A stretch of DNA of 64,000 nucleotides from NCBI RefSeq assembly GCF_003030345.1, contig NZ_CP028158.1:7006001-7070000 (forward strand). Direction: 5' to 3'. Below, in pieces: positions 1 through 64,000 of this stretch. The notes under the pieces are model-generated. The model was not told the DNA's origin. It saw only the letters and a program-made list of their open reading frames with translations, and made no database searches. How positions within the stretch are numbered: position 1 is the first letter of the stretch; each line of letters begins with the position of its first letter. The position numbers were made by a program, and so were the translations under genes. The DNA is from Plantactinospora sp. BC1. Lineage in GTDB: Bacteria; Actinomycetota; Actinomycetes; Mycobacteriales; Micromonosporaceae.

Positions 1-367
1 TGAGCGGGCCGTACCGGGTCACCGCCGGGGTCCAGGCGGTCGCGGCGTCGCGGTCGTCGGCGCGTACACAGAAGATCTGCCGCTCGAACGCGGCGGCGCT
101 GACCGCCTCGGCGGCGGCCGGGTCGTCGACCGCCACCTGCACCAGCCAGGCACCGTCGAGGTCGGCCGGCGCGAACTCCCGGGCCACCCACTCCAGCCGT
201 CCCGCGTCGACGTGTGCCCGCAACGCCGGGGTCAGCTCGGGGGCGACCACCACCACCCGGGCCTCCGCCTCCAGCAGCGCCGGTACGCGCCGGGTCGCCA
301 CCGCCCCGCCGCCGACCACCAGCACACGCCGGCCGGCGAGCCGCAGCGCAAGCGGATACATGATCAT
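1..367 (-). CDS. Siroheme synthase / precorrin-2 dehydrogenase domain, partial (runs off the left edge)
   Basis: Only the first 122 residues are in the window. They form an N-terminal Rossmann fold: a short hydrophobic start, then VLVVGGGAVATRR (GxGxxA NAD-binding loop at about residues 15-27), then a beta-alpha repeat with VVVVAPELTP. This is the pattern of the precorrin-2 oxidase/ferrochelatase domain of CysG and of actinobacterial CobA fusions, which turn precorrin-2 into sirohydrochlorin and often carry a C-terminal uroporphyrinogen-III methyltransferase; whether that domain follows cannot be seen. The ATG at 367 overlaps the cobT stop as ATGA, so it is translationally coupled to cobT and belongs to the same cobalamin/siroheme operon. 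Confidence 0.8.
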   Translation of the reverse strand, partial: MIMYPLALRLAGRRVLVVGGGAVATRRVPALLEAEARVVVVAPELTPALRAHVDAGRLEWVAREFAPADLDGAWLVQVAVDDPAAAEAVSAAAFERQIFCVRADDRDAATAWTPAVTRYGPL

Positions 368-1449
368 TTCTCCGACACTCCTGCCGCGTCGAAGGTGGCC
401 ACCTCGTGCAGCACCCGCACCGCACCGGCGACCACCGGATAGCCAAGCAGGGCGCCGGTGCCCTCGCCGAGCCGTAGGCCCAGATCGATTATCGGCAGCA
501 GACCCAACCGGTCCAACCCGGCGGTCGCGCCCGGCTCGGCCGAGCGGTGCCCGGCGACCATCGCGCCGACCGCGTCCGGGGCGAAGGCTGCCGCCGCGAG
601 CGCGGCGGCGACCGCGCTCACCCCGTCCAGCAGCACCGGGACCCGCCGTGCGGCACCGCCCAGGACGAAACCCGCCAGCGCCGCGTGCTCCAGGCCGCCG
701 ACCGCGGCGAGGACCCCGAGCGGATCGGCCGGATCGGGTACGTGCCGAGCCAGCGCCGCCCGGACCACGGCCACCTTGCGGGCGTACGTGACGTCGTCGA
801 TCCCGGTACCCCGGCCGGTGGCCTCGGCCGGGTCGATTCCGGTGAAGGCGGCGATCAGCGCGGCGGCCGCCGTGGTGTTGCCGATCCCCATGTCACCGGT
901 CAGCAGGATCCCGGCCCCGGAGTCGAGCAGTTCGTGTGCGACCCGGATGCCGGTCTCGACCGCGCTGCGTGCCTCGTCCCGGGTCAGGGCGGGCCGGACG
1001 CTCATGTCCCGGCTGCCGGCCCGGACCCTGGCGCTGATCAGCCGGGGCGCCGACCGCGCCGACCGCTGTGCCGGCACCTTCACCTGGGGCAGCGGGGTGG
1101 CCACCCCGACGTCGACCACGGTGACCGTCGCGCCGATCTGCCCGGCGAAGGCGTTCACCACGGCACCGCCGGCCAGGAAGTTCCCCACCATCTGCGCGGT
1201 GACCTCCTGCGGCCACGGGGTGACCCCCTGGGCGTGCACCCCGTGGTCGGCGGCGAAGATCGCCACTGCGGCGGGCTCGGGCAGCGGCGGCGGACAGACG
1301 CCGGCCAGCCCGGCCAGCCGGATCGAGAGTTCCTCCAGCGCGCCCAGTGAACCGGCCGGCTTGGTCAGCCTCGCGTGCAGGTCCGCGGCCGCGGCCATGG
1401 CCGCCTCGTCGAGCGGACCGATCCCGGCGAGGGTGGCGTCCAACATCAT
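364..1449 (-). CDS. cobT: Nicotinate-nucleotide--dimethylbenzimidazole phosphoribosyltransferase (CobT)
   Basis: Transfers phosphoribose from nicotinate mononucleotide to 5,6-dimethylbenzimidazole, giving alpha-ribazole-phosphate, the activated lower ligand of vitamin B12. The 361-residue product has the usual family length. Visible family signatures are AADHGVHAQGVTPWPQEV near residue 70, the Gly-rich GDMGIGNTTAAAAL in the middle, and LGLRLGEGTGALL near the C-terminus, which carries the catalytic-base glutamate known from Salmonella CobT. The ATG at 1449 overlaps the stop of the upstream aminotransferase-like gene (ATGA), and its own stop overlaps the next start in the same way: a tightly coupled three-gene operon. 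Confidence 0.95.
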   Translation of the reverse strand: MMLDATLAGIGPLDEAAMAAAADLHARLTKPAGSLGALEELSIRLAGLAGVCPPPLPEPAAVAIFAADHGVHAQGVTPWPQEVTAQMVGNFLAGGAVVNAFAGQIGATVTVVDVGVATPLPQVKVPAQRSARSAPRLISARVRAGSRDMSVRPALTRDEARSAVETGIRVAHELLDSGAGILLTGDMGIGNTTAAAALIAAFTGIDPAEATGRGTGIDDVTYARKVAVVRAALARHVPDPADPLGVLAAVGGLEHAALAGFVLGGAARRVPVLLDGVSAVAAALAAAAFAPDAVGAMVAGHRSAEPGATAGLDRLGLLPIIDLGLRLGEGTGALLGYPVVAGAVRVLHEVATFDAAGVSEK

Positions 1450-2717
1450 TCCTCCAGGATTCCGGCCAGCGCGGCCACGAACAGGTCGGTGGTGGCAGTG
1501 TCCCGTACCGCGAGGCGCAGCCAGTCGGGGCCCAGACCGGGGAAGGTGTCCCCGCGTCGTACGGCGAAACCCCGGTCGCGCAGGGCCAGCCGTACCCGGG
1601 CCGCCCCGGGCAGGTGCACCAGGACGAAGGCGCTGGCCGGGGTACCCGCGACGCGTACCCGGGGCAGTTCGCCGAGCCGCCGGACCAGGTACGCCCGCTC
1701 GACGGCGAGTCGGGCGGCGATCCGGCGCTCCGCCTCGACCGCGCCGGGCGTGGCGCAGGCCGCCGCCGCGGCGAGCGCGGGGCTGGAGACCGCCCAGAGC
1801 GGTTGTACCGCCGCCAACCGCTCGACCAGCTCGGCCGGGGCGAGCAGGTAGCCGATGCGGAGTCCGGCCAGTCCCCAGGTCTTGGTGAGGCTCCGCACGA
1901 CGACCAGCCCCGGGAGGTCACGCCGGCTCGCCAGCGACTCGGGCTCGGCGATCCCGCCGACCGTCGCTCCGAAGTTGGCGGTGACGGTGACGGTGGAGTC
2001 TTCGGTGATGGTGGAGTCGGCGAAGGCCTCGTCGACCACCAGTACCCGGCCGGGGCGGGCCAGGCCGGCCAGTACGTCGGCCGGGTGGAGTACCGAGGTG
2101 GGGTTGGTGGGGTTGCCGACGAAGACGAGATCGGCGTCGGCCGGTACCAGCTCGGGGTCCAGCCGGAAGTCGGTCTCCGGCGGCAGCAGCACCCGCTCGA
2201 CCCGGTGCCCGGCCGCGCGTAGCGCCGCCTCCGGCTCGGTGAACTGGGGATGCACCACCACGGGCCGGTGGGCGCCCCGGAGCGCCTGGGCGAGCAGCAC
2301 GAACCCCTCTGCGGCGCCTGCGGTGAGCAGTACCTCGTCGGCCGGGCGGCGGTGCCGGGCGGCGACGGCGGCCCGGGCCGGCGCCGGATCGGGATAGCCG
2401 GCCAGCGTCTCCAGTGCGGCGACGATCGGTTCCCGCAACCAGGCCGGCATCGGGTGCCGCTGCACGTTGACCGCGAGATCCACCAGACCGGGAGCGAGTT
2501 CGACGTCGCCGTGGTGGCCTAGATCCGGCCCGTCCGGGTCGAGCTGAGCGGGGGCGTGCCCGTCGGGCTGAACTGGGGCGTCCGGGTCGGGCTGAGCGGG
2601 CGGTGCGGGGGCGGGCCGGTGCATGGGCATGATCCTGCCGGGCGCCCCGGCGCGGGGGCCAGCGCCGTCCCGGAGCGGATCGGGAGCGGTCGAACCCGCC
2701 AGCCGGGAGACTCGCAC
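1446..2717 (-). CDS. PLP-dependent aminotransferase-fold protein, probable threonine-phosphate decarboxylase (CobC/CobD type)
   Basis: A fold-type I PLP enzyme similar to histidinol-phosphate aminotransferase. The Schiff-base lysine lies in VVRSLTKTWGLAGLRIGY, and FVGNPTNPTS is the usual substrate/PLP loop. Adjacent to cobT and the siroheme-synthase gene, the likely role is decarboxylation of L-threonine-O-3-phosphate to (R)-1-amino-2-propanol phosphate for the nucleotide loop of B12; a true histidinol-phosphate aminotransferase is less likely here. The GTG start at 2717 is uncertain: an ATG at 2630 removes 29 residues, and the residues up to about 70 are Pro/Asp-rich low complexity either way. 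The promoter lies in the AT-rich divergent region shared with the penicillin-binding protein. Confidence 0.82.
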   Translation of the reverse strand: MRVSRLAGSTAPDPLRDGAGPRAGAPGRIMPMHRPAPAPPAQPDPDAPVQPDGHAPAQLDPDGPDLGHHGDVELAPGLVDLAVNVQRHPMPAWLREPIVAALETLAGYPDPAPARAAVAARHRRPADEVLLTAGAAEGFVLLAQALRGAHRPVVVHPQFTEPEAALRAAGHRVERVLLPPETDFRLDPELVPADADLVFVGNPTNPTSVLHPADVLAGLARPGRVLVVDEAFADSTITEDSTVTVTANFGATVGGIAEPESLASRRDLPGLVVVRSLTKTWGLAGLRIGYLLAPAELVERLAAVQPLWAVSSPALAAAAACATPGAVEAERRIAARLAVERAYLVRRLGELPRVRVAGTPASAFVLVHLPGAARVRLALRDRGFAVRRGDTFPGLGPDWLRLAVRDTATTDLFVAALAGILEE

Positions 2718-2728
2718 ATCTGCGAATC

Positions 2729-2761
2729 TTTATCATGTTTTACCGAGATTTATCATAGCTT
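2729..2761. promoter_or_regulatory. AT-rich divergent promoter region with two direct TTTATCAT repeats
   Basis: TTTATCAT occurs at 2729-2736 and again at 2749-2756, exactly 20 bp apart (about two helical turns), in a short AT-rich patch within a very GC-rich genome. The second repeat runs into TAGCTT (2756-2761), a -10 box six bases before the GTG of the penicillin-binding protein at 2768. A dimeric regulator binding both repeats could control this gene and the divergent cobalamin operon. The regulator is unknown. Confidence 0.55.
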
Positions 2762-2767
2762 GGAAAC

Positions 2768-4933
2768 GTGACCAACCCCACCACCCGCTCCGCCTCTGGT
2801 CGACTCGTACCCCTGCTCCGTGCCGGACTCATCGCCGGTGTGGTCGTCGCGGCGGCGTTGTTCCCGTTCGTCGCGGTCGGTGGACTGGCCGCCAAGGCCG
2901 GCGCCGACCTGGTGGAGAAGACCCCGGCCGACCTGCTCGCCTCTTCGCCCGCGCAGACCAGCTACGTCTACGCCGCCGACGGGACCACCCTGATAACCAC
3001 CTTCTACGAGGAGCACCGGCGGTACGTGCCGGTCTCCCAGATGTCGCCGTACATCCAGCAGGCGATCGTGGCCTCGGAGGACTCCCGGTTCTACGAGCAC
3101 AACGGCGTCGATCCGAAGGGCGTACTCCGGGCCTTCGTCGCCAACCAGCAGGCCGGCGGAGTCTCCCAGGGCGCCTCGACGCTGACGATGCAGTACGTCC
3201 GGATGGCCCTGCGGGACAGCGCGAAGACGCCGATGGAGGCCCGGCAGGCCACCGAGCAGACGCCGCTGCGGAAACTGCGGGAGATGCGACTCGCCCTCGA
3301 CCTGGAGAAGGAGACGACGAAGTCGCAGATCCTGGAGCGCTACCTCAACTCGGCCTACTTCGGCCACCGGGCGTACGGCATCTACTCGGCGTCGGAGATC
3401 TTCTTCTCCAAGCTGCCGAAGGACCTCACCCCGGTCGAGGCGGCCACCCTCGCCGGGCTGGTGAAGGCGCCGACCACGTACGACCCGGCCAGCTCGGACC
3501 GGAAGGCCGCCACCGACCGGCGCAACTACGTGCTCGAGCGGATGGAGGCGATGGGCTACCTCTCCCCGCAGGCCACCGCGGCGGCGAAGGCGGAGCCGAT
3601 CCAGCTCCGCCTCAGCAACCCGCCGAACGACTGCGTCTCGGTGCCGGAGGAGCGCAACAGCTGGGGTTTCTTCTGTGACTACCTGAAGGCGTGGTGGGCC
3701 GCACAGCCGGCCTTCGGCAGCAACTCCCTGGAGCGCCTCGACCGGCTGCGCCGGGGCGGCTACACCATCGTCACCAGCCTGGACCCGAACATGCAGAAGG
3801 TCGCCGACGACCAGGTGCAGGCCGGGGAGGCCAACGGCAGCCCGTACGGACACGGCCTGGTCGCGGTCGAACCCGGCACCGGGTACGTCCGGTCGATGGC
3901 GGTGAACCGGTCCTACTCGCTGGACCAGAGCGAGAACGGGCCACACTCCGACCCGAGCAAACGCAACCGGATGAAGGGCAACTATCCGAACACCGTGGTC
4001 CCGCTGCTCGGCGGCGGGGATCTCCCCGGCTACCAGGCCGGTTCGACGTTCAAGATGTTCACCATGCTCGCCGCGCTGGACGCCGGGCTGCCACTCAGCA
4101 CGGCGTTCAACTCCCCGCACCGGTTCGTCTCGATCTATCCGGACGGCAGCGGCGGCCCGACGGACTGCGGCGGATACTGGTGCCCGTCCAACGCCAGCGG
4201 CGCGATGAGCGGCAACCAGACCATGTGGTCCGGCTTCGGCAAGTCGGTCAACACGTACTTCGTCTGGCTGGAGCAGAAGGTCGGGGCCGAGAACGTGGTC
4301 CGGCTGGCCGAACGGTTGGGTTTGCAGTGGCGTACCGACATCGACAAGCGCCAGGCGTCACCGAGCCAGGCGAACAAGTGGGGTTCGTTCACCCTCGGGG
4401 TCTCCGACGTCACCCCGCTGGAGATGGCCAACGCGTACGCCGCCGTCGCCGCCGAAGGACGGTTCTGCGAGGCGCTGCCGGTCAGCTCGATCGTCGGGCC
4501 GGACGGCACCCCGGCGACGTACCGGAGCGGTTCCGGGATGGATCTGGAGATCGCGCTCCCCCGGTGCAGCCAGCAGGTCAGCGCCGACGCGGCCCGGGCC
4601 GCCACCGACGCCGCCCGGTGCCCGACCGGGGACACCCCGGCCCGGGGCTCCTGCGGCGGCTGGTCCACCGCCGACCGGGTACGGGGCATCGTCGGTCGGC
4701 CGGTGGCCGGCAAGACGGGTACCACCGACAGCGACCGGGCCGCCTGGTTCGTGGGCTACACCCCCGAACTGGCCGCCGCGAGTTTCCTCTCCGACCCGGA
4801 CAGCCCGATGAACCCGGTCGGCTCGGGTCCGGCGAACAAGCCGATCGACGCCGTCGCCGGGTTCCTCAAGGGCGCGCTGAAGGACCAGCCGGTACGCCAG
4901 TTCAATCCACCCTCGGACGAGATGACCGGTTGA
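2768..4933 (+). CDS. Bifunctional class A penicillin-binding protein (glycosyltransferase/transpeptidase)
   Basis: Polymerises lipid II and cross-links peptidoglycan outside the membrane. The 721-residue protein has an N-terminal membrane anchor (about 14-40), a GT51 domain with the catalytic glutamate in VASEDSRFYEHNG (E104), and a transpeptidase domain with STFK (S426 nucleophile, K429), SVN (S493) and KTGTT (K649). It ends soon after the KTG region and has no long Pro-rich tail. The GTG start sits six bases after TAGCTT, so the transcript is probably leaderless. It is divergent from the cobalamin operon and close in length to other actinobacterial PBP1 proteins. Confidence 0.93.
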   Translation: MTNPTTRSASGRLVPLLRAGLIAGVVVAAALFPFVAVGGLAAKAGADLVEKTPADLLASSPAQTSYVYAADGTTLITTFYEEHRRYVPVSQMSPYIQQAIVASEDSRFYEHNGVDPKGVLRAFVANQQAGGVSQGASTLTMQYVRMALRDSAKTPMEARQATEQTPLRKLREMRLALDLEKETTKSQILERYLNSAYFGHRAYGIYSASEIFFSKLPKDLTPVEAATLAGLVKAPTTYDPASSDRKAATDRRNYVLERMEAMGYLSPQATAAAKAEPIQLRLSNPPNDCVSVPEERNSWGFFCDYLKAWWAAQPAFGSNSLERLDRLRRGGYTIVTSLDPNMQKVADDQVQAGEANGSPYGHGLVAVEPGTGYVRSMAVNRSYSLDQSENGPHSDPSKRNRMKGNYPNTVVPLLGGGDLPGYQAGSTFKMFTMLAALDAGLPLSTAFNSPHRFVSIYPDGSGGPTDCGGYWCPSNASGAMSGNQTMWSGFGKSVNTYFVWLEQKVGAENVVRLAERLGLQWRTDIDKRQASPSQANKWGSFTLGVSDVTPLEMANAYAAVAAEGRFCEALPVSSIVGPDGTPATYRSGSGMDLEIALPRCSQQVSADAARAATDAARCPTGDTPARGSCGGWSTADRVRGIVGRPVAGKTGTTDSDRAAWFVGYTPELAAASFLSDPDSPMNPVGSGPANKPIDAVAGFLKGALKDQPVRQFNPPSDEMTG

Positions 4934-4956
4934 CGGGAGGCGTACGGCGCGGGTGG

Positions 4957-5532
4957 TCAGTGTCGGTGCAGGTCGGCGACGACCAGGGACCAGACCTCCA
5001 GGTCGACCCGGCCGCTGTGCACGTACCCGGCGTTGCGCAGCAGCCCCTCGTAGGTGAACCCGGCCTTCTCGGCGACTCGCCGAGACGCGGTGTTGCCGGG
5101 GGCCACCCGTAGTTCGAGACGCTGGAAGCCGTGCTCCAGGATCAACGCTACGGCTATCGCGTCGACCGCCTCCGCCGCCATGCCGAAGCCGCGCGCCTCC
5201 GGCGCGACCGCGTACGACACCTCGGTGACCCGGCCTCCCCAGTCCGTACGCTTCGTCCACAGGCAGCCCACCAGCCGCTCGTCCTCGCGCCGGATCATGC
5301 CGTAGTGGTCGCCGTTGCCGCTGTCCCGCCGTTCCTGGGCCATCTCCGTGCACCATGCCTCGGCGTCGATCTCGCCGAGTTCACGCTGTAACGGCAGCCA
5401 GCGCCGGGTCTGCTTGTCGGCGAAGATCGCCGAGACCGCCTGCGCGTCCGTGCCGCGCAACGGCCGTACGTGCACCCGTGGCGTCGACACGGTCAGGGTC
5501 GGAAAGCGGCGCACCGCCACCTCTCCGCTCAT
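4957..5532 (-). CDS. GNAT-family N-acetyltransferase (RimJ/RimL-like)
   Basis: A 191-residue single-domain acetyltransferase. It starts with TPRVHVRPLRGTDAQAV, typical of the RimJ/RimL branch that acetylates protein or peptide N-termini, and includes YAVAPEARGFGMAAEA (the acetyl-CoA-binding R/QxxGxG/A loop, with RGFGMA) and GNTASRRVAEKAGF near the C-terminus. The substrate cannot be inferred. The ATG at 5532 overlaps the stop of a preceding small ORF as ATGA; an alternative GTG seven codons in has a GGAGAGG upstream. It converges with the penicillin-binding protein gene, leaving only 23 bases between stops. Confidence 0.85.
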   Translation of the reverse strand: MSGEVAVRRFPTLTVSTPRVHVRPLRGTDAQAVSAIFADKQTRRWLPLQRELGEIDAEAWCTEMAQERRDSGNGDHYGMIRREDERLVGCLWTKRTDWGGRVTEVSYAVAPEARGFGMAAEAVDAIAVALILEHGFQRLELRVAPGNTASRRVAEKAGFTYEGLLRNAGYVHSGRVDLEVWSLVVADLHRH

Positions 5533-5657
5533 TCCGCCGACTCACCCCATTCGCCGCCGGGTCGCCTCCCGACCGTCTCCCACCGGCCCGGCCGGCTGCC
5601 GATCCGGTCGTGCCGAACCGCCCACTCGGTCACATCCGCCACCTCATATCGGCTCAT
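5529..5657 (-). CDS. Small ORF coupled to the GNAT gene (42 aa, unknown)
   Basis: A 42-codon frame beginning MSRYEVADVTEWAVRHDR, with an in-frame alternative ATG at 5675. Its TGA overlaps the ATG of the GNAT gene as ATGA, the same coupling seen in the real operons of this window. The amino-acid mix (Glu, Asp, Trp and Arg rather than Pro/Ala runs) differs from the neighbouring low-complexity cobB tail. No family is recognised, and the frame stays open upstream inside cobB, so the start is a guess. It may be a real small protein or only a translational leader. Confidence 0.4.
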   Translation of the reverse strand: MSRYEVADVTEWAVRHDRIGSRPGRWETVGRRPGGEWGESAE

Positions 5658-5782
5658 GCCCGCCGGGCCCGACATCCACGCAGAACACTGGCTCCCGGAG
5701 GTGGCGCCGACCCGCCCACCGGGGCCGGGAAGGGCCGTCCCCCGGGGTTCGGGGGCAGCCGCCCGCCCGGTCACCGACCGGA

Positions 5783-8149
5783 TCACCCCACGGGTCCGCC
5801 AGCCGGACTGCTCGGTACCGCACCTGCGCTCCGCTCGGTCCCGGTCGTCCCGCCCGGTCCGGCGGCGTCCGCTGCCGACTCGGTACCCGTCCGGGCCGCC
5901 CCGGGCGCCGTACCCGATCCGTCGCCGGCCCGGGACGGACCCGGCCGGTCCGCGCTGCCACCGGGCACCCGCTGCTCGTCGACGGGCACCGGCTGCTCCT
6001 CTGCGGGCACCGGCCTCGGACGTGGCGCGGCCATCGCTGCGGGAGACTCGACCGCGCCGGCCGGCCGTGGCCGGGTCTGCGGTGTCGGTCCTGCCCCGGC
6101 TGGACCGGTGACCGGCCTCGGCGCACCGGCCGACGCCCCGCCAGTCGCACCATGCGGCGGACCGCCAACCGGGGTGGCGGCACCCGGAGGTACGGCACCC
6201 GGCCGGCCCGGACCGGACCGGCCGGCTGCTCCGGGTGGCGCGGCGCCACCGTTCGGGGCATGACCACCGTTCGGGGCATGACCACCGTCCGGGCCGGGGC
6301 GACCGGCGGGCGCGGGGCGGCCGTCCGAGCCGGGGCGACCCTCCGGGCCAAGGCGATCGGCCGGGACGGGGCGACCGGCGGGTGCCGGTGGCGACACCGG
6401 AGCAGCCGGTCCGACCTGTCCCGACGGTGAGACCGGGGCGGACGGTGAGATCGGGACCGACGAGGAGATCGGGGCCGACGGTGAGACTGGGACGGACGAC
6501 GAGACCGGGGCCGGCGGTGCCGCCGGGGCGGACGGCGGGACCGGGGCCGAGGGTGCGACCGGACCCGGTGCTCCGGCCAGCGCGGGTGACACCGGCGCGG
6601 CCGGGCCGGTCGGGCCCGAGGGCGGAACCGCTCCGACCGGCCCGGCTGATGCCACGGCGGACGGCACGGCGGCGGCCGGGGTGGCCGGGACGGCCGGCGA
6701 CACCGGAGCCGGGTTGGCTGAAGCAGGGTTTGCCGGGGCAGGGTTGGCCGGGGCAGGGGTACCCGCCGGGGCGGGCGTACCGGCCGACGCGGCGGCGGCG
6801 ACCAGGCGGCTGGCGATCACCGGGCTGCTCGCCCAGTGCAACGTCAACTGGGAGGCGTGCACCCGGCGCCAGACGAACCCCTCCGGCGGGCCACCGCCCC
6901 AGCTCCACGCCGGGGTCTGCCCGGCCCGTGGGGTCAGGACGCCACGGTGCTGCTTGTAGCCGACCACCCGGGCACCGAGTCGGGCCACCGGGGTGTCCGC
7001 CTGCGCCGTCGCCTCGCGGTAACCGACCACGGTCCGGTCCAGGCTCGTCCCGGTGGCGTCCAGCACCCCGCACATCGGGCGGCCGTCGAACTCGCGGGCC
7101 AGCCAGAGCAGCCCGGCGCCCTCGGCGATCACGGGTCGACCGGTACGCGCCAGCTCGGCGACCGCGATGCAGAGCCGGCGGTTCGCCGACAGTTCCTCGG
7201 CGTACGTCTCGGGCAGCGCACCGCCGATCACCAGCGCGCCGGCCTCCGCCGGCAGTGTCTCGTCGCGGAGCGGATCGAAGGGGATCACCTCGGCACCGGC
7301 CGCCGCCAGCAGTTCCGCTGTCTCGGCGTACGAGTACGACAGGGCGGGGCCGCCGGCCAGCGCGACCACCGTACCCGTGGCGGGTGCCTCGCCGACCGGC
7401 CCCAGCTCGGCGAGCGCCTCCGCCGCCGACCAGGCGGTCACCGGTACCCGGGGTGCGGAGCGGGCCAGCGCCAGCAGCCGTTCGAGGTCGACGGCTCCGG
7501 CGATCGCCTCGCCGAGCCGCCGCACCCCCCGGTACGCCTCCACGCCGCGCTGCATCACCGGCACGACACCGTGCTGCCGGGACGGCAGTACGGCGGGCAG
7601 GTCCCGGCGGCGCAGCGCCCCGAAGACCGGTACCCCGATGTCGTCCAGCGCGTCCCGGAGCAGTTGCTCGTGCCGGTCCGAGGCGACCCGGTTCAGGATC
7701 ACGCCGCCGAGCCAGAGCATCTCGTCGTACGCCCGGAAGCCGTGCGCCAGCGCGGCGACCGACTGGCCCATCGAGCCGACGTCGACGACCAGCACCACCG
7801 GGGCCCGCAGGGTGGTGGCGATCGCGGCGGTCGAGTCGACCTCGGGCCGGCCGGCCAGGCTGTCGAAGAGCCCCATCGTGCCCTCGACCACCGCGATCTC
7901 GGCGTCGGCGGAGCCGTGCGCGAAGAGCGGGGCGATCCGCTGCGAGCCGACGAGCCGGGGGTCGAGGTTGCGGCCGGGCCGCCCGGCGGCGAGTCCGAGA
8001 TAGGCGGCGTCGGTGTGGTCGGGGCCGACCTTGAACCCGGCGGCGTCCAGCCCCCGGGCGGCCAGCGCGGCAAGCAGGCCGACCGCGATGGCGGTCTTGC
8101 CGTGTCCGGATGACGGTGCGCTCACCACTACGCGCGGCGCGGCGATCAT
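5783..8149 (-). CDS. cobB: Cobyrinate a,c-diamide synthase-like protein (CobB/CbiA) with a long Pro/Ala-rich tail and a missing glutaminase cysteine
   Basis: Family members amidate the a- and c-carboxylates of (hydrogeno)cobyrinate using glutamine and ATP. The first roughly 450 of 788 residues fit the family: P-loop SAPSSGHGKT at the N-terminus, GFKVGPDHTDAAY, VVEGTMGLFD, the amidotransferase-domain GGALPETYAEEL, and a histidine in WRRVHASQLTLHW. At the nucleophile elbow the expected Ala-Glu-Cys is AEGAGLLWL: residue 344 is Gly (plus-strand 7118-7120), so glutamine hydrolysis is probably lost. Residues from about 451 onward form a roughly 340-residue Pro/Ala/Ser tail absent from normal 430-480-residue homologues. 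The ATG at 8149 has GAGGAG seven bases upstream. It is not in an operon with other cob genes here. Confidence 0.85.
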   Translation of the reverse strand: MIAAPRVVVSAPSSGHGKTAIAVGLLAALAARGLDAAGFKVGPDHTDAAYLGLAAGRPGRNLDPRLVGSQRIAPLFAHGSADAEIAVVEGTMGLFDSLAGRPEVDSTAAIATTLRAPVVLVVDVGSMGQSVAALAHGFRAYDEMLWLGGVILNRVASDRHEQLLRDALDDIGVPVFGALRRRDLPAVLPSRQHGVVPVMQRGVEAYRGVRRLGEAIAGAVDLERLLALARSAPRVPVTAWSAAEALAELGPVGEAPATGTVVALAGGPALSYSYAETAELLAAAGAEVIPFDPLRDETLPAEAGALVIGGALPETYAEELSANRRLCIAVAELARTGRPVIAEGAGLLWLAREFDGRPMCGVLDATGTSLDRTVVGYREATAQADTPVARLGARVVGYKQHRGVLTPRAGQTPAWSWGGGPPEGFVWRRVHASQLTLHWASSPVIASRLVAAAASAGTPAPAGTPAPANPAPANPASANPAPVSPAVPATPAAAVPSAVASAGPVGAVPPSGPTGPAAPVSPALAGAPGPVAPSAPVPPSAPAAPPAPVSSSVPVSPSAPISSSVPISPSAPVSPSGQVGPAAPVSPPAPAGRPVPADRLGPEGRPGSDGRPAPAGRPGPDGGHAPNGGHAPNGGAAPPGAAGRSGPGRPGAVPPGAATPVGGPPHGATGGASAGAPRPVTGPAGAGPTPQTRPRPAGAVESPAAMAAPRPRPVPAEEQPVPVDEQRVPGGSADRPGPSRAGDGSGTAPGAARTGTESAADAAGPGGTTGTERSAGAVPSSPAGGPVG

Positions 8150-8352
8150 GGTCGGCTCCTCGGGGCGCGGTCACCGGCCCGTGCGGGCGGTGCGGAGGTT
8201 CTGGTACGGACGGTGTGGTGGTGCGAGGGACGGCCCGGCCCGACCCGTCGATCGAACCGACGCGCGTGAGGATACCCGGCACCGCGCGCCGCGCCGGCCC
8301 GCCGAGCCGGCCACCTGGGAAACCGCCGGAACGGTCCGGGTAGCCTCGTGCT

Positions 8353-9189
8353 GTGTACCGGTTCCTGCTCACCCCCCGCTGGCTGGGCATCCTCGCGCTG
8401 ACCCTGGTCGCGGCCACGGTGATGGTGCTGCTCGGCAACTGGCAGTTGAGTCGCTACCAGGAGCGGGCCGCGATCAACGAGCGGATCGACGAGACCGCGA
8501 CGTTGGCGCCGGTGCCGGTGGACCGGGTGCTGCCCCGGCCGGGTGGCGCGGCCGGCACCGTCGGGCAGCCGCCGCCGGCCGGCGCGGCCTGGACCCGGGT
8601 CACGGTCACCGGGCGGTACGACAGCGCGAACGTGATCCTGATCCGCAGCCGTACCGTGCAGAGCAGGGTCGGCTTCGAGGTGCTCACCCCGCTGCGGCTG
8701 GCCGACGGTAGTGCCGTGCTGGTGGACCGGGGCTGGATCCCGCCGCTCCCCGGCGGGAGTGCGCTGGCCCGGCCCGAGATCCCGGCCGTACCGTCCGGTG
8801 AGGTGACGGTGGTGGGCCGGGTGCACCTGTCGGAGAGCAAGCCGGATGCGATCACCCGGCGGGACGGTCGGATCGAGACGCGGCGGATCGCCGTACCGGC
8901 GCTGGCCCGGGAGTTGCCGTACCCGGTCTACTCGGCGTACCTGCTGCTCGACGAGCAGACCCCGGCCGCCGACCCAGCCTTCTCCGCGATACCGATCCGG
9001 CACGAGAACGACTGGCAGAACGGCGGGTACGTCGTGCAGTGGTGGCTGTTCGCGGCGCTGACCCTGGTCGGCTTCGGCTGGGCGGCCCGCCGGGAGGCCC
9101 GCGGCGACGCGCCGGACGGCGACAGGAACCGGGACCGGGCCGCCGGTCCGGCCCGGCGGGACGAGCCGGCCGCGACACCGAGCCCCTGA
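8353..9189 (+). CDS. SURF1-family cytochrome-oxidase assembly protein
   Basis: Actinobacterial SURF1/Shy1-like proteins help insert haem a into cytochrome c oxidase in the cell membrane. The 278-residue product has the expected two-TM layout: TM1 at about 7-28 followed by GNWQLSRYQERA, the conserved G-x-WQ-x-x-R signature; a periplasmic domain with VTVTGRYD, VGFEVLTPL and VLVDRGWIP; and TM2 near 225-240 before a charged tail. The GTG start lies six bases after TAGCCT (8341-8346), suggesting a leaderless transcript. It is divergent from the cobB-like gene. Confidence 0.9.
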   Translation: MYRFLLTPRWLGILALTLVAATVMVLLGNWQLSRYQERAAINERIDETATLAPVPVDRVLPRPGGAAGTVGQPPPAGAAWTRVTVTGRYDSANVILIRSRTVQSRVGFEVLTPLRLADGSAVLVDRGWIPPLPGGSALARPEIPAVPSGEVTVVGRVHLSESKPDAITRRDGRIETRRIAVPALARELPYPVYSAYLLLDEQTPAADPAFSAIPIRHENDWQNGGYVVQWWLFAALTLVGFGWAARREARGDAPDGDRNRDRAAGPARRDEPAATPSP

Positions 9190-9320
9190 GCCCGGCCGGC
9201 GGGTCGACCGGCGGTCGGGCGTGGGACGTCGACGTACCGGGTACACCTCGCGGTGGTGGCGGTCACGGTCCGGGTTAAGGTCTGCGGAACGGGCCGGGGT
9301 GGCACTGGGGAGGAGCCGGC

Positions 9321-9959
9321 ATGAGCGTGGACCCGACCGGAGCGCCGGACGTGCCTCCGCCGCCGACCGATCCGTGGCCGACCGACGCCTCCGTCTCGCC
9401 CGGCTATCCGCCGTCGCACACCCCGGACGACCCGCCGACACCGACGCCGGCTCCGGGCCACCCGGGCCAGTCCTACCCGGTACCGGCGCAGCCGCATCCG
9501 GTTCATGCGCAGCCTCATCCGGTTCCTGCTCAGCCCCATCCGGGCGGGGGCCAGGCGGACGGGGGCCAGCCGGGCGGTGCGGCGGCGTGGCCGCCCCCGG
9601 CCGGATCGGAGCCGGTGGTCGCGCAGATCGGCGAGATCGCGGTCACCCCGTCGACGGTACGCACCCCGAGCGGCGACCTGCCGCTGGCCGGTTCACAGTG
9701 GCACGTCGCGGACTACTGGCAGAGCGAGCAGAAGACGCCGACCTGGGCGATCGTGGTGGCGGTGGTCGGCTTCTGCGTGCTGACCGTGTTCAGCCTGCTG
9801 TTCCTGCTGATCAAGGAGACCGTGCACCGTGGCACCGTGCAGGTGACGGTGACCAACGGGCTGCGGCAGTACGTCGCCCGGATCCCGGTCAGCGACCAGT
9901 TCCAGGTGCAGCAGATCCACCAGCAGGTCAACTACGCGCGGTCGCTGGCCGCGATCTGA
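9321..9959 (+). CDS. Conserved membrane protein with Pro/His-rich cytoplasmic repeats (unknown)
   Basis: A 212-residue product of unrecognised function. Residues 1-100 are Pro-rich and contain tandem PAQPHPV-type heptads (about 50-75), which probably face the cytoplasm. Next come a short conserved stretch ending in GSQWHVADYWQSEQKTPTW, one transmembrane helix (about 142-166), and a small extracytoplasmic C-terminal domain with GTVQVTVTNGLRQYVARI. The ATG at 9321 follows GGGGAGGAGCCGGC, a good ribosome-binding site. It could be an envelope or secretion-associated protein; there is no motif evidence. It converges with the prenyltransferase gene 24 bases away. Confidence 0.7.
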   Translation: MSVDPTGAPDVPPPPTDPWPTDASVSPGYPPSHTPDDPPTPTPAPGHPGQSYPVPAQPHPVHAQPHPVPAQPHPGGGQADGGQPGGAAAWPPPAGSEPVVAQIGEIAVTPSTVRTPSGDLPLAGSQWHVADYWQSEQKTPTWAIVVAVVGFCVLTVFSLLFLLIKETVHRGTVQVTVTNGLRQYVARIPVSDQFQVQQIHQQVNYARSLAAI

Positions 9960-9982
9960 CTGGCTGCCGGCTGTCCCCCCGG

Positions 9983-10759
9983 TCAGGCGCCGTACCGGCG
10001 CTGCCGGCCGGCGTACGAGCGCAGGGCGCGCAGAAAGTCGACGTACCGGAAGCCGGGCCAGTACGCGTCGCAGAAGTACAGCTCGGAGTAGGCCGCCTGC
10101 CAGAGCAGGAAACCGGACATCCGCTGCTCGCCACTGGTCCGGATGATCAGGTCGGGGTCGGGCCGCCCCTGGGTGTAGAGGTGCGCCGCGATGTCCTCGG
10201 CGGTGAGCCGCTGGGCCAGTTCGGTCGGGGACGTACCGGCCCGGGCCGCCTCGTCGAGCAGGGAACGGATCGCGTCGACGACCTCGGCCCGGCCGTCGTA
10301 GCCGACCGCGATGGTGAGGTGGAATCCCGCCCCACGCTCGGCGGTCGCGTCCCGGGCCAGCTTCAGCGCGTGCCGGGTCGAGTCGGGCAGGGTGTCGAGC
10401 CGCCCCGCGAGGTGCAGCCGCCACCGGCCGGGGCGTTCGGCGAGCCGGGCGGCGACGATCCGCTCGACCACCTCCATCAGGTACCGGACCTCCTCCGAGG
10501 GCCGTTTCCGCAGGTTGTCGGTTGAGGCGACGAAGATCGTCACGTGTTCGATGCCGAGGTCGGCGCACCAGCCGAGCACCTCGTCGACGTGCTCCGCGCC
10601 GTACCGGTGACCGACGCTCGGGTTCTCGAAGCCCTGCTTGCGGGCCCACCGCCGGTTGCCGTCCATCACCATCGCCACGTGCCGGGGCAGCGAGCCGCTG
10701 ACCAGTTGCGCCCGCAGGCGGCGGGCGTAGAGCCGGTAGAGGGCGTTCCGGAAGATCAT
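9983..10759 (-). CDS. Cis-prenyltransferase (isoprenyl diphosphate synthase, UppS family)
   Basis: Condenses isopentenyl diphosphate onto an allylic diphosphate in the cis configuration, supplying the polyprenyl carrier lipid. The 258-residue product has HVAMVMDGNRRWARK (catalytic Asp33 and diphosphate-binding Arg), FVASTDNLRKRP, and the C-terminal DLIIRTSGEQRMSGFLLWQ with the RxSGE(Q)R element and YWPGFR. Actinobacteria usually carry two or three paralogues; a short N-terminus with few basic residues does not tell whether this makes short (C10-C20) or long chains. The ATG at 10759 is six bases after TACGGT, indicating a leaderless transcript. Confidence 0.92.
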   Translation of the reverse strand: MIFRNALYRLYARRLRAQLVSGSLPRHVAMVMDGNRRWARKQGFENPSVGHRYGAEHVDEVLGWCADLGIEHVTIFVASTDNLRKRPSEEVRYLMEVVERIVAARLAERPGRWRLHLAGRLDTLPDSTRHALKLARDATAERGAGFHLTIAVGYDGRAEVVDAIRSLLDEAARAGTSPTELAQRLTAEDIAAHLYTQGRPDPDLIIRTSGEQRMSGFLLWQAAYSELYFCDAYWPGFRYVDFLRALRSYAGRQRRYGA

Positions 10760-10810
10760 TGCCGAACCGTAGCAACCGCTGACCAGTCGCCGGTGGTACC
10801 GCGACGGCGG

Positions 10811-12706
10811 TCAGTCCGGGCGGCGACCTGCGTGAATGGCGCGTACGGTGTCGATGGTGTCCGCCTCCGCCGCGCTCTTGTCGTCGCGGTAGCGCAGCAC
10901 CCGGGCGAAGCGCAGCGCCACGCCACCCGGATAGCGCGGACTGCTCTGCACGCCGTCGAAGGCGATCTCCACCACCTGTTCGGGTCGTACCCGGACCACC
11001 CAGTCGCCACGCTCCACCGCCAACTCCTGGAACCGCTCGGTCTGCCAGCGCAGCAACTCGTCGGTCAGCCCCTTGAAGGTCTTGCCGAGCATCACGAAGC
11101 CGCCGGTCTCGGGATCGCGGGCACCGAGATGGAGGTTCGACAGCCAGCCCTTGCGCCGGCCACTGCCCCACTCGACGGCGAGCACGACGAGGTCGAGGGT
11201 GTGCCTCGGCTTCACCTTGATCCAGGCGGCGCCCCGTCGCCCCGCGTCGTACGCCGCGTCGGGCGCCTTGACCACGATGCCCTCGTGTCCCGCGTCGACG
11301 GCTGCGGCGAACGCCGTCGACGCCTGCTCGACCGTGTCGACGGTGATCCGCTCGACGAGCTGCGCCGGGGAGACGGTACGGGCCAGCGCGGCCCAGCGCT
11401 CGTGTCCGGGCGCGTCGAGCAGGTCGACGCCGTCCAGGTGCAGGATGTCGAAGAAGTACGGCGTCAGCACGACACCACCGCTGGTGTTGGCCGCTGCGGC
11501 CACTGCCGGAGCGACGGCCATCGGACGCTCCGGAGCGGGGATCTCGGCCGGTGCCGTCCCGGAGCTGCCGATCCGGGACACCTCGGAGATGTCCACCGGC
11601 CCGACCTCCCGCGCCGAGCCGGCCGTCGACGGCGCGACCGGCGCTGCCCCGAAGCTCCGGGCGCCGCCCGCGACGCCGCCAGCCTCCGTCCCGCCCGCCG
11701 CGCCGCCGCCGGCTCCCGCCTCGCCCGAGGCGTCGCCGATCGCTCCCGCCCCGCCCGAGGCGCCGTCGATCGCTCCCGCCTCGCCCGACGCGCCGTCACC
11801 AGTTCCCGCCGCGCCCGGGGTGCGGGCGGCCTCGTCCCGTACCGCTCGGCGGGCTCCCCTGGTGGCCGCCCGGCTCGCGGTCTCCTGGAACGGTCGTGGC
11901 CGGCCGGAGGCGTCGAGTGCGATCGCCTCACCGTCCAACACCAGCTCGCGGGCGGGCAGGGACCGGACCGCCGCCACCACCTCGGGAACCCGGGTGGTGA
12001 TCTCGTCGAGGCTGCGGGTGAAGACCGCGATGTCGTCGCCGGAGCGGTGCACCTGGATGCGGATGCCGTCGAGCTTCACGTCGACCACCGCCGGCAGCCC
12101 GACAGCGGTCAGCGCCTCCTCGACCGAGGCCGCGCTCTGCGCCAGCATCGGTGCGAGGGGCCGGCCGACCTGCAACGCGAACCCGGTCAGCGCACCCGAG
12201 CCGCCGGTGAGCGCCGCCGCCGCGACCGTCTTCAGGTCACCGGCGAGCAGCAGGGCCCGGCGGACCGCCGGCAGCGGCACCTCGGCCGCCCGGGCGATCG
12301 CCTCGGCCAGCAGCCCGGCCTGGGCGCCCTGCCGCAGTTCCCCGCTGAACAGGCCGAGCAACAGCCGCCGCTCCTCGACGGTGGCGGCGCCGAAGAGGGC
12401 GGCCAACAGCTCGCGGCGGCGCTGCTGCGAGCCCGGCCCACGCACCTCGGCCAGCTCGGCTATCGCCGCGTCGACTCCGGCCACCGTCAGGGTCGGCTGC
12501 TCGGCCGCCGGCGGCAGCTCGCGAAGGCTGGCGTAACCGACCCCGGTCTGCCGCTGGCGAAGCTCTCCGGCCAGATAGCCGGAGCCGGCGACGAGTTCCT
12601 CCGGGGCGAGGTTTCGCAGCGCCTCGGCGAGCAGCTCGACCTTGGCCCGCCGCCCGGAGGTGGCGGCGACAGCGGCGGAGGTGGCTGCCAGGTCAACGAA
12701 GCGCAC
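10811..12706 (-). CDS. ATP-dependent DNA ligase (LigB/LigI-like) with a large low-complexity insertion
   Basis: Seals nicks by ATP-dependent adenylylation. The 631-residue product has an N-terminal helical domain, then motif [16 protein letters not shown] (K211, the adenylated lysine), DGEAIALD (about 258), [13 protein letters not shown], and [12 protein letters not shown] plus WIKVKPRH near 510-540, followed by an OB domain. Homologues are about 500-510 residues. The excess comes from an Ala/Gly-rich block of about 130 residues (roughly 281-410) between QETASRA and LTPYFFD, built of [10 protein letters not shown]-like repeats. The adenylation motifs on both sides look intact, so the enzyme may tolerate the loop. 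GTG start at 12706. Confidence 0.9.
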
Positions 12707-12784
12707 GGCTCCATCCTGGCAGCCACCGCCGACATCTTTTCGGCCGGCCCGTCCTCATCCCCCGGCTGAGCTGGGCGGGGACGC

Positions 12785-12991
12785 TCAGACCGGGGCAGGT
12801 TCCTCGATGCGCAGCCCCCGGGCGCGCACGCTGTCGGCCACCCGGGCGAGGGCGGCATCGAGCGCACAGAGAACGGTGGAAAGCTCGCCGAGCTGGTCCC
12901 GGAGCGCATCCTCGGACCACGCGGAGACGTCGACGTCCCGCAGCGCACTGACCGCGGCGTCGAGCCGCGCGATGGCCTCGTTCGTACTCAT
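12785..12991 (-). CDS. Short DUF222-like N-terminal protein (68 aa), possible remnant of a 13E12-type HNH endonuclease gene
   Basis: A 68-residue helical product: two helices with ALRDQLGELSTVLCALDAAL and RVADSVRARGL. It resembles the first 60-70 residues of DUF222 proteins, which normally run about 400-500 residues to a C-terminal HNH nuclease; nothing of the rest is present downstream. The expression signals look intact: TAAGAT lies seven bases before the ATG. It could therefore be a truncated remnant or a small independently maintained protein of the same fold. The DUF222 link is my recognition from pattern and is not strong. Confidence 0.6.
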   Translation of the reverse strand: MSTNEAIARLDAAVSALRDVDVSAWSEDALRDQLGELSTVLCALDAALARVADSVRARGLRIEEPAPV

Positions 12992-13179
12992 GTTCTAAAT
13001 CTTACCGCCTCGGCGACCCCGCCGGGCGCTTTCTCCGCTTTCTTCCCGCGAACCTCCGTTCGTGAGACGAGTGGGCTATCTTCGGGTACGGACATCCATC
13101 CGTCCTCTGTCCACACTCCCCTCCAGCCAGACGCGGTCCGTTCCCGGACCCGGGCTCCGGCGAGACCCCCCGGAGAGTC

Positions 13180-14841
13180 ATGACGAACGCCATCCTCCGC
13201 CCAGGCAGCCGGCTCGGCGCGGCTGCCGCCGCAGTGCTCGCGACGCTCGCCCTCACCGCCGCACCCAGCCCGGCGCACGCCGCCGCACAGCCACAGTTGC
13301 AGATCACCAGCGCCGTCGACGCGACGATCGACGCCGCCGGCACCACCATCGGCTTCCGGCTGCGCAACACCGGGGACGCACCGGCCACCGACGTCGGTGC
13401 GGTCTACGACGCCCAGCCCACCACCGACGACGTCATTTTCGTGGTCCCGGCCGGCCCCGAGGACTGCTACCAGTCCCGCAAGGCGGCGGACTGCCGGCAC
13501 GGCGAACTGGCGGCCGGGCAGGAGCGGGTGGTCCAGCCGTTCATGCTGCGCAGTGGCCCGAACGCCCGGCCGGGTCCGGCGGGGGTGGTCCGGGTCAGCG
13601 TCACGGGCCAGGGTCCCGACGGCGCGGTCTCGGCGACGTACGAGCTTCCGGTGACGATCCGGGCCACCGGCTCGGGCCTGGTGGCCGAGGTGGATGACAT
13701 CGGTTCCGAGGCGCAGCGGGTCGGCGGCGGTGACCGGCGCCCGCTGCACACCACCGTCTTCAACTTCGGCACCCGGACGCTGCCCGGCTTCGCTCTGACG
13801 ATCACCCTCCCGCTCGGGGCGACCTTCGTCGAGCGCTACGGAGACTGCGTCTACGAGGACGATCTGCCCGGCGAGCCGCCCACGGGTTACGTCTACGGCC
13901 CGCAGCGGGTGACCTGCCAGATGCACCTGATCCTGGAACCCGGTTCCGGGGTCGCCTTCTCCGACCCGGTCTCCGGCGACGCGGCGTTCAACGTCGTCTT
14001 CGGCAAGAACCTGCCGGGGCCCGCCGAGCAGACCGGGCGGTTCGAGGTCGGCGAGCTGGACCAGCCGCTCCCCGAGGCCCAGCGCCGGGCGGAAGCGCCG
14101 GCCGGGCCGTCGCTGGCCGACAGGGTCGCCGAGCTGCGGACCAGGGCGGAGCAGCGGGCCGGGAGCGGGCAACGCGACCGGATCACGCGGACCACGCCGG
14201 GGCGGGCCACGACCGGCAGCACCGCGCCGTCCCCGGCGGCCGCCGGGGCGGAGCCCAACGTCGACCAGTTCAGCATCTGGACCAAACCCAACAGCCAGGA
14301 TCTGGAGGTACGGGCAACCGAGGTCACCGGTTCGGTCGGTGACACCGTGGATGTGCCGTACACGATCACCAACCACGGGCCGTCGGACGGCGGTGCCGCC
14401 TGGCGGATCGTCGCGCCGAGCGGCACCGTGCTGCTGCCCAGCCAGTGGTGCACGTTCCGCGACGAGCAGGGTGAGCAGATCGCCGAAGCGACCGAGGTCG
14501 ACTGCGGTACCGACAGCCGGTGGCTGGCGACCGCCTCCGGCGAGGGCGTGGTCTCCTCGGTCGTACGGGTGAAAATCACGTCGACGCCGGGTACGAACGG
14601 CAAGATCACTATCCGCGGTCTGGGCCCCTCCACGGAGACCGGTCCGAAGAGCAACAGCGCACAGCTCGTGATCAACCAGCCGGGCGGCGGTGGCGGCGCG
14701 GACGATGACGACGGACTCCCGATCACCGGTGTCCGGACCGGCCCCATCGCCGCCGTCGGGGCCGGCGCCCTGCTCCTCGGTGCGGTACTGCTGCTACTCG
14801 GCCGGCGGCGCCGGCCGGCGGCACCTCCGTCCGCCGAGTAG
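13180..14841 (+). CDS. Secreted LPXTG-type cell-wall-anchored surface protein
   Basis: A 553-residue exported protein. The signal peptide ends at about residue 34 (TAAPSPAHA-AAQPQ). The body has two beta-rich segments of DUF11/CARDB style (about 40-165 and 360-490), with phrases such as GFRLRNTGDAPATDVG and DVPYTITNHGPSDGG, joined by an Ala/Arg/Thr-rich linker near 305-350. The C-terminus is a textbook sorting signal: DDDDG, LPITG at 513-517, a hydrophobic helix and RRRR. Sortase should cleave between T and G and join it to the cell wall. No sortase gene is in the window. The ATG has GGAGAG upstream, and a TATCTT -10 candidate sits at 13077-13082. Confidence 0.85.
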   Translation: MTNAILRPGSRLGAAAAAVLATLALTAAPSPAHAAAQPQLQITSAVDATIDAAGTTIGFRLRNTGDAPATDVGAVYDAQPTTDDVIFVVPAGPEDCYQSRKAADCRHGELAAGQERVVQPFMLRSGPNARPGPAGVVRVSVTGQGPDGAVSATYELPVTIRATGSGLVAEVDDIGSEAQRVGGGDRRPLHTTVFNFGTRTLPGFALTITLPLGATFVERYGDCVYEDDLPGEPPTGYVYGPQRVTCQMHLILEPGSGVAFSDPVSGDAAFNVVFGKNLPGPAEQTGRFEVGELDQPLPEAQRRAEAPAGPSLADRVAELRTRAEQRAGSGQRDRITRTTPGRATTGSTAPSPAAAGAEPNVDQFSIWTKPNSQDLEVRATEVTGSVGDTVDVPYTITNHGPSDGGAAWRIVAPSGTVLLPSQWCTFRDEQGEQIAEATEVDCGTDSRWLATASGEGVVSSVVRVKITSTPGTNGKITIRGLGPSTETGPKSNSAQLVINQPGGGGGADDDDGLPITGVRTGPIAAVGAGALLLGAVLLLLGRRRRPAAPPSAE

Positions 14842-14931
14842 CCGGCAGGGAGGCCCGGCGGCAGGGACCGCCGAGGCGGGCGTGCTCCGGGGGTCGTGAC
14901 CGGCGATCCGGTCCCGACCCCCGGGCGGTCA

Positions 14932-15010
14932 GCTCAGGAGGGGCCCGGCGTCGGGCCAGCTCAGGAGGCCCCGACTCCCGGGCCAGCTCAGGAGGGTCCG
15001 ACGTCGGTCA
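14932..15010. repeat. Three tandem copies of a 27-bp repeat between convergent genes
   Basis: Copies at 14932-14958, 14959-14985 and 14986-15010 (last one 25 bp) all start GCTCAGGAGG and then diverge by a few substitutions. They lie between the stops of the LPXTG protein and the M20 peptidase, so they belong to neither coding region. Confidence 0.75.
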
Positions 15011-15030
15011 TACGGCGGTCTTGCGGACGG

Positions 15031-16389
15031 TCAGGCGGCGGCCTCGGCGACCTTGGCCAGCAGCAGCGCCTCGGCCAGGCAGACCCGGGCGAACTCGCCC
15101 AGGTGCAGGCTCTCGTTCGGCCCGTGGGCCCGCGCGTACGGGTCCTCGACCCCGGTCACCAGGATCGCGGCGTCCGGGAACATCCGGCGGAACGTCTCGA
15201 TGAACGGGATGGAACCGCCCACACCCATGTCCACCGGCTCGACGCCGTCCCAGGCGGTCCGGAAGGCGGCCCGGGCGGCGTCGTACATCGGGCCGGAGGC
15301 GTCGATCACGCACGGCTCGCCGTCGTGTTCCAGCGTCACGGTGACGCTCGCCCCGTACGGGGTGTGCCGGCGCAGGTGCTCGGTCAGCGCGGCGTACGCC
15401 TTCGCGGCCTGGTCGCCCGGGGCCAGCCGGACGCTCAGCTTCGCCTTCGCCGACGGAACCAGCGCGTTCGGCGCCTCGGCGGTCGGCGGTGCGTCCAGCC
15501 CGATCACCGAGATCGCCGGCTTGTTCCAGAACCGGTCGGTCAGCCGCCCGGTGCCGATGAACGAGACGCCGTCGAGCATTCCGGCCTCGGTACGCAGCCG
15601 CTCCTCCGGATAGTCGACGCTGGCCCCCGGGGTGCTGACCAGCCCCTCCACCGCCACGTCGCCGGCCGGGTCGTGCAGGGTGGCGAGGAGTTGGCAGAGC
15701 GTGGTCAGCGCGTCCGGTACCGCGCCGCCGAACATGCCGCTGTGCACCGCCTGGGAGAGGGTACGGACCTCCACGAAGCAGTTGACGATGCCGCGCAGTG
15801 AGGTCGTCAGCGCCGGTACGCCGATGTCCCAGTTGCCGGAGTCGGCGATCACGATCACGTCGGCGGCGATCTCGTCCCGGTGCTCGACGAGGAGCCGTTC
15901 CAGCGAGTCGGAGCCGTACTCCTCCTCGCCCTCGACGAAGAGCACCACGCCGACCGGGAGCGCGTCGCCAAAGGCCCGCAACGCGGCGACGTGGGCCAGC
16001 ACGCCGGCCTTGTCGTCGGCGGCGCCCCGTCCGTAGAGCCGGCCGTCCCGCTCCACCGGCTCGAACGGGTCGCTCTGCCACAGGCTCAGGTCGCCGACGG
16101 GCTGCACGTCGTGGTGCGCGTACAGCATCACGGTCGGTGCGCCGGGCGGGGCGGGACGTCGGCCGATCACCGCCGGCTGGCCGCCGGACCGGACCACCCG
16201 CACGTCGAGGGAGCAGCCGCGGAGCAGTTCGGCGACCGCCTCGGCGGACCGTTCGACCTGGGAGTGGTCGAAGCCGTCGAAGGCGATGCCGGGGATCCGG
16301 ACCAGCCGCTCCAGGTCGGCCCGTACCCCGGGCAGCTCGCGCTCGATCGCGGCACGCAGTTCGGACTCGGTGCGGATAGTCGTGGTCAT
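15031..16389 (-). CDS. M20-family metallopeptidase (dipeptidase/deacetylase)
   Basis: A 452-residue cytosolic zinc peptidase. The metal ligands sit in YAHHDVQP (H92/D94 region), GRGAADDKAG (bridging Asp125) and VEGEEEYGS (catalytic Glu pair near 155), with a His near HGPNESLHLGEF at the C-terminus. Spacing and length match the M20 dipeptidase (CNDP/DapE-like) branch, which cleaves short peptides or N-acyl amino acids; substrate unknown. The ATG at 16389 lies seven bases after TACGAT, indicating a leaderless transcript. It converges with the LPXTG gene across a tandem-repeat spacer. Confidence 0.92.
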   Translation of the reverse strand: MTTTIRTESELRAAIERELPGVRADLERLVRIPGIAFDGFDHSQVERSAEAVAELLRGCSLDVRVVRSGGQPAVIGRRPAPPGAPTVMLYAHHDVQPVGDLSLWQSDPFEPVERDGRLYGRGAADDKAGVLAHVAALRAFGDALPVGVVLFVEGEEEYGSDSLERLLVEHRDEIAADVIVIADSGNWDIGVPALTTSLRGIVNCFVEVRTLSQAVHSGMFGGAVPDALTTLCQLLATLHDPAGDVAVEGLVSTPGASVDYPEERLRTEAGMLDGVSFIGTGRLTDRFWNKPAISVIGLDAPPTAEAPNALVPSAKAKLSVRLAPGDQAAKAYAALTEHLRRHTPYGASVTVTLEHDGEPCVIDASGPMYDAARAAFRTAWDGVEPVDMGVGGSIPFIETFRRMFPDAAILVTGVEDPYARAHGPNESLHLGEFARVCLAEALLLAKVAEAAA

Positions 16390-16528
16390 GGCAAAGATCG
16401 TATGCGCCGCCGGCCGGCGCCGGTCGTCGGAGTCCCCCGGGCCTGCCCGTCCGATCGCCGCCGACCTCGCCGATCCGACTCTCGGGGACGCTCGCCATCC
16501 GCCGAGGATGGTGGCCGGCGGGCGGCTG

Positions 16529-17698
16529 CTACCGGGTTTCCTCGTCGCGCGGTTCCGGCCCGTCGTCGTCGGCCCCGCTGCCCGGACCGGCGGTGCCGGC
16601 CGGGTCCGGCTTGCCGCCCCGGCGGGTACGCCCGGCGGCCCGGGCGGCGGCCTCGCCCGCCGCGTTCACCCAGGAGCGGGCCCGCCCCGCGCTGCCGCCG
16701 GCCCACTCGCCGAGGTCACTGGCGCCGTCGCCGAGCCGGCGCAGCAGACCGACCAGCGGGTCCTGGGAGCGTCCGAAAGCCTCCCGGTACGACTCCGCCG
16801 CAGCCTTGATCTCGGCGGAGACCGAGGTCAGGTCGTCGTCCTCCCGGCGCGGATAGTCGCCACCGAGCAGCCGGGCGTACTCGCCGGAGTCGACCCACCT
16901 GCGCAGGTCCGCCGCCCGGGCCACCGGCACGGGGTGGGTACTCCAGGCGGTCATCCGGATCTTGTGCAGGCTGTCCCGGAGGTCGCCGCCGCCGTCGTAC
17001 TCTGATGCCTGCTCAAGGAAGGCGGCGGTGTCGATCTGGCTCAGGTCGCCGCCGCCGGCCATCTTCATCAGCACCCGCAGCGCCGCCGCCGGGTCCTGGC
17101 CGGCGAGCAGCCCGGCCCGGTCGCCGGAGAGTTCCGCCTTGCGCCACCACTCCAGCATCGCGGCGATGATCGCCCGGAGTGCGAGCGCGCCGACCGGCAG
17201 CCAGCTCAGGTTGGCCGCCCATCGGGTCAGGATGGTCAGAATGGTCTTGTAGACGGCGTGTCCGCTGCCCACGTGGCCCAGCTCGTGGCCGAGCAGGAAA
17301 CGCAGCTCGTCGTCGTCGAGCTGGTTGACCGCGGCCGAACTGATCACGATGAACGGCCGGTCGAGCCCGATCGCCTCACCGGTCAGCCACGGCGACTGGG
17401 TCACGAAGAGTTCCGGCAGCTCGGCCACGTCCAGCGCCGCGCCCGCCTCGGCGTAGAGCCGGTAGACCCGGGGATACTGCCGGTGGTCGACCCGGATCGC
17501 GGCGGCCAGATAGGAGAGCCGGAAGCCGCGCTCGTTCCACATCCCGAAGAACGCCTTGACCACGTCGTCGAAGCCGCGCAGCTCGCGCAGCGCGGTCAGC
17601 GCGCCACGGTCGGCCGGATGCTCCCAGGCGCGGGAGCTGATCCCGCTGAGTGTCAACCTCCGTCGGGCCGGAGTGGGACTCGTGCCGTCGGTCGTCAT
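16529..17698 (-). CDS. M48-family zinc metallopeptidase
   Basis: A 389-residue protein with FLLGHELGHVGSGHA, the HExxH zinc site, and AELSGDRAGLL downstream, whose Glu is the expected third ligand. Two short hydrophobic stretches directly after HELGH (WLPVGALALRAIIAAML) suggest membrane association, as in HtpX/Ste24-type proteases, though no N-terminal TM is present. The last 60 residues are Arg/Gly/Asp-rich low complexity. The frame is open upstream, but the ATG at 17698 preceded by GGGGGGACACC is the sensible start and MTTDGTSPTPARRRLTL a normal N-terminus. Possible role in membrane-protein quality control; this is inference. Confidence 0.88.
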   Translation of the reverse strand: MTTDGTSPTPARRRLTLSGISSRAWEHPADRGALTALRELRGFDDVVKAFFGMWNERGFRLSYLAAAIRVDHRQYPRVYRLYAEAGAALDVAELPELFVTQSPWLTGEAIGLDRPFIVISSAAVNQLDDDELRFLLGHELGHVGSGHAVYKTILTILTRWAANLSWLPVGALALRAIIAAMLEWWRKAELSGDRAGLLAGQDPAAALRVLMKMAGGGDLSQIDTAAFLEQASEYDGGGDLRDSLHKIRMTAWSTHPVPVARAADLRRWVDSGEYARLLGGDYPRREDDDLTSVSAEIKAAAESYREAFGRSQDPLVGLLRRLGDGASDLGEWAGGSAGRARSWVNAAGEAAARAAGRTRRGGKPDPAGTAGPGSGADDDGPEPRDEETR

Positions 17699-17789
17699 GG
17701 TGTCCCCCCGCCCGCCGCTGCGTCGGCCTCTCCTGCCGATCGTGCCGCAGCGACCCGGATACGTCCATAAGCGGACCAGGGTCAGTCCG

Positions 17790-18542
17790 TCACCGGACGC
17801 GGACGAAGGCGGCGGCGTCCAGCGCAGGGCCGGCGGCGCCGTCCACCACCAGGTCGGCCCGTTCGGCGGTACGGTCCGCGGCGAAGTGCGCCCGCTCACC
17901 GCGACGCCAGACCGTGAGTCGAGGTGCCAGCGCGGCGCCGTCCCGGGCCAGGGTACGGTCCCGGCACAGCCGCGCCGGTGCGGTCACGAAGACGGCGAGG
18001 CTGAGTTCGGCGGCGATCACCGCACGGGCGCTGGAGACTCCTTCGACGATCACCACCGGGGCGGGCGGCACCACCGTCCAGTCCGGCCCGAAGCGGCCAC
18101 GGGTCCAGTCGTAGCGGCGGTACCGTGCCGGGCGGCCGGCCCGCAGCGGGGCGAGTATCCACTCCTCCAGCCGGGGCCAGAAGGTGAACTGGTCCGCCCA
18201 GCCGTCGAGCAGGTCGTCGGTGTGCACCACCGGCGTCTTCGGCCCGTCGGCCGGCGTCTTCGGTCCGTCGGCCGGCGTCTTCGGTCCGTCGGCCGGCGGG
18301 TTCCGTCCATCGGGCGGCGGGTTCCGTCCGTCGGCCGGATTGGTGGAGGGTCCGTCGGCGGATCGGAGGGTGTCGTCGAGTGCCGGGGCGGCGTCGAGCG
18401 CGGCCGCCAGCCGGCTGGCGAAGACGGTCTTGCCGGCTCCGCTCGGCCCGTCGACGGCGACCAGCCGGGTCGGTCCCAGCCGGGCCGGCCGGCGCAGGAT
18501 CCGCGCCGCCAACTCGGCGTACGCCTCGACCACGGGTGACAT
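17790..18542 (-). CDS. Uridine-kinase-like P-loop NTPase with a heptad-repeat insertion
   Basis: A 250-residue P-loop protein: VAVDGPSGAGKTVFASRL (Walker A at 32-39), an acidic VVHTDDLLDGW motif, YDWTRGRFGPDW, VVIVEGVSSAR, and a lid-like CRDRTLARDG. This is the layout of the uridine kinase/phosphoribulokinase group, so the substrate is probably a nucleoside or small hydroxylated metabolite. Between Walker A and the HTDD strand lies an insertion of five seven-residue repeats (DGRNPPA/DGPKTPA) encoded by 21-bp tandem DNA repeats. The ATG at 18542 lies seven bases after TAGGGT. It is divergent from the rhodanese gene. Confidence 0.8.
   Translation of the reverse strand: MSPVVEAYAELAARILRRPARLGPTRLVAVDGPSGAGKTVFASRLAAALDAAPALDDTLRSADGPSTNPADGRNPPPDGRNPPADGPKTPADGPKTPADGPKTPVVHTDDLLDGWADQFTFWPRLEEWILAPLRAGRPARYRRYDWTRGRFGPDWTVVPPAPVVIVEGVSSARAVIAAELSLAVFVTAPARLCRDRTLARDGAALAPRLTVWRRGERAHFAADRTAERADLVVDGAAGPALDAAAFVRVR
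18232..18336. repeat. Five 21-bp in-frame tandem repeats inside the kinase-like gene
   Basis: Five head-to-tail 21-bp units, 18232 to 18336; units 2 and 3 are identical, unit 1 differs at one base, and units 4-5 form a diverged pair. On the minus strand each unit encodes seven residues (DGPKTPA or DGRNPPA), so copy-number change keeps the reading frame. Confidence 0.9.
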
Positions 18543-18590
18543 CCGGCCGACCCTACTCCGGGCTGACCTGGGCCGGGAGACACTGATCCG

Positions 18591-19001
18591 GTGTCGGATC
18601 AGGATCGGGGGGTGGCCGCACTGCTGGCTCGCTCCCGTGTCGGGGTACGCCGGTTGACGCCGCTGGAGACGCTCGCGGCCGGACGGCGCGGGGCGCTGCT
18701 GGTGGACACCCGTACCGATCAGCAGCGGGCGGAGCAGGGCGAACTGCCGGGCGCACTGGTGATCGACCGGACCGTACTGGAGTGGCGACTCGATCCGGCG
18801 AGCGGGTCGCGGATCCCGGAGGCGGTCGGTTACGACCTCGAAGTCGTGGTGGTCTGCCGGCAGGGTTACAGCTCCAGCCTGGCGGCGGCCAGCCTCCGCG
18901 GCGTCGGTTTGTGGCGGGCGACGGACCTGATCGGCGGCTTCGAGGCGTGGCGGCGGGCCGGACTCCCCCGTGCCGACGGCCCGGCCGACGTGCGGAGGTG
19001 A
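18591..19001 (+). CDS. Rhodanese-like domain protein
   Basis: A 136-residue single rhodanese domain: LLVDTRTDQQRAEQGELPGA is the entry to the fold, and VVVVCRQGYSSSLAA holds the active-site Cys89 in a CRQGYSS loop followed by the helix that stabilises the persulfide; GGFEAWRRAGLP is the usual C-terminal signature. Such proteins carry sulfane sulfur, for example in thiosulfate or cysteine persulfide handling. The GTG start at 18591 follows GGGAGACACTGATCCG. It converges with cobQ, with about 80 bases between stops. Confidence 0.9.
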   Translation: MSDQDRGVAALLARSRVGVRRLTPLETLAAGRRGALLVDTRTDQQRAEQGELPGALVIDRTVLEWRLDPASGSRIPEAVGYDLEVVVVCRQGYSSSLAAASLRGVGLWRATDLIGGFEAWRRAGLPRADGPADVRR

Positions 19002-19080
19002 TCCCTGCCCTCGACGCGACAGCCCGGAGCCTCCCACCGCCGTCGCCCGGCAGCCCCGGAGCCTCCCGTCGAATGGGCGG

Positions 19081-20724
19081 CTATCTCGTCGGAACGCCCG
19101 GGGCGGAGGCGGAGGCGGAGGCGGAGGCGGAGGCGGGGGCGGGGGCGGAGGCGGAGGCGGGGGCGGGGGCCGGCGGTGCGCCCGGCGGGACGAACGGTAG
19201 CCCGGCCGGTGGCCCCTGCTCGACGAGCCGCCACAGGGCGGCGGTGTCGAGGTGCTCCTCCACCAGGTCGCCGAGGAGGTCCAGGGTGCGTTCCCGGGCC
19301 GCCGCGAACGAGGTGTCCGGGGCGACCTGGAAGCCGTGCCGGCCGGCCAGTCGGGCCACCTCGGTGAGGAAGCGCCGACGAAACCCGTCCGAAGTGAAGG
19401 CGCCGTGCCAGTGGGTGCCGAAGAGGTGACCGAGCGCCGCTCCCTCCGGTCGGCCGTCCGAAGAGCGGATCAGCGGCGACGGTGCCGGGTCGGCGTTGGA
19501 GACGTACCCGTGGTGGATCTCGTAGCCCTGGACCGGGACCGACCCGAACGCCGTGCCCGCCGAGCGCGTCACGGTCTTGGCGGCGCCGAAAGTGATCTCG
19601 ATGGGCAGCAGGCCGAGGCCGGCGACCCGGCCACGCCCACTCTCCACCTCGTCGTCGATGCTGCGGGCGAGCATCTGGAAACCGCCGCAGATGCCGAGCA
19701 GCGGTCGACCGGCGGCCACGTGTGCGTGCACCACGTCGGCCAGCCCGGTACGGCGCAGCCACTCCAGGTCCGCCACCGTCGACTTCGTGCCCGGCAGTAC
19801 GACGAGATCGGCGGCGGCCACCTCGGCCGGCTCGACGGTCAACCGGACCCGTACCCCCGGCTCGGTGGCGAGCGCCTCCACGTCGGTGGCGTTGGAGACC
19901 CGGGGCAGCCGGACCACCGCCACGTCCAGCCACTCACCGCCCTTCGGCGGCGCCGGGCGGCCGAGCACCCGCCCGTAGGCGAGCGAGTCCTCGGCGTCCA
20001 GCCACAGGTCGACGTGCCACGGCAGCACCCCGTACGTCGGCCGTCCGGTGAGCCGGTTCAACATGTCGAGGCCGGGACGGAGCAGGTCCAGATCGCCCCG
20101 GAACTTGTTGACCACGAAGCCGGCCACGAGTTCCTGGTCGGCGGCGTCCAGCAGGGCCACGGTGCCGAACATCGACGCGAAGACGCCGCCCCGGTCGATG
20201 TCGCCGACCACGATCGTGGGCAGTCGGGCGTGCCGGGCCAGGCCCATGTTGGCGTAGTCGGTGTCCCGAAGGTTGATCTCCGTAGGGCTGCCCGCTCCCT
20301 CGCAGACCACCACGTCGTACTCCGCGCGCAGCTCGGCGAGCGCCTCGAAGGCGGCCGTCGCCAGCCGGGGACGGAGGGCACGGAAGTTGCCGGCGGTGAC
20401 GGTGTCCACCGCCCGGCCGAGCAGCACCACCTGGCTCGACCGGTCACTACCGGGCTTCAGCAGTACCGGATTGAACCGCAGGTCCGGCGACACTCCACAG
20501 GCGGCGGCCTGCATGGCCTGGGCTCGACCGATCTCCCCGCCCCGCCCGTCCGGCCCGATCACCACCGCCGAGTTGTTGGACATGTTCTGGGCCTTGAACG
20601 GCGCCACCCTGACCCCCTGGCGGTGCAGCCAGCGGCAGATACCGGCGGTGAGCACGCTCTTGCCGGCGTCCGAGGTGGTGCCCGCGACCAGCAGTCCACC
20701 GCGCGCGGCCCGCACGGCGCTCAC
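19081..20724 (-). CDS. cobQ: Cobyric acid synthase (CobQ/CbiP)
   Basis: Amidates the b, d, e and g carboxylates of adenosylcobyrinate a,c-diamide with glutamine and ATP. The 547-residue product has P-loop [56 protein letters not shown], the glutaminase nucleophile in [11 protein letters not shown], and the His region [12 protein letters not shown] at 20724 overlaps the cbiB stop as GTGA and gives a normal N-terminus, better than the upstream ATG at 20805, which would overlap cbiB by 85 bases. The last 30 residues are an Ala/Ser/Pro run coded by GGAGGC hexamer repeats at about 19100-19180. Unlike the cobB-like gene here, its glutaminase cysteine is present. Confidence 0.93.
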
Positions 20725-21893
20725 CGACCCGGCCGGGCTCGCCGACCCGACGGACTCTCCATGTGGGACCGGGCACCGAGTCGGGTCAACCGGCGGGTCA
20801 GCCAACCGGTCGTGACCCGACGCGGCCGGCTGGTCGCCGCGTACGCCACCGTCACGCCCAGCGCGGCGAGCCCGACCGCGCCGGAGAGCCGGGCGGCCCG
20901 ATCGATGTGCCGCGCCTCCGGCCGAGGCCCGTCGCCGAGGAAGGGCCGCACCTCACACCGTCCGAAGTAGACGTTGCGGCCGCCCAGCCGGACGCCCAGC
21001 GCACCCGCCATCGCCGCCTCGCACTGTCCGGCGTTCGGGCTGGGATGGTCCGCCCGGTCGCGCCGCCAGACGTGCCAGGCACGTGTCCGGTCTCCCCTGA
21101 CCAGCGGGGCGGCGCCGATGGTGAGCAGCCCGGTCAGCCGGGAGGGCACCAGGTTGAGCGCGTCGTCGAGGCGGGCGGCGGCGGTGCCGAACCGGGCGTA
21201 CCGCTCCGAGCGGTGCCCGACCATCGCGTCCAGGGTGTTCACCGCCCGGTAGCCGAGCAGACCGGGCAGTCCCGCCACCGCACCCCAGACCAGTGGCGCG
21301 ACCACCGCGTCGGAGGTGTTCTCCGCCACCGACTCGACGGTGGCCCGGGCGAGTTCCGGCTCGTCGAGTGCGGCAGGGTCGCGTCCGCAGAGGTGGCCCA
21401 GCCGTTGCCGGGCCGCCGGCAGGTCCGCCCGGCGAAGCGCCTGGCTCATGACCGTGGCCTCGCGGCGCAGCGTCCGCCCGCCGAGCACCGTCCAGGTGGC
21501 GGCGGCGACCAGCGCCGCGCGGGCCAGCGGCCGATGCCGGGTGGCGGCCGCCGCCGCCGCGCCGAGCACCACTGGTACGCCGACCGCCAGCGCCGCGAAC
21601 CCGGCCCCCGAGGTACGCCGGGGCTGGTACAACCGCCGTTCGAGCGCCGCCGCGAACTGCCCGAACCCGGCGACCGGATGCCCCCGGCGGGGATCACCGA
21701 GGAGCGCGTCGAGTGCATAGCCGGCGGCCAGTCCGGCGGCGTTCGCCGCACCGCTGCCCAGCCACCCGGACGCCGCGCCCCGGCTGCCGGTCCGGTTCGC
21801 CCCGGCGGGCCACATCCTGCCGCGCAAGCCCGCCTCGTCGGCGGTTCCGGACGACCTGCTGTCGGTTCCGGGCAACCTGCTGTCTGGCCGCAC
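20721..21893 (-). CDS. cbiB: Adenosylcobinamide-phosphate synthase (CobD/CbiB)
   Basis: A multi-pass membrane enzyme that attaches aminopropanol(-phosphate) to adenosylcobyric acid. The product (about 390 residues) shows [39 protein letters not shown] and [12 protein letters not shown], all CbiB signatures, with several hydrophobic helices between. The GTG at 21893 has GGGGGAGG eight bases before it; the first in-frame GTG, at 21902, would start too close to that site. TAGGCT at 21915-21920 is a plausible -10 box, giving a short leader. It is coupled to cobQ by a GTGA overlap. An N-terminal stretch of about 50 polar residues precedes the first conserved helix. Confidence 0.9.
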
Positions 21894-21954
21894 TGCGACC
21901 ACCTCCCCCGCCGGAGCCTAGTCCGGCCGCCCGGAGGCCGATCGCCGCTCCGCT

Positions 21955-22134
21955 GACCAGCGCCTCCGTCGGTAGGGCAGGCGCACCGGTGACCAGTGCC
22001 TCCGTCGGCAGGGCAGGCGCACCGGTGACCAGTGCCTCCGTCGGCAGGGCAGGCGCACCGGTGACCAGTGCCTCCGTCGGCAGGGCAGGCGCACCGGTGA
22101 CCAGTGCCTCCGTCGGCAGGGCAGGCGCACCGGC
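21955..22134. repeat. Five perfect or near-perfect 36-bp tandem repeats upstream of cbiB
   Basis: Units at 21955, 21991, 22027, 22063 and 22099, each 36 bp with no spacer. Units 2-4 are identical; unit 1 differs at two bases and unit 5 at its last base. The array lies just behind the cbiB promoter and about 165 bp before the acyltransferase start. All frames are open through it because 36 is a multiple of three. No gene is recognisable. Confidence 0.95.
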
Positions 22135-22298
22135 AGATGCGCCGACGGCGGGCCGGCACGTCACCGGATAGGGTCGCGGACGAGCCCGCGACGGCGGGGG
22201 TACCCAGCCGGGAGGCCCCGTACGACCAGACACCCGGCACAATCCGGCCGACGGGAGGCGTAAGTGCTGGCCATCGATGTACCCAGCGAGGAGGTCCG

Positions 22299-23837
22299 AT
22301 GACCAGTGTGACGGCCGTCACCGGGGAGTCCGCGGGCGGATCGGCTGCCGCCGGTGGGGTCGTACCGGCCGACCGAGCGGCGCAGATCGACCGAGCGGCG
22401 GAGACTGACCGAGCCGGGGATGGCGGCGGGCGGGGCGGCGTCGACTCGGCGGCGGGTGCCGGCCGGACGGGACGAGGCGGTGCGGACGGTGGACTGCACC
22501 GGCTGCCGTCCCTGACCGGATTGCGGTGGGTCGCCGCGATGCTGGTCTTCGGCTTTCACATCGGCACCATGCAGATCGTCGCCGAGCCCGACTATCGCCA
22601 GATCGTCGACTGGGTCTTCACGCTCGGCCTCTCCGGGGTGCAGTTCTTCTTCATCCTCAGCGGCTTCGTGCTGGTCTGGTCCGCCCGGCCCGGCGACACG
22701 AAGCGTGCGTTCTGGCGGCGTCGGGCGGCGAAGATCTACCCGAACCACGTCGTCACCTGGGCCGTGGTCATCGCCCTCGGGTTGTACTGGGCCGACCCCG
22801 TCAACATCAAGGCGGCGCTGGCCAACCTCTTCCTGGTGCAGGCCTGGATCCCGGTCGACGGCTACTTCTACAGCATCAACAACGTCAGTTGGTCGCTCGC
22901 CTGCGAGATGTTCTTCTATCTCACGCTGCCGTTCGTCCTCCCGCTGATCCGCCGGATGCGGGCGTGGCAGCTCTACGCCGTGCTCGTCGCCATGCCCCTG
23001 CTCATCCTGTTGATGTGGCCGGGCCAGCAACTGCTGCCGGAGACCGTCCGCTGGTGGTTCACGCAGATCTTCCCGGTCGTACGCTCCTTCGAGTTCTGGA
23101 TGGGCGTCGCCGCCGCCGAACTCATGCTGCGGGGGAAGTGGCGAGGGCCGGGTTTGCTCCTCTCCACCGGTCTCTTCGTCGCGATCTGGGTGGCGTCGAT
23201 GGAGTGGATCCGGGCGGAACTCTGGACCACCGTGCTGGCCTTCGGTTACATCCTGGTGATCGCCAGTGCCGCCCGGGCGGACACCACCGGTCGCTGGTCC
23301 CCGTGGCGGTCCCGTCCCCTGGTCTGGCTCGGCGAGGTGTCGTTCGCGTTCTATCTGGTCCATGTCTTCCTGATCAAGGCCATCTTCCGGTTCACCGGGC
23401 ACAGCGGTGGGTTCCCCGGCTGGCAGGGGCCGGCCGTCGCGCTCGCCATGCTGGTGGTGAGCCTGTTCGCCGCCTGGTTGCTCTTCCGGTTCGTCGAGAC
23501 GCCGATGATGCGTCTGCTCAATCCTCGGCGTCGACCTCGACCCACACCGCTGCCGCCCGGTGTCGTACGGCAACGGCAGCCCGACCGACCCGGTGAACCG
23601 ACTCCGGATGCCGGGTCGGAGCCCGCCGGGACGGAGCCGGCGGGGACGGAGCCGGCGGGGATGGCGCCAGCGGGGACGGAGCCGGCGGGGGTGTCGGGTG
23701 GCGATGCTGCCGGGCCGGGGCAGGAGCGGCCGGAGCGGGTGAGTTCGGAGAGCCAGGCGACCGGGGCGGTGCCGGCACCCCGACGCGATCAGGAGTCTCG
23801 CGAGGATTCCGGAAGCCCGTCCCGGGCAAGGGCATAG
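22299..23837 (+). CDS. Membrane acyltransferase of the acyltransferase-3 (OafA/YrhL) family
   Basis: A 512-residue integral membrane O-acyltransferase: after about 65 variable residues, LPSLTGLRWVAAMLVFGFH carries the family's H and R start motif, then GVQFFFILSGFVLVWSAR, RRRAAKIYPNHVVTW, and about ten hydrophobic helices ending FAFYLVHVFLIKAIF and LFRFVETPMMRLL. Such enzymes acetylate or acylate cell-surface sugars, antibiotics or peptidoglycan. The ATG at 22299 has GAGGAGG five bases upstream, so upstream in-frame ATGs are rejected. The C-terminal 85 residues are low complexity, with 15-bp repeats encoding EPAGT units (about 23633-23690). Confidence 0.9.
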   Translation: MTSVTAVTGESAGGSAAAGGVVPADRAAQIDRAAETDRAGDGGGRGGVDSAAGAGRTGRGGADGGLHRLPSLTGLRWVAAMLVFGFHIGTMQIVAEPDYRQIVDWVFTLGLSGVQFFFILSGFVLVWSARPGDTKRAFWRRRAAKIYPNHVVTWAVVIALGLYWADPVNIKAALANLFLVQAWIPVDGYFYSINNVSWSLACEMFFYLTLPFVLPLIRRMRAWQLYAVLVAMPLLILLMWPGQQLLPETVRWWFTQIFPVVRSFEFWMGVAAAELMLRGKWRGPGLLLSTGLFVAIWVASMEWIRAELWTTVLAFGYILVIASAARADTTGRWSPWRSRPLVWLGEVSFAFYLVHVFLIKAIFRFTGHSGGFPGWQGPAVALAMLVVSLFAAWLLFRFVETPMMRLLNPRRRPRPTPLPPGVVRQRQPDRPGEPTPDAGSEPAGTEPAGTEPAGMAPAGTEPAGVSGGDAAGPGQERPERVSSESQATGAVPAPRRDQESREDSGSPSRARA

Positions 23838-23972
23838 CCCGCAGGGCCGGCCGAACCCTGCGATGCCCGGGCACGAGGCCCTCCGACGGCGGTGCGACCC
23901 GCTCGCCAGTACCACATCGCCCCTCGCTTTGAGACCGTGCGGCGAATTCGAGGCTGCCCGCCTAGACGGTTC

Positions 23973-24014
23973 GGGTGGGGAGATCGGCCAGTGCCGCGAC
24001 CGATCTCCCCACCC
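23973..24014. terminator. Perfect 15-bp stem hairpin between convergent genes
   Basis: Arms 23973-23987 (GGGTGGGGAGATCGG) and 24000-24014 are exact reverse complements around a 12-base loop. It lies between the stops of the acyltransferase (+) and the ssb gene (-), so a bidirectional terminator is the likely role; there is no T-run, as is common in actinobacteria. Confidence 0.65.
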
Positions 24015-24103
24015 TCGGTCAGCCCGGACGGCGGTGCGGAGGCGACCACCGCGTCGATCCGGGCGAACCGTTGTCCGGCCGACTATCGGACCGGACCGCC
24101 GGA

Positions 24104-24147
24104 CCAGGCACGGTGAGATCGGACCCCTTTCCGACCGGAGTGCCTGG
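24104..24147. terminator. Second inverted repeat before the ssb stop
   Basis: CCAGGCAC (24104-24111) pairs with GTGCCTGG (24140-24147); inside lies a nested TCGG/CCGA pair around a CCCCTTT stretch. It is 19 bases downstream of the ssb stop on that gene's strand, a good position for its terminator. Confidence 0.5.
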
Positions 24148-24165
24148 CCCGGATGTGTGGTGGGT

Positions 24166-24930
24166 TCAGACGGATACCGGCGTACGGCCACGACCACGTC
24201 GGCCACGACCGGCGCCACCGGTCTTGCCGAGGTCCGTGGTGTCCACGTCGGGCCCGTCCCGGAACTCCTGCTCGTCCTCGTCGGCACCGTTGGTGCCGGG
24301 TGCGACCTCGTCGTCCCCGAGATCGGCCGCGTCGACGCCGTCCAGCCCGTCGACGCCGTCCAGCCCGTCGAAGTGATCGGCGGGCAGGTGCAGGGAGTCG
24401 AGGCCCTGACCCGACGGAACCGGCAGGCCCCGGTAGTCGCCGTCGTCGTCGAACGGGCGCTCGTCGGGCAGTACCGGTGCTTCGTCGGGCGGGACCGATT
24501 CGGTGGTCTCGCCGTGCACCCGGGCCTCGGCCTCGGCCTCCTCCATCGAGGAGGTCGCCATCGAGGGCCGGTTGCGCGAGAACCGCCCCCTTCCCCGGGA
24601 CAGGTCGTGGCCGACGGCCACCGCCTCCAACTCGTACATGGTCCGGTGGTTGCCCGCGTCGTCGGTCCAGTCCCGGGTGTAGAGCCGGCCGACCACGACG
24701 ACCGGGTCGCCGACCATCACCGAGGAGGCAACCCCCTCGGCCAGCTTGCGCCAACAGTTCACCCTGACCCGCAGGCTGTTGCCGTCGACCCACCGGCCGC
24801 TCTCCCGATCGAGGCGACGGGCGGTCGAGGCCACCTTGAAGTTGGCCACCAGGGTGCCGCTCTGGGTGGTACGCCGCCATTCTGGAGCTGTCAGCACATT
24901 GCCGACAACCGTTACGTAAGTGTCGAACAT
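24166..24930 (-). CDS. Single-stranded DNA-binding protein (second, SsbB-like paralogue)
   Basis: A 254-residue SSB. The OB fold covers about 1-115: MFDTYVTVVGNVLTAPEWRR, then LVANFKVAST, VNCWRKLAEGVASSVMVGDPV and YTRDWTDDAGNHRTMYELEA. The remaining half is disordered, with a DGLDGVDGLDGVD repeat. The C-terminus ends RGRTPVSV and lacks the acidic DDDIPF-type tip with which replicative SSBs recruit partners. It is not next to rpsF/rpsR as the housekeeping ssb is. A secondary SSB for recombination, competence or sporulation is a reasonable guess. The start has GGAGGGA three bases upstream. It is divergent from the hydrolase gene. Confidence 0.88.
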   Translation of the reverse strand: MFDTYVTVVGNVLTAPEWRRTTQSGTLVANFKVASTARRLDRESGRWVDGNSLRVRVNCWRKLAEGVASSVMVGDPVVVVGRLYTRDWTDDAGNHRTMYELEAVAVGHDLSRGRGRFSRNRPSMATSSMEEAEAEARVHGETTESVPPDEAPVLPDERPFDDDGDYRGLPVPSGQGLDSLHLPADHFDGLDGVDGLDGVDAADLGDDEVAPGTNGADEDEQEFRDGPDVDTTDLGKTGGAGRGRRGRGRTPVSV

Positions 24931-25026
24931 CGTCCCTCCACAGGGATCCAGTTGTTCCCGTCCGAGCCGACTCGACCGACAGCCTCACCGCCGTACCCGC
25001 AAAGCCGCCACCGTGGCCGACACGCC

Positions 25027-25054
25027 TGTGGACAACCCGACGCCCTGTGGAAAA
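25027..25054. promoter_or_regulatory. Two DnaA-box-like sites upstream of a leaderless promoter
   Basis: TGTGGACAA at 25027-25035 is the exact complement of TTGTCCACA, the box described for high-GC actinobacteria, and TGTGGAAAA at 25046-25054 is a near match in the same orientation 19 bp away. They lie in the ssb/hydrolase divergent region. They might titrate DnaA or link expression to replication; chance is possible. Confidence 0.4.
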
Positions 25055-25101
25055 AGCCCTGATCAAAGACCGATCTGGTATTGCCGAGTAGCGTCGGGGA
25101 G

Positions 25102-26787
25102 GTGGAACCGGATCTGCTCGGACCGCCCTACGAGCGGCAGACGATCGATCTCGGCCGCGACGCCGAGGGACCGGTGGTGGCCACCCTGGTCCGGCGCCGG
25201 GCCAGCCGGCCGAGCGACCGGGCGGTGCTCTACGTGCACGGCTTCGTCGACTACTTCTTCCAGACCCACCTGGCGGACTTCTTCGTCGAGCAGGGCTGGC
25301 ATTTCTACGCGCTCGACCTGCGCAAGCACGGACGCAGCCTGCTGCCGCACCAGACGCCGAACTTCTGTCACGACGTCACCGAGTACTTCCCGGAACTCGA
25401 CGCGGCGGCCCGGATCATCCGCGAGACGGACGGCAACCGGACGTTGCTGGTCAACGGACACTCGACCGGCGGTCTGGTCACCGCGCTCTGGGCACACGAG
25501 CGCAGAGCCGCCGGAGTCGTCGACGGACTCTTCCTGAACAGCCCGTTCTTCGATCTCAACCTGCCCTGGCTGGTCCGCCGGCCGGCCCTGGCGATGCTCG
25601 CCCGGGTCAGCCGCCGGATGCCGTACCGGACCGTCCCCCGCCGGCTCTCCGCCGTGTACGGCCACAGCCTGCACGCCGAGCACCGGGGCGAATGGAACTA
25701 CGACCTCACCTGGAAACCGGTCGGCGGATTCCCGGTCCGGGTCGGCTGGCTCGCCGCGATCCGACAGGCGCAGCGGCGACTCCGGGCCGGGCTGGAGATC
25801 CCGGTACCCGTGCTGGTGAGTATCTCCGAGCGCACCTTCCGGGGCCGGACCTGGCACGAGTCCGCCACCGGGTCGGACGCCGTACTGGACGTCGAGCACA
25901 TCGCCCGGTGGGCGCCGAAGCTGGGCCGGCACGTGACACTGATCCGGTTCGACGGTGCCCTGCACGACCTCACCCTCTCCGGGCCGGCGGTGCGTCAGCG
26001 GGTCTTCACCGAGTTGGCCCGCTGGGCCTCGGCTTACGTCGTTTCGAGCCCCGCACCGGCGGCCGCTCCGGCCAGTCCGTCGTCCCTCCGTCCCCGGACG
26101 AACGCTGCCGGGGCACCCGGTACGGACCCGGCTCCGACCCCGAGGCGGCCCGCCACCGACCCCGTTCGGGCCCGGGTTCCGTCTCCGGCTCCTGATCAGG
26201 CTCCGGAGGGCCACCGTGCCACCGGGCCCGAGGCGCCCCGGACGCCGGCCGGGGGTCGTCCCGCCACCGATCCGGCTCCGATCCGGACTCCGGCCCCGGC
26301 CCCGGCCCCGGCCGAGAGTCGGCTCGCCGCCGCCCCGGAGCCGGACCCGGCTCCTCCGCTCGACGGGCACTCCGCCACCGCTCCGGCTCAGCTTCGATCT
26401 CAGGTTCGGGCGCCGGTCCCGGGGCCCCGCCCCGCCAGCGCCCCGACTCCCGGAACGGCTCCGACTCCGGCTCCGCGAACCGCTCCGGCTTCCGGAACCG
26501 CCCCGACTCCCGGAACGGCTGCGGGTCCCGGAACCGCTCCGGGTCCCCCCGGCGAGCCCCCCGGAGCCGCTCAGGACCCGGCCGCAGATCACGGTCCCGC
26601 TCAGGACCCGGCCGCAGGTCGCGGTCCCGCTCGGGAGCCGGCCGCAGGTCGCGGTCCCGCTCAGGAGCCGGCCGGCGATCCGGCTCCGGAGCCGGCTCCT
26701 CCCACCGGTCCGGCTGCGGTTCCGGCTCCGCCGTCGCCCGATACGGCGACCAGCCGCCCTGCCGCCACACCAGCAGCTCACGACTGA
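25102..26787 (+). CDS. Alpha/beta hydrolase (serine aminopeptidase/lysophospholipase-like) with a long disordered tail antisense to the next gene
   Basis: The first roughly 320 residues form a Hydrolase_4-type fold: YVHGFVDYFF (oxyanion region), DLRKHGRS, nucleophile elbow VNGHSTGG (Ser near 121), and the catalytic His in FDGALHDLTLS. Such enzymes hydrolyse lipids or small esters in the cytoplasm. No stop follows the domain: the frame stays open for about 240 more Pro/Ala residues, exactly where the opposite strand encodes the tail of the neighbouring gene. Third-position T is common in this tail, so it may be passive readthrough rather than selected protein. The GTG at 25102 is seven bases after TAGCGT; a TTG at 25081 is the only earlier choice. 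Confidence 0.8.
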   Translation: MEPDLLGPPYERQTIDLGRDAEGPVVATLVRRRASRPSDRAVLYVHGFVDYFFQTHLADFFVEQGWHFYALDLRKHGRSLLPHQTPNFCHDVTEYFPELDAAARIIRETDGNRTLLVNGHSTGGLVTALWAHERRAAGVVDGLFLNSPFFDLNLPWLVRRPALAMLARVSRRMPYRTVPRRLSAVYGHSLHAEHRGEWNYDLTWKPVGGFPVRVGWLAAIRQAQRRLRAGLEIPVPVLVSISERTFRGRTWHESATGSDAVLDVEHIARWAPKLGRHVTLIRFDGALHDLTLSGPAVRQRVFTELARWASAYVVSSPAPAAAPASPSSLRPRTNAAGAPGTDPAPTPRRPATDPVRARVPSPAPDQAPEGHRATGPEAPRTPAGGRPATDPAPIRTPAPAPAPAESRLAAAPEPDPAPPLDGHSATAPAQLRSQVRAPVPGPRPASAPTPGTAPTPAPRTAPASGTAPTPGTAAGPGTAPGPPGEPPGAAQDPAADHGPAQDPAAGRGPAREPAAGRGPAQEPAGDPAPEPAPPTGPAAVPAPPSPDTATSRPAATPAAHD

Positions 26788-27253
26788 GCAGATTCTGGTC
26801 GCCCGCGAAGAAGATCCGGTCCACCGCCCGCCGTACCTTCTCCATGCCCGGTCGGGACGCCGTACCGGTGACTATCACCACGTCCCGGGCCGGTACGCCG
26901 ACGACCAGCTCGCCCGGCACGGACCGCTCAAGGTCCTCCCAGACCTCGGCGGCGAGCAGCACCGTGGATTCCAGTCCGCCGAACGAGAGCATCGGCGCGG
27001 GCGGCTGCCCGTCGATCCGCAACCTGGGCAGGAGCCGGTAGAGATTGTCGACGGCCACCTGCCGCAACTCGGCCTGGCTGATCTCAAGCTCGTCAAGGTC
27101 ATCCCAGGTGACGAGGCGATTACCGTACGGCGGTCCGAACGAATAGCCGACGTCGAGGTCCTGGGTGAAGTCTTCGAGCAGGTGGTTCTCGCCGTACCTG
27201 GTGTCTTCGGTGGAGACCAGGAGCGGCAGAAACATTGTGCTCGTCAACTGCAC
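26006..27253 (-). CDS. Conserved protein of unknown function (DUF1444/YtpQ-like?) with an Arg/Pro-rich tail
   Basis: The folded part is about 160 residues: MFLPLLVSTEDTRYGENH, LDVGYSFGPPYGNRLVTW, LRIDGQPPAPMLSFGG, VGVPARDVVIVTGT and AGDQNLLSRELLVW. It reminds me of DUF1444/YtpQ, but I am not certain. The following 255 residues are Pro/Glu/Arg-rich with RDRDLRPGPE repeats and run antisense across the whole tail of the hydrolase gene, ending inside its conserved domain. Third codon positions are more G/C-rich in this frame than in the opposing one, favouring this as the selected coding strand. The GTG at 27253 is seven bases after TAGGTT; extending further would enter the antisense of a tRNA. 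Confidence 0.7.
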   Translation of the reverse strand: MQLTSTMFLPLLVSTEDTRYGENHLLEDFTQDLDVGYSFGPPYGNRLVTWDDLDELEISQAELRQVAVDNLYRLLPRLRIDGQPPAPMLSFGGLESTVLLAAEVWEDLERSVPGELVVGVPARDVVIVTGTASRPGMEKVRRAVDRIFFAGDQNLLSRELLVWRQGGWSPYRATAEPEPQPDRWEEPAPEPDRRPAPERDRDLRPAPERDRDLRPGPERDRDLRPGPERLRGARRGDPERFRDPQPFRESGRFRKPERFAEPESEPFRESGRWRGGAPGPAPEPEIEAEPERWRSARRAEEPGPAPGRRRADSRPGPGPGPESGSEPDRWRDDPRPASGAPRARWHGGPPEPDQEPETEPGPERGRWRAASGSEPGPYRVPRQRSSGDGGTTDWPERPPVRGSKRRKPRPSGPTR

Positions 27254-27349
27254 GCTTCGAAACCTAGTATGTGCTGGCCAGATCGTCACGTCCTCGTCGA
27301 GGCGTTGTCCCGGCAACGGTAACCTGCGGGGGCACACGACCACGTCCCC

Positions 27350-27422
27350 GCGCCCGTAGCTCAGCGGATAGAGCAGCTGCCTTCTAAGCAGTTGGTCGCA
27401 GGTTCGAATCCTGCCGGGCGCA
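27350..27422 (+). tRNA. tRNA-Arg (anticodon TCT)
   Basis: A full cloverleaf can be folded by eye: acceptor GCGCCCG with CGGGCGC, D stem GCTC/GAGC, anticodon stem GCTGC/GCAGT with loop CTTCTAA (anticodon TCT, reading AGA), T stem GCAGG/CCTGC with TTCGAAT. It is 73 bases ending in discriminator A; CCA is not encoded. TAACCT at about 27321 is a possible -10 box. Confidence 0.95.
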
Positions 27423-27616
27423 CCTCCTCCGGACCCACGGCCCGCGCGAGCCACCCCGGCAAAACCGGCAGACCGGCAGCCGCGAAAATCTCATGTACCC
27501 GGCCGCTGTCCCGTCGCCCGGGCCCGGAAGGTTGGCGGATTCCGCCGATGGCTGAAGACCTCCGCTGACAGCGTAAGCCGTCGATTCTTCCGGCCGGCCG
27601 TCACTAGGTTTCTGGC

Positions 27617-28258
27617 ATGACTGACGTTGCTGGCACGACCGGCTCGCACACTCCACAGGCTCGCGGCGGGGAACAGCCGCACGGCACCCTCGACGACTCG
27701 GTCTACAGCCGGCTGTTGCGGGAGCGCATCATCTTCCTCGGCAGCGAGGTCACCGACGAGGTGGCCAACCGGATCTGCGCCCAGCTCCTGCTGCTCGCCG
27801 CCGAGGACGCGGAGCGGGACATCAACCTCTGGATCAACTCGCCGGGCGGGTCGGTCTACGCCGGCATGGCGATCTACGACACCATGCAGTTCATCGACAA
27901 CGACGTCTCGACGGTGGCGATGGGGATGGCCGGGTCGATGGGGCAGTTCCTGCTCTGCGCCGGGACGCCTGGCAAGCGGTACGCGCTGCCGCACGCGCGG
28001 ATCATCATGCACCAGCCGTCCGGCGGCATGGGTGGTACCGCGGCCGACATCGCGATCCAGGCCGAGCAGATGCTGCACACCAAGCAGATGCTGCTGGAGA
28101 TGATCGCCCAGCACACCGGGCAGACTTACGACCAGGTCGTCCGGGACGCCGACCGGGACCGCTGGTTCACCGCGACCGAGGCCAGGGAGTACGGCTTCAT
28201 CGACCGGGTGGTCAGCGGCACCGGCCGGGTCGCGGAGTCCACCGGTACGCCCGGTTGA
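27617..28258 (+). CDS. clpP: ATP-dependent Clp protease proteolytic subunit (stand-alone ClpP paralogue)
   Basis: Serine protease subunit that assembles into a tetradecamer and degrades proteins delivered by ClpX or ClpC. The 213-residue product has the complete triad: Ser107 in GMAGSMGQFLL, His132 in RIIMHQPSGG and Asp181 in DRDRWFT, with the expected 25- and 49-residue spacings, and INSPGGSVYAGM. The housekeeping actinobacterial clpP1-clpP2 pair normally sits upstream of clpX, while here clpP is alone after a tRNA gene, so this is probably an extra paralogue. The ATG at 27617 lies six bases after TAGGTT, giving a leaderless transcript. Confidence 0.93.
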   Translation: MTDVAGTTGSHTPQARGGEQPHGTLDDSVYSRLLRERIIFLGSEVTDEVANRICAQLLLLAAEDAERDINLWINSPGGSVYAGMAIYDTMQFIDNDVSTVAMGMAGSMGQFLLCAGTPGKRYALPHARIIMHQPSGGMGGTAADIAIQAEQMLHTKQMLLEMIAQHTGQTYDQVVRDADRDRWFTATEAREYGFIDRVVSGTGRVAESTGTPG

Positions 28259-28353
28259 GCCCGACACGTCAGCGGGATCCGGCCGCGCGGGCGGTAGGTG
28301 TCCGGGTCGGTATCCCGGTTGTCCGCCCGTGGCCCCGGCACTAGCCTCGCGGC

Positions 28354-29319
28354 GTGTTGATCCGCGAGTTCACCGAGGCCGACTGGCCCCGGGTGTGGCC
28401 GATCGTCCGGGACGTCGTACGGGCCCGGGAGACGTTCACCTACGACCCTCGGATGACGGCGGAGCAGGGGTACGACATCTGGGTCGAGTCGGCGCCGGGG
28501 CTGACCGTGGTGGCGGTCGAGCAGGACCGGCTGCTCGGTACGGCCAAGATGAGTCGGAACCGGCCCGGTCCGGGCGGCCACGTCTCGACCGCCAGCTTCA
28601 TGGTCGCCGCCGACGCCCGGGGGCGGGGCGTCGGAACGGCGTTGTGCCGGTACGCCCTGGACTGGGCGAGACGGCACGGGTACGCCGGCATGCAGTTCAA
28701 CGCCGTGGCCGAGTCCAACCGATCGGCCGTCGCGCTCTACCGGCGGCTCGGCTTCGCCGTGGTGGGTACGGTGCCGGGCGCCTTCGCCCATCCGACCCTG
28801 GGCCGGGTCGGCCTGCACGTGATGTACCAGGAATTCGCCGGCGCCGGCGGTGGCGCGAACACCCGATTCGCTGTCGGGGGGCCGACCTACGATGCCGGCA
28901 TGACCGATGCCGACATGATGCGACAGACGGAGAACGCCCTCGCTCCGGGCACCGAGTTCACCGCCGACTTCGAGGTGACCGGATGGGACGAGCAGCCCTA
29001 CGACGAGCCGGCCGAGGGCGGCACCCTGGCCAGGGTGACCGTGCGGAAGAGCTTCCGGGGCGTGATCGAGGGGACCAGCGTCGCCGAGTTGCTCACCGCG
29101 GCGAACCGGGGATACGTGGCGTCGGAGCGCTTCACCGGCAGCATCGACGGGCGGCCCGGGACGGTCGTCTTCCAGCACGCCGGCCTGGACGTCGAGCCTC
29201 CGCGTACCTTCGGGAACATCGTGCCGGGGACCGGGACCGGCGAGTTGACCGGCCTGACCGGGACGGTCAGTTTCCGCAACGACGAGTCCGGGCACAGCGT
29301 CCGGTTGGTCGTCGGCTGA
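28354..29319 (+). CDS. GNAT acetyltransferase fused to a DUF3224 domain
   Basis: Residues 1-165 are a GNAT domain of the phosphinothricin-acetyltransferase style: MLIREFTEADWPRVWPI, FMVAADARGRGVGTALCRYA (acetyl-CoA loop) and NRSAVALYRRLGF. Residues about 183-321 match DUF3224, a small beta-barrel family usually found as a separate protein: FEVTGWDEQPYDE, TVRKSFRGVIEGTS and GRPGTVVFQHAG. The junction is a Gly-rich stretch. Inside it, TACGAT (28888-28893) followed six bases later by an in-frame ATG (28900) looks like a complete leaderless promoter for the DUF3224 half alone. The main GTG start is likewise six bases after TAGCCT. Confidence 0.85.
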   Translation: MLIREFTEADWPRVWPIVRDVVRARETFTYDPRMTAEQGYDIWVESAPGLTVVAVEQDRLLGTAKMSRNRPGPGGHVSTASFMVAADARGRGVGTALCRYALDWARRHGYAGMQFNAVAESNRSAVALYRRLGFAVVGTVPGAFAHPTLGRVGLHVMYQEFAGAGGGANTRFAVGGPTYDAGMTDADMMRQTENALAPGTEFTADFEVTGWDEQPYDEPAEGGTLARVTVRKSFRGVIEGTSVAELLTAANRGYVASERFTGSIDGRPGTVVFQHAGLDVEPPRTFGNIVPGTGTGELTGLTGTVSFRNDESGHSVRLVVG

Positions 29320-29434
29320 CCGGGTCGCGCCCGCGTGCCGCCGTGGCCACGGCGCCCGGCCCGGTGCGCGGCGGTCCGGTGCGCGGCGGTCCGGCCGAGT
29401 TGACCGCGCGGCGGCACCCCGGGAGAGTGGTTCG

Positions 29435-30403
29435 ATGACGGGCAGAGCCGACGAGGTACGCGACGGGGTCTCGCTGACCAACCTCGACCAGCCGCTCTTC
29501 GACGGGGCGGACGCGACCAAGCGGGACCTGGTGGACTATCTCGACGAGGTGCGCGACCCGCTGATCGGCCAGTTGCGGGACCGGCCGCTCTCGGTGATCC
29601 GGGTGCTCCGGGGCCAGCCGCCGTTCATGCAGAAGAACGTTCCGCGTTACACCCCGTCGTGGGTCTCGACCGTGACGCTCTGGGCGGAGGCGTCCCGCCG
29701 CGAGGTGTCGTACGCCCTCTGCAACGACCGGCGCACCCTGTTGTGGTTCGGCAACCAGCGGGCCGTGGAATACCACCCCACCCTGGTCACGGCGCAGCGG
29801 CGGGACCGCCCGACCCATCTGGTGCTGGACCTCGACCCGCCGGCACCGGAGACGTTTCCGCTGGTCGTGAGCGCCGCGCACCTGGTCCGACAGGTGCTGG
29901 ACGAGGCGGGGTTGTCCGGGGTGGTGAAGACCAGCGGTGCGAAGGGGGTGCACGTCTTCGTACCGGTCGACCCGGAGGCGCCGATCGAGGACGTGGCCGC
30001 CGCGACCCGGGCGCTGGCGGCCCGGGCGGAACGGCTGGATCCGGCGCTGGCGACCACGGCCTTCATCCGGGAGGACCGGGGTGGGCGGGTCTTCGTCGAC
30101 TCGACCCGGTCCGGCGGCGCGACGGTGGTCTCGGCGTACAGTCCCCGGCTCCGGCCGGGGGTGCCGGTGTCGTTTCCGGTGCCGTGGGAGGAGTTGGACC
30201 GGGTCACTCCGGCCGACTTCACCCTGCGTACGGTGCCGCGCCTGCTGGCCGGGCACGACCCGTGGACCGAGCGGATGCCGCAGCCGCAGCGGCTCCCCGC
30301 CGACCTGGTCGCCGAGGGGCACACCATCCCGGTCGCCCGGGTGCAGGCGATGCACGAGGGCAAGCGGCGGGCCCGGGCCCGCCGCGCCGCCGAGGCGGAC
30401 TGA
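29435..30403 (+). CDS. Stand-alone LigD-type primase-polymerase (NHEJ polymerase domain)
   Basis: A 322-residue archaeo-eukaryotic primase-superfamily polymerase matching the POL domain of LigD, which fills gaps during non-homologous end joining: VSLTNLDQPLFDG, PFMQKNVPRYTPSW, HLVLDLDPPAPETF (metal-binding DxD), VVKTSGAKGVHVFVPV and RVFVDSTRSGGATVVSAYSPR. There is no ligase or phosphoesterase domain, and no ku gene is in the window; the ATP-dependent ligase at 10.8-12.7 kb is of a different subfamily. The ATG follows GGGAGAG at seven bases, so translation is SD-led. Confidence 0.93.
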   Translation: MTGRADEVRDGVSLTNLDQPLFDGADATKRDLVDYLDEVRDPLIGQLRDRPLSVIRVLRGQPPFMQKNVPRYTPSWVSTVTLWAEASRREVSYALCNDRRTLLWFGNQRAVEYHPTLVTAQRRDRPTHLVLDLDPPAPETFPLVVSAAHLVRQVLDEAGLSGVVKTSGAKGVHVFVPVDPEAPIEDVAAATRALAARAERLDPALATTAFIREDRGGRVFVDSTRSGGATVVSAYSPRLRPGVPVSFPVPWEELDRVTPADFTLRTVPRLLAGHDPWTERMPQPQRLPADLVAEGHTIPVARVQAMHEGKRRARARRAAEAD

Positions 30404-30469
30404 GCGCGACCCGTACGCCGGTGCGAGCCCGGCCGGTACGCCGGTTCGAGCGGGTTCGCCGGACGGGAC

Positions 30470-30509
30470 GGCGGGTTGCCGGCGGGGGATCATCCGCCGG
30501 CAACCCGCC
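30470..30509. terminator. Strong bidirectional terminator hairpin (16-bp perfect stem)
   Basis: Arms 30470-30485 (GGCGGGTTGCCGGCGG) and 30494-30509 are exact reverse complements with an 8-base loop GGGATCAT. It lies between the convergent LigD-polymerase and esterase genes, so it can stop transcription from both sides. Confidence 0.85.
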
Positions 30510-30572
30510 CCTCCCTCGCGCGGCCCGTCGCGCTTCGATAACGGATTGGGGCCGACCGGGGTACGTCTCCGG

Positions 30573-31904
30573 TCAGCTCAGCGTGCAGGCCGTCCCGTTC
30601 AGGCTGACCGAGGCCGGCCTACCGGTGTTGCCGGTGTGGCTGGCCTGGAAGCCGATCCCGACCGACGCGTTCGGGGCGATCGTGCCGTTGTAGCCGGCGT
30701 TGCGGGCGGTCACCGCACCGCTGTTCGGGCTGTAGGAGGCGTTCCAGCCCGAGGTGATGGTCTGCCCGGCCGGCAGGGTGAAGGAGAGCGTCCAGCCGTT
30801 GATGGCCGAGGTACCCCGGTTGGTGATGGTGATCGCGGCGGTCAGCCCGCCGCTCCAGGCGTTCACCGTGTAGCTGACCGCGCAGCCGCCGGCCGGCGGT
30901 GGGGTCGGCGTCTGGGTGGGTGGCGGCGTGTTCGTCGGCCCGGCGGTCGGGGTCCTGGTCGGCGTCGGCGTGGCGGTCGGTGACGGGGTGCTGTCCAGCC
31001 CGAAGAAGCGGATCGCCTCGGCCGCGTTCACCGGCAGGTTGTGCGGCACTCCCTGCATGCTGATCGCCTCGACCGGCGCCGTCGGGCCGCTGCCGCCGTA
31101 CCGGGTGCGGGTGTGCCCGGACTGCGGCGTGTCGGTGTAGGTCGGGGTCTGGCTCAGCCCGTGCACGTTCGTCCACTGCTTGATCTCTTCGCCGAAGTTC
31201 GCGTAGCGCAGCGTCTCGTCGTTGGTGCCGTGCCAGAGCTGCATCCGGGGTCGGGCGCCGGTGTAGCCCGGGTACGCGGCCCGGACCAGGTCGCCCCACT
31301 GCTGGGCGGTCCGGATGATCTGGCCGTTGGCGCACTCGCTGTTCCAGGTGGAGCCGCCGGTGGTGGCGAAGCAACTGTGCGGCACACCGGCGAAGGCGGC
31401 TCCGGCGGTGAAGACGTCCGGATAGTTGCCGAGCAGCACGTTGGTCATCATGCCGCCGGAGGAGACACCGGTGGCGAAGACCTGTCCGGTGCTGTAGCGC
31501 TGCTGCACGTACCGGACCATCGACATGATCGAGACGGGGTCGCTGCCGCCGTCGCGACGCAGCGCCTGCGGGGAGTAGACGTCGAAGCACTGGCCGCTGC
31601 GGGTCGCCGAGGGGTAGATGACGATGTAGCCGTAGCGGTCGGCGAGTGCGGCGAACTGGGTGCCGGAGTAGAACGCGGGTCCGGTACCGGTGCAGTAGTG
31701 CACGGCGACCACGATCGCGGGACGCGCCGCCAACCGGTCCGGCACGTACAGGTGCATCCGCAGGTTGCTGGGGTTGGTGCCGAAGTTGGTGACCTCGGTC
31801 AGTGCCGCCGCCGAGGCGGGGGTGGCCACCGTCAGGCTCACCATGCCCGCGCCGAGCAGCACCGCGCTGGTCGCGACGGCGAGTGCGCGTACGAGTCGTC
31901 GCAT
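30573..31904 (-). CDS. Secreted CE1-family esterase (acetylxylan/feruloyl/PHB-depolymerase type) with C-terminal CBM2
   Basis: A 443-residue exported enzyme for plant polysaccharide. Signal peptide about 1-32 (ATPASA-AALTE); esterase domain with YCTGTGPAFYSG, YIVIYPSATRSGQCFDV, nucleophile elbow VFATGVSSGGMM, LWHGTNDE (acid) and QGVPHNLPV (His); a Pro/Thr linker of about 40 residues; then a family 2 carbohydrate-binding module with SYTVNAWSGGLTAAITITN, SGWNASYSP and the final Cys of the disulfide. CE1 enzymes remove acetyl or feruloyl groups from xylan, and CBM2 binds cellulose or xylan. A LacI regulator gene follows upstream on the same strand, and an inverted repeat lies in the promoter. 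The start has GGAGAGAGGA. Confidence 0.93.
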   Translation of the reverse strand: MRRLVRALAVATSAVLLGAGMVSLTVATPASAAALTEVTNFGTNPSNLRMHLYVPDRLAARPAIVVAVHYCTGTGPAFYSGTQFAALADRYGYIVIYPSATRSGQCFDVYSPQALRRDGGSDPVSIMSMVRYVQQRYSTGQVFATGVSSGGMMTNVLLGNYPDVFTAGAAFAGVPHSCFATTGGSTWNSECANGQIIRTAQQWGDLVRAAYPGYTGARPRMQLWHGTNDETLRYANFGEEIKQWTNVHGLSQTPTYTDTPQSGHTRTRYGGSGPTAPVEAISMQGVPHNLPVNAAEAIRFFGLDSTPSPTATPTPTRTPTAGPTNTPPPTQTPTPPPAGGCAVSYTVNAWSGGLTAAITITNRGTSAINGWTLSFTLPAGQTITSGWNASYSPNSGAVTARNAGYNGTIAPNASVGIGFQASHTGNTGRPASVSLNGTACTLS

Positions 31905-31966
31905 CCCGATCCTCTCTCCACCCGGCGAGGCGCGATCACGGACGGCGATCCGGGGCGTCCTGCCAC

Positions 31967-32002
31967 TTGAAACATCCCAAAGTATCGATGGGAATGTTTC
32001 AA
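31967..32002 (-). promoter_or_regulatory. Inverted-repeat operator in the esterase promoter
   Basis: TTGAAACATCCCA (31967-31979) faces TGGGAATGTTTCAA (31989-32002), matching except for one extra A. The spacer carries AAAGTA, which read on the minus strand is TACTTT, a -10 box for the esterase gene. A LacI-family repressor gene lies directly upstream, so it is the natural candidate to bind here. Confidence 0.7.
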
Positions 32003-32086
32003 TTCACAAGACATTGACCGACATGAGTTCGGTGGGGATGTCGCGGCGCGGGCCCACCAACCGGCCGGCGGGGTCGGCGCGAGTTT

Positions 32087-33136
32087 TCAGGCGGGGGTAC
32101 GACCCGACGGCGGGGCGGTGCTCTCCCGCACGACGAGTTCGGTGGCCAGCTCGACCCGATGCTGGTCCAGCGCGTGGCCGGCCGCGAGGTCGATGATCAT
32201 CCGGGCGGCGGTCGCCCCCATCTGCTCCAGCGGCTGCCGGATCGTCGTCATCGGCGGTCCGGACCAGCGGGTGAAGGAGAGGTCGTCGAAGCCGACCACG
32301 CTCAACTCGTCCGGGATGCGTACCCCGGCCCGCCGGGCCGCCTCGTAGACCCCGAGCGCCTGGAGGTCGTTGGCGGTGAAGATCGCGGTGGGCGGGTCGG
32401 GCAGCGCCAGCAACTCCCGGCCGTCGGCGAGACCGCCCTCGACGTAGAGGGTGCTGATCCGCACCAGGTCGGGATCGACCGGTACCCCCGCGGCGTCCAT
32501 CGCCGCCCGGTATCCGTCGAGCCGGGCCCGGCAGCAGGGCCACTCCGGTGGTCCGCTCAGCATCGCGATCCGCCGGTGCCCGAGGTCGAGCAGGTGCCGG
32601 GTGGCGGCCAGCCCGCCGTTCCAGTTCGTCGCGCCGACCGAGGGGGTCTGGTGCAGCGGCTCCCCCGTCGGGTCCAGCACGACGAGTGGGATCGACCGGG
32701 TGGCAAGCTGCGACTGCTGTGCGACGGTCAGCTCGGAGAAGACCGCGATCACCCCGATCGGCCGCCGGGTCAGCACCTGCTCGGTCCAGGCCCGCCCCGG
32801 GGTCAGCCGCCCCTGCATCTCGGTGAGTACGACGGCCAGGTCGTGCTCCCGGGCGACCTTCTCGACGCCTCGGATGATCTCCAGTGCCCAGAGGCTCTCC
32901 AGGGCGTGGAAGACCAGCTCCACGATCGCCACCGAGGTCGACCCGCCCGGCCGGCGGTAGCCGTGCTCCCGCAGGATCGCCTCGACCCGTTTCCGGGTCT
33001 CCAGCGCCACTCCGGTCTGCCCGTTGATGACCCGGGAGACCGTCGGTGCGGAGACCCCGGCCAACCGGGCGATCTTGGCAACGGTGAGCACCCGGCCACG
33101 CCCGCTCCGGGCCGCCTGCGGATTGGTGCCGGTCAT
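32087..33136 (-). CDS. LacI-family transcriptional regulator
   Basis: A 349-residue repressor: HTH at about 17-40 (LTVAKIARLAGVSAPTVSRVINGQ), hinge RVEAILREHGYRRP, then a periplasmic-binding-type sensor domain with VVLDPTG, PSVGATNWNGG, GHRRIAMLSG, FTANDLQALG and SVVGFDDLSFTRW. By position it should control the adjacent esterase gene through the inverted repeat at 31967-32002, responding to a xylan- or cellulose-derived sugar; this is inference from synteny. The ATG at 33136 lies six bases after TAGGCT, so the mRNA is probably leaderless. Confidence 0.93.
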   Translation of the reverse strand: MTGTNPQAARSGRGRVLTVAKIARLAGVSAPTVSRVINGQTGVALETRKRVEAILREHGYRRPGGSTSVAIVELVFHALESLWALEIIRGVEKVAREHDLAVVLTEMQGRLTPGRAWTEQVLTRRPIGVIAVFSELTVAQQSQLATRSIPLVVLDPTGEPLHQTPSVGATNWNGGLAATRHLLDLGHRRIAMLSGPPEWPCCRARLDGYRAAMDAAGVPVDPDLVRISTLYVEGGLADGRELLALPDPPTAIFTANDLQALGVYEAARRAGVRIPDELSVVGFDDLSFTRWSGPPMTTIRQPLEQMGATAARMIIDLAAGHALDQHRVELATELVVRESTAPPSGRTPA

Positions 33137-33258
33137 CGCCGCAGCCTACGCGAACATCGACCGGCGACACCGTCCCGGCAGCCGGGGTCCGGGCACTGCA
33201 CCTCCCGGACGACCGCTCGTCGTCCGGCCAGAGTGGAGCGACCCGGGCCGCCGGCGGT

Positions 33259-34254
33259 TCACCGACCGGGCGGCGGGACCAGCCGGTCGAACCAGTCCCG
33301 GGCCGCCGCCACACCGCCGCCGTCGCCGAGGGCCACCATCAGCGCGGCCCGCGCCTTGCCGGCCGGCAGGCCCCGGGCGCCGATCGCGCCGACCCGGGCG
33401 GCCAGCCCGGCGGGTGGCGGCAGCTCCGCCAGGTCGACCGTCCGGGTCCGGCACCGGGAGGCGACCACCACCGGGACGTCCCAGTCGGTCAGCTCGGCGA
33501 TCGCGGCGAAGAGGGCGGCCGGGACGTTGCCCGGCCCGGTCCCTTCGAGCACCACGCCCCGGGCGCCCGCGTCCACCACCGCGCCGAGCAGCCCGGAGTC
33601 CATTCCCGGGTACGTCTTCAGCAGCGCCACCTCCGACTCCGGCTCGCCGTACGCCTCGGGTGGCCGGGGCGGTGTCGGGCCGACCAGCTCGACCCGCTCC
33701 CCCACCACCCGGCCGAGCGGCCCGAACGGTGTCGACGAGAACCCTCGGACCGTGGTGGCGTCGACCAGGCCCACCCAGCGGGCGGCGTGCAGTTCGTCGT
33801 CCACGCAGACCACCGCGCCGACCCCACGCAGCAGCGGGTCGGCCGCGGCGGCGATCGACGACGCCAGGTTGCGCGGCCCGTCGGGCGAGAGTTCGTCGAA
33901 CTGCCGTTGCGCGCCGGTGAAGACGATCGTGCCGCGTACGGCGGCCGGGCCGGCCAGCAGGTCGGTGAGGTAGGCGGTCTCCTCCAGGGTGTCGGTGCCG
34001 TGGCTGACCACCACCCCGTCGAATCCGTCGGCCAGGATCGCCGAGCGGGCCCGGCGGGCCAGCCCGAGCATCGTGCCGGGGGTGGTGTCCCAGCTCGGCT
34101 CGGCGAGTACGTCCTCGACCGTCACCTCGGCGGCGAGCCGCTCCGGCGGGATCGTGCCGAGCAACTCCGCCCCGGAGGCGACGCCCTCCCGTCCCGGGCC
34201 GGTCGAGTAGGCGATGGTGTCCTTGGTGGCGAGCAGCAGTACCCGACCGGGCAC
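33259..34254 (-). CDS. L-asparaginase-family protein
   Basis: Hydrolyses asparagine to aspartate and ammonia. The 331-residue product carries both threonine motifs of the bacterial asparaginase family: LLATKDTIAYS near the N-terminus (the usual TGGTIA is TKDTIA, keeping both Thr but replacing the two glycines) and VVSHGTDTLEETAYL at about 83-97, with TGAQR following. GTGPGNVP matches the C-terminal domain. There is no signal peptide, so it is cytoplasmic. The GG-to-KD change in the flexible first motif may alter substrate choice. GTG start with GGAGAGGA upstream. It is followed by the LacI gene without clear coupling. Confidence 0.88.
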   Translation of the reverse strand: MPGRVLLLATKDTIAYSTGPGREGVASGAELLGTIPPERLAAEVTVEDVLAEPSWDTTPGTMLGLARRARSAILADGFDGVVVSHGTDTLEETAYLTDLLAGPAAVRGTIVFTGAQRQFDELSPDGPRNLASSIAAAADPLLRGVGAVVCVDDELHAARWVGLVDATTVRGFSSTPFGPLGRVVGERVELVGPTPPRPPEAYGEPESEVALLKTYPGMDSGLLGAVVDAGARGVVLEGTGPGNVPAALFAAIAELTDWDVPVVVASRCRTRTVDLAELPPPAGLAARVGAIGARGLPAGKARAALMVALGDGGGVAAARDWFDRLVPPPGR

Positions 34255-34284
34255 GTGAAGATCCTCTCCGGTGGCGGACCCGCG

Positions 34285-34368
34285 CTAGGGCAGGTCGGTC
34301 AGCAACGGCAACGCGAGTACCAGCAGGAAGGTCACCGTCGCGGCGACCGCCGGCACGATCCTGCGCAT
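34285..34368 (-). CDS. 27-residue single-TM small protein
   Basis: A tiny frame beginning MRRIVPAVAATVTFLLV and ending in LTDLP: two Arg, then one hydrophobic helix, and a short acidic end. It begins 15 bases after the stop of the RHH-Clp gene on the same strand and ends 31 bases before the asparaginase start, so it fits an operon with the former. The upstream spacer has GGGCGGG but no ideal ribosome-binding site. Real small membrane proteins look like this, but such frames also occur by chance; conservation would decide. Confidence 0.45.
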   Translation of the reverse strand: MRRIVPAVAATVTFLLVLALPLLTDLP

Positions 34369-34382
34369 CCGAACCCGCCCGG

Positions 34383-35156
34383 TCAGTCGACCGCGTCGGT
34401 CCGGCCGGCCCGCTCCTCCAGCCGTTCGAGCCGGGCGACGATCGGCTGGAGTTCCCGGCGTACCGCGGCGGCCAGCAGCGCGGCGACCTCGGGGGACGGC
34501 GCGGCGCTGCCGGACGGCGGCTCCGCCGGGGTCTGGGCCCGCAGGTGGACGTAGCCGGCCAGCGCCGCCGCCACGGCCCGGCGGGTCAGTCGCAGCTCGG
34601 CGCCGAGTGACCGCAGCAGTTGCCCGCCGACCCCGTCGGGCTCGGCGACCAGCCCCAGGAGCAGGTGTTCGCAGCCGACGTAGTTGTGGCCGAACGCGGT
34701 CGCCTCGGTGACGGCCAGCTGTAGGGCGTTCGCCGCCGGGCCGCTGAAGTGCAGGCTGTCGTCGGGGTCGCCGCCCGGCTCGGCGGCGGGTTGGCCGGCG
34801 AGGTCCTGGAGCACCCGATCGGGCTCGATCTCCTCGACCCGCAGGACGTGCAGGGCCAGGTTGGTGCCCTCGGCCAGCATCCCGGCGAGCAGGTGGGCGG
34901 TGCCGACCGCCGCCGAACCCTCCTCCCGGGACCGGTCGACCGCGAGCAGCACCGTGGCGCGGGCCCGGGGGGTGAAGTTCGGCAGCCGGGTGGCCAGGTC
35001 GGCGTCGTCGAGGTCGCCGAGGGCGGTCTCCCGGATCGCGGTCACCCGGCGTACGGCCTGTTCGAGTGCGCGCTGGCAGACCGCCGAGACCGGAATCCCG
35101 GCGACCCGTACCGCCTCGGCCAGCTCGTCGGGCAGATAGACGTTGATCTTCGGCAT
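34383..35156 (-). CDS. Ribbon-helix-helix domain fused to two Clp-N repeats (unknown regulator/adaptor)
   Basis: A 257-residue fusion. Residues 1-36, PKINVYLPDELAEAVRVAG and VSAVCQRALEQAV, form a strand-helix-helix unit like CopG/CcdA-type DNA-binding antitoxins. Residues about 60-118 and 138-193 are two Clp_N (ClpR) repeats: RATVLLAVDRSREEG with GTAHLLAGML, and NALQLAVTEATAFGHNYVGCEHLLLGL. Clp-N repeats normally form the N-domain of ClpA/ClpC chaperones, where they bind adaptors and substrates. There is no ATPase domain here. A C-terminal helix (about 221-250) looks coiled-coil-like. A palindrome overlaps its -10 box, and AGGAGGAG precedes the ATG. It may link DNA binding to the Clp system or titrate its adaptors; unproven. 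Confidence 0.85.
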   Translation of the reverse strand: MPKINVYLPDELAEAVRVAGIPVSAVCQRALEQAVRRVTAIRETALGDLDDADLATRLPNFTPRARATVLLAVDRSREEGSAAVGTAHLLAGMLAEGTNLALHVLRVEEIEPDRVLQDLAGQPAAEPGGDPDDSLHFSGPAANALQLAVTEATAFGHNYVGCEHLLLGLVAEPDGVGGQLLRSLGAELRLTRRAVAAALAGYVHLRAQTPAEPPSGSAAPSPEVAALLAAAVRRELQPIVARLERLEERAGRTDAVD

Positions 35157-35191
35157 CCCGGACTCCTCCTGTCGGTACCGCGACTGCCCCC

Positions 35192-35213
35192 ACTATAACC
35201 CCGCTGGGGTTAT
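35192..35213 (-). promoter_or_regulatory. Palindromic operator overlapping the -10 box of the RHH-Clp gene
   Basis: ATAACCCC-GCT-GGGGTTAT (35195-35213) is a perfect 8-3-8 inverted repeat. On the minus strand it overlaps TATAGT (35197 down to 35192), a near-consensus -10 hexamer for the RHH-Clp gene 36 bases downstream. A bound RHH dimer here would block the promoter, so autorepression is likely. Its right end touches the stop codon of the upstream HTH gene. Confidence 0.75.
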
Positions 35214-35647
35214 CAGCTACCCCCATCCGTGGTCCGCAGGTCCGCCTCGTCGTCGGCGACCGGCCCGCCCAGCTCACCGGTGCCGTACGGGTCCAGGGTC
35301 TCCAGCACCCGCCGACCCCAGCGCTCGTGTGCCGCCTGCCGGCTGACCCCGGCCGCCCGGGCGATCAGTTCCCAGGTGACCCCCCAGCGGCGCAGCCCGA
35401 CGACGCTGCCGAACGGGTCGACGCCGGACGCCAGCACGATCCGGAAGTGCACCAACTGGGACGCGATCTCGCGCTGCCGCCCGGCCGCCCCCTCCTGCTC
35501 GGCCGCCCACTCCGGGCTGCCGGGGGCCGGCCGGCCGCCGATCAGCAGGTCGGCCTGTCGGCTCGCCTCGTTGACGGCGGCGTCGGCGGCCGCCACGGCG
35601 GCGGAGGTGACGTCCACGGTGAGCGCGGTTTCCAAGAATCGATCCAT
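35213..35647 (-). CDS. HTH regulator with sigma-region-4-like helix (SRQAAHER type)
   Basis: A 144-residue protein. Residues 1-75 form a helical domain (MDRFLETALTVDVTSAAV, then AGRQREIASQLVHFR), and the HTH at about 88-112 reads WGVTWELIARAAGVSRQAAHERW, with the recognition helix SRQAAHERW. No sigma region 2 is present, so it is a one-component regulator. TAGCTT lies six bases before the ATG (leaderless) and sits inside the first of two tandem GTCAAG-N5-CTTGAC palindromes, a classic autoregulatory layout. A second member of this type at 40994-41470 has related palindromes at its own promoter. The RHH-Clp gene follows 56 bases downstream. Confidence 0.82.
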   Translation of the reverse strand: MDRFLETALTVDVTSAAVAAADAAVNEASRQADLLIGGRPAPGSPEWAAEQEGAAGRQREIASQLVHFRIVLASGVDPFGSVVGLRRWGVTWELIARAAGVSRQAAHERWGRRVLETLDPYGTGELGGPVADDEADLRTTDGGS

Positions 35648-35648
35648 G

Positions 35649-35696
35649 CTGTCAAGCTAGCCTTGACAGAAATCGCTGTCAAGGTGGGCTTGACGG
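35649..35696. promoter_or_regulatory. Two tandem palindromic operators at the HTH gene promoter
   Basis: Operator 1, GTCAAG-CTAGC-CTTGAC, is at 35651-35667; operator 2, GTCAAG-GTGGG-CTTGAC, at 35678-35694; the centres are 27 bp apart. Both are perfect in their 6-bp arms, and in operator 1 the match extends to 8 bp. Operator 1 contains the -10 hexamer TAGCTT (minus strand, 35659 to 35654). Confidence 0.85.
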
Positions 35697-35730
35697 AAAA
35701 TAACGGCCTGCGATCCGTCGGGGGCCGGGT

Positions 35731-36050
35731 TACGCTCGACTGATCGCCACGGCCGCGCCGCCAGACGGACGGCGTCGCCTCGGCGGTGGGGTGGCCGGAA
35801 CAGCCGGCCACGGATCGGACGGAGTGGACGATGGCGGCGGCAGGGCGGCGAGCTAGCCACGCCGAGCTGGGGAACGAGGACAGCGTCCTCGCCTGACCCC
35901 CTCGGCCCGGCTCGGCGTACCGCCCCTTCGGCCCCGGCCAGCCACGTTCCGCGCGAACGCCTCCGGACGGACACCGCGAGGACCCCGTACGGCTTCCGCC
36001 GTGCCGGGCTCCGGTACGCGTTCGCCACCCCACCCGACAGGGCCTCTCCG
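35731..36050 (+). promoter_or_regulatory. Promoter and structured leader of the alanyl-tRNA synthetase gene
   Basis: TACGCT (35731-35736) is a plausible -10 box; no clear -35 is seen. The following leader of about 310 bases holds a perfect hairpin GTGGCCGG-AACAG-CCGGCCAC (35791-35811), a short ORF with its own ribosome-binding site (35831-35896), and a GAGGAC-AGC-GTCCTC hairpin inside that ORF (35876-35890), then GC-rich sequence up to the alaS ATG. No T-box core (GGTGGNACCGCG) is found. Confidence 0.45.
35831..35896 (+). CDS. Putative Ala-rich leader peptide upstream of alaS (21 aa)
   Basis: The frame starts MAAAGRRASHAEL and ends with Ala before TGA; six of 21 residues are Ala, including three in a row (GCG GCG GCA) straight after the start. 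GGAG lies six bases upstream of the ATG. A hairpin (35876-35890) falls near its 3' end, where a ribosome stalled at the early Ala codons would leave it free to fold. This layout fits attenuation of a tRNA-synthetase gene by uncharged tRNA-Ala, but a chance ORF in Ala-rich DNA is a real alternative. Confidence 0.4.
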   Translation: MAAAGRRASHAELGNEDSVLA

Positions 36051-38723
36051 ATGCGATCCTCAGACATCCGCCGCAGCTTCCTCGACTACTTCACCGAGCG
36101 CGGCCACACTCCCGTCCCGTCGAGTCCACTGATCCCGGACGATCCGGCGCTGCTGCTCACCATCGCCGGGATGAACCAGTTCAAGACGCACTTCCTCGGC
36201 GAGTCCACGCCACCCGCACCGCGACTGACCAGCGTGCAGAAGTGCGTACGCACCAACGACATCGACAACGTCGGCCGGACCAGCCGGCACGCCACCTTCT
36301 TCGAAATGCTCGGCAACTTCTCCTTCGGCGACTACTTCAAGGCCGAGGCGATCGGGTACGCCTGGGAGCTGCTGACCCGGCACTACCAGCTCGACCCGGA
36401 CCGGTTGTGGATCACCGTCTTCACCGACGACGACGAGGCGGTCGACCTCTGGCGCCGGGTCGGCGTGCCGGAGCGGCGGATCCAGCGCCTCGGCATGGCC
36501 GACAACTACTGGTCGATGGGCACACCGGGACCGTCCGGCCCCTCCTCGGAACTCTGCTACGACCGGGGTCCGGCGTTCGGGCCCGAGGGCGGCCCGGCGG
36601 TGAACGACGAGCGGTACGTCGAACTCTGGAACCTGGTCTTCATGCAGCACCGGCGCGGCGCGGGCGGCGTCAAGCGGGACTTCCCGATCCTCGGCGACCT
36701 GCCGAGCCGCAACATCGACACCGGGCTGGGCCTGGACCGGCTCGCCACGATCCTCCAGGACGTCGAGACGGTCTGCGAGACCGACCTGCTCGCCCCGACC
36801 CTGCGGGTGGTGGCCGAACTCGCCGGCCGGCCGTACCCCGGCCGGGACGGCAGCCCCGAGTCGGTGTCGTTCCAGGTGGTCACCGAGCACGCCCGGACCG
36901 CCGCGTTCCTGATCGCCGACGGTGTGCTCCCCGGCAACGAGGGACGCGGCTACGTACTGCGCCGGATCATGCGCCGGGCGGTCCGGCACGCCCGGACACT
37001 CGGCATCGAGGAACCGGTGCTGGGCGCGGTCACCGGCAGTGTGATCGCGAACCTCGGCACCGCCTGGCCCGAACTCGTCGCCCAGCGCGAGCTGGTCGAG
37101 GCGGTCACCGCGCACGAGGAGGAGACCTTCACGGGTACCCTCCGGCAGGGTGGCCGGCTGCTCGACGCGGCGATCGGCCGGGCCCGCGAGACGAGCACCG
37201 GCCGGCTCTCCGGCGAGACCGCGTTCGAGCTGCACGACACCTACGGCTTCCCGATCGACCTCACCGTCGAGGCGGCCCGGGCGGCCGGGCTCGACGTCGA
37301 CCGGGACCGCTACGCCACGCTCCTCGACGAGCAGCGCCGACGCGCCCGCGACGGCGGCCGGGACCGCGCCGCGGCGGCGCCGCACCGGATCCGGAGCTAC
37401 CGGGAGCTGCTCACCCGGCACGGTCGGACCGACTTCGTCGGCTACACCGACCGGCAGGTCGAGACCGAGGTACTTGCCGTGCTGCGGGACGGCCGGCCGG
37501 TCGAGTCGGCCGGCGAGGGCGACCGGGTCGAGCTGGTGCTCCGGCGCAGCCCCTTCTATCCGGAGTCCGGCGGGCAGGTCGGCGACGCGGGACGGGTCCG
37601 GACCGCCGACGGCGGGCTGGTCCAGATCACCGACACCCGGTACGGGCTGGACGGCCTGCACGTGCAGTACGGGCGGGTCGCCTCCGGCGAGGTACGCCCC
37701 GGCGAGCCGGTCGCGGCGCAGGTCGACGGCGAGCGGCGGGCGGCCACCGAGCGGTCCCACTCGGCGACGCACGTGCTGCACGCGATGCTGCGCCGGGTGC
37801 TGGGCCCACACGCCCGCCAGCAGGGTTCGCTGGTCGCGCCCGGCCGGCTCCGGTTCGACTTCGCGCACTTCGCACCGGTCGACGAGACCGCGCTCGACAC
37901 CATCGGCACCCTGGTCGACGACTACCTGCTGGCCGACCCGGAGGTGCGGGTCTGGCAGGCGAGCCGGGCCGAGGCGGAGGCGGCCGGCGCCACCGCGTTC
38001 TTCGGCGACCGGTACGGCGAGCAGGTCCGGGTCGTCGACATCGGAGACGCGTCCCGGGAGCTGTGCGGGGGTACCCACGTCGGGCACGGCGCCCAGGCCG
38101 GGCGGGTACGCATCCTCGGCGAGTCCTCCGTCGGCACCGGCGTACGCCGGATCGAGGCGCTGACCGGCCGGGACGCGCTCCGGCACGCCGACACCGAACG
38201 GCGGTTGCTGGCCGAGGTCGGCCGGCTCGTCGGCGCCCGACCCGAGGAGCTGCTCGACACCCTCGGCAAGCGGCTCGACGCGCTCGGCGCGGCCGAGGCG
38301 GCGCTGCGCCGGTACCGGCGGGCCGAACTCGACTCGATCGCCGGGACGCTGGTCGCGGAACGCCGGGCGGTCGGCTCGGGTTGGCTGGTCAGCGCGCGGC
38401 GCGACGACCTGACCCCCACCGAACTCCGGACGGTGGCCAGCGGCGTACTGGCGCGGAGTCCGGCCGGCACCCCGACGGTGGTGGTGTTGGCGACCGCGGA
38501 CGACGAGCGGGCGCAGCTCGTCGCCGGGCTGGACCGGACGCTGCTGGACCGGGGCGGCCGGGCCCGTGACCTGCTCGCGGAGCCGGGTCGGCTGATCGGC
38601 GGGGGTGCCGGCGGGACCGGCAACCTGGCCCACGCGGGCGGCCGGCGGGCGGAGCGGGTCGGCCAGGCGCTGTCCCGGGCCGAGTCGGCGGCGGCCGACC
38701 TGCTCAGCCGGCACCCCGGCTGA
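36051..38723 (+). CDS. alaS: Alanyl-tRNA synthetase, divergent (probably second) copy
   Basis: Charges tRNA-Ala. The 890-residue protein is full length: class II catalytic core with SVQKCVRTNDIDNVGRTSRH, FFEMLGNFSFGDYFK and GLGLDRLA; editing domain with SHSATHVLHAM (H570, H574) and CGGTHVGH (C672, H676), the zinc-dependent mischarge-clearing site; and a shortened DHHA1-type C-terminus rich in Ala/Arg. The core resembles other bacterial AlaRS more than the usual actinobacterial form (which from memory reads AGMVQFVPYFLGQQT where this has AGMNQFKTHFLGEST), and the usual neighbours (aroE, mltG, ruvX) are absent. That suggests an acquired or specialised second copy, possibly for resistance or stress. 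ATG at 36051 without a clear ribosome-binding site. Confidence 0.9.
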   Translation: MRSSDIRRSFLDYFTERGHTPVPSSPLIPDDPALLLTIAGMNQFKTHFLGESTPPAPRLTSVQKCVRTNDIDNVGRTSRHATFFEMLGNFSFGDYFKAEAIGYAWELLTRHYQLDPDRLWITVFTDDDEAVDLWRRVGVPERRIQRLGMADNYWSMGTPGPSGPSSELCYDRGPAFGPEGGPAVNDERYVELWNLVFMQHRRGAGGVKRDFPILGDLPSRNIDTGLGLDRLATILQDVETVCETDLLAPTLRVVAELAGRPYPGRDGSPESVSFQVVTEHARTAAFLIADGVLPGNEGRGYVLRRIMRRAVRHARTLGIEEPVLGAVTGSVIANLGTAWPELVAQRELVEAVTAHEEETFTGTLRQGGRLLDAAIGRARETSTGRLSGETAFELHDTYGFPIDLTVEAARAAGLDVDRDRYATLLDEQRRRARDGGRDRAAAAPHRIRSYRELLTRHGRTDFVGYTDRQVETEVLAVLRDGRPVESAGEGDRVELVLRRSPFYPESGGQVGDAGRVRTADGGLVQITDTRYGLDGLHVQYGRVASGEVRPGEPVAAQVDGERRAATERSHSATHVLHAMLRRVLGPHARQQGSLVAPGRLRFDFAHFAPVDETALDTIGTLVDDYLLADPEVRVWQASRAEAEAAGATAFFGDRYGEQVRVVDIGDASRELCGGTHVGHGAQAGRVRILGESSVGTGVRRIEALTGRDALRHADTERRLLAEVGRLVGARPEELLDTLGKRLDALGAAEAALRRYRRAELDSIAGTLVAERRAVGSGWLVSARRDDLTPTELRTVASGVLARSPAGTPTVVVLATADDERAQLVAGLDRTLLDRGGRARDLLAEPGRLIGGGAGGTGNLAHAGGRRAERVGQALSRAESAAADLLSRHPG

Positions 38724-38891
38724 CCGGACCGCCGACCGGCCGCTGCGGAACGACCACGCTCCGGGGCCCTTCCGCAGCGCCGGGCGTGCCGGAGCGCGCC
38801 GGTCAGGAAGGCGAGGCCGAGCAGGGCGAGCGCGCCGCCGCCCACCAGCAGCGGTGCCGGCCCGACGGGGCGGCCGTCGGCGCCGGCCCGG

Positions 38892-39530
38892 TCAGACCTG
38901 ACCCGGGTAGAAGCCGTGCCGGGCGAGCGGGCCGATCAACTGCGCCTCCTCGTAGGCGAAGTGCGACAGCAGGGTGTCGGTGAGCAGGTCGATCGCCTCG
39001 CTGATCGGGCCGTAGTCGGTGGGGTTGCGGGCCAGGTGTACGAGCGCCGCGTCGACCCCCTCCAGTACCTCGTGGATCGCCAGGTGCTCGTCGTGCAACC
39101 GGTCCAGTACCGCCGCCAGGTCCGGCTGGCTGCGCCGCAGGTGCGGGAAGATGCCCTGGCTCTCCATGGTGTGGTGGGTCGCCACTGCGCGGCACTGCGC
39201 CTGGCAGACCCCGCCCAGGGTCCAGTCGTTGGCCCGGATCGTCATCATGTTGAGCTGGTCGCGGGCGTCGCCGACCTGGGAGGTGCCCTCCCTGACCTGC
39301 TGGAGGATGTCGCGTACCTGCCGAAGTTCCGCCCGGTAGTGGTCGTGCACGTCGACGAGGTGCCGGCCGGCGTACCGGCCCTGGTGCGTGAAGGTGACCT
39401 CGGGCGGCGGTTCCGGCGCGGTCGGCCGGGTCGCCTCGTCCAGCACGCTCTTCGGGCTGAGCCGCTCGGTCGGCGGGGCGGTCGGCAGCACACCGGTCCG
39501 CCGGGTCAACCAGTCGTTCTGGGTGGTCAT
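38892..39530 (-). CDS. Hemerythrin HHE-domain protein
   Basis: A 212-residue protein with a hemerythrin-like four-helix bundle: DVHDHYRAELRQVRDIL, ATHHTMESQGIFPHL, LHDEHLAIHEVLEGVD and LLSHFAYEEAQLIGPLA carry the His and Glu ligands (H, HxxxE, H, HxxxE) for a diiron centre. The region between helices 1 and 2 contains CQAQC, two Cys absent from simple HHE proteins. Likely roles are oxygen, NO or iron sensing or storage; exact role unknown. The N-terminal 40 residues are Pro-rich. It converges with alaS, and the ATG has GAAGG upstream. Confidence 0.88.
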   Translation of the reverse strand: MTTQNDWLTRRTGVLPTAPPTERLSPKSVLDEATRPTAPEPPPEVTFTHQGRYAGRHLVDVHDHYRAELRQVRDILQQVREGTSQVGDARDQLNMMTIRANDWTLGGVCQAQCRAVATHHTMESQGIFPHLRRSQPDLAAVLDRLHDEHLAIHEVLEGVDAALVHLARNPTDYGPISEAIDLLTDTLLSHFAYEEAQLIGPLARHGFYPGQV

Positions 39531-39709
39531 GACCTACCTTCACGATCTTCCGGGAGGTCTCGATTATCCGTCACGCCGGCCAGGGTGATCATCCGCAGGG
39601 TGTTCGCGCGTACGTCGGGACACCCGCCGACCATCTCGTGATCGAGTCGTGGCGCCCCGGCATCGGCTGGCGGCGACGGACCCGGGAGTGGATCCGCGCC
39701 AGGCGGTAC

Positions 39710-40882
39710 TCAGTCCGGTTGCCGGGACAGCACCGCCCGGAGCGCCTCGACCAGGCTGACCGTCCGGGGGTCCGGGCCCAGGGTGACGCGGAGGCCGTTC
39801 GTCACGTACCCGAAGGCGATCCCGCTGGCCGGGTCGGCGTAGCCGAGCGATCCCCCGTGCCCGGGGAAGCCGAAGGCGGTCGGCGACCACCAGGGCTGGT
39901 CCGGCAGGGGCAGGCCGAAGCCGAGCGCCGGTCGGGTCGGCACCATCAGCACCCGGTCGACGCCGCTGGCCTGTTCGGCGGTGGCGGCGGCGAGCGTTGC
40001 GGCGTCGAGGATCCGGATCCCGTCGACCTCGCCGATCAGGCCGGCGTAGAACCGGGCCAGCGACGACGCCGTGCAGATGCCGTTGACGGCGGGTATCTCG
40101 GCCGTCCAGGTGGCGGGGTCGGTGAGGTCGAGTGGCGGATCCGTCACCGTCACCGACCGGACCGTCAGCGAGGCCGGATCGGTGTACGCGGCGAGGATCT
40201 CGCGCATCCGCTCGGTTACCTCCTCGGGAGCCGGCGCCGGGGCCGGCTGCTCGACGAGCCGACTGACCCGGTGCGTCTCGGCGGCGGGCAGGCCGATCCA
40301 GAAGTCCAGCCCGAGCGGCTTGCCGATCTCGTCGGCGAAGTACCGGCCCAGGCTGCGGCCGGAGACCCGACGCACCACCTCGCCGACCAGCCAGCCGTAG
40401 GTCAGCCCGTGGTAGCCGTGCGCCGTGCCCGGCTCCCAGACCGGCGCCTGCGCCGCCAGCGCCTCGACGACCGGGTGCCAGGCCAGCGCCTCGGCCAGCG
40501 GAACCCGACGGTCGAGCACGGGCAGCCCCGCCTGGTGGGAGAGGAGCCAGCGGACCGGGATGCGGCCCTTGCCGGCCGCCGCGAACTCGGGCCAGTACTC
40601 GGCGACCGGGGCGGCGAGGTCGAGCTGCCCGCGTTGGGCCAGCAGGTGCGCGCAGGCCGCCGGCACGCTCTTGGTGGCGGAGTAGACCACCTGGAGGGTC
40701 TCCGCCCGCCAGGCCCGGTCGGTGGTCGGATCGGCGGTGCCGCCCCAGAGCCGGACCACCTCGCGGCCGTACCGATAGACGGTGACCGCCGCGCCCAGCT
40801 CGGACCGGGTCTCGAAGTTCGCCAGGAACGCCTCCCGGACCGGCTCGTAACCGGCTGCCACCGTGCCGCTGACCACGGACAT
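39710..40882 (-). CDS. Beta-lactamase-family serine hydrolase (esterase/EstB-like)
   Basis: A 390-residue class C beta-lactamase-fold enzyme: nucleophile motif YSATKSVPAA (S68, K71), tyrosine motif HGYHGLTYGWL, and HGGSLGYADP near the C-terminus. It has no signal peptide, so it is a cytosolic esterase or D-aminopeptidase-like enzyme rather than a secreted beta-lactamase. The ATG at 40882 is preceded by GAAGGGAAG at seven bases. It is divergent from the HTH gene at 40994, with two GTCAGG-N4-CCTGAC palindromes between the genes, so it is probably controlled by that regulator. Confidence 0.9.
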   Translation of the reverse strand: MSVVSGTVAAGYEPVREAFLANFETRSELGAAVTVYRYGREVVRLWGGTADPTTDRAWRAETLQVVYSATKSVPAACAHLLAQRGQLDLAAPVAEYWPEFAAAGKGRIPVRWLLSHQAGLPVLDRRVPLAEALAWHPVVEALAAQAPVWEPGTAHGYHGLTYGWLVGEVVRRVSGRSLGRYFADEIGKPLGLDFWIGLPAAETHRVSRLVEQPAPAPAPEEVTERMREILAAYTDPASLTVRSVTVTDPPLDLTDPATWTAEIPAVNGICTASSLARFYAGLIGEVDGIRILDAATLAAATAEQASGVDRVLMVPTRPALGFGLPLPDQPWWSPTAFGFPGHGGSLGYADPASGIAFGYVTNGLRVTLGPDPRTVSLVEALRAVLSRQPD

Positions 40883-40937
40883 CACGCGCTTCCCTTCGCC
40901 ATGGGTAGCCGCCCGGCGAACCCGTCCGGGCGACCGC

Positions 40938-40976
40938 GTCAGGGTATCCTGACATGCCACGTCAGGGAATCCTGAC
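40938..40976. promoter_or_regulatory. Two tandem palindromic operators between a serine hydrolase and an HTH regulator
   Basis: GTCAGG-GTAT-CCTGAC at 40938-40953 and GTCAGG-GAAT-CCTGAC at 40961-40976, centres 23 bp apart, arms perfect. The second ends five bases before TATGAT (40982-40987), the -10 box of the leaderless HTH gene, so it covers that promoter's upstream region. Position fits control of both divergent genes. Confidence 0.85.
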
Positions 40977-40993
40977 AGACATATGATTGCGGG

Positions 40994-41470
40994 ATGGCGG
41001 AGGAACTGGCCCCGGGGCACGCGAACCTGATCGGGTTCCGGCTGCCGGACGGGACGCTGAGCACCGCCGCCACCGAACCCGCCGGCACGGTCGGCTTCCG
41101 CGCCCGGTGCTCCTGCGGCTGGACCGGCGCCGGCGACTATCCGCCGGCCGACGAGGGACGCTGGATGGCCGCCTCCGAGTGGAGCGGACACATCAAGCCG
41201 ATCCTCGCCGCCACCCCGCCCGGCTGGCTGCTGAGCCGATCCGACACGCTCCGGGACAACGTCGCCGAACTCGCCACCACCTGGCCGTTGCAGGCGCTGG
41301 GCATCCTCGCCGAGGTCGAACGCTGGCAACGGCCACTGATCGAACGCGCCGTGGTCGCCGCCCGGGAGGCCGGACTCTCCTGGGCCGAGATCGGCAACGC
41401 GCTCGGCATCAGCCGCCAGTCGGCGCACGAGCGGTTCCGCAACGTCGTACCGGCCCGGCGGGCCAGCTGA
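40994..41470 (+). CDS. HTH regulator with sigma-region-4-like helix (SRQSAHER type), second family member
   Basis: A 158-residue protein. The N-terminal half has a CSCGW pair (C39, C41) and scattered His residues (for example H66) that could bind metal, then a helical linker (ALGILAEVERWQRPLIERAV) and the HTH at about 126-148: GLSWAEIGNALGISRQSAHERF. The recognition helix is nearly the same as in the protein at 35213-35647, though the N-terminal domains are unrelated by eye. TATGAT lies six bases before the ATG (leaderless), with two perfect palindromes just upstream, so autoregulation is expected along with control of the divergent serine hydrolase. Confidence 0.82.
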   Translation: MAEELAPGHANLIGFRLPDGTLSTAATEPAGTVGFRARCSCGWTGAGDYPPADEGRWMAASEWSGHIKPILAATPPGWLLSRSDTLRDNVAELATTWPLQALGILAEVERWQRPLIERAVVAAREAGLSWAEIGNALGISRQSAHERFRNVVPARRAS

Positions 41471-41516
41471 CGCCGCGTCCCCGGCGAGACCCGGCACCGG
41501 CCGGTACGGTGGGTCG

Positions 41517-42368
41517 ATGTCGTACCCGACCGGCCAGGCCAGCCACCAGCGACCGTCCGGTTCGGACGGAGGCGGCTGCTATGTGGTGACCGGCGGCGGC
41601 CGGGGCGTCGGCCGGGCGATCGTCGAACGCCTGCTCGGCACCGCCGACCGGGTGGTGGTGCTCGAACGCGATCCCGAGGCGGCCGACCGGCTCTCCGGTC
41701 ATCCCGCCGCGCGGCGGCTGGTCGTGGTCTCCGGCGACGCCGCCGACGAGGCGGTGGCGGAACGCGCCGCCGACGAGGCGAGCGCCGCCGGCCCGCTACG
41801 GGGCTGGGTGAACAACGCCGCCGTGTTCCGGGACGCCTCGCTGCACGACACCCCGGCCCGGGAGATCCTGAAGCTCGTCGCGGGCAACCTCGACGCCACG
41901 GTGGTCGGCTGCGGGGCGGCGATCCGGCGCTTCCTCGCCACCGGCACCCCCGGCGCGATCGTCAACGTCTCGTCCCACCAGGCCCAGCGGCCGGTGCCGG
42001 GCTGCCTGCCGTACGCGACGGCGAAGGCGGCCGTGGAGGGGCTGACCCGGGCCCTCGCCGTCGAGTACGGCCGGTACGGCATCCGGGTCAACGCGGTCGC
42101 CCTCGGCTCGATCGCGACCGAGCGCTACGCCGAACTGCTCGCCGGGGCGGACCCGGCCGGTGCGGCACGGATCGAGCGGGACATGCGACGACTGCACCCG
42201 ATCGGTCGGGTGGGCCGCCCCGACGAGGTCGCCGCCACCGTCGCGCACCTGCTCTCCGCCGAGTCGAGCCTGCTCACCGGAGTGGTGCTGCCGGTCGACG
42301 GTGGACGGTCCGCACTCGGCCTCGACCCCGAGGCACCCGACCAGGCACCCGACTGGGCACCCGATTAG
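41517..42368 (+). CDS. Short-chain dehydrogenase/reductase (SDR)
   Basis: A 283-residue classical SDR: VVTGGGRGVGRAIVERL (cofactor loop TGxxxGxG), GWVNNAAVF (NNA motif), IVNVSSHQAQ (catalytic Ser) and PYATAKAAVEGL (YxxxK), with NAVALGSIATE following. The cofactor-binding strand ends VLERDP, so NAD(H) is likelier than NADP(H). Substrate unknown. TACGGT lies six bases before the ATG (leaderless). The last residues APDQAPDWAPD are encoded by the start of a 12/15-bp tandem repeat that carries on past the stop codon. Confidence 0.9.
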   Translation: MSYPTGQASHQRPSGSDGGGCYVVTGGGRGVGRAIVERLLGTADRVVVLERDPEAADRLSGHPAARRLVVVSGDAADEAVAERAADEASAAGPLRGWVNNAAVFRDASLHDTPAREILKLVAGNLDATVVGCGAAIRRFLATGTPGAIVNVSSHQAQRPVPGCLPYATAKAAVEGLTRALAVEYGRYGIRVNAVALGSIATERYAELLAGADPAGAARIERDMRRLHPIGRVGRPDEVAATVAHLLSAESSLLTGVVLPVDGGRSALGLDPEAPDQAPDWAPD

Positions 42369-42452
42369 GCACCCGACCTCGCGGCACCCGACCAGGCGCC
42401 CGACCTCGCGGCACCCGACCAGGCACCCGATTAGGCGCCCGACCTCGCGGCA
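42332..42452. repeat. 12/15-bp tandem repeats straddling the SDR stop codon
   Basis: About ten units beginning GGCACCCGAC or GGCGCCCGAC, alternating 12-bp forms (ending CCA, CTG, TTA) and 15-bp forms (ending CCTCGC). The first three units lie inside the SDR coding end; the TAG stop is itself part of a TTA-type unit, and the array fills the spacer up to the convergent gene. Confidence 0.85.
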
Positions 42453-42509
42453 CCGTCGAACCCGTCCTGAGCGTCCGGCGGGGGTGCCGACGCCGGACCC
42501 GTCGCAGCG

Positions 42510-43340
42510 TCAGCCGGCCCGGGCCGCGCGCCAGCGGCGGGCGGGGTCAGGCTGCCGGACCCCCTCGCTCGCCGACCCGACCGACGTCCCCGCCGGGGAC
42601 GGCAGCCAGCGCCGGAGCGCCGCCGCGCGGCTGGCGGCGGCGAACGCCTCCTCCCGGAGGCTGCGGGCCGCCGCGGCGGCCACCTCGGCGTCCCGCCACG
42701 CGGCCCGTTCCCGCTCCTCCGCCGCCCGGTGCGCGGCCAGCGCACTGTCCCGGGCCGCCCGGCGAAGCACGATCTCCTGCTCGGCAGGGTGCCGGCGCGG
42801 ATCCCAGCCGTTCCGGTTGGCCAGCGCGTCGCTGAGTTGCAGTACCGTCAGCTCCTGCCGGGTGCAGGCCGCCATCGCGGCGCGGTGCAGGAACCGCTCA
42901 CGGTCGGCGTACTCGGCCGGCGTGCGCGGGGTACGCGGCTCGGGCAGTACGGCGGCGGCGGCGAGCCGGCGGGCGGCGGCGTCCGCCTCCTCGTACGCCT
43001 GCCAGGTCGACTCGACCGCCTCCTGCGCCGCCAGCCACTCGTCCCGGCGCCGCTGGGCGGTCACGGCCGACCGTTCGGCGGCGACCGCCACCTCCTCGGC
43101 GTACCGGTGCAGCTCGGCCGCCCGGGCCACCAGCCGTTCCCGGCGCCCCTCGGCGTCCCGGACCGCCACGTCGTAACCGGATTCGTCGTTCGGCTGGTCG
43201 GCGGCGGTGGCGGTGGCGGTGGCGGCACGCGGGCGCACGACCAGCCAGATGCCCGCCGCCAGTACGAGCCCGAGCAGTACGAGCCAGACGGCGGTGGCCC
43301 GGGTCACCTCGATCAGGAAGTCGAAGAGCAGATTTTCCAT
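42510..43340 (-). CDS. Membrane-anchored coiled-coil protein (unknown)
   Basis: A 276-residue protein with one N-terminal transmembrane helix (about 15-36, ATAVWLVLLGLVLAAGIWLV), then long Ala/Arg/Glu-rich helices (about 60-245) with heptad-like spacing, for example RRERLVARAAELHRYAEEV and AAEERERAAWRDAEVAAAAA. Nothing enzymatic is visible. The topology suggests a cytoplasmic coiled coil tethered to the membrane, like envelope or cell-division accessory proteins; this is inference. The ATG has GTGAGGTG five bases upstream. It lies 78 bases downstream of another envelope-protein gene on the same strand, possibly the same transcript. Confidence 0.7.
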   Translation of the reverse strand: MENLLFDFLIEVTRATAVWLVLLGLVLAAGIWLVVRPRAATATATAADQPNDESGYDVAVRDAEGRRERLVARAAELHRYAEEVAVAAERSAVTAQRRRDEWLAAQEAVESTWQAYEEADAAARRLAAAAVLPEPRTPRTPAEYADRERFLHRAAMAACTRQELTVLQLSDALANRNGWDPRRHPAEQEIVLRRAARDSALAAHRAAEERERAAWRDAEVAAAAARSLREEAFAAASRAAALRRWLPSPAGTSVGSASEGVRQPDPARRWRAARAG

Positions 43341-43418
43341 TGCGGCACCTCACGGGGTGGACGATGCGGACGAGGAGTCGACGGGACCGGACCGGAAGCG
43401 GTCGGGTGCGACCGGTCC

Positions 43419-43922
43419 TCAGCCGAGCGGGGGTGCGCGCGGCCCGACCACCCGGGCGTACGCGTCACCGGCCGGCGCCACCCCGGCCACCGCCCCGAGC
43501 GCCGGCCGATCCGGCTGCCCACCGAGCAGGTCGGCCCGGACCAGCACCGTCGGCACCACCGAGCCGGTCGCGGCGGACCGCTCGTCGGCCGCGACCGCGC
43601 TCTCGAACAGCACCGGAGGCTGCTCGGCCGCCGCGACGGGCGGCTCGTCGGAGACGCCGGAGGGCAGATCGGCGGCAGGATGCTGCTTGATCCGCACCAC
43701 CGGGCCGGGATCGGGCGCGTCCGACCGAGCGGCCCCGACATCCTCCACAGTCGACTGTGCTGCGGCGGGCCGTGGCCCGGCCGCCGCGAGGGCCGGGCCG
43801 GAGGGTCCGGTCCGGGCTCCACCGGCGCCCAGCAGCAGGCCCATCAACACCAGGGCGGTCACGAACCGCACCGACCGGCACGCTATCCACCACACGGGGC
43901 GGACCAGCGCGACGGAAAACAC
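43419..43922 (-). CDS. Small exported protein (unknown)
   Basis: A 167-residue product with an N-terminal hydrophobic signal or anchor (VRFVTALVLMGLLLGAGGA, ending near ALAAA at about 48), followed by a disordered Ala/Pro/Asp-rich chain without recognisable domains. TAGTTT lies six bases before the GTG start, supporting expression as a leaderless transcript. It is probably secreted or lipid-side anchored and co-transcribed with the coiled-coil membrane gene downstream. Confidence 0.6.
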   Translation of the reverse strand: MFSVALVRPVWWIACRSVRFVTALVLMGLLLGAGGARTGPSGPALAAAGPRPAAAQSTVEDVGAARSDAPDPGPVVRIKQHPAADLPSGVSDEPPVAAAEQPPVLFESAVAADERSAATGSVVPTVLVRADLLGGQPDRPALGAVAGVAPAGDAYARVVGPRAPPLG

Positions 43923-44205
43923 GACCCCAAACTACCTCGGGTCACCGGGAACCGCTCGCCGAGCCGGAGCGGTCCCGGTCACGCCGCACCCCGCCCGACC
44001 GACCCGCCCCGGCCGAACTCCCGCTGCCCGACTGGGCCACCACGCCGGACGGGTCACGCCTGCCGGCCGCGTCGCGTCGCGTCGCCCCAAGGGTTACGCC
44101 GCCGGCCGGGTCGCGTCACCGCAAGGTTTACGCCGCCGCAAGGGTTACGCCGCCGCAAGGGTTACGCCGCCGGCCGGGTCACATCGCCGGAAGGGCCATC
44201 CGGGC
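43923..44205. other. Intergenic stretch with 17-bp tandem repeats
   Basis: No intact gene. Its right part (about 44089-44173) is a minisatellite: units AAGGTTTACGCCGCCGC, then AAGGGTTACGCCGCCGC and a similar third at 44123-44139, 44140-44156 and 44157-44173, plus a more diverged copy near 44089. It sits directly before a truncated hydrolase fragment, so the expansion may mark the break that destroyed that gene. Confidence 0.6.
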
Positions 44206-44409
44206 AACCGGGTGCCGGTGCTGCTCGCGCACGGTCGCGCCGACGCGGCCGTACCGGTCGGGCAGGCGGTCGCGCTGACCTCGGCGCTGCTCCGGGCCGG
44301 CCACCCGGTGCACTCGCTGGTCACGGATGGCGGGCACGCCCTGCCGCTGCACCGGCCCGACATCCGTGCCGTCGTCGCGGCCTTCCTCGACGCGAACCTG
44401 CCCGGCTGA
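44206..44409 (+). pseudogene. C-terminal fragment of an S9/alpha-beta hydrolase
   Basis: The last roughly 68 codons of a prolyl-oligopeptidase-type hydrolase are clear: VPVLLAHGRADAAVPVGQA holds the catalytic-Asp loop and VTDGGHALPLHRPDIR the catalytic-His loop. The nucleophile-serine half is missing; upstream is only repeat DNA and the antisense of the exported-protein gene. No credible start is visible. It is best read as a 5'-deleted remnant. Confidence 0.7.
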
Positions 44410-44461
44410 CCGTCCCGTTCGGGGGCCGGTCGGGTGGCGCCGGGGCGGACCGGGCCGGCGC

Positions 44462-45580
44462 TCAGCCGAGCAGCGCTTCGAGCCGGGGTACCAGTTCCGC
44501 CGGTGCCGGCATCGCGGCCATCTCCCGGCGTACCTCGTCGGCGGCCGAGCGCAGCCCCGGGTCGGTGACGAGCCGGCCCAGTTCGGCCCCGCTGATCGCG
44601 CGTTCGGGTACGGCCAGCCCGGCGCCCCGGGCCGCCACCAGCTCCGCGTTGTGCCGGCGGTCGCCCGGGCCGGGCACCACGAGCTGCGGTACGCCCGCCG
44701 CCAGCGCGCCGAGCACCGAGCCGGCCCCGCCGTGGTGCACCACTCCGGCGCAGTACGGCAGCGCGGCGTTGATCGGGATCCAGTCGACGGTACGGACGTT
44801 GTCGGGCAGCGGCCCGTGCCGCAGTACCCGCCGGTCGGGGCGGACCAGCACGAACTCGGCGTCGACCCCGGCGGCGGCCCGCACCACGGAGGTCATCAGG
44901 GTGCCGCCTCCCGGGCCGGCCACCGTACTGCGACTGACCAGGATCCTCGGCCGCTCACCCGGCCCCCGCAGCCACTCCGGCAGCTCGCCGACGCCGGTGG
45001 ACGGCACGCCGCGCAGCGGCCAGCCGGCCCGCTCGCCGACCACGCTGGGCGGGGCGATGGTCAGGGTGGCGGCGCTCGGGCGCAGGCTGCCGATCCCGCT
45101 GCGCTGTTGGGCCCGGACCAGCCGGGCGGCGGTCACCCGGACCAGTTCGGCGCCGTCGAAGAGCGAGTTCTCGTGCAGTACCGCCGGTACCGCCCGGCGG
45201 GCGGCGGCGAGCGCGCCGGAGACGGCCAGCGGTTCGTGGACGACGAGGTCCGGCTGCCAGCGGTCGGCGAGGGTGACCAGGCCGTCGACCATCTGCTCGT
45301 TGGCGGCGCCGAAGAGCAGCGCGACGCCCCGGGTGCCGGCCCGGCCGGCCAGTTCGGCCCGGGCGGTCAGCGGGTGCCGCAGCATGGTCCGCCGGGCGAT
45401 CCGGTCGAACCGGAAGCCGGGGGCGATGTCCTCGACCGGCAGCCCGGTCCGGCCTACCGCGAGCCCGTCGCCGCCGGTGGCGAGCAGCACCTCGTGGCCG
45501 GCGTCCCGGAGCGCCTCGGCCAACGGCACCATGGGAAAGACGTGTCCGAGCAACGGCGCTGACGCGAAGAGGACCCGCAT
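44462..45580 (-). CDS. GT1/MGT-type glycosyltransferase
   Basis: A 372-residue GT-B enzyme transferring a nucleotide-activated sugar to a small acceptor (macrolide, antibiotic, sterol or similar). N-terminal domain: MRVLFASAPLLGHVFPMVPL with the expected His-containing loop, and WQPDLVVHEPLAVSG. C-terminal donor site: VDWIPINAALPYCAGVVHH with HHGGAGSVLGAL, then GVPQLVVPGPGDRRHNAELVA. This matches the macrolide/UGT-type family. No biosynthetic cluster is next to it, so detoxifying glycosylation is possible. TAGGCT lies six bases before the ATG (leaderless). Confidence 0.9.
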   Translation of the reverse strand: MRVLFASAPLLGHVFPMVPLAEALRDAGHEVLLATGGDGLAVGRTGLPVEDIAPGFRFDRIARRTMLRHPLTARAELAGRAGTRGVALLFGAANEQMVDGLVTLADRWQPDLVVHEPLAVSGALAAARRAVPAVLHENSLFDGAELVRVTAARLVRAQQRSGIGSLRPSAATLTIAPPSVVGERAGWPLRGVPSTGVGELPEWLRGPGERPRILVSRSTVAGPGGGTLMTSVVRAAAGVDAEFVLVRPDRRVLRHGPLPDNVRTVDWIPINAALPYCAGVVHHGGAGSVLGALAAGVPQLVVPGPGDRRHNAELVAARGAGLAVPERAISGAELGRLVTDPGLRSAADEVRREMAAMPAPAELVPRLEALLG

Positions 45581-45829
45581 GCCGCCAGCCTAGTGAATCT
45601 TCCTCGATCCTCCCGTCGCGGCCGTGGGAACCCCGGCTGGAAGGGTTCAGTGCTCCGGTGACCATCCGGTGCAGCGGGCCGGTCGAGTACCGGACCGGGG
45701 CCGGTGATCCCGGCGAGCAGGGCCGGCGGCAACCGGGCACCGGCCGCCACCGCCAGCCGTCCGGGCGAGCGGCGCAGCGCCGTGACGTCGTGCCCGGGTA
45801 CGGCGAACCGGCCCGCTAGGTCGCTGTGC

Positions 45830-45852
45830 CAGCTAGCTGACTGTGCTACCTT
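45830..45852 (+). promoter_or_regulatory. PadR promoter with a palindromic operator candidate
   Basis: CAGCTAGCTG (45830-45839) is a perfect 10-bp palindrome seven bases upstream of TACCTT (45847-45852), the -10 box seven bases before the GTG of padR. PadR proteins commonly repress their own operon from such a position. Confidence 0.55.
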
Positions 45853-45859
45853 CTTCGCC

Positions 45860-46198
45860 GTGGATCAGGAGCGCCGTGGCCAGTGGTTGCGCGGGGTGCT
45901 CGACCTCTGCGTCCTCGCCCTGCTGCACCGCCGGGAGTCCTACGGATACGAGTTGGCCCAGTCGCTCGACGCGAGCGGGATCGGCCCGATCCAGGGCGGC
46001 ACCCTCTACCCGGTGCTGCTCCGGCTGCAACGGACCGGCCTGGTGAGCGCGCAGTGGCGGGAGGGCGCCGCCGGCCCGGCCCGCAAGTACTACCGGATCA
46101 CCCCGGCCGGCGCCGAGACGTTACGCCGGACCGCCGTCGACTGGGACGCCTTCGCCAGCGGGGTGGGGGCGGTCCTGCGGGAGGTGCAGACACGTTGA
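45860..46198 (+). CDS. PadR-family transcriptional regulator
   Basis: A 112-residue winged-helix repressor: WLRGVLDLCVLALLHRRESYGYEL, GTLYPVLLRLQRTGLV and KYYRITPAGAETLRR are the family's helix, wing and dimerisation signatures. The GTG at 45860 is seven bases after TACCTT (leaderless). Its stop overlaps the ABC ATPase start as TTGA, so regulator, ATPase and permease form one operon; PadR/ABC pairs are usually induced by the exported compound. Confidence 0.93.
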   Translation: MDQERRGQWLRGVLDLCVLALLHRRESYGYELAQSLDASGIGPIQGGTLYPVLLRLQRTGLVSAQWREGAAGPARKYYRITPAGAETLRRTAVDWDAFASGVGAVLREVQTR

Positions 46199-47058
46199 AC
46201 TCCGACGGATGGCTTCAGGCGCTCACCGGTGAGCTGCACCGGCAGGGCCTCGACGCGGATCTCGTCCGGCACGTGGTCGCCGAGTCCGCCACGCACCTGC
46301 GGGACAGCGGCGAGCCGCCGTTGCAGGTCTTCGGCCCGCCGGGGACGTACGCGGCGGCGGTGGCGGAGAGCCTCGGCACGTCCCGGCAGAGCGCCGGGAT
46401 CGGGACGGCCCGGGTGGGCACGCCGACCCGGGCACCACACGGCGCCGGCCCGGTCCGGCTGGAGGTACGCGGCATCACCAAGCGCTACCGCCGACGCCCG
46501 GTGCTGACCGGCGTGGACCTGACCGTACGGGCCGGTGAGATCGCCGCCGTGGTCGGGGCGAACGGCGCCGGCAAGAGCACCTTCCTGCGGATCTGCGCCG
46601 GCCTGCTCAGCCCGGACTCGGGCCGGGTCCGGGTGCACGGCACCCTCGGCTACTGCCCGCAGTCCGGCGGTACCGCCGACTTCCTCTACCCGGAGGAGCA
46701 CTTCGTGCTGGTCGGTGCGGGGCGCGGGCTGCAGAGGGCACAGGCGCGGGCGGCCGGACGGGCGCACGCCGCCGCGCTGGACTGGGATCCGGCCGGCCGG
46801 ACCCAGGCCCGGCACCTCTCCGGCGGGACCAGGCAGAAGCTCAACCTGGTGATGGCCGCGCTCGGCGAACCGGACGTGCTGCTGCTCGACGAGCCCTACC
46901 AGGGTTTCGACCGGGGCACCTATCTCGACTTCTGGCAGCAGCTCTGGCGGTGGCGGGCGGACGGCCGGGCCATCGTCGTGGTGACCCACCTGCTCAACCA
47001 ACTCGACCGGGTCGACACCGTGCTCGACCTGACCCCGGCCCGGGAGACGTCGGCATGA
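46195..47058 (+). CDS. ABC transporter ATPase with an N-terminal HAAS-like domain
   Basis: A 287-residue protein. Residues 1-60 (LNSDGWLQALTGELHRQGLD, HVVAESATHLRDSGE, VFGPPGTYAAAVAESL) resemble the short HAAS-type helical domain usually found on separate membrane proteins encoded beside PadR genes. Residues 88-287 are an ABC ATPase: Walker A GANGAGKS (121-128), signature LSGGTRQK, Walker B VLLLDEPYQGFD and the switch His in VVTHLLNQ. The Q-loop region reads YCPQSGG. The start is TTG, overlapping the padR stop. It works with the permease encoded next (ATGA overlap) to export an unknown compound. Confidence 0.85.
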   Translation: MNSDGWLQALTGELHRQGLDADLVRHVVAESATHLRDSGEPPLQVFGPPGTYAAAVAESLGTSRQSAGIGTARVGTPTRAPHGAGPVRLEVRGITKRYRRRPVLTGVDLTVRAGEIAAVVGANGAGKSTFLRICAGLLSPDSGRVRVHGTLGYCPQSGGTADFLYPEEHFVLVGAGRGLQRAQARAAGRAHAAALDWDPAGRTQARHLSGGTRQKLNLVMAALGEPDVLLLDEPYQGFDRGTYLDFWQQLWRWRADGRAIVVVTHLLNQLDRVDTVLDLTPARETSA

Positions 47059-47738
47059 CCAAAATCTGGACGGTGGCGGAGCTGGCCCTGCGCGAGGTGG
47101 TCCGGCGCCGGGGCGTACTGCTGATCCTGCTGGTCTTCCCGCTGGCCTTCTACGCCAGCCGCCGGGACGACCACGCCGGCCAGTCGATCCGGTTCGTCTG
47201 TCTCGGGCTGAGCTGGGCGCTGAGCACCGCCGCGCTCTTCGCCGGGAGCGCCGCCCGGGGCATCGAGTCCCGGCTGCGGCTCTCCGGCTACCGGGCACAC
47301 CACCTGCACCTCGGCCGGCTGCTGGCACTCTGGACGGTCGGTGCCCTGCTGTCGGTGCCGTACTTCCTGCTGGTCCGCTTCGACCAGGACGACGTCCGGT
47401 ACGGCGCCATCGCGCTGATCATGGCGTTGACGGTGGCCACCGCCGTCCCCTTCGGACTGGCGCTGAGCGCGATCCTGCCCCGGGAGCTGGAGGGCACCCT
47501 GGTGCTGCTGATCGTGGTCGGGCTCCAGATGGTGATGGATCCGGCCGACACCGCCGCCCGGGCGCTGCCGTTCTGGTTCAGCCGGGAGATCGGCACCTAC
47601 GCGATCGACCACACCGACAGCGGCTATCTGGCCCGTGGCCTGTTGCACGGCGTGATCCTGACCGTGGCGCTGACCGCGCTGGTGGCGACCGCCTCCGGAA
47701 TCCGGCTGCGCCAGCGCCGGCACCTCCGGTTCGAGTGA
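47055..47738 (+). CDS. ABC transporter permease (ABC-2-like)
   Basis: A 227-residue membrane protein with about six hydrophobic helices: GVLLILLVFPLAFYAS, FVCLGLSWALSTAALFAGSAARG, LLALWTVGALLSVPYFLLV, AIALIMALTVATAVPFGLALS, LVLLIVVGLQMVM and the last near the C-terminus. It is the membrane partner of the ATPase, with which it overlaps by ATGA. The ESRLRLSGYR segment after TM2 fits the coupling region of ABC-2 permeases. Substrate unknown. Confidence 0.85.
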   Translation: MTKIWTVAELALREVVRRRGVLLILLVFPLAFYASRRDDHAGQSIRFVCLGLSWALSTAALFAGSAARGIESRLRLSGYRAHHLHLGRLLALWTVGALLSVPYFLLVRFDQDDVRYGAIALIMALTVATAVPFGLALSAILPRELEGTLVLLIVVGLQMVMDPADTAARALPFWFSREIGTYAIDHTDSGYLARGLLHGVILTVALTALVATASGIRLRQRRHLRFE

Positions 47739-47765
47739 GCCCGCCGGAGCCGTAGAGTTGTCCGG

Positions 47766-47867
47766 GTGATCCCGCTGGAGGCGGCCGCTGCCGCGTACGC
47801 GACCTGGATCACCCCTGACCTGCCGCTCTACGGCAACGACCACGAGCGCGCCGACTTCGCTCCCTGA
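47766..47867 (+). CDS. 33-residue ORF with a leaderless promoter (unknown)
   Basis: GTG at 47766 lies seven bases after TAGAGT (47753-47758), the same arrangement that starts many genes here. The frame codes for MIPLEAAAAAYATWITP, a stretch containing LPLYGNDHERADF, and stops 62 bases before the MFS gene. It has a gene-like residue mix (Trp, Tyr, Asn, His, Phe) for its size. It may be a small protein, a leader peptide for the transporter gene, or the start of a truncated gene. No family is recognised. Confidence 0.5.
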   Translation: MIPLEAAAAAYATWITPDLPLYGNDHERADFAP

Positions 47868-47929
47868 CCGGCCGGTTCCGCCCCGTCCACCGGCCCGTCA
47901 CCTCCACCCCTCCCAGGGAGCGATCCACC

Positions 47930-49117
47930 ATGTCGTCGACCGTCGACACCTCCGCACTCGCCGTCCTGAAAACCCCACAGACCGCCCGGGTACTCGCGGC
48001 CAGCCTGCTCGGCCGGATCCCGCTCGGCGCGGCACCGCTGGCCCTGCTGGTCTTCGCCCGGGAGACGATGACGCTGACCCTGGCCGGGCTGCTGGTCGGG
48101 GCGTACACCGCCGGGATGGCGGTCGGGCAGCCGATGCTGGCCCGGCTCGCCGACCGCTGGCGGCAGCCGCCGGTGCTCTGGCTGGCGGTCACCGTCTCCA
48201 CCGCCGGCTTCGCGCTGGTCGCGGCGTCGCTGGCCGGCCCGTTGACCGTCGGTGCCGCCGCGCTGGCCGGGCTCGGGGCGCCGCCGTTCGAGGCGTGCCT
48301 GCGGGTGCTGTGGCGGGACCTGCTGCCGGAGGAGCGGATCCACACCGCGTACACGTTGGACACCGCGACCCAGGAACTGATCTTCGTGGTCGGGCCGGTG
48401 CTCACCCTCGGCGCCGTCGCCGCGTTCGGCCCGGCCGGCGGGTTGGCCGCCGCCGCGCTCTGCCAGGCCGTCGGTACCGCCTGGTTCGCGACCGCCCCGG
48501 CGGTCCGCCGCTGGCGGGGTGTGCCGGCGGTACGACACTGGGCCGGCCCGCTCCGCTCCGGGCCGCTCCGGGTGGTCCTCGGTGCGCTGGTGCTGATCGG
48601 TGCCGGCGTCGGCAGTGTGGCGGTGGCGGCGACCGGCTACGCCGAGGCGTCCGGCGGGCGGTCCTGGGCCGGCTGGCTGCTCGCCGCCCAGGCGGTCGGG
48701 GCGCTGGCCGGTGGCCTGCTCTACGTCCGGTCCCGCACCGCCCGCCGGTACGGCACGCTGCCCCGCGCGGCGGCGGCGCTGGCGCTGGGTTACCTGCCGC
48801 TGCTGCTCATCCCCGGCCCGCCGGTGATGCTGGCGCTGATGGCGGTCAGCGGGCTGGCCCTGCCACCGCTGCTCACCATCACCTTCGTCGGGATCGACGC
48901 GGTGGCACCGGCCGGTACCGCCGCCGAGGCGTTCGCCTGGGCCGCCACCGCCTTCTCGGTGGGCAGTGCGCTCGGCGCGGCGGCGACCGGTCCGCTGCTG
49001 GACGGCACCGGCAGCACCGCCGCCGGATTCGCCATCGCCCCGGTGACCATCGGACTCGCCTGGCTGGTCCTGGCCCTCGCCGCCCGCCGACCGACGCCCA
49101 CCCCGGCCGGGGTGTGA
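47930..49117 (+). CDS. Major facilitator superfamily transporter
   Basis: A 395-residue transporter with about twelve helices and the MFS loop between TM2 and TM3, GQPMLARLADRWRQ (GxxxDRxxR-like). Further signatures are AALAGLGAPPFEACLRVLWRDLL and TATQELIFVVGPVLTLGAVA in TM4-TM5. The family (drug/sugar efflux) does not tell the substrate. The ATG has GGGAG ten bases upstream, a weak ribosome-binding site. It follows a leaderless 33-codon ORF and converges with the conserved gene at 49263, separated by 15-bp tandem repeats. Confidence 0.88.
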   Translation: MSSTVDTSALAVLKTPQTARVLAASLLGRIPLGAAPLALLVFARETMTLTLAGLLVGAYTAGMAVGQPMLARLADRWRQPPVLWLAVTVSTAGFALVAASLAGPLTVGAAALAGLGAPPFEACLRVLWRDLLPEERIHTAYTLDTATQELIFVVGPVLTLGAVAAFGPAGGLAAAALCQAVGTAWFATAPAVRRWRGVPAVRHWAGPLRSGPLRVVLGALVLIGAGVGSVAVAATGYAEASGGRSWAGWLLAAQAVGALAGGLLYVRSRTARRYGTLPRAAAALALGYLPLLLIPGPPVMLALMAVSGLALPPLLTITFVGIDAVAPAGTAAEAFAWAATAFSVGSALGAAATGPLLDGTGSTAAGFAIAPVTIGLAWLVLALAARRPTPTPAGV

Positions 49118-49150
49118 ACCCGGGCAGCAGCCCGGAGCCACCGACGCCGA

Positions 49151-49195
49151 GGGCAGCGGTGCCGGGGGCAGCGGTGCCGGGGGCAGCGGTGCCGA
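49151..49195. repeat. Three 15-bp tandem repeats after the MFS gene
   Basis: GGGCAGCGGTGCCGG at 49151-49165 and 49166-49180, with a third copy (last base changed) at 49181-49195 and a diverged one just after. The array lies in the spacer between convergent genes. Confidence 0.8.
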
Positions 49196-49262
49196 GCCGC
49201 CGGGCAAGCGGTGCCGGCGGGGCGGCAGCGACCGGCCGGCGGCGACGGGTGAGGTGGCCGGC

Positions 49263-50240
49263 TCAGGCGTCGTCGGGTCGCGGGGCGGGCGGATCGACGA
49301 AGAGGGCCAGCCGGTCGACGCTGACCGCGCTGGTCAGCAGCCGCTCCTTGCGGTTGCCGAGCAACCGGCGGGTCCAGTCGACGAAACCGCCGTCGCCGAG
49401 TTCGACCCGCTCGCCGTCGAGTACCGCTCCGAGCTTGAAGCAGCAGCCGGTGTAGTAGCCCCGGCCGCCGGAGCGGTCGGGGTCGTCGCGTACCAGGATC
49501 TTCGGATGGTCGGCCAGGGCGGCCCGGGCCGCCTCGGCGATCGGCGCCGCCGCCGGGTCCAGCACGGTGAGCGCGACCTCGACCGTCTCCACCCCGGCCG
49601 CCTCCAGCGCCGCGCAGAGGATCCGCAACTGCTCGGCGCAGCTACGCCGCTCGAACGCCAGGCTCCCGGTGTCCCGACCGGCGGTGACCAGGGCGAGGAG
49701 GCTGAAGTGGGCGAACCGGCCGGGCCCGCCGAACCGCTGGGCCCGGATCACCCGTTGCAGGGTGGCCAGCCGCACCGGCGGAGCCGACCGGCCGTCCCGG
49801 GCGAGCAGTTCCCGCCGCCGGACCGCCGCCTCCAGCGCCAGCCCGCTGGTCGGGTCGGCCGCCACCTCGCTGCCCCGGACCGTGGCGAGCACGTTGTTCT
49901 GGTTCACCCCGCCGACCACGGAGTGGGTGCCCAGCGGCGTGACCGGGGCGAGGGTGAGCAGTTCGTAGCGGTCCGGGACGGCGGAGAGCAGCAGGTCCTC
50001 GGCCCGGCGCAGCCGGCGGAATCCGGCCTGCGCCGGCGCGACGAACCGGTCCTCGGAGTACCGGCGGAGTACGTCGGCCGGGGTCAGGAAGCCCGCCCGG
50101 GTCCGGAACGCGGCCAGCAGCAGCGTGACCAGATCCGAACCGGAGAGGCGTACCCCCAGGGTGTTCAGGATCTCGGCGCCACCGGCCTGGCGCAGCACCC
50201 GGGCCAGCGCGGCCCCCTCGACCATGTCAGGATCCGCCAT
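49263..50240 (-). CDS. Conserved protein of unknown function (325 aa)
   Basis: A soluble 325-residue protein with well-mixed, conserved-looking segments: RYSEDRFVAPAQAGFRRLR, VTPLGTHSVVGGVNQNNVLA, TVRGSEVAADPTSGLALEAA, FGGPGRFAHFSLLALVTAGR and GGRGYYTGCCFKLG. The order (RFxAP early, GGVxQNN, a Gly-rich FAHF stretch, then YYTG) recalls class II aminoacyl-tRNA-synthetase or HisZ-type folds, but I cannot assign it. The last segment, VELGDGGFVDWTRRLLGNRKERLL, is charged and helical. It lies 81 bases downstream of the glycogen-debranching-like gene on the same strand and may be co-transcribed. Confidence 0.75.
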   Translation of the reverse strand: MADPDMVEGAALARVLRQAGGAEILNTLGVRLSGSDLVTLLLAAFRTRAGFLTPADVLRRYSEDRFVAPAQAGFRRLRRAEDLLLSAVPDRYELLTLAPVTPLGTHSVVGGVNQNNVLATVRGSEVAADPTSGLALEAAVRRRELLARDGRSAPPVRLATLQRVIRAQRFGGPGRFAHFSLLALVTAGRDTGSLAFERRSCAEQLRILCAALEAAGVETVEVALTVLDPAAAPIAEAARAALADHPKILVRDDPDRSGGRGYYTGCCFKLGAVLDGERVELGDGGFVDWTRRLLGNRKERLLTSAVSVDRLALFVDPPAPRPDDA

Positions 50241-50321
50241 CGCATATCGCTATCACGGCGGATCGCCGTCCACCACCCACATTCGGCGTCCCGGCCCGTC
50301 ACCGGCCGCTGCCGTCGGTCC

Positions 50322-52361
50322 TCACTCGGGCTCCAGCTGCACCCGGCCCCGGCCGAACGCGTCGGTCCGGCCCCACCGCCCCGGGATGCCGATCAGCTCG
50401 ATCCGGCCGAGCCGCTCCGGGATCGCCGGGTCGATCGTCAGGTGGTCCTGGTGCGGCCGCAGGCCGAGCAGGGTACGGAGCAGCACCAGCGGGGTACCCG
50501 CCGACGAGCAGTGCGGGCTGCACGCCCGGGGGTACTGCACCGGGTACTTGGTGAGCTGGCGGTCGTACCCGGCGAACGCCTCCGGCATCCGGCCGCCGAA
50601 ATACTCGGACGCCTCGATCATCGTCACCGCCAGCCGGGCCGCCTGCTCGACGAAGCCGTAGCGGCGCAACCCCATGGCGATGAGCGAGTTGTCACTCGGC
50701 CAGACCGCCCCGGTGTGGTAGCCGACCGGGTTGTACCAGGCCTGGTCGTAGGCGAGCGTCCGGACGCCCCAGCCGGAGAAGAGCGGCCGGCTGAGCAGGT
50801 GGTTGGCGACCAGACCGGCCCGGGACTCGTCGACGATGCCGCTCCAGAGCAGGTGGCCGATGTTCGAGGCGAGCGCGTCGACCTGGCCACCCTCGGCGTC
50901 GAGCGCGAGCGCGTAGTAGCCCCGTTCGGCGATCCAGAAGTCCCGGTTGAACCGGCTGCGCAGGTCGGCCGCCTCCCGCTCCAGCCGGTCCGCGTACGCC
51001 GGGTCGTTCCAGAAGGTACGCGCCAGCCGGGCACCCCGGATCTTGGCGTCGTAGGCGTACCCCTGTAGTTCGCAGGTGGCCCGGGGCTTGCCGGGCAGCC
51101 GGCCGTCGGCGTACATGACGGAGTTCCAGGAGTCCTTCCAGCCCTGGTTCTCCAGCCCGCCGGGACTGCGGCACTCGTACCAGACGTAGCCGTCGCCCAT
51201 CAGGTCGCCGTACGTGTCGATCCAGGCCAGCGCCGACCGGGCCTCGTACTCCATCAGCCGCACCGTGTCGCCGTCCCCGGTCCACAGCTCGTACTCGTCG
51301 AGCAGGATCACGAAGAGCGGCGTGCAGTCGGCCGTTCCGTAGTAGGTGGTGTACGGGGTGTCCTCGAAGCCGCCCGGTTCGCCGTACCGGATCTCGTGCA
51401 TGATCTTGCCCGGTTCCTCGTCCCGGAAGTCGTCGATCCGGCCACCCTGGAGCAGGGCGAGCAACCACAGCGCGCTGCGGGCGATGTGCGGCAGGAAGGG
51501 CAGCGTCTGGAAGCCGGCGAGCAGGCTGTGCCGGCCGAACAGCGTCATGTACCAGGGCAGCCCGGTCGCCGTCAGCTTCACCTGGCTGGTCAACCCGGTG
51601 TACTGCAACGCGGCGAGGTCGATCAGGCTGCGCCGGTAGGTGTCCGAGAGCGTCTCCGAGTCACAGGTGAGCTTCGGGGCCAGGGCCAGCCACTCCTGGA
51701 GTTCGCGCCGCTTCTCCGGCCGGACCTGCTGGTAGCCGCGGAGGTTCTCCCGGACGTCCCGGCCGCCCGCGCCCTGGATGACGCCGGTCGCCCGGATGGT
51801 GGTCGACCAGGTCCCGTGCGCGCCGAGTTCGACCCGGAAGGTGAGGCCGTCGGCGTCGATCTCGGCCGGCTCGCTGCTGGTGACGATCGTCTCGGAGACG
51901 TGCCGGTCCCGCTGGTGGCGAAGCCGCAGCCTGCCCTCCTCGACGAACTTCATCGCCCGCCCCGGCATGGACCGAAACTCCCGGGCGTCGAAGACGTCCG
52001 CGAAGTCGGAGTCGATCTCCATCCGCAGCGTCAGCACCACCGACTCGTCCCGGTGGTTGAGCACGGTCAACTGTTCCTCGAACGCCCCGCCGAGCGACCG
52101 GTGCCGGATCACCGAGGTCTTCGCGTCCACATAGTGGGTCGGCTGGCCGGGCACCAGGAAGAACCGCGACTCGAAGTACTGGAGGTCGTCGATGGAGAGG
52201 GCGTGCAGCCGCTCGCCGTCGATCGTGAGTACCCACTTGGAGAGGAAGCGGGTGTCCCAGGCGAAGAGCCCCGACGGATAGTCCGGCGACGGGTCGACGT
52301 CGCCGGTGGAGTCGCTGAGCATGAACGTGTTGCCGTCCAGGATGCTGACCAGGTCCTTCAC
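50322..52361 (-). CDS. Glycogen-debranching-like (alpha,alpha)6-barrel glycosidase, copy A
   Basis: A 679-residue protein with the GDE_N_bis N-terminal beta domain (KDLVSILDGNTFMLSD, YPSGLFAWDTRFLSKW, LDDLQYFESRFFLV-like) and a six-hairpin glycosidase barrel: GLPWYMTLFGRHSLLAGFQ, ILHE-like MHEIRYGEPGG, TPLFVILLDEYELW, QGYAYDAKIRGAR, YYALALDAEGGQVDALASN and GAVWPSDNSLIAMGLRRYG. Such enzymes cleave alpha-1,6 or related glucosidic links in glycogen-like glucans. The GTG start overlaps the SCP2-like gene's stop as GTGA. The copy-B barrel has FGRDSLITC where this one has FGRHSLLAG; Asp to His at that place may alter activity. It is paralogous to the gene at 52830. Confidence 0.9.
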   Translation of the reverse strand: MKDLVSILDGNTFMLSDSTGDVDPSPDYPSGLFAWDTRFLSKWVLTIDGERLHALSIDDLQYFESRFFLVPGQPTHYVDAKTSVIRHRSLGGAFEEQLTVLNHRDESVVLTLRMEIDSDFADVFDAREFRSMPGRAMKFVEEGRLRLRHQRDRHVSETIVTSSEPAEIDADGLTFRVELGAHGTWSTTIRATGVIQGAGGRDVRENLRGYQQVRPEKRRELQEWLALAPKLTCDSETLSDTYRRSLIDLAALQYTGLTSQVKLTATGLPWYMTLFGRHSLLAGFQTLPFLPHIARSALWLLALLQGGRIDDFRDEEPGKIMHEIRYGEPGGFEDTPYTTYYGTADCTPLFVILLDEYELWTGDGDTVRLMEYEARSALAWIDTYGDLMGDGYVWYECRSPGGLENQGWKDSWNSVMYADGRLPGKPRATCELQGYAYDAKIRGARLARTFWNDPAYADRLEREAADLRSRFNRDFWIAERGYYALALDAEGGQVDALASNIGHLLWSGIVDESRAGLVANHLLSRPLFSGWGVRTLAYDQAWYNPVGYHTGAVWPSDNSLIAMGLRRYGFVEQAARLAVTMIEASEYFGGRMPEAFAGYDRQLTKYPVQYPRACSPHCSSAGTPLVLLRTLLGLRPHQDHLTIDPAIPERLGRIELIGIPGRWGRTDAFGRGRVQLEPE

Positions 52362-52765
52362 GATCGACGCTCCCGTTCCCGAGCGCCGGTCCGGCCGGCG
52401 AACCGCTCCCGGATCCGCTCTCGGGGGTCCCGGGTGCCGGGCGGCGAGGGGAAGACCCGCCGGAACATCAGCAGCAGCGGCAGGCTCCCCCGTACCGTCA
52501 CGTCGTTCCGGTTGTAGGCGGCGATCACCTGCGCCTCGCCGGTCGCACACCGGTCGAAGAGCGCCTTCTCGGCCTCGACCACACAGTCCGCGTCACGCTT
52601 CTCGTGCGACACCAGCACGTTGCCCCGGTTGATCGCGACGAACCAGTGGTCGACGTGGCCGTCCCGGTCGAGGTCGAACCGGAGCGTTCCCCGGGCGTGC
52701 GCCGGCAGCATCTCCGGCCCGTGCTCCTCGACCCGGCAGAAGAATTCGGCGGTCGGATCCGCCAT
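52358..52765 (-). CDS. SCP2-like sterol/lipid-binding domain protein, copy A
   Basis: A 135-residue single SCP2 domain: PTAEFFCRVEEHGPEMLPA, GTLRFDLDRDGHVDHWFVAI, DADCVVEAEKALFDRCATGE and NDVTVRGSLPLLLMFRRVF follow the alpha/beta order of the sterol-carrier fold, which shields lipophilic ligands; the ligand here is unknown. The ATG at 52765 has GGGAGGC eight bases upstream; longer frames are rejected. Its stop overlaps the glycosidase start as GTGA, exactly as in copy B, so the two are a duplicated unit with translational coupling. Confidence 0.85.
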   Translation of the reverse strand: MADPTAEFFCRVEEHGPEMLPAHARGTLRFDLDRDGHVDHWFVAINRGNVLVSHEKRDADCVVEAEKALFDRCATGEAQVIAAYNRNDVTVRGSLPLLLMFRRVFPSPPGTRDPRERIRERFAGRTGARERERRS

Positions 52766-52829
52766 CGGCTGGTGCCTCCCATTCCCGACTCGTCCGGCAT
52801 CCCGCACAGCGGCGCGTGCCATCTCCCGA

Positions 52830-54896
52830 TCACTCCATCAGCCGGGGCGGCATCCGGCTGTGCTCCGCCCGGCCCCGACCGAAGGCGTCGATCAGGCCCC
52901 ACCGGCCGGGGATGTCCAGCAGCTCCATCCGGCCCATCCCCTCCGGCAGGGCCGGGTCCACCACCAGGTGCTCACCGTGCGGGTCGAGGCCCAGCAGGGT
53001 CCGGATCAGCAGCATCGGCGTACCGGTCGACCACGCCTGCGGGCTGCACGCCGTCGGGTACTGCACCGGATACTTCGTCAGCGCCCGGTCGTAGCCGGCG
53101 AACGCCTCCGGGAGCCGGCCGTCGAAGTACCGCCCGGCCTCGATCATCGCCTCGGCGATCTGGCCCGCCTCGTGCCGGAAGCCGTACCGGCGCAGGCCCC
53201 AGGCGATCAGCGAGTTGTCGAACGGCCAGACCGTGCCGACGTGATAGCCGATCGGGTTGTACCGCCCCTCCCCCTCGGCCAGCGTCCGCACCCCCCAGCC
53301 GGAGAAGAGCCTCGGCCCGAGCAGATGCTCGGCCACCTTCGCGGCCCGGTCCTCGTCGACGATTCCGCTCCACAGCAGGTGTCCCATGTTCGACGAGAGC
53401 GCGTCCACCTGGCCGCCCTCGATGTCCAGGGCCAGCGCGTAGTACTCGCCGTCGTCGACCCAGAAGTCCCGGTTGAACCGCTGCTTCAGCTCCGCCGCCT
53501 CCCGCTCCAACTGGTCGGCGTAGACCGGATCCTTCCAGCAGAGCCGGGCGAGCCGGGCGCCCCGCATCTTGGCGTCGTACGCGTAGCCCTGTAGTTCGCA
53601 GGTGGCCCGGGGGAAGGCCGGCAGCCGCCCGTCGGAGTACGAGATGCCGTCCCAGGAGTCCTTCCAGCACTGGTTCTCCAGGCCGTTGCGCAGGTTGCGT
53701 CGTTCGAACCAGACGTAACCGTTGCCCATCAGGTCCCCGTACCGGTCGATCCAGGTCAGCGCGGCCCGGGCCTCGGCCTCCAGCGTCCCGACCAGCTCGG
53801 TGTCCCCGCTCCACCGCTCGTACTCGTCGAGCAGGATCACGAAGAGCGGGGTCGAGTCGGCCGAGCCGTAGTACGGCGAGTGCGGCTGCTCCTCGAAGGC
53901 CGTCGACTCGCCGTACCGGACCTCGTGCAGGATCTTTCCCGGCTCGCGTTCCCGGAAGTCGTCCAGGGTCACCCCCTGGGACATCGCCAGGTAGCGCAGC
54001 GTCGGCCCGGCGAGTTCCGGGGTGAACGGCAGCGACTGGAGGCAGGTGATCAGGCTGTCCCGGCCGAACATCGTCATGAACCAGGGCAGGCCGGCGGCCG
54101 GCAACGGCGGCCCGGAGGTCAGCGGCCTGTACCGCAGCGCGGCCAGGTCGGTCAGGCTGCGCTGGTACGTCTCGGTCAGCGCCTCGCTGTCGCTGGTGAG
54201 CTTCGGCGCCCGCTCCAGCCAGGCGTCCAGGTCCCGCCGCATCTCCTGCGGGGAGCGGCTGTGGTGCTGCTGGATGCTGAGCCGGATGTCCCGGCCGCCG
54301 GCCCCCTCCACCAGGGTCTCCACCCGCAGCCGGGTCTGCCACTGCCGGTGCGCCCCGATCCGCAGCGTGAAGCTGATCCCACCCTCGTCGAACTCGGCGG
54401 GTGCGCTCGAGGTGATGATCGTCTCGCGCCGGTAGGTGTCCCGCTGGTAGCGCAGCCGCAGTCGGTCCTTCTCCACCAGCACGGTGGTGTTGCCGACCTT
54501 CTCCTGCACGTCCTTGATCTCGAACAGGTCGGCGAAGTCGCTCTCGGCGTTCAACCGGACGGTCAGCTCGACCGGCCGGTCCTGGTGGTTGAGGACGGTC
54601 AGATCCTCGACGAAGCTGCCGCCGATCGTCCGGTGCCGGATGATCGACAGCTTGGCGTCCACGTAGTGCGTCGGCTCGCCGGGCACCAGGAAGAACTGCG
54701 ACTCGAAGTACTGGAGGTCGTCGACGGAGAGCGCGTTGAGCCGGTTTCCGTCGACGGTCAGCTCCCACTTGGACAGGAACCGGGTGTCGAACGAGAAGAG
54801 CCCGGTGGGAAAGGTCGGCGACGGGTCGATGTCGCCCCGGTTGTCGCTCACCACGAAGGTGTTTCCGTCGAGAATGCTGACCAGTGGTTTCATCAC
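52830..54896 (-). CDS. Glycogen-debranching-like (alpha,alpha)6-barrel glycosidase, copy B
   Basis: The 688-residue paralogue of copy A, aligning from end to end: PLVSILDGNTFVVSDNRGD, FPTGLFSFDTRFLSKWELT, VDDLQYFESQFFLVPGEP, GLPWFMTMFGRDSLITCLQ, TPLFVILLDEYERW and VDALSSNMGHLLWSGIVDE. The catalytic-region segments are well kept, and unlike copy A it has the acidic FGRDS. The start is a GTG at 54896 overlapping the upstream SCP2-like stop (GTGA), or ATG at 54893. It probably trims alpha-glucans; the exact bond is not shown. Copy divergence is substantial, so the duplication is not recent. Confidence 0.9.
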   Translation of the reverse strand: MMKPLVSILDGNTFVVSDNRGDIDPSPTFPTGLFSFDTRFLSKWELTVDGNRLNALSVDDLQYFESQFFLVPGEPTHYVDAKLSIIRHRTIGGSFVEDLTVLNHQDRPVELTVRLNAESDFADLFEIKDVQEKVGNTTVLVEKDRLRLRYQRDTYRRETIITSSAPAEFDEGGISFTLRIGAHRQWQTRLRVETLVEGAGGRDIRLSIQQHHSRSPQEMRRDLDAWLERAPKLTSDSEALTETYQRSLTDLAALRYRPLTSGPPLPAAGLPWFMTMFGRDSLITCLQSLPFTPELAGPTLRYLAMSQGVTLDDFREREPGKILHEVRYGESTAFEEQPHSPYYGSADSTPLFVILLDEYERWSGDTELVGTLEAEARAALTWIDRYGDLMGNGYVWFERRNLRNGLENQCWKDSWDGISYSDGRLPAFPRATCELQGYAYDAKMRGARLARLCWKDPVYADQLEREAAELKQRFNRDFWVDDGEYYALALDIEGGQVDALSSNMGHLLWSGIVDEDRAAKVAEHLLGPRLFSGWGVRTLAEGEGRYNPIGYHVGTVWPFDNSLIAWGLRRYGFRHEAGQIAEAMIEAGRYFDGRLPEAFAGYDRALTKYPVQYPTACSPQAWSTGTPMLLIRTLLGLDPHGEHLVVDPALPEGMGRMELLDIPGRWGLIDAFGRGRAEHSRMPPRLME

Positions 54897-55264
54897 CGCT
54901 GCCCTCGCTGCCGTACCCAGTCCCGGGGCTCGTGCGCCCCCGGCGGCCCGGGAACGAGGTGGTTCAGGTAGCTGTACAGGCCGAGCTTCCCCTCCACCGT
55001 GACCCGGTTGCAGAGCAGCGCCGCGAACGGGTTCGACTCGCCGGCGGCGATCCGGTTGAAGAACTCGCGGTCGGTCCGCACCGTGCAGTCCGCCGAACGG
55101 TCCGTCTGGGTGGCGCTCACACTGCCGGCGCTGAGCACCAGCAGCCAGGTGTCGAGGTGCTCACCGGACTCGAGTTCGAAGCGGACGGTGCCGCGGATCC
55201 GGCTCAGCAACGGGTCCGGGGGCCGGTGGTTGAGCCCTTCGAAGAACTCCGTGGTCGGATCCAT
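54893..55264 (-). CDS. SCP2-like sterol/lipid-binding domain protein, copy B
   Basis: A 123-residue SCP2-type domain, homologous in order and length to copy A: PTTEFFEGLNHRPPDPLLS, GTVRFELESGEHLDTWLLVL, DRSADCTVRTDREFFNRIAAGES, and RVTVEGKLGLYSYLNHLVPG. The ATG at 55264 is preceded by GAGGGAGGGCAGGG. It is coupled to the following glycosidase by a GTGA overlap. Pairing of a lipid-binding protein with a glucan-active enzyme, twice in tandem, suggests that the two proteins work together, perhaps on a lipid-linked glucan; this is inference. Confidence 0.85.
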   Translation of the reverse strand: MDPTTEFFEGLNHRPPDPLLSRIRGTVRFELESGEHLDTWLLVLSAGSVSATQTDRSADCTVRTDREFFNRIAAGESNPFAALLCNRVTVEGKLGLYSYLNHLVPGPPGAHEPRDWVRQRGQR

Positions 55265-55420
55265 CGCCCTGCCCTCCCTCGCCTGCGACCGGGCACAGGT
55301 GCTGGCCCACGTCGAACCGCTGCCTCCGGGTCCCGGACGGGGACCTCCCGCTGCCGGAGCGGGGCGCACAGCCCGACGAGCCCGGGGACGCCGTTGTCGC
55401 CCGGACCCGTCGGGCCGGTC

Positions 55421-55837
55421 TCAGTTGTTCGGTTCATCGGCGCTGATGTCGGCGAGCACGGACTGCGGCTCCCGCTCGACCGCCAGGTCGCCGAGGGAGA
55501 CCAGTCCGATCAACCGGCCGTCCTCGACCACCGGCAACCGCCGTACGCCGTACGTCCGCATCAGGTCGGCGGCGGCGACCGCGTCGTCGTACTGCGTCAC
55601 GGTCACCACGTCCTGGGTGAGGATCTGGTTCAGCGTGGCGCTCGACGGGTTCAGCTCTTCGGCCACCCCGCGTACCGTGATGTCGCGGTCGGTGACGATA
55701 CCTACCACGTCGTCCCCGTTGGTCACGATCACGTCGCCGATGGCGCTGTCCCGCATCTCCTGGGCGGCAGCGGTGAGCGTGTCGCCGCCGTCCATGGTCA
55801 CCAAGCGGGTCGTCATGAACTCTCCGACGGTCGTCAT
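55421..55837 (-). CDS. CBS-domain pair protein
   Basis: A 138-residue protein made of two CBS motifs: MTTRLVTMDGGDTLTAAA with GDVIVTNGDDVVGIVTDRDI, then ILTQDVVTVTQYDDAVAAA with VRRLPVVEDGRLIGLVSLGDL. Tandem CBS domains bind adenosine nucleotides and sense energy state; without a fused enzyme this is a stand-alone sensor. GAGAGGGGAGCAGG precedes the ATG. It is the first gene before the SCP2-glycosidase cassettes, so it could be part of their regulation. Confidence 0.92.
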   Translation of the reverse strand: MTTVGEFMTTRLVTMDGGDTLTAAAQEMRDSAIGDVIVTNGDDVVGIVTDRDITVRGVAEELNPSSATLNQILTQDVVTVTQYDDAVAAADLMRTYGVRRLPVVEDGRLIGLVSLGDLAVEREPQSVLADISADEPNN

Positions 55838-56197
55838 CCTGCTCCCCTCTCAAGGTCGGCCGACGCGGTCTACCCGGGCAGACCTCGACGTAACGCCGCA
55901 CGGCCGGGCCGGACGCTCCGCCCGGGGGCCACCCGCCCAGCACCGCAGGGCGGCCGCCGCCCGGGCCGGTCGGTACGGAAGGTCAGCATCGGTACGTTGT
56001 CCGCGGAGCCGTTCTTGTCCCGTCGGCGGAGATTCGCCCGGGAAGTACCCGGGTGTGCGGTTCTCGCCGGAGCCGGCGACGGGGCGGCGGCCGATCCGGC
56101 GGCATGCCCGAGGCGGGGAGCGGACCGAGCAATGTGGACGGTGCGGGTCCGGGAGAGGGTACGCCCGGTGGCCGGGCGGGTAGACCGTGCGGGCTAG
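55838..56197. other. 360-bp intergenic region
   Basis: No convincing ORF. It contains the promoter side of the CBS gene, a small CCCGGG-AAGTA-CCCGGG hairpin near 56037-56053, and GGCTAGCTAGCC, a perfect 12-bp palindrome spanning the end of the PPOX gene (about 56189-56200). Confidence 0.5.
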
Positions 56198-56668
<471 letters not shown>

Positions 56669-56715
56669 CTACCCACCGCCGCAGCCCCGCCGCCGGTGAG
56701 CGGCGGGGTCGGGCG

Positions 56716-57750
<1,035 letters not shown>

Positions 57751-57855
57751 CTACCCAGCCGCTCCGGCGGCCCGGCAAGCCGATTACCGCACCGCCCAGC
57801 ATCCGGTCAGCCCCGGCCGCCGGGCCGCCCGAACCGGGCCGCCCGGCGCAGCGCG

Positions 57856-59217
57856 TCAGCCGGCGGCGTCGACCAGCTCGCCGAGCCCGCTGGCGACCAG
57901 CTCGTCCCGGATCACCGCCGCGTCACCCTCGATCACCAGGGTCAGCCCCTGCGGATGCAGGTGCGTCGCGGCCGCCGCCGACACCGCCGGCTCGGCGGTG
58001 GAGAGCAACTGCTCGCGCAGCGTCGCGTGGTAGTCGTCCGGCAGGTCGTGCACGACCAGCGTGGCGAGCGCGCTGGCGATGGCCCGGGGCGTCTGCAACT
58101 CCACCGAGAGCTGCCCGGCCCGCCAGGCGCGGGCGACCGCCAGCTCCGGCTCGGTCACCCCGGCGTCCCGGGTACGGGTGATCTCGCCCACCGCGTCGAC
58201 CAGGGCCGGCGCGGTGACGGCGGTCTGCACCCCGGAGCTGACCACGAACCGGCCGAACCGCCGGGAGTGGCCGAACTCGGCCCTGATCCCGTACGTGTAG
58301 CCGCGTACCTCCCGGATCAGGTGGTTCAGCCGGGAGGTGAAGGCCCCGCCGAGCACCGTGGCGGCCAGCGCCATCGGCACGTGGTCCGGGTGGGCCCGGT
58401 GCGGTGCCGGGTGCCCGAGCCGCAGCGTGGACTGGACCGAGCCGGGCCGGTCGACCAGGATGATCCGCCGCTCGTCCCGGACCGGCACCTCCAGCGGCGG
58501 ACCGGCCGGCTGCACCGCACCGTCCGCACCGGCGAACGCGGTGGTGCCGAGCACGTCCAGGTCGATCCGGTCGAGGTCGCCGACGACCAGCAGGGTGCCG
58601 AACCGGGTCAGCCAGGCGGCGTGGAACGCGGTGACGTCGTCGACGGTGACCGCGGCCACCGAATCGGGATCGCCGTCCATCGGGCGACCGTGCCGCTGGT
58701 CCGCACCGAACAGGTCGGCGCGGAGCACGGCGTCGGCCCGTGGCCCCGGGTTGGCCCAGTACATCCGCAGCGCGGTGACCTCGTCGTCGCGTACCCGGGT
58801 GATGTCCGCCGGGTCGAGCCGCGGGGTCCGGACGGCCTCGGCCAGCAGCTCCACCGCCGCCGGCAGCCGATCCACCGGCACCAGCACGCTGACCTGAAAC
58901 GCGTCCCAGTCGGTGGCGATGGTCAGCTCGGTGCCGAGCCCCTCCAGCGCCAGCGCGTACGCCGTGGAGTCGCGCCGGGTCGTCCCCTCCTCCAGCGCCT
59001 TCGCGAGTACCCCGGAGAGGCCCTCCCGGCCGAGCGGCTCCCGCCCGGCGCCCCCGTCGAGCAGCAGCACCGCGACGGCGAGATGGTGCCCCGGCAGGTG
59101 GGCCGCGACCACCTTGCCCCCGGCCACCGTCCGGCGGACCACCGTCGGGAAGGTGTACGGCCGGGCGGCCCCGGTCGGCGGCCGTTCCGTGATCAGGATG
59201 GGACCCGGCTCGCTCAT
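57856..59217 (-). CDS. M16-family peptidase, non-catalytic partner
   Basis: A 453-residue M16 homologue with the family's two-domain core (FQVSVLVPVDRLPAAVELL, ADLFGADQRHGRPMDGDP, VVGDLDRIDL, HLIREVRGYTYGIRAEF) but without the HxxEH zinc motif: at that place it reads LGREGLSGVLAKALEEGT. It should pair with the active subunit encoded just upstream, as in processing peptidases and PqqL/YmxG-like pairs. The ATG at 59217 overlaps the upstream stop (ATGA), so the two are made together. Confidence 0.9.
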   Translation of the reverse strand: MSEPGPILITERPPTGAARPYTFPTVVRRTVAGGKVVAAHLPGHHLAVAVLLLDGGAGREPLGREGLSGVLAKALEEGTTRRDSTAYALALEGLGTELTIATDWDAFQVSVLVPVDRLPAAVELLAEAVRTPRLDPADITRVRDDEVTALRMYWANPGPRADAVLRADLFGADQRHGRPMDGDPDSVAAVTVDDVTAFHAAWLTRFGTLLVVGDLDRIDLDVLGTTAFAGADGAVQPAGPPLEVPVRDERRIILVDRPGSVQSTLRLGHPAPHRAHPDHVPMALAATVLGGAFTSRLNHLIREVRGYTYGIRAEFGHSRRFGRFVVSSGVQTAVTAPALVDAVGEITRTRDAGVTEPELAVARAWRAGQLSVELQTPRAIASALATLVVHDLPDDYHATLREQLLSTAEPAVSAAAATHLHPQGLTLVIEGDAAVIRDELVASGLGELVDAAG

Positions 59218-60512
59218 GACGCCTCTTCCTCGGTCTCCGGCAGGTAGGTCAGGGTCGCCCGGTCCTCGGGCCGGAGCAGCTCGGCGGCGAGCGCGGCCAC
59301 CTGCTCCGCGGTGACCGAAAGCCAGCCCGGCAGCCGGTCGGCGGCCCGGGCCGGGTCGCCGAGCTGGGTGGCGTGCCGGCCGAGGATGTCGGCCCGGCCG
59401 TCGACGCTGGCGAGCTGCCGCCACCAGCCGGTGGTGAGCAGCGCCTTGGCCCGGTCGAGTTCGGCTCCGGTCACCCCGTCGGCGAGCCCGTCCAGCACCT
59501 CGACGAGGCCCGCCTCCAACTCCTGCGCGGTCACTCCGTCCCGGGCGGTGGCGGTGACGATCATCGGAGCCGGCGCGTACGCCAGGTCGACGCCGAACGC
59601 GCCGATGCTGTCCGGCTGGGCGAGCCGCGCGCCGTCGGCGAGCCGCTGGTAGAGCCGGCTGCCCCGGCCGCTGCCGAGCAGCGTCGCCAGCACGGTCACG
59701 GTGTCGTAGCCGGGGCCGCCGAACGGGTGGGTCCGGTGCGCCAGGTAGACCCTCGGGGCGGGCACGTCAGCGGTGACGGTCTCCCGGACCGGCGCCCCGA
59801 TGCTCGGCACGACCCGGCCGTCCGGGGCCGGCGGGATGTCCGGCTGCGGCACCAGCCTGCCGAAGTAGCGCTCGGCCAGCGCGAAGACCTCGTCGGCCGA
59901 GGCGTCACCGGCCACCGTGAGCACCGCGTTGTTCGGCGCGTAGTAGGTGGTGTGGAACGCCTGGAAGGTGGCCAGGTCGGCGGCGTTCAGGTCGGCCATC
60001 GAGCCGATCGTGGCGTGGTGGTAGGGGTGCCCGGGCGGATAGAGCAGCGGCAGCAGGCGCAGCCAGGCGTCGCCGTACGGGACGTTCTCGTAGCGCTGCC
60101 GCCGCTCGTTCTTCACCACCTCGCGCTGGTTGTCCAGGGTCTCCTGGGTCAGCGCCGGCACCAGGCCGCCCATCCGGTCCGCCTCCAGCCAGAGCGCGAG
60201 CGCCAGGTGCTCCGAGGGCAGCGTCTCGAAGTAGTTGGTCCGGTCCGGGTTGGTGGTCGCGTTCAGCGAGCCGCCGGAGCCCTGCACCAACTGCATGTGC
60301 TCGGTCTTGGCGACGTTGACCGAACCCTCGAACATCAGGTGTTCGAACAGGTGGGCGAAGCCGGTCTGGCCGTCGGGCTCGTGTCGTGAGCCGACGTCGT
60401 ACCAGAGGTTGACCGCGACGACGGGGGCGCTGCGATCCTCGCTGACCACCACGCGCAGGCCGTTGTCCAGCCGGGTGGTCTCGATCGGCCAGGGATAACC
60501 GGTCTCGGGCAT
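59214..60512 (-). CDS. M16-family zinc peptidase, catalytic subunit
   Basis: A 432-residue insulinase-family peptidase: the inverted zinc motif is in GFAHLFEHLMFEGSVN (H54, E57, H58), with the downstream Glu expected near ENVPYGDAWLR, and FHTTYYAPNNAVLTVAGD and VYLAHRTHPFGG in the second half. It should degrade or process peptides together with the inactive partner. TAGCGT lies seven bases before the ATG at 60512 (leaderless). No signal peptide. Confidence 0.93.
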   Translation of the reverse strand: MPETGYPWPIETTRLDNGLRVVVSEDRSAPVVAVNLWYDVGSRHEPDGQTGFAHLFEHLMFEGSVNVAKTEHMQLVQGSGGSLNATTNPDRTNYFETLPSEHLALALWLEADRMGGLVPALTQETLDNQREVVKNERRQRYENVPYGDAWLRLLPLLYPPGHPYHHATIGSMADLNAADLATFQAFHTTYYAPNNAVLTVAGDASADEVFALAERYFGRLVPQPDIPPAPDGRVVPSIGAPVRETVTADVPAPRVYLAHRTHPFGGPGYDTVTVLATLLGSGRGSRLYQRLADGARLAQPDSIGAFGVDLAYAPAPMIVTATARDGVTAQELEAGLVEVLDGLADGVTGAELDRAKALLTTGWWRQLASVDGRADILGRHATQLGDPARAADRLPGWLSVTAEQVAALAAELLRPEDRATLTYLPETEEEAS

Positions 60513-60571
60513 GGCCACGACGCTATCCGATCGGAGGGTTGCGGCGTGGACAGCCCCGCCGGGCGGGTGGG

Positions 60572-61561
60572 TCAGGTGGCCGGCAGGTCGACCGTCATCC
60601 AGATCGGCAGATGGTCCGAGGACTCGACCGGGGAGCCGGGCCGGCCACAGGTGTGCGGCAGTCCGGCGTTGGTGAAGAGATAATCGATCTTGATGGTGTT
60701 GGCGTTGTCGTGCGGGGTGCTCGTGTAGTAGGTGCCCGGCCCGGTACGCGGCGAACCGGTGCCGGCCTGGGCGCACTCCACGAAGGAGTCGTAGAGCGGC
60801 AACACCCCGCCGCCCGGATAGCTGACATTCGCCGGCGGTTGCAGGTTGAGGTCACCGCCGAAGATCACCCGGAACCGGGACGGCCAGACGTACGCCTGGT
60901 AGGCCGCGACCTGCTGGGTGCGGAACGCGTACGAGGCGTCGTCGCCGTTGTAGGAGAAGTGGGCGTTGCAGAGCTTCACCCACCACGACTCGACGGTGGC
61001 ACAGATCGCCACCCGCCACTCCGCACCGTCGGCCGACGGCAGGTAGCGCGCCTCCCACCAGGTGTTCTCGTCCGGTACCGCGAGCATGATCCCGTAGTCG
61101 CCCCGGCCGCGTACGCACTGCTTGTCCGGGGAGGTCGCCGGGTCGGCGCTCTGCTTCAGCTTGATCGGCGCGAACCGGACGTCCCAGCCGTAGCCGTAGT
61201 GCTCCTCCAGTTGGTATTCGAGCGGCTTGGCGAAGGAGCTGCACACCTCCTGGACGATCGCCGCGTCCATCGGGGTGCCGTGGTTGCGCATGTGCCAGCG
61301 GATGGTCCCGATCAGCCCGTTCGGGTCCTCGTAGTATTTGCACGCCGAGTTGTTGCCGCAGGCGTTCCAAGTCATGATCTTGACTGTCCGGGCCGGTACC
61401 GCCGCGACCCCGACACCCGCCTCGGCCGGCCGGGCCGCCGCGACTCCGGACGCCTCCCGCCCGAGACCGCCGGCCCCCAGCGCGGCACCGGGCACACCGA
61501 ACGTGGCCAGTACGCCCAGCACCGCCGAGGTGACCGCCAACCAGCGCCGTGTCGATCTCAT
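60572..61561 (-). CDS. Secreted endonuclease/exonuclease/phosphatase-family protein
   Basis: A 329-residue exported EEP-fold enzyme: signal peptide about 1-33 (VTSAVLGVLATFGVPGAALG), then VKIMTWNACGNNSACKYY (metal site), AAIVQEVCSSF, NAHFSYNGDDASYAFR, VIFGGDLNLQPP and SSDHLPIWMTVDL, the terminal SDH motif. Members include DNases, sphingomyelinases and phosphatases, so the substrate is open. Four or more Cys suggest disulfides. The ATG at 61561 has GGGGGAAG upstream. It is divergent from the reprolysin-like protease. Confidence 0.88.
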   Translation of the reverse strand: MRSTRRWLAVTSAVLGVLATFGVPGAALGAGGLGREASGVAAARPAEAGVGVAAVPARTVKIMTWNACGNNSACKYYEDPNGLIGTIRWHMRNHGTPMDAAIVQEVCSSFAKPLEYQLEEHYGYGWDVRFAPIKLKQSADPATSPDKQCVRGRGDYGIMLAVPDENTWWEARYLPSADGAEWRVAICATVESWWVKLCNAHFSYNGDDASYAFRTQQVAAYQAYVWPSRFRVIFGGDLNLQPPANVSYPGGGVLPLYDSFVECAQAGTGSPRTGPGTYYTSTPHDNANTIKIDYLFTNAGLPHTCGRPGSPVESSDHLPIWMTVDLPAT

Positions 61562-61672
61562 CCGCTTCCCCCGTCGCAAGGCATCCAGAAGCACAGATAT
61601 ACACCACCGTGGCCGGGCCTGCGGGGGCGCCGGCCACGATGGTCGATCCCGGTTCCGGCCGCGTGGAGACTG

Positions 61673-61700
61673 TTGCCCGGCCGGTCCGGGCGCCTATCGT
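61673..61700 (+). promoter_or_regulatory. Promoter candidate of the reprolysin-like protease gene
   Basis: TTGCCC (61673-61678) and TATCGT (61695-61700) have a 16-base spacing and lie about 100 bases before the TTG start at 61797, which has AAGGAG as ribosome-binding site. This is one of the few -35/-10 pairs with a long leader in the window. Confidence 0.45.
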
Positions 61701-61796
61701 GCGGATCACCCCTGCACATTGGTCGATGGACCTGGCCGGGTGGCAGGAACGCCCGCGCGACCGACCGGCGCTCGGAGTAGTCCCAAGGAGACAGAG

Positions 61797-64000
61797 TTGA
61801 CGACCCCCTCGACACCCGCCGCCACCAGCGGTCGGACGGCACCGCGCCGACGCCTGGCCACCCTCGCGGTGGCCGCCCTCGCCGCCGGCGTACTCCCGGT
61901 GCTGGTCACCTCCACCCCGGCCAGCTCGGCGCCGGGCCAGCCGGCCAACCCGTGGACCCGGCTCGCCGACGGCTCCAGCGCCGCCCGGTCCGCCGGGCCC
62001 ACCGACATCCAGGCCGAGCGGTTCACCGGGTACGCCCTGGACCGGGCGAGCCTCGCCGCCACTCTGGAGCGGGCACCCGAGGAGCGCGCCGGCACCTCCC
62101 CGGCCCGGTCCCTGGTCGTGGCACTGCCCGCACCGGACGGTACGTTCCAGCGGTTCGCGCTGGTCGACTCGCCGGTGATGGCGCCCGGCCTGGCCGCCCG
62201 GCACCCGGAGATCCGGACGTACGCCGGCCGGGGGGTCGACGATCCGACCGCGACCGTCCGGGCCGACCTCACCCCGCTGGGCTTCCACGCCTCCGTCCGG
62301 TCCGAGCGCGGCGCCTGGTACGTCGACCCGTACAGCCGCGCCGACCAGGGCCGGTACGCCAGCTACTACGTGCAGGACGCCACGAACCCCGACGAGCCGT
62401 TCGTCGAGCGGGAGGACGTGGCGCAGACCGCCGAGGCGCTCGCCGACGAGGTCGGGGCGGCCCCGGGCGCGGCCGGCGGCGACGTGACACTGCGGACGTA
62501 CCGGCTCGCCCTGGTCACCGACCCGTCCTACGCCAGCTACTTCGGGGCGGCCAACGTCACCGCCGCCAAGGTGACGCTGGTGAACCGGGTGACCCAGATC
62601 TACGAGGACGAGACGGCGATCCGGCTGGTGCTGGTCGACGAGACCGAGAAGACCAACCTGAACACCCCGGCCGAGGCGACCGGGGCGAACGGGCCGTGCG
62701 GTGCGGCGCCCTGCTACACCGAGGCGCAGCTCGCCTCCTGTGCCGGCGGCACGCTGAACCGCAACAACATCGTGCTCGGCCAGCTCGTCGGGGCGTCCGA
62801 CTACGACGTCGGGCACATCGGGCTCGGCGTCAACGGCGGCGGGATCGCCGGGCTGGGCGTGGTCGGCGGGGCCAACAAGGCGCGCGGCTGCACCGGCCTG
62901 CCGACCCCGGTCGGGGACTTCTTCGCCGTCGACTACGTCGCGCACGAGATCGGCCACCAGTTCGCCGGCAACCACACCTTCAACGGCACCCAGTGGAACT
63001 GCTCCGGCGGCAACCGCAGCCCCGCGAACTCGTACGAGCCGGGCAGCGGTTCGTCGATCATGGCGTACGCCGGCATCTGCCAGCAGGACAACCTGCAACC
63101 GCACAGCGACCCGTACTGGTCGCAGCGCAGCTACACCGAGATCACCACGTACGTCGGCTCGGCCCGGCCGGCCGTCAACGAGGTCCAGAACGTCTCGCTG
63201 CGCGACTTCGACACCGACGGCGACTCGTTCACGCTGCGCTACGGCGATGCCGAGTCGGCGCCGATCGTCCGGGGCGCCAACTACAGCGCGGCCGGGATCA
63301 AGGCGGCGATCGAGGCGATCCCCGGCTGGCCGGCCGGCGCGCTCGTCGCCGTCGCGCCGTTCGGCGGCACCGGCGTGCTGGACGACACCGGATTCCAGGT
63401 CACCTTCGCCAGCGGCCCGGTGGCGGCGGTCAACGTCGGCACGCTCGCCGTCACCAACGCCAGCGGCGCGGACGGGTTCGTCGGCGAGACGGTCAAGGGC
63501 GGCCCGATCGACAACGGCGGCTGGCGGGTCGAGCAGACCGGCAACTCGGCACCGGTGGTCACCGCGCCGGCCGCGTACACCATTCCGGTCCGTACCCCGT
63601 TCGCGTTGACCGGCAGCGCCACCGACGCGGACGGCGACACCGTGACGTACCTCTGGGAGCAGAACGACCGCGGCGGCGTCAGCGGCGGCAGCACCGCCGG
63701 GACCGCGCTGGTCAGCAACACCAAGACCAACGGCCCGCTGTTCCGGCAGTTCGGCACGGCGGCGATCGTCAGCCCGACCGACACGCTGGAATACCACTCC
63801 CCCGGGCTGAACGCGGTCACCACCGACCCGACCCGGGTCTTCCCGGACCTGGCCCAGATCGCCGCCGACAACACCAACGCGAAGACCGGCACCTGCCCGG
63901 CAGCGCCGCCGCCACCGGTGAGCGGCGGGGCGAGCAACGTGCCGCCGGAAATCGTCGACTGCTACTCGGAGTTCCTGCCCACCGCCGACTGGGTCGGCTT
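61797..64000 (+). CDS. Secreted reprolysin-like (M12B-type) zinc metalloprotease, partial at the right edge
   Basis: 734 residues are visible; the C-terminus is cut. TTG start with AAGGAG six bases upstream; signal peptide about 1-43 with RRRLATLAVAALAAG. A propeptide-like region is followed by VTLRTYRLALVTDPSYASYF and the zinc site VAHEIGHQFAGNH (H383, E384, H387, H393: HExxHxxxxxH) with the Met-turn SSIMAYAG (Met422), defining a metzincin. Cys residues fit disulfides. After the catalytic domain come bacterial Ig-like segments (APAAYTIPVRTPFALTGSAT, about 580 on), typical of actinobacterial M12B enzymes. Likely an extracellular endopeptidase. Confidence 0.92.
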   Translation, partial: MTTPSTPAATSGRTAPRRRLATLAVAALAAGVLPVLVTSTPASSAPGQPANPWTRLADGSSAARSAGPTDIQAERFTGYALDRASLAATLERAPEERAGTSPARSLVVALPAPDGTFQRFALVDSPVMAPGLAARHPEIRTYAGRGVDDPTATVRADLTPLGFHASVRSERGAWYVDPYSRADQGRYASYYVQDATNPDEPFVEREDVAQTAEALADEVGAAPGAAGGDVTLRTYRLALVTDPSYASYFGAANVTAAKVTLVNRVTQIYEDETAIRLVLVDETEKTNLNTPAEATGANGPCGAAPCYTEAQLASCAGGTLNRNNIVLGQLVGASDYDVGHIGLGVNGGGIAGLGVVGGANKARGCTGLPTPVGDFFAVDYVAHEIGHQFAGNHTFNGTQWNCSGGNRSPANSYEPGSGSSIMAYAGICQQDNLQPHSDPYWSQRSYTEITTYVGSARPAVNEVQNVSLRDFDTDGDSFTLRYGDAESAPIVRGANYSAAGIKAAIEAIPGWPAGALVAVAPFGGTGVLDDTGFQVTFASGPVAAVNVGTLAVTNASGADGFVGETVKGGPIDNGGWRVEQTGNSAPVVTAPAAYTIPVRTPFALTGSATDADGDTVTYLWEQNDRGGVSGGSTAGTALVSNTKTNGPLFRQFGTAAIVSPTDTLEYHSPGLNAVTTDPTRVFPDLAQIAADNTNAKTGTCPAAPPPPVSGGASNVPPEIVDCYSEFLPTADWVG

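Follow-up and report, generated by a model that had tools for sequence, protein, structure and literature searches.

The closest described relative of the two regulators considered here, A and B, is mycobacterial ClpC2, which represses itself via the palindrome CGTCAAC-n5-GTTGACG (PMC10030653). Such operators were thus known beforehand for one relative, and the original prediction, whose author knew of no description of them, needs correction on this point; what our sequence comparisons add is a probable family-wide two-residue code, which the main text of the ClpC2 report does not set out. A second relative is the antitoxin RelI (9SDC), whose helix-turn-helix (HTH) is similar to that of ClpC2 and was assigned to a 'small family' in Actinomycetes, with no inverted repeats reported upstream of RelS-RelI (PMC13284704). 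Phage immunity repressors of the L5/TipsytheTRex type (7R6R) share the Arg-Gln helix start with the GTCA family, and the L5 site GGTGGc/aTGTCAAG, as given in the accessible part of its description, ends in the same GTCAAG (PMC5712189). According to the accessible part of the structural report, however, such a repressor is a monomer that carries a second DNA-binding domain, the stoperator one, and its site is asymmetric, unlike the palindromic sites of A and B; its HTH contacts bases through R45, Q46 and W50 (positions -1, 0 and +4), W50 touching a base outside the consensus and Q46 tolerating mutation without loss of function (PMC9283540).

The window, i.e. the whole stretch of 64,000 nucleotides that was analysed, carries genes A and B (Table 1) within an interval, 35213..41470, that also covers other genes, alanyl-tRNA synthetase among them. 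By BLASTP the two proteins align in the HTH only (29 aa, E 1e-6). Profile A1 matches both, together with the ClpC2-like protein of the same genome and 8ADA, the crystal structure of the ClpC2 N-terminal part. The gene A product matches the HTH profile with E 1.6e-13 (locus L015) and zero Pfam families over cut-off, and the best PDB match of B is RelI (9SDC, E 7.8e-6). With this profile match and GTCA-N8/9-TGAC upstream, both genes fall into the GTCA-core HTH family; AsnC/Lrp, TetR and sigma-70 region 4 were rejected, every HTH match to them lying under the curated Pfam cut-off. The phage repressor 7R6R was matched only by the HTH profile, weakly (E 1e-3) and over the HTH, and was not among the PDB matches listed for A or B, while searches for phage relatives gave a single weak match for B and none for a short family member.

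As in ClpC2, whose promoter was read as leaderless (PMC10030653), a homologous HTH is combined with tandem GTCA palindromes on the promoter in a similar layout, the ClpC2-type operator also lying near the start codon and often being repeated, and the ClpC2-like gene of the own genome (L106, ~695.5 kb) has two GTCAAC-N5 sites. Unlike A and B, ClpC2 carries Clp_N in the same chain and uses the half-site GTCAAC, whereas bases 5-6 are AG in A and GG in B, and B has a spacer of 4. Pfam detected no Clp_N within the A or B polypeptide; for A, this domain lies in the adjacent gene. RelI, whose HTH is likewise homologous to those of A and B, has a toxin partner, whereas the A/B neighbours covered by our scan (Clp_N, asparaginase, PF00144 and SDR, small ORFs being outside it) match no toxin family.

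Table 1. Features of the A and B loci, in window coordinates.
Feature	Position	Strand	Basis or remark
Gene A, 144-aa HTH regulator, SRQAAHERW type	35213..35647	-	ORF
Recognition helix of A, residues 102-110, SRQAAHERW	35318..35344	-	+1 Ala / +4 Glu, GTCAAG predicted
Proximal predicted operator of A, exact GTCAAG-N5-CTTGAC	35651..35667		3 nt from ATG; retained in orthologs
Distal predicted operator of A, exact GTCAAG-N5-CTTGAC	35678..35694
-35 TTGACA of A, right arm of distal operator plus one base	35677..35682	-	sequence
-10 TAGCTT of A, within proximal operator	35654..35659	-	sequence
Gene downstream of A, 257 aa, ribbon-helix-helix-like + Clp_N	34383..35156	-	Pfam; CcdA match slightly below cut-off
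Gene B, 158-aa HTH regulator, SRQSAHERF type	40994..41470	+	ORF
Recognition helix of B, residues 140-148, SRQSAHERF	41411..41437	+	+1 Ser / +4 Glu, GTCAGG predicted
Distal predicted operator of B, exact GTCAGG-N4-CCTGAC	40938..40953		retained in orthologs
Proximal predicted operator of B, exact GTCAGG-N4-CCTGAC	40961..40976		17 nt from ATG
-10-like TATGAT of B	40982..40987	+	sequence; 6 nt upstream of ATG
PF00144 serine hydrolase, beta-lactamase fold, divergent from B	39710..40882	-	common intergenic operator region

The helices, the half-sites with their spacers of 5 and 4 and the two tandem copies per gene had all been noted before and were recovered exactly. Within the window, the exact palindromes occur only at gene A (two sites, period 27) and gene B (two sites, period 23). 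Allowing up to two mismatches, the A-type palindrome has 5 matches in the window vs a shuffle mean of 1.10 (1 of 100 shuffles reached 5), and the B-type palindrome shows no enrichment there (5 seen, 6.1 expected). As read from the sequence, the A promoter is TTGACA-17-TAGCTT with 6 nt between the -10 and the ATG; at B, no recognisable -35 lies upstream of TATGAT, and close orthologs carry TATGCT or the like at the -10 position. Leaderless starts are plausible for both genes.

At least one spacer-5 site was present at 17/17 A-type loci and at least one spacer-4 site at 13/13 B-type loci. Base 5 itself varies within the A branch, with 38 AG and 12 GG among 52 arms. The Clp_N neighbour, a candidate sensor partner of A, accompanies the A-type gene at L015-L020 and is absent from L021-L031 (within 1.5 kb flanks); the label 'one-component' originally given to both regulators is uncertain for A, the sensor of which is likely encoded by the next gene. 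The divergent PF00144 hydrolase was found at all 13 B-type loci (L001, L034-L045) and at 0/8 weaker matches (L046-L053).

Family-wide, GTCA-N8/9-TGAC lies upstream of 123/142 profile-found members vs downstream of 3/142, and GTCA palindromes precede 97/105 held-out members, both samples being weighted toward high profile scores among the matches listed. The motif discovery that had been proposed as a check returned GTCA palindromes on top by a wide margin, GTCA ranking first among 256 in an unbiased 4-mer ranking with a runner-up score of 46. On these distributions, GTCA palindromes appear to be the tag by which the small regulators of a large actinobacterial family label the promoters of their own genes. 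The proposed GTCARG dimers describe one branch but are ruled out as the motif of the whole family, which is GTCA-b5-b6 with GTCAAC, GTCAGC, GTCAGT and GTCATC in other branches; RelI-like AAFQR members have a site in only 1/5. In 90 of the 105 tandem members with a start at most 6 nt away, the -35/-10 spacing is 17 or 18. Many members are joined to or adjoin Clp_N, ClpX-zinc-finger or PASTA domains, an association that suggests self-repressors with exchangeable sensors.

To our knowledge, few HTH families have a known readable code. Here, counted from the conserved helix Gln, position +1 tracks base 5 (Ala with A, Ser/Thr with G) and +4 tracks base 6 (Glu with G, Lys/Arg with C, Ala/Thr with T). 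In the training arms, +1 Ala goes with A5 in 429/460, Ser with G5 in 108/124 and Thr with G5 in 16/24; +4 Glu goes with G6 in 159/162, Lys with C6 in 263/290 and Ala/Thr with T6 in only 16/28, and for +4 Gln the rule makes no call. Longer-turn members were left out of these tallies; their preset TC holds in 23/26 training arms, and L057 of the own genome has AC. The rule was fixed in writing and then scored on 105 members of other genomes, where it predicted base 5 in 304/344 arms, base 6 in 279/330 arms and the spacer in 164/167 sites; counting each distinct helix once, Fisher p is 7e-15 for base 5 and 1e-14 for base 6. Before counting, 10/72 downstream ORFs, apparently in wrong frames or distant, were set aside, as were members without a parsable helix (2 training, 1 held-out), and in the 60 hand-picked held-out regions the Streptomyces-like group f4/g48 is represented by a minority of its matches, against redundancy.

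The A/B difference of one base is the outcome expected from +1 Ala vs Ser, AG being found in 4/4 arms of A and GG in 4/4 arms of B, although both genes were in the training set and this fit is one of consistency, not an independent test. Among short spacer-4 members with Clp_N in the next gene, the natural variant GVHKKH stands with GTCAAC (L058), AVHEKH with GTCAAG (L093), SVHEKH with GTCAGG in 3/4 arms (L090) and TVHRKH with GTCAGC in 3/4 arms (L003, L206). Exceptions are L394 and L397, which carry GG despite +1 Ala, and the own-genome SKQSAWETH, which has three AG arms and one GG arm, contrary to the +1 Ser rule.

Mutual information for base 5 peaks at +1 (0.62), and the predicted link between a small protein change and the base is thereby supported, the Ala/Ser position of the helix showing the strongest family-wide covariation with base 5; for base 6 the peak is at +4 (0.95), which also informs base 7 (0.76). 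Such covariation might mostly reflect shared descent, with helix and operator frozen in each subfamily and no causal relation between residue and base. In line with this, +4 carries information on base 5 as well (0.48), and +1, +2, +3, +5 and +6 inform base 6 above the shuffle maxima; on the tree, supported pairs number 4 for +1 and 2 for +4, not enough independent switching to reach significance. However, both peaks clearly exceed the remaining values (other helix positions reach 0.21-0.31 for base 6, and +2, +5 and +6 are at null for base 5), +1 Ser/Thr occurs with G5 in the HAK, HRK, HEK, HER and WER branches and in both spacers, and the tree requires at least 17 changes at +1, the base never moving the opposite way in supported pairs. 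We therefore regard shared descent as an unlikely explanation, and the two bases that follow GTCA in a site may in large part be predictable from two helix amino acids, so that many DNA targets would be readable from sequence. The spacer was also predicted to follow the helix, and 4 vs 5 does track helix class, but it is probably set by dimer geometry instead. Titles and abstracts on actinobacterial GTCAAC/GTTGAC palindromes, recognition codes and ClpC2 with HTH, a scope that excludes supplements, preprints and most subscription papers, yielded no family-wide code.

The code bears on the site of the ClpC2-DNA contact, which was assigned to the C-terminal domain: R185A/R189A in this domain weakens binding, and the N-terminal domain dimerises (PMC10030653). 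By extension, a Clp_N-like domain could contact the operator throughout the family while the HTH merely dimerises. Against this, A, B and the short members share the operator kind without Clp_N in the protein, 8ADA stops at residue 72 (profile position 27 of 38, just ahead of the recognition helix), which places this helix outside the ClpC2 crystal structure, and 'helix-turn-helix' and 'HTH' have 0 occurrences in the main text of the report. DNA contact through Clp_N is accordingly very improbable, and the HTH is the putative reading head.

Taken together, these sequence features make it highly probable that A and B are paralogues that repress their own genes, each a dimer on two GTCA-b5-b6 palindromes over its own leaderless promoter, with +1/+4 setting bases 5/6. 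The Arg/Lys-Gln pair with which the recognition helix begins hardly varies and would read the GTCA core, +1 Ala of A would specify GTCAAG and +1 Ser of B GTCAGG, and a spacer of 4 or 5 would reflect the dimerisation mode of the subfamily. In A and most near-start tandem relatives, the operator arms themselves would be the -35 and -10, so that bound repressor would exclude RNA polymerase. Relief of repression would come from a branch-specific sensor part, which in A's own group may be the neighbouring Clp_N protein and in B an N-terminal domain, and B probably also controls the divergent hydrolase. More tentatively, with somewhat less than an even chance in our estimate, the code would be causal in a phylum-wide family of self-repressors, its module being joined to decoy versions of substrate-recognition domains from protein-quality machines (Clp_N of ClpC, ClpX zinc finger) and to PASTA domains, and each regulator would sense stress or inhibitors directed against the matching machine.

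What gives this model its reach is that, in genomes outside the derivation of the rule, two operator bases are predicted from two residues of the helix. If the code is true, many regulators without a Pfam family could be assigned to targets by sequence, and matched promoter-repressor pairs would become available for actinobacterial genetics, while the link to PASTA, Clp_N and ClpX-type zinc-finger domains suggests a common principle of sensing, with domains for protease and cell-wall recognition as its building blocks.

The palindromes could also be the target of another regulator or mere promoter parts, TTGAC being a -35 hexamer, with an indirect link to the HTH. The right arm of GTCAA-type sites is indeed a good -35, and in the own genome an ArsR-like gene, identified by eye, lies downstream of a tandem GTCAG palindrome (L296). 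Searches of 198 phylum genomes found tandem GTCA-N8-TGAC pairs in 32 and GTCA-N9-TGAC pairs in 30, not all of which are operators, vs 0 reversed-pattern tandem pairs among the matches listed. Among 60 loci scored (30 kept per search), 49 had palindromic pairs, followed by an HTH-family ORF in 40/49, by a Clp_N gene alone in 1/49 and by neither in 8/49, the last favouring another regulator; of the 11 non-palindromic loci, 4 had an HTH ORF and 7 had none. Promoter need, however, explains neither the GTCA left arm nor the GTCAGG, GTCAGC and GTCATC sites, helix covariation that is predictive in held-out genomes would be left unexplained, and ClpC2 itself binds such a site (PMC10030653). Another regulator or a promoter role is thus very improbable, and the HTH proteins themselves remain the likely occupants of the tandem palindromes.

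Single sites, unlike tandem pairs, are not special, as GTCARGN{3,6}CYTGAC has 20 matches in the own genome vs 16 for the reversed pattern, and on these counts we rejected the idea that A and B control further perfect sites of this genome as a regulon. Three isolated GTCAAG-N5 sites of the own genome lie inside open frames of more than 120 codons; such frames are common in GC-rich DNA. Among 316 class genomes, pairs with G5 in all arms and spacer 4 matched in 5 (own included), with 2 for the reversed control. Two genomes with multiple tandem matches, G262 (ten) and G311 (four), look like repeats.

Genes A and B, whose recognition helices are SRQAAHERW and SRQSAHERF, had been noted to carry two sites each, with half-sites GTCAAG at spacer 5 and GTCAGG at spacer 4 respectively, and these half-sites, spacers and site numbers proved exact in the sequence (see table). 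Alignment of the two proteins is restricted to a 29-residue helix-turn-helix (HTH), and a Pfam scan of both returned no family reaching its curated cut-off. The putative operators of A appear to serve also as its promoter, with -35 and -10 hexamers 17 bases apart and the ATG 6 nt past the -10; in the B promoter TATGAT lies 6 nt ahead of the ATG, and inspection for a -35 revealed no clear one. The nearest named relatives of A are from Plantactinospora.

Features around genes A and B and sites of their relatives in the same genome
Feature	Position	Strand	Description
Clp_N protein with CcdA-like (ribbon-helix-helix-type, RHH-like) N-terminus	34383-35156		CcdA match just under cut-off
Palindrome ATAACCCC-3-GGGGTTAT	35195-35213		in the gap separating gene A from the RHH-like/Clp_N gene; a TATAGT -10-like hexamer comes after it
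Gene A, HTH regulator	35213-35647	minus	two exact GTCAAG-N5-CTTGAC palindromes upstream
-10 of A, TAGCTT	35654-35659	minus	within proximal putative operator
-35 of A, TTGACA	35677-35682	minus	end of distal putative operator plus one base
Gene B, HTH regulator	40994-41470	plus	two exact GTCAGG-N4-CCTGAC palindromes upstream
Relative			GTCAGC-N4 pair
ClpC2-like relative			GTCAAC-N5 pair
Relative			GTCAAC-N4 pair
Relative			GTCA[AG]G-N4 pair
Longer-turn member (turn +1 residue)			single GTCATC-N5 site
Longer-turn member (turn +1 residue)			single GTCAAC-N5 site

At least one site was present at all 17 A-type loci, with spacer 5 in 26/26 sites, and at all 13 B-type loci, with spacer 4 in 21/21. 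The two bases following GTCA (bases 5 and 6) were AG in 38, GG in 12 and others in 2 of the A-type arms, and GG in 39/42 B-type arms. All six further HTH relatives in the same genome have GTCA-core palindromes close to their start, with bases 5 and 6 differing from those of the A and B sites. The proposed family of GTCARG dimers holds for the GTCA core, which the relatives have in common; GTCARG is one branch, and bases 5 and 6 vary elsewhere (GTCAGC, GTCAAC, GTCATC).

Using an HTH profile of 38 positions, members were detected in 78/118 genomes of the class and 166/200 of the order. The motif search called for by the original prediction did recover a common inverted repeat: of 142 members among the profile matches listed, 123 had GTCA with a gap of 8 or 9 in the 450 bases upstream, against 3 for a region of the same length downstream of the HTH, the runner-up among 256 4-mers reached 46/142 upstream, and every other GTCA-TGAC gap from 2 to 12 was found in 0-4 members. 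Conversely, of 198 genomes of the phylum, 32 had tandem GTCA-N8-TGAC and 30 had tandem GTCA-N9-TGAC, a reversed-pattern control giving zero matches among the rows listed; 49 of 60 fetched loci had palindromic pairs, followed by an HTH-family ORF in 40, a lone Clp_N gene in 1 and neither in 8. We regard it as very improbable that the palindromes are bound by another regulator, or are mere promoter parts, and that their link to the HTH is indirect. One genome (G262) contained ten tandem GTCAGACACC-type matches spread across it, apparently a dispersed repeat.

In 90/105 training members that have tandem sites and whose start codon is within 6 nt, a distal TTGAC and a proximal TANNNT lie 17 or 18 bases apart, indicating that operator and promoter are one element; dimers on the putative operators would block RNA polymerase. 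This layout resembles the self-repression of ClpC2, which, according to the published report (PMC10030653), acts via CGTCAAC-n5-GTTGACG, is relieved by cyclomarin A and in many species involves two sites over -35 and -10, with leaderless transcription suggested. The same paper assigns DNA contact to the ClpC2 C-terminal domain; the family evidence argues for the HTH as the probable contact instead, because operators of this kind precede A, B and the short members although these proteins lack that domain, and because the ClpC2 crystal fragment 8ADA ends at residue 72 (profile position 27/38), just before the recognition helix. The HTH of a DNA-bound phage repressor is a weak match to that of the family; according to PMC9283540, its base-contacting HTH residues are R45, Q46 and W50 (positions -1, 0 and +4, counted from the conserved Gln), of which R45 and W50 are essential, Q46 is mutated without functional cost and W50 stacks on a base beyond the consensus. 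The L5-type phage site GGTGGc/aTGTCAAG (PMC5712189) closes with GTCAAG. The assertion that no such operators are described therefore has to be narrowed: the ClpC2 operator (PMC10030653) and the ClpC2-RelI HTH similarity (PMC13284704) are already published, whereas a title and abstract search found no family-wide operator or code.

The relation between helix and bases was derived from 209 training members with a parsable helix, 186 of them with at least one site; some had been retrieved via the GTCA core and none selected on bases 5-6, and 11 longer-turn members were left out of the tallies. At +1, Ala was accompanied by A5 in 429/460 arms, Ser by G5 in 108/124 and Thr by G5 in 16/24; at +4, Glu was accompanied by G6 in 159/162, Lys by C6 in 263/290, Arg by C6 in 42/62, and Ala or Thr by T6 in 16/28. 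This code was fixed in writing before we scored 105 members among the matches listed from genomes outside the training set. Sites were present in 97/105, and base 5 was right in 304/344 arms, base 6 in 279/330 and the spacer in 164/167 sites. Because A5 and C6 are frequent overall, the Ser/Thr-versus-Ala and Glu-versus-Lys contrasts are the informative ones: in held-out arms, G5 accompanied Ser/Thr in 37/54 versus 15/290 for Ala, and G6 accompanied Glu in 16/16 versus 4/256 for Lys. When every distinct helix in the combined data was given a single count, Fisher's test yielded p = 7e-15 at base 5 and p = 1e-14 at base 6.

For base 5, mutual information peaked at +1 (0.62, shuffle maximum 0.20), and for base 6 it peaked at +4 (0.95, shuffle maximum 0.30), in line with the idea that a small helix change sets base choice, as position +1 (Ala in A, Ser in B) covaries most with base 5. 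The same idea extended to spacing stands less well: the spacer does track the helix, most at +3, +5 and +6, but is likely a property of the subfamily dimer. The signal is not limited to +1/base 5 and +4/base 6, as +4 carries information on base 5 (0.48) and on base 7 (0.76) as well, and the remaining helix positions from +1 to +6 exceed their shuffle maxima for base 6, with values of 0.21-0.31. Shared descent accounts for part of this outside signal; that it explains most of the covariation, with no causal residue-to-base relation, we consider unlikely. A tree from which the recognition helix had been left out gave at least 17 changes at +1 and at least 6 at +4, with only 4 and 2 pairs, respectively, on well-supported branches; in these the base moved the same way 2.4 (+1, n=4) and 1.9 (+4, n=2) times on average, which is not significant, and never the opposite way. 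Exceptions to the +1 rule are the mixed AG and GG arms of the A branch, two named relatives with +1 Ala and GTCAGG (L394, L397), and an SKQSAWETH protein of the same genome with mostly AG arms. The natural variants seen in short members that have a Clp_N gene next to them obey the +1/+4 rule (GVHKKH, GTCAAC; AVHEKH, GTCAAG; SVHEKH, GTCAGG in 3/4 arms; TVHRKH, GTCAGC in 3/4 arms). Judged from these comparisons, a causal relation is likely; the code forecasts unseen genomes and is directly testable.

Regarding possible sensors, Clp_N was found in 56 of the 62 proteins scanned (of 72) that are encoded downstream of short members, and scans of 75 of 185 whole members detected Clp_N in 17, a ClpX C4 zinc finger in 6, PASTA in 6 and DUF3887 in 1. 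Single scans placed the zinc finger in two WERF-type members (L242, L219) and PASTA in four WERW-type members (L241, L251, L222, L248). L213, L250, L253 and L261 have the same WERF helix type. A PF00144 hydrolase is divergent from B at 13/13 B-type loci. Taken together, A and B are probably self-repressors on their own promoters, with +1 and +4 setting bases 5-6 and sensors differing by branch; we tentatively entertain, with somewhat more doubt than confidence, a phylum-wide family of self-repressors with a causal two-residue/two-base code, in which the HTH is joined to protein-quality or PASTA sensor domains.

A Clp_N gene follows A in loci L015-L020 and was absent within the flanks examined in L021-L031. 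Its product in the window is similar in arrangement to ClpC2, except that Clp_N is fused to a different, CcdA-like DNA-binding domain. The palindrome next to it, which is possibly the operator of this RHH-like/Clp_N protein itself, was perfect in four of six Clp_N-bearing A loci; in a fifth each arm is shorter by one base, and in the sixth the palindrome is imperfect. Elsewhere in the genome, a tandem GTCAAC-N4 pair (locus L076, 1501-1543) precedes a lone Clp_N-like gene with no adjacent HTH gene, a candidate target in trans. Separately, tandem GTCAG palindromes (locus L296, 1501-1539, same genome) were seen before a gene that is ArsR-like by eye, whose HTH looks unrelated and yet has similar sites.
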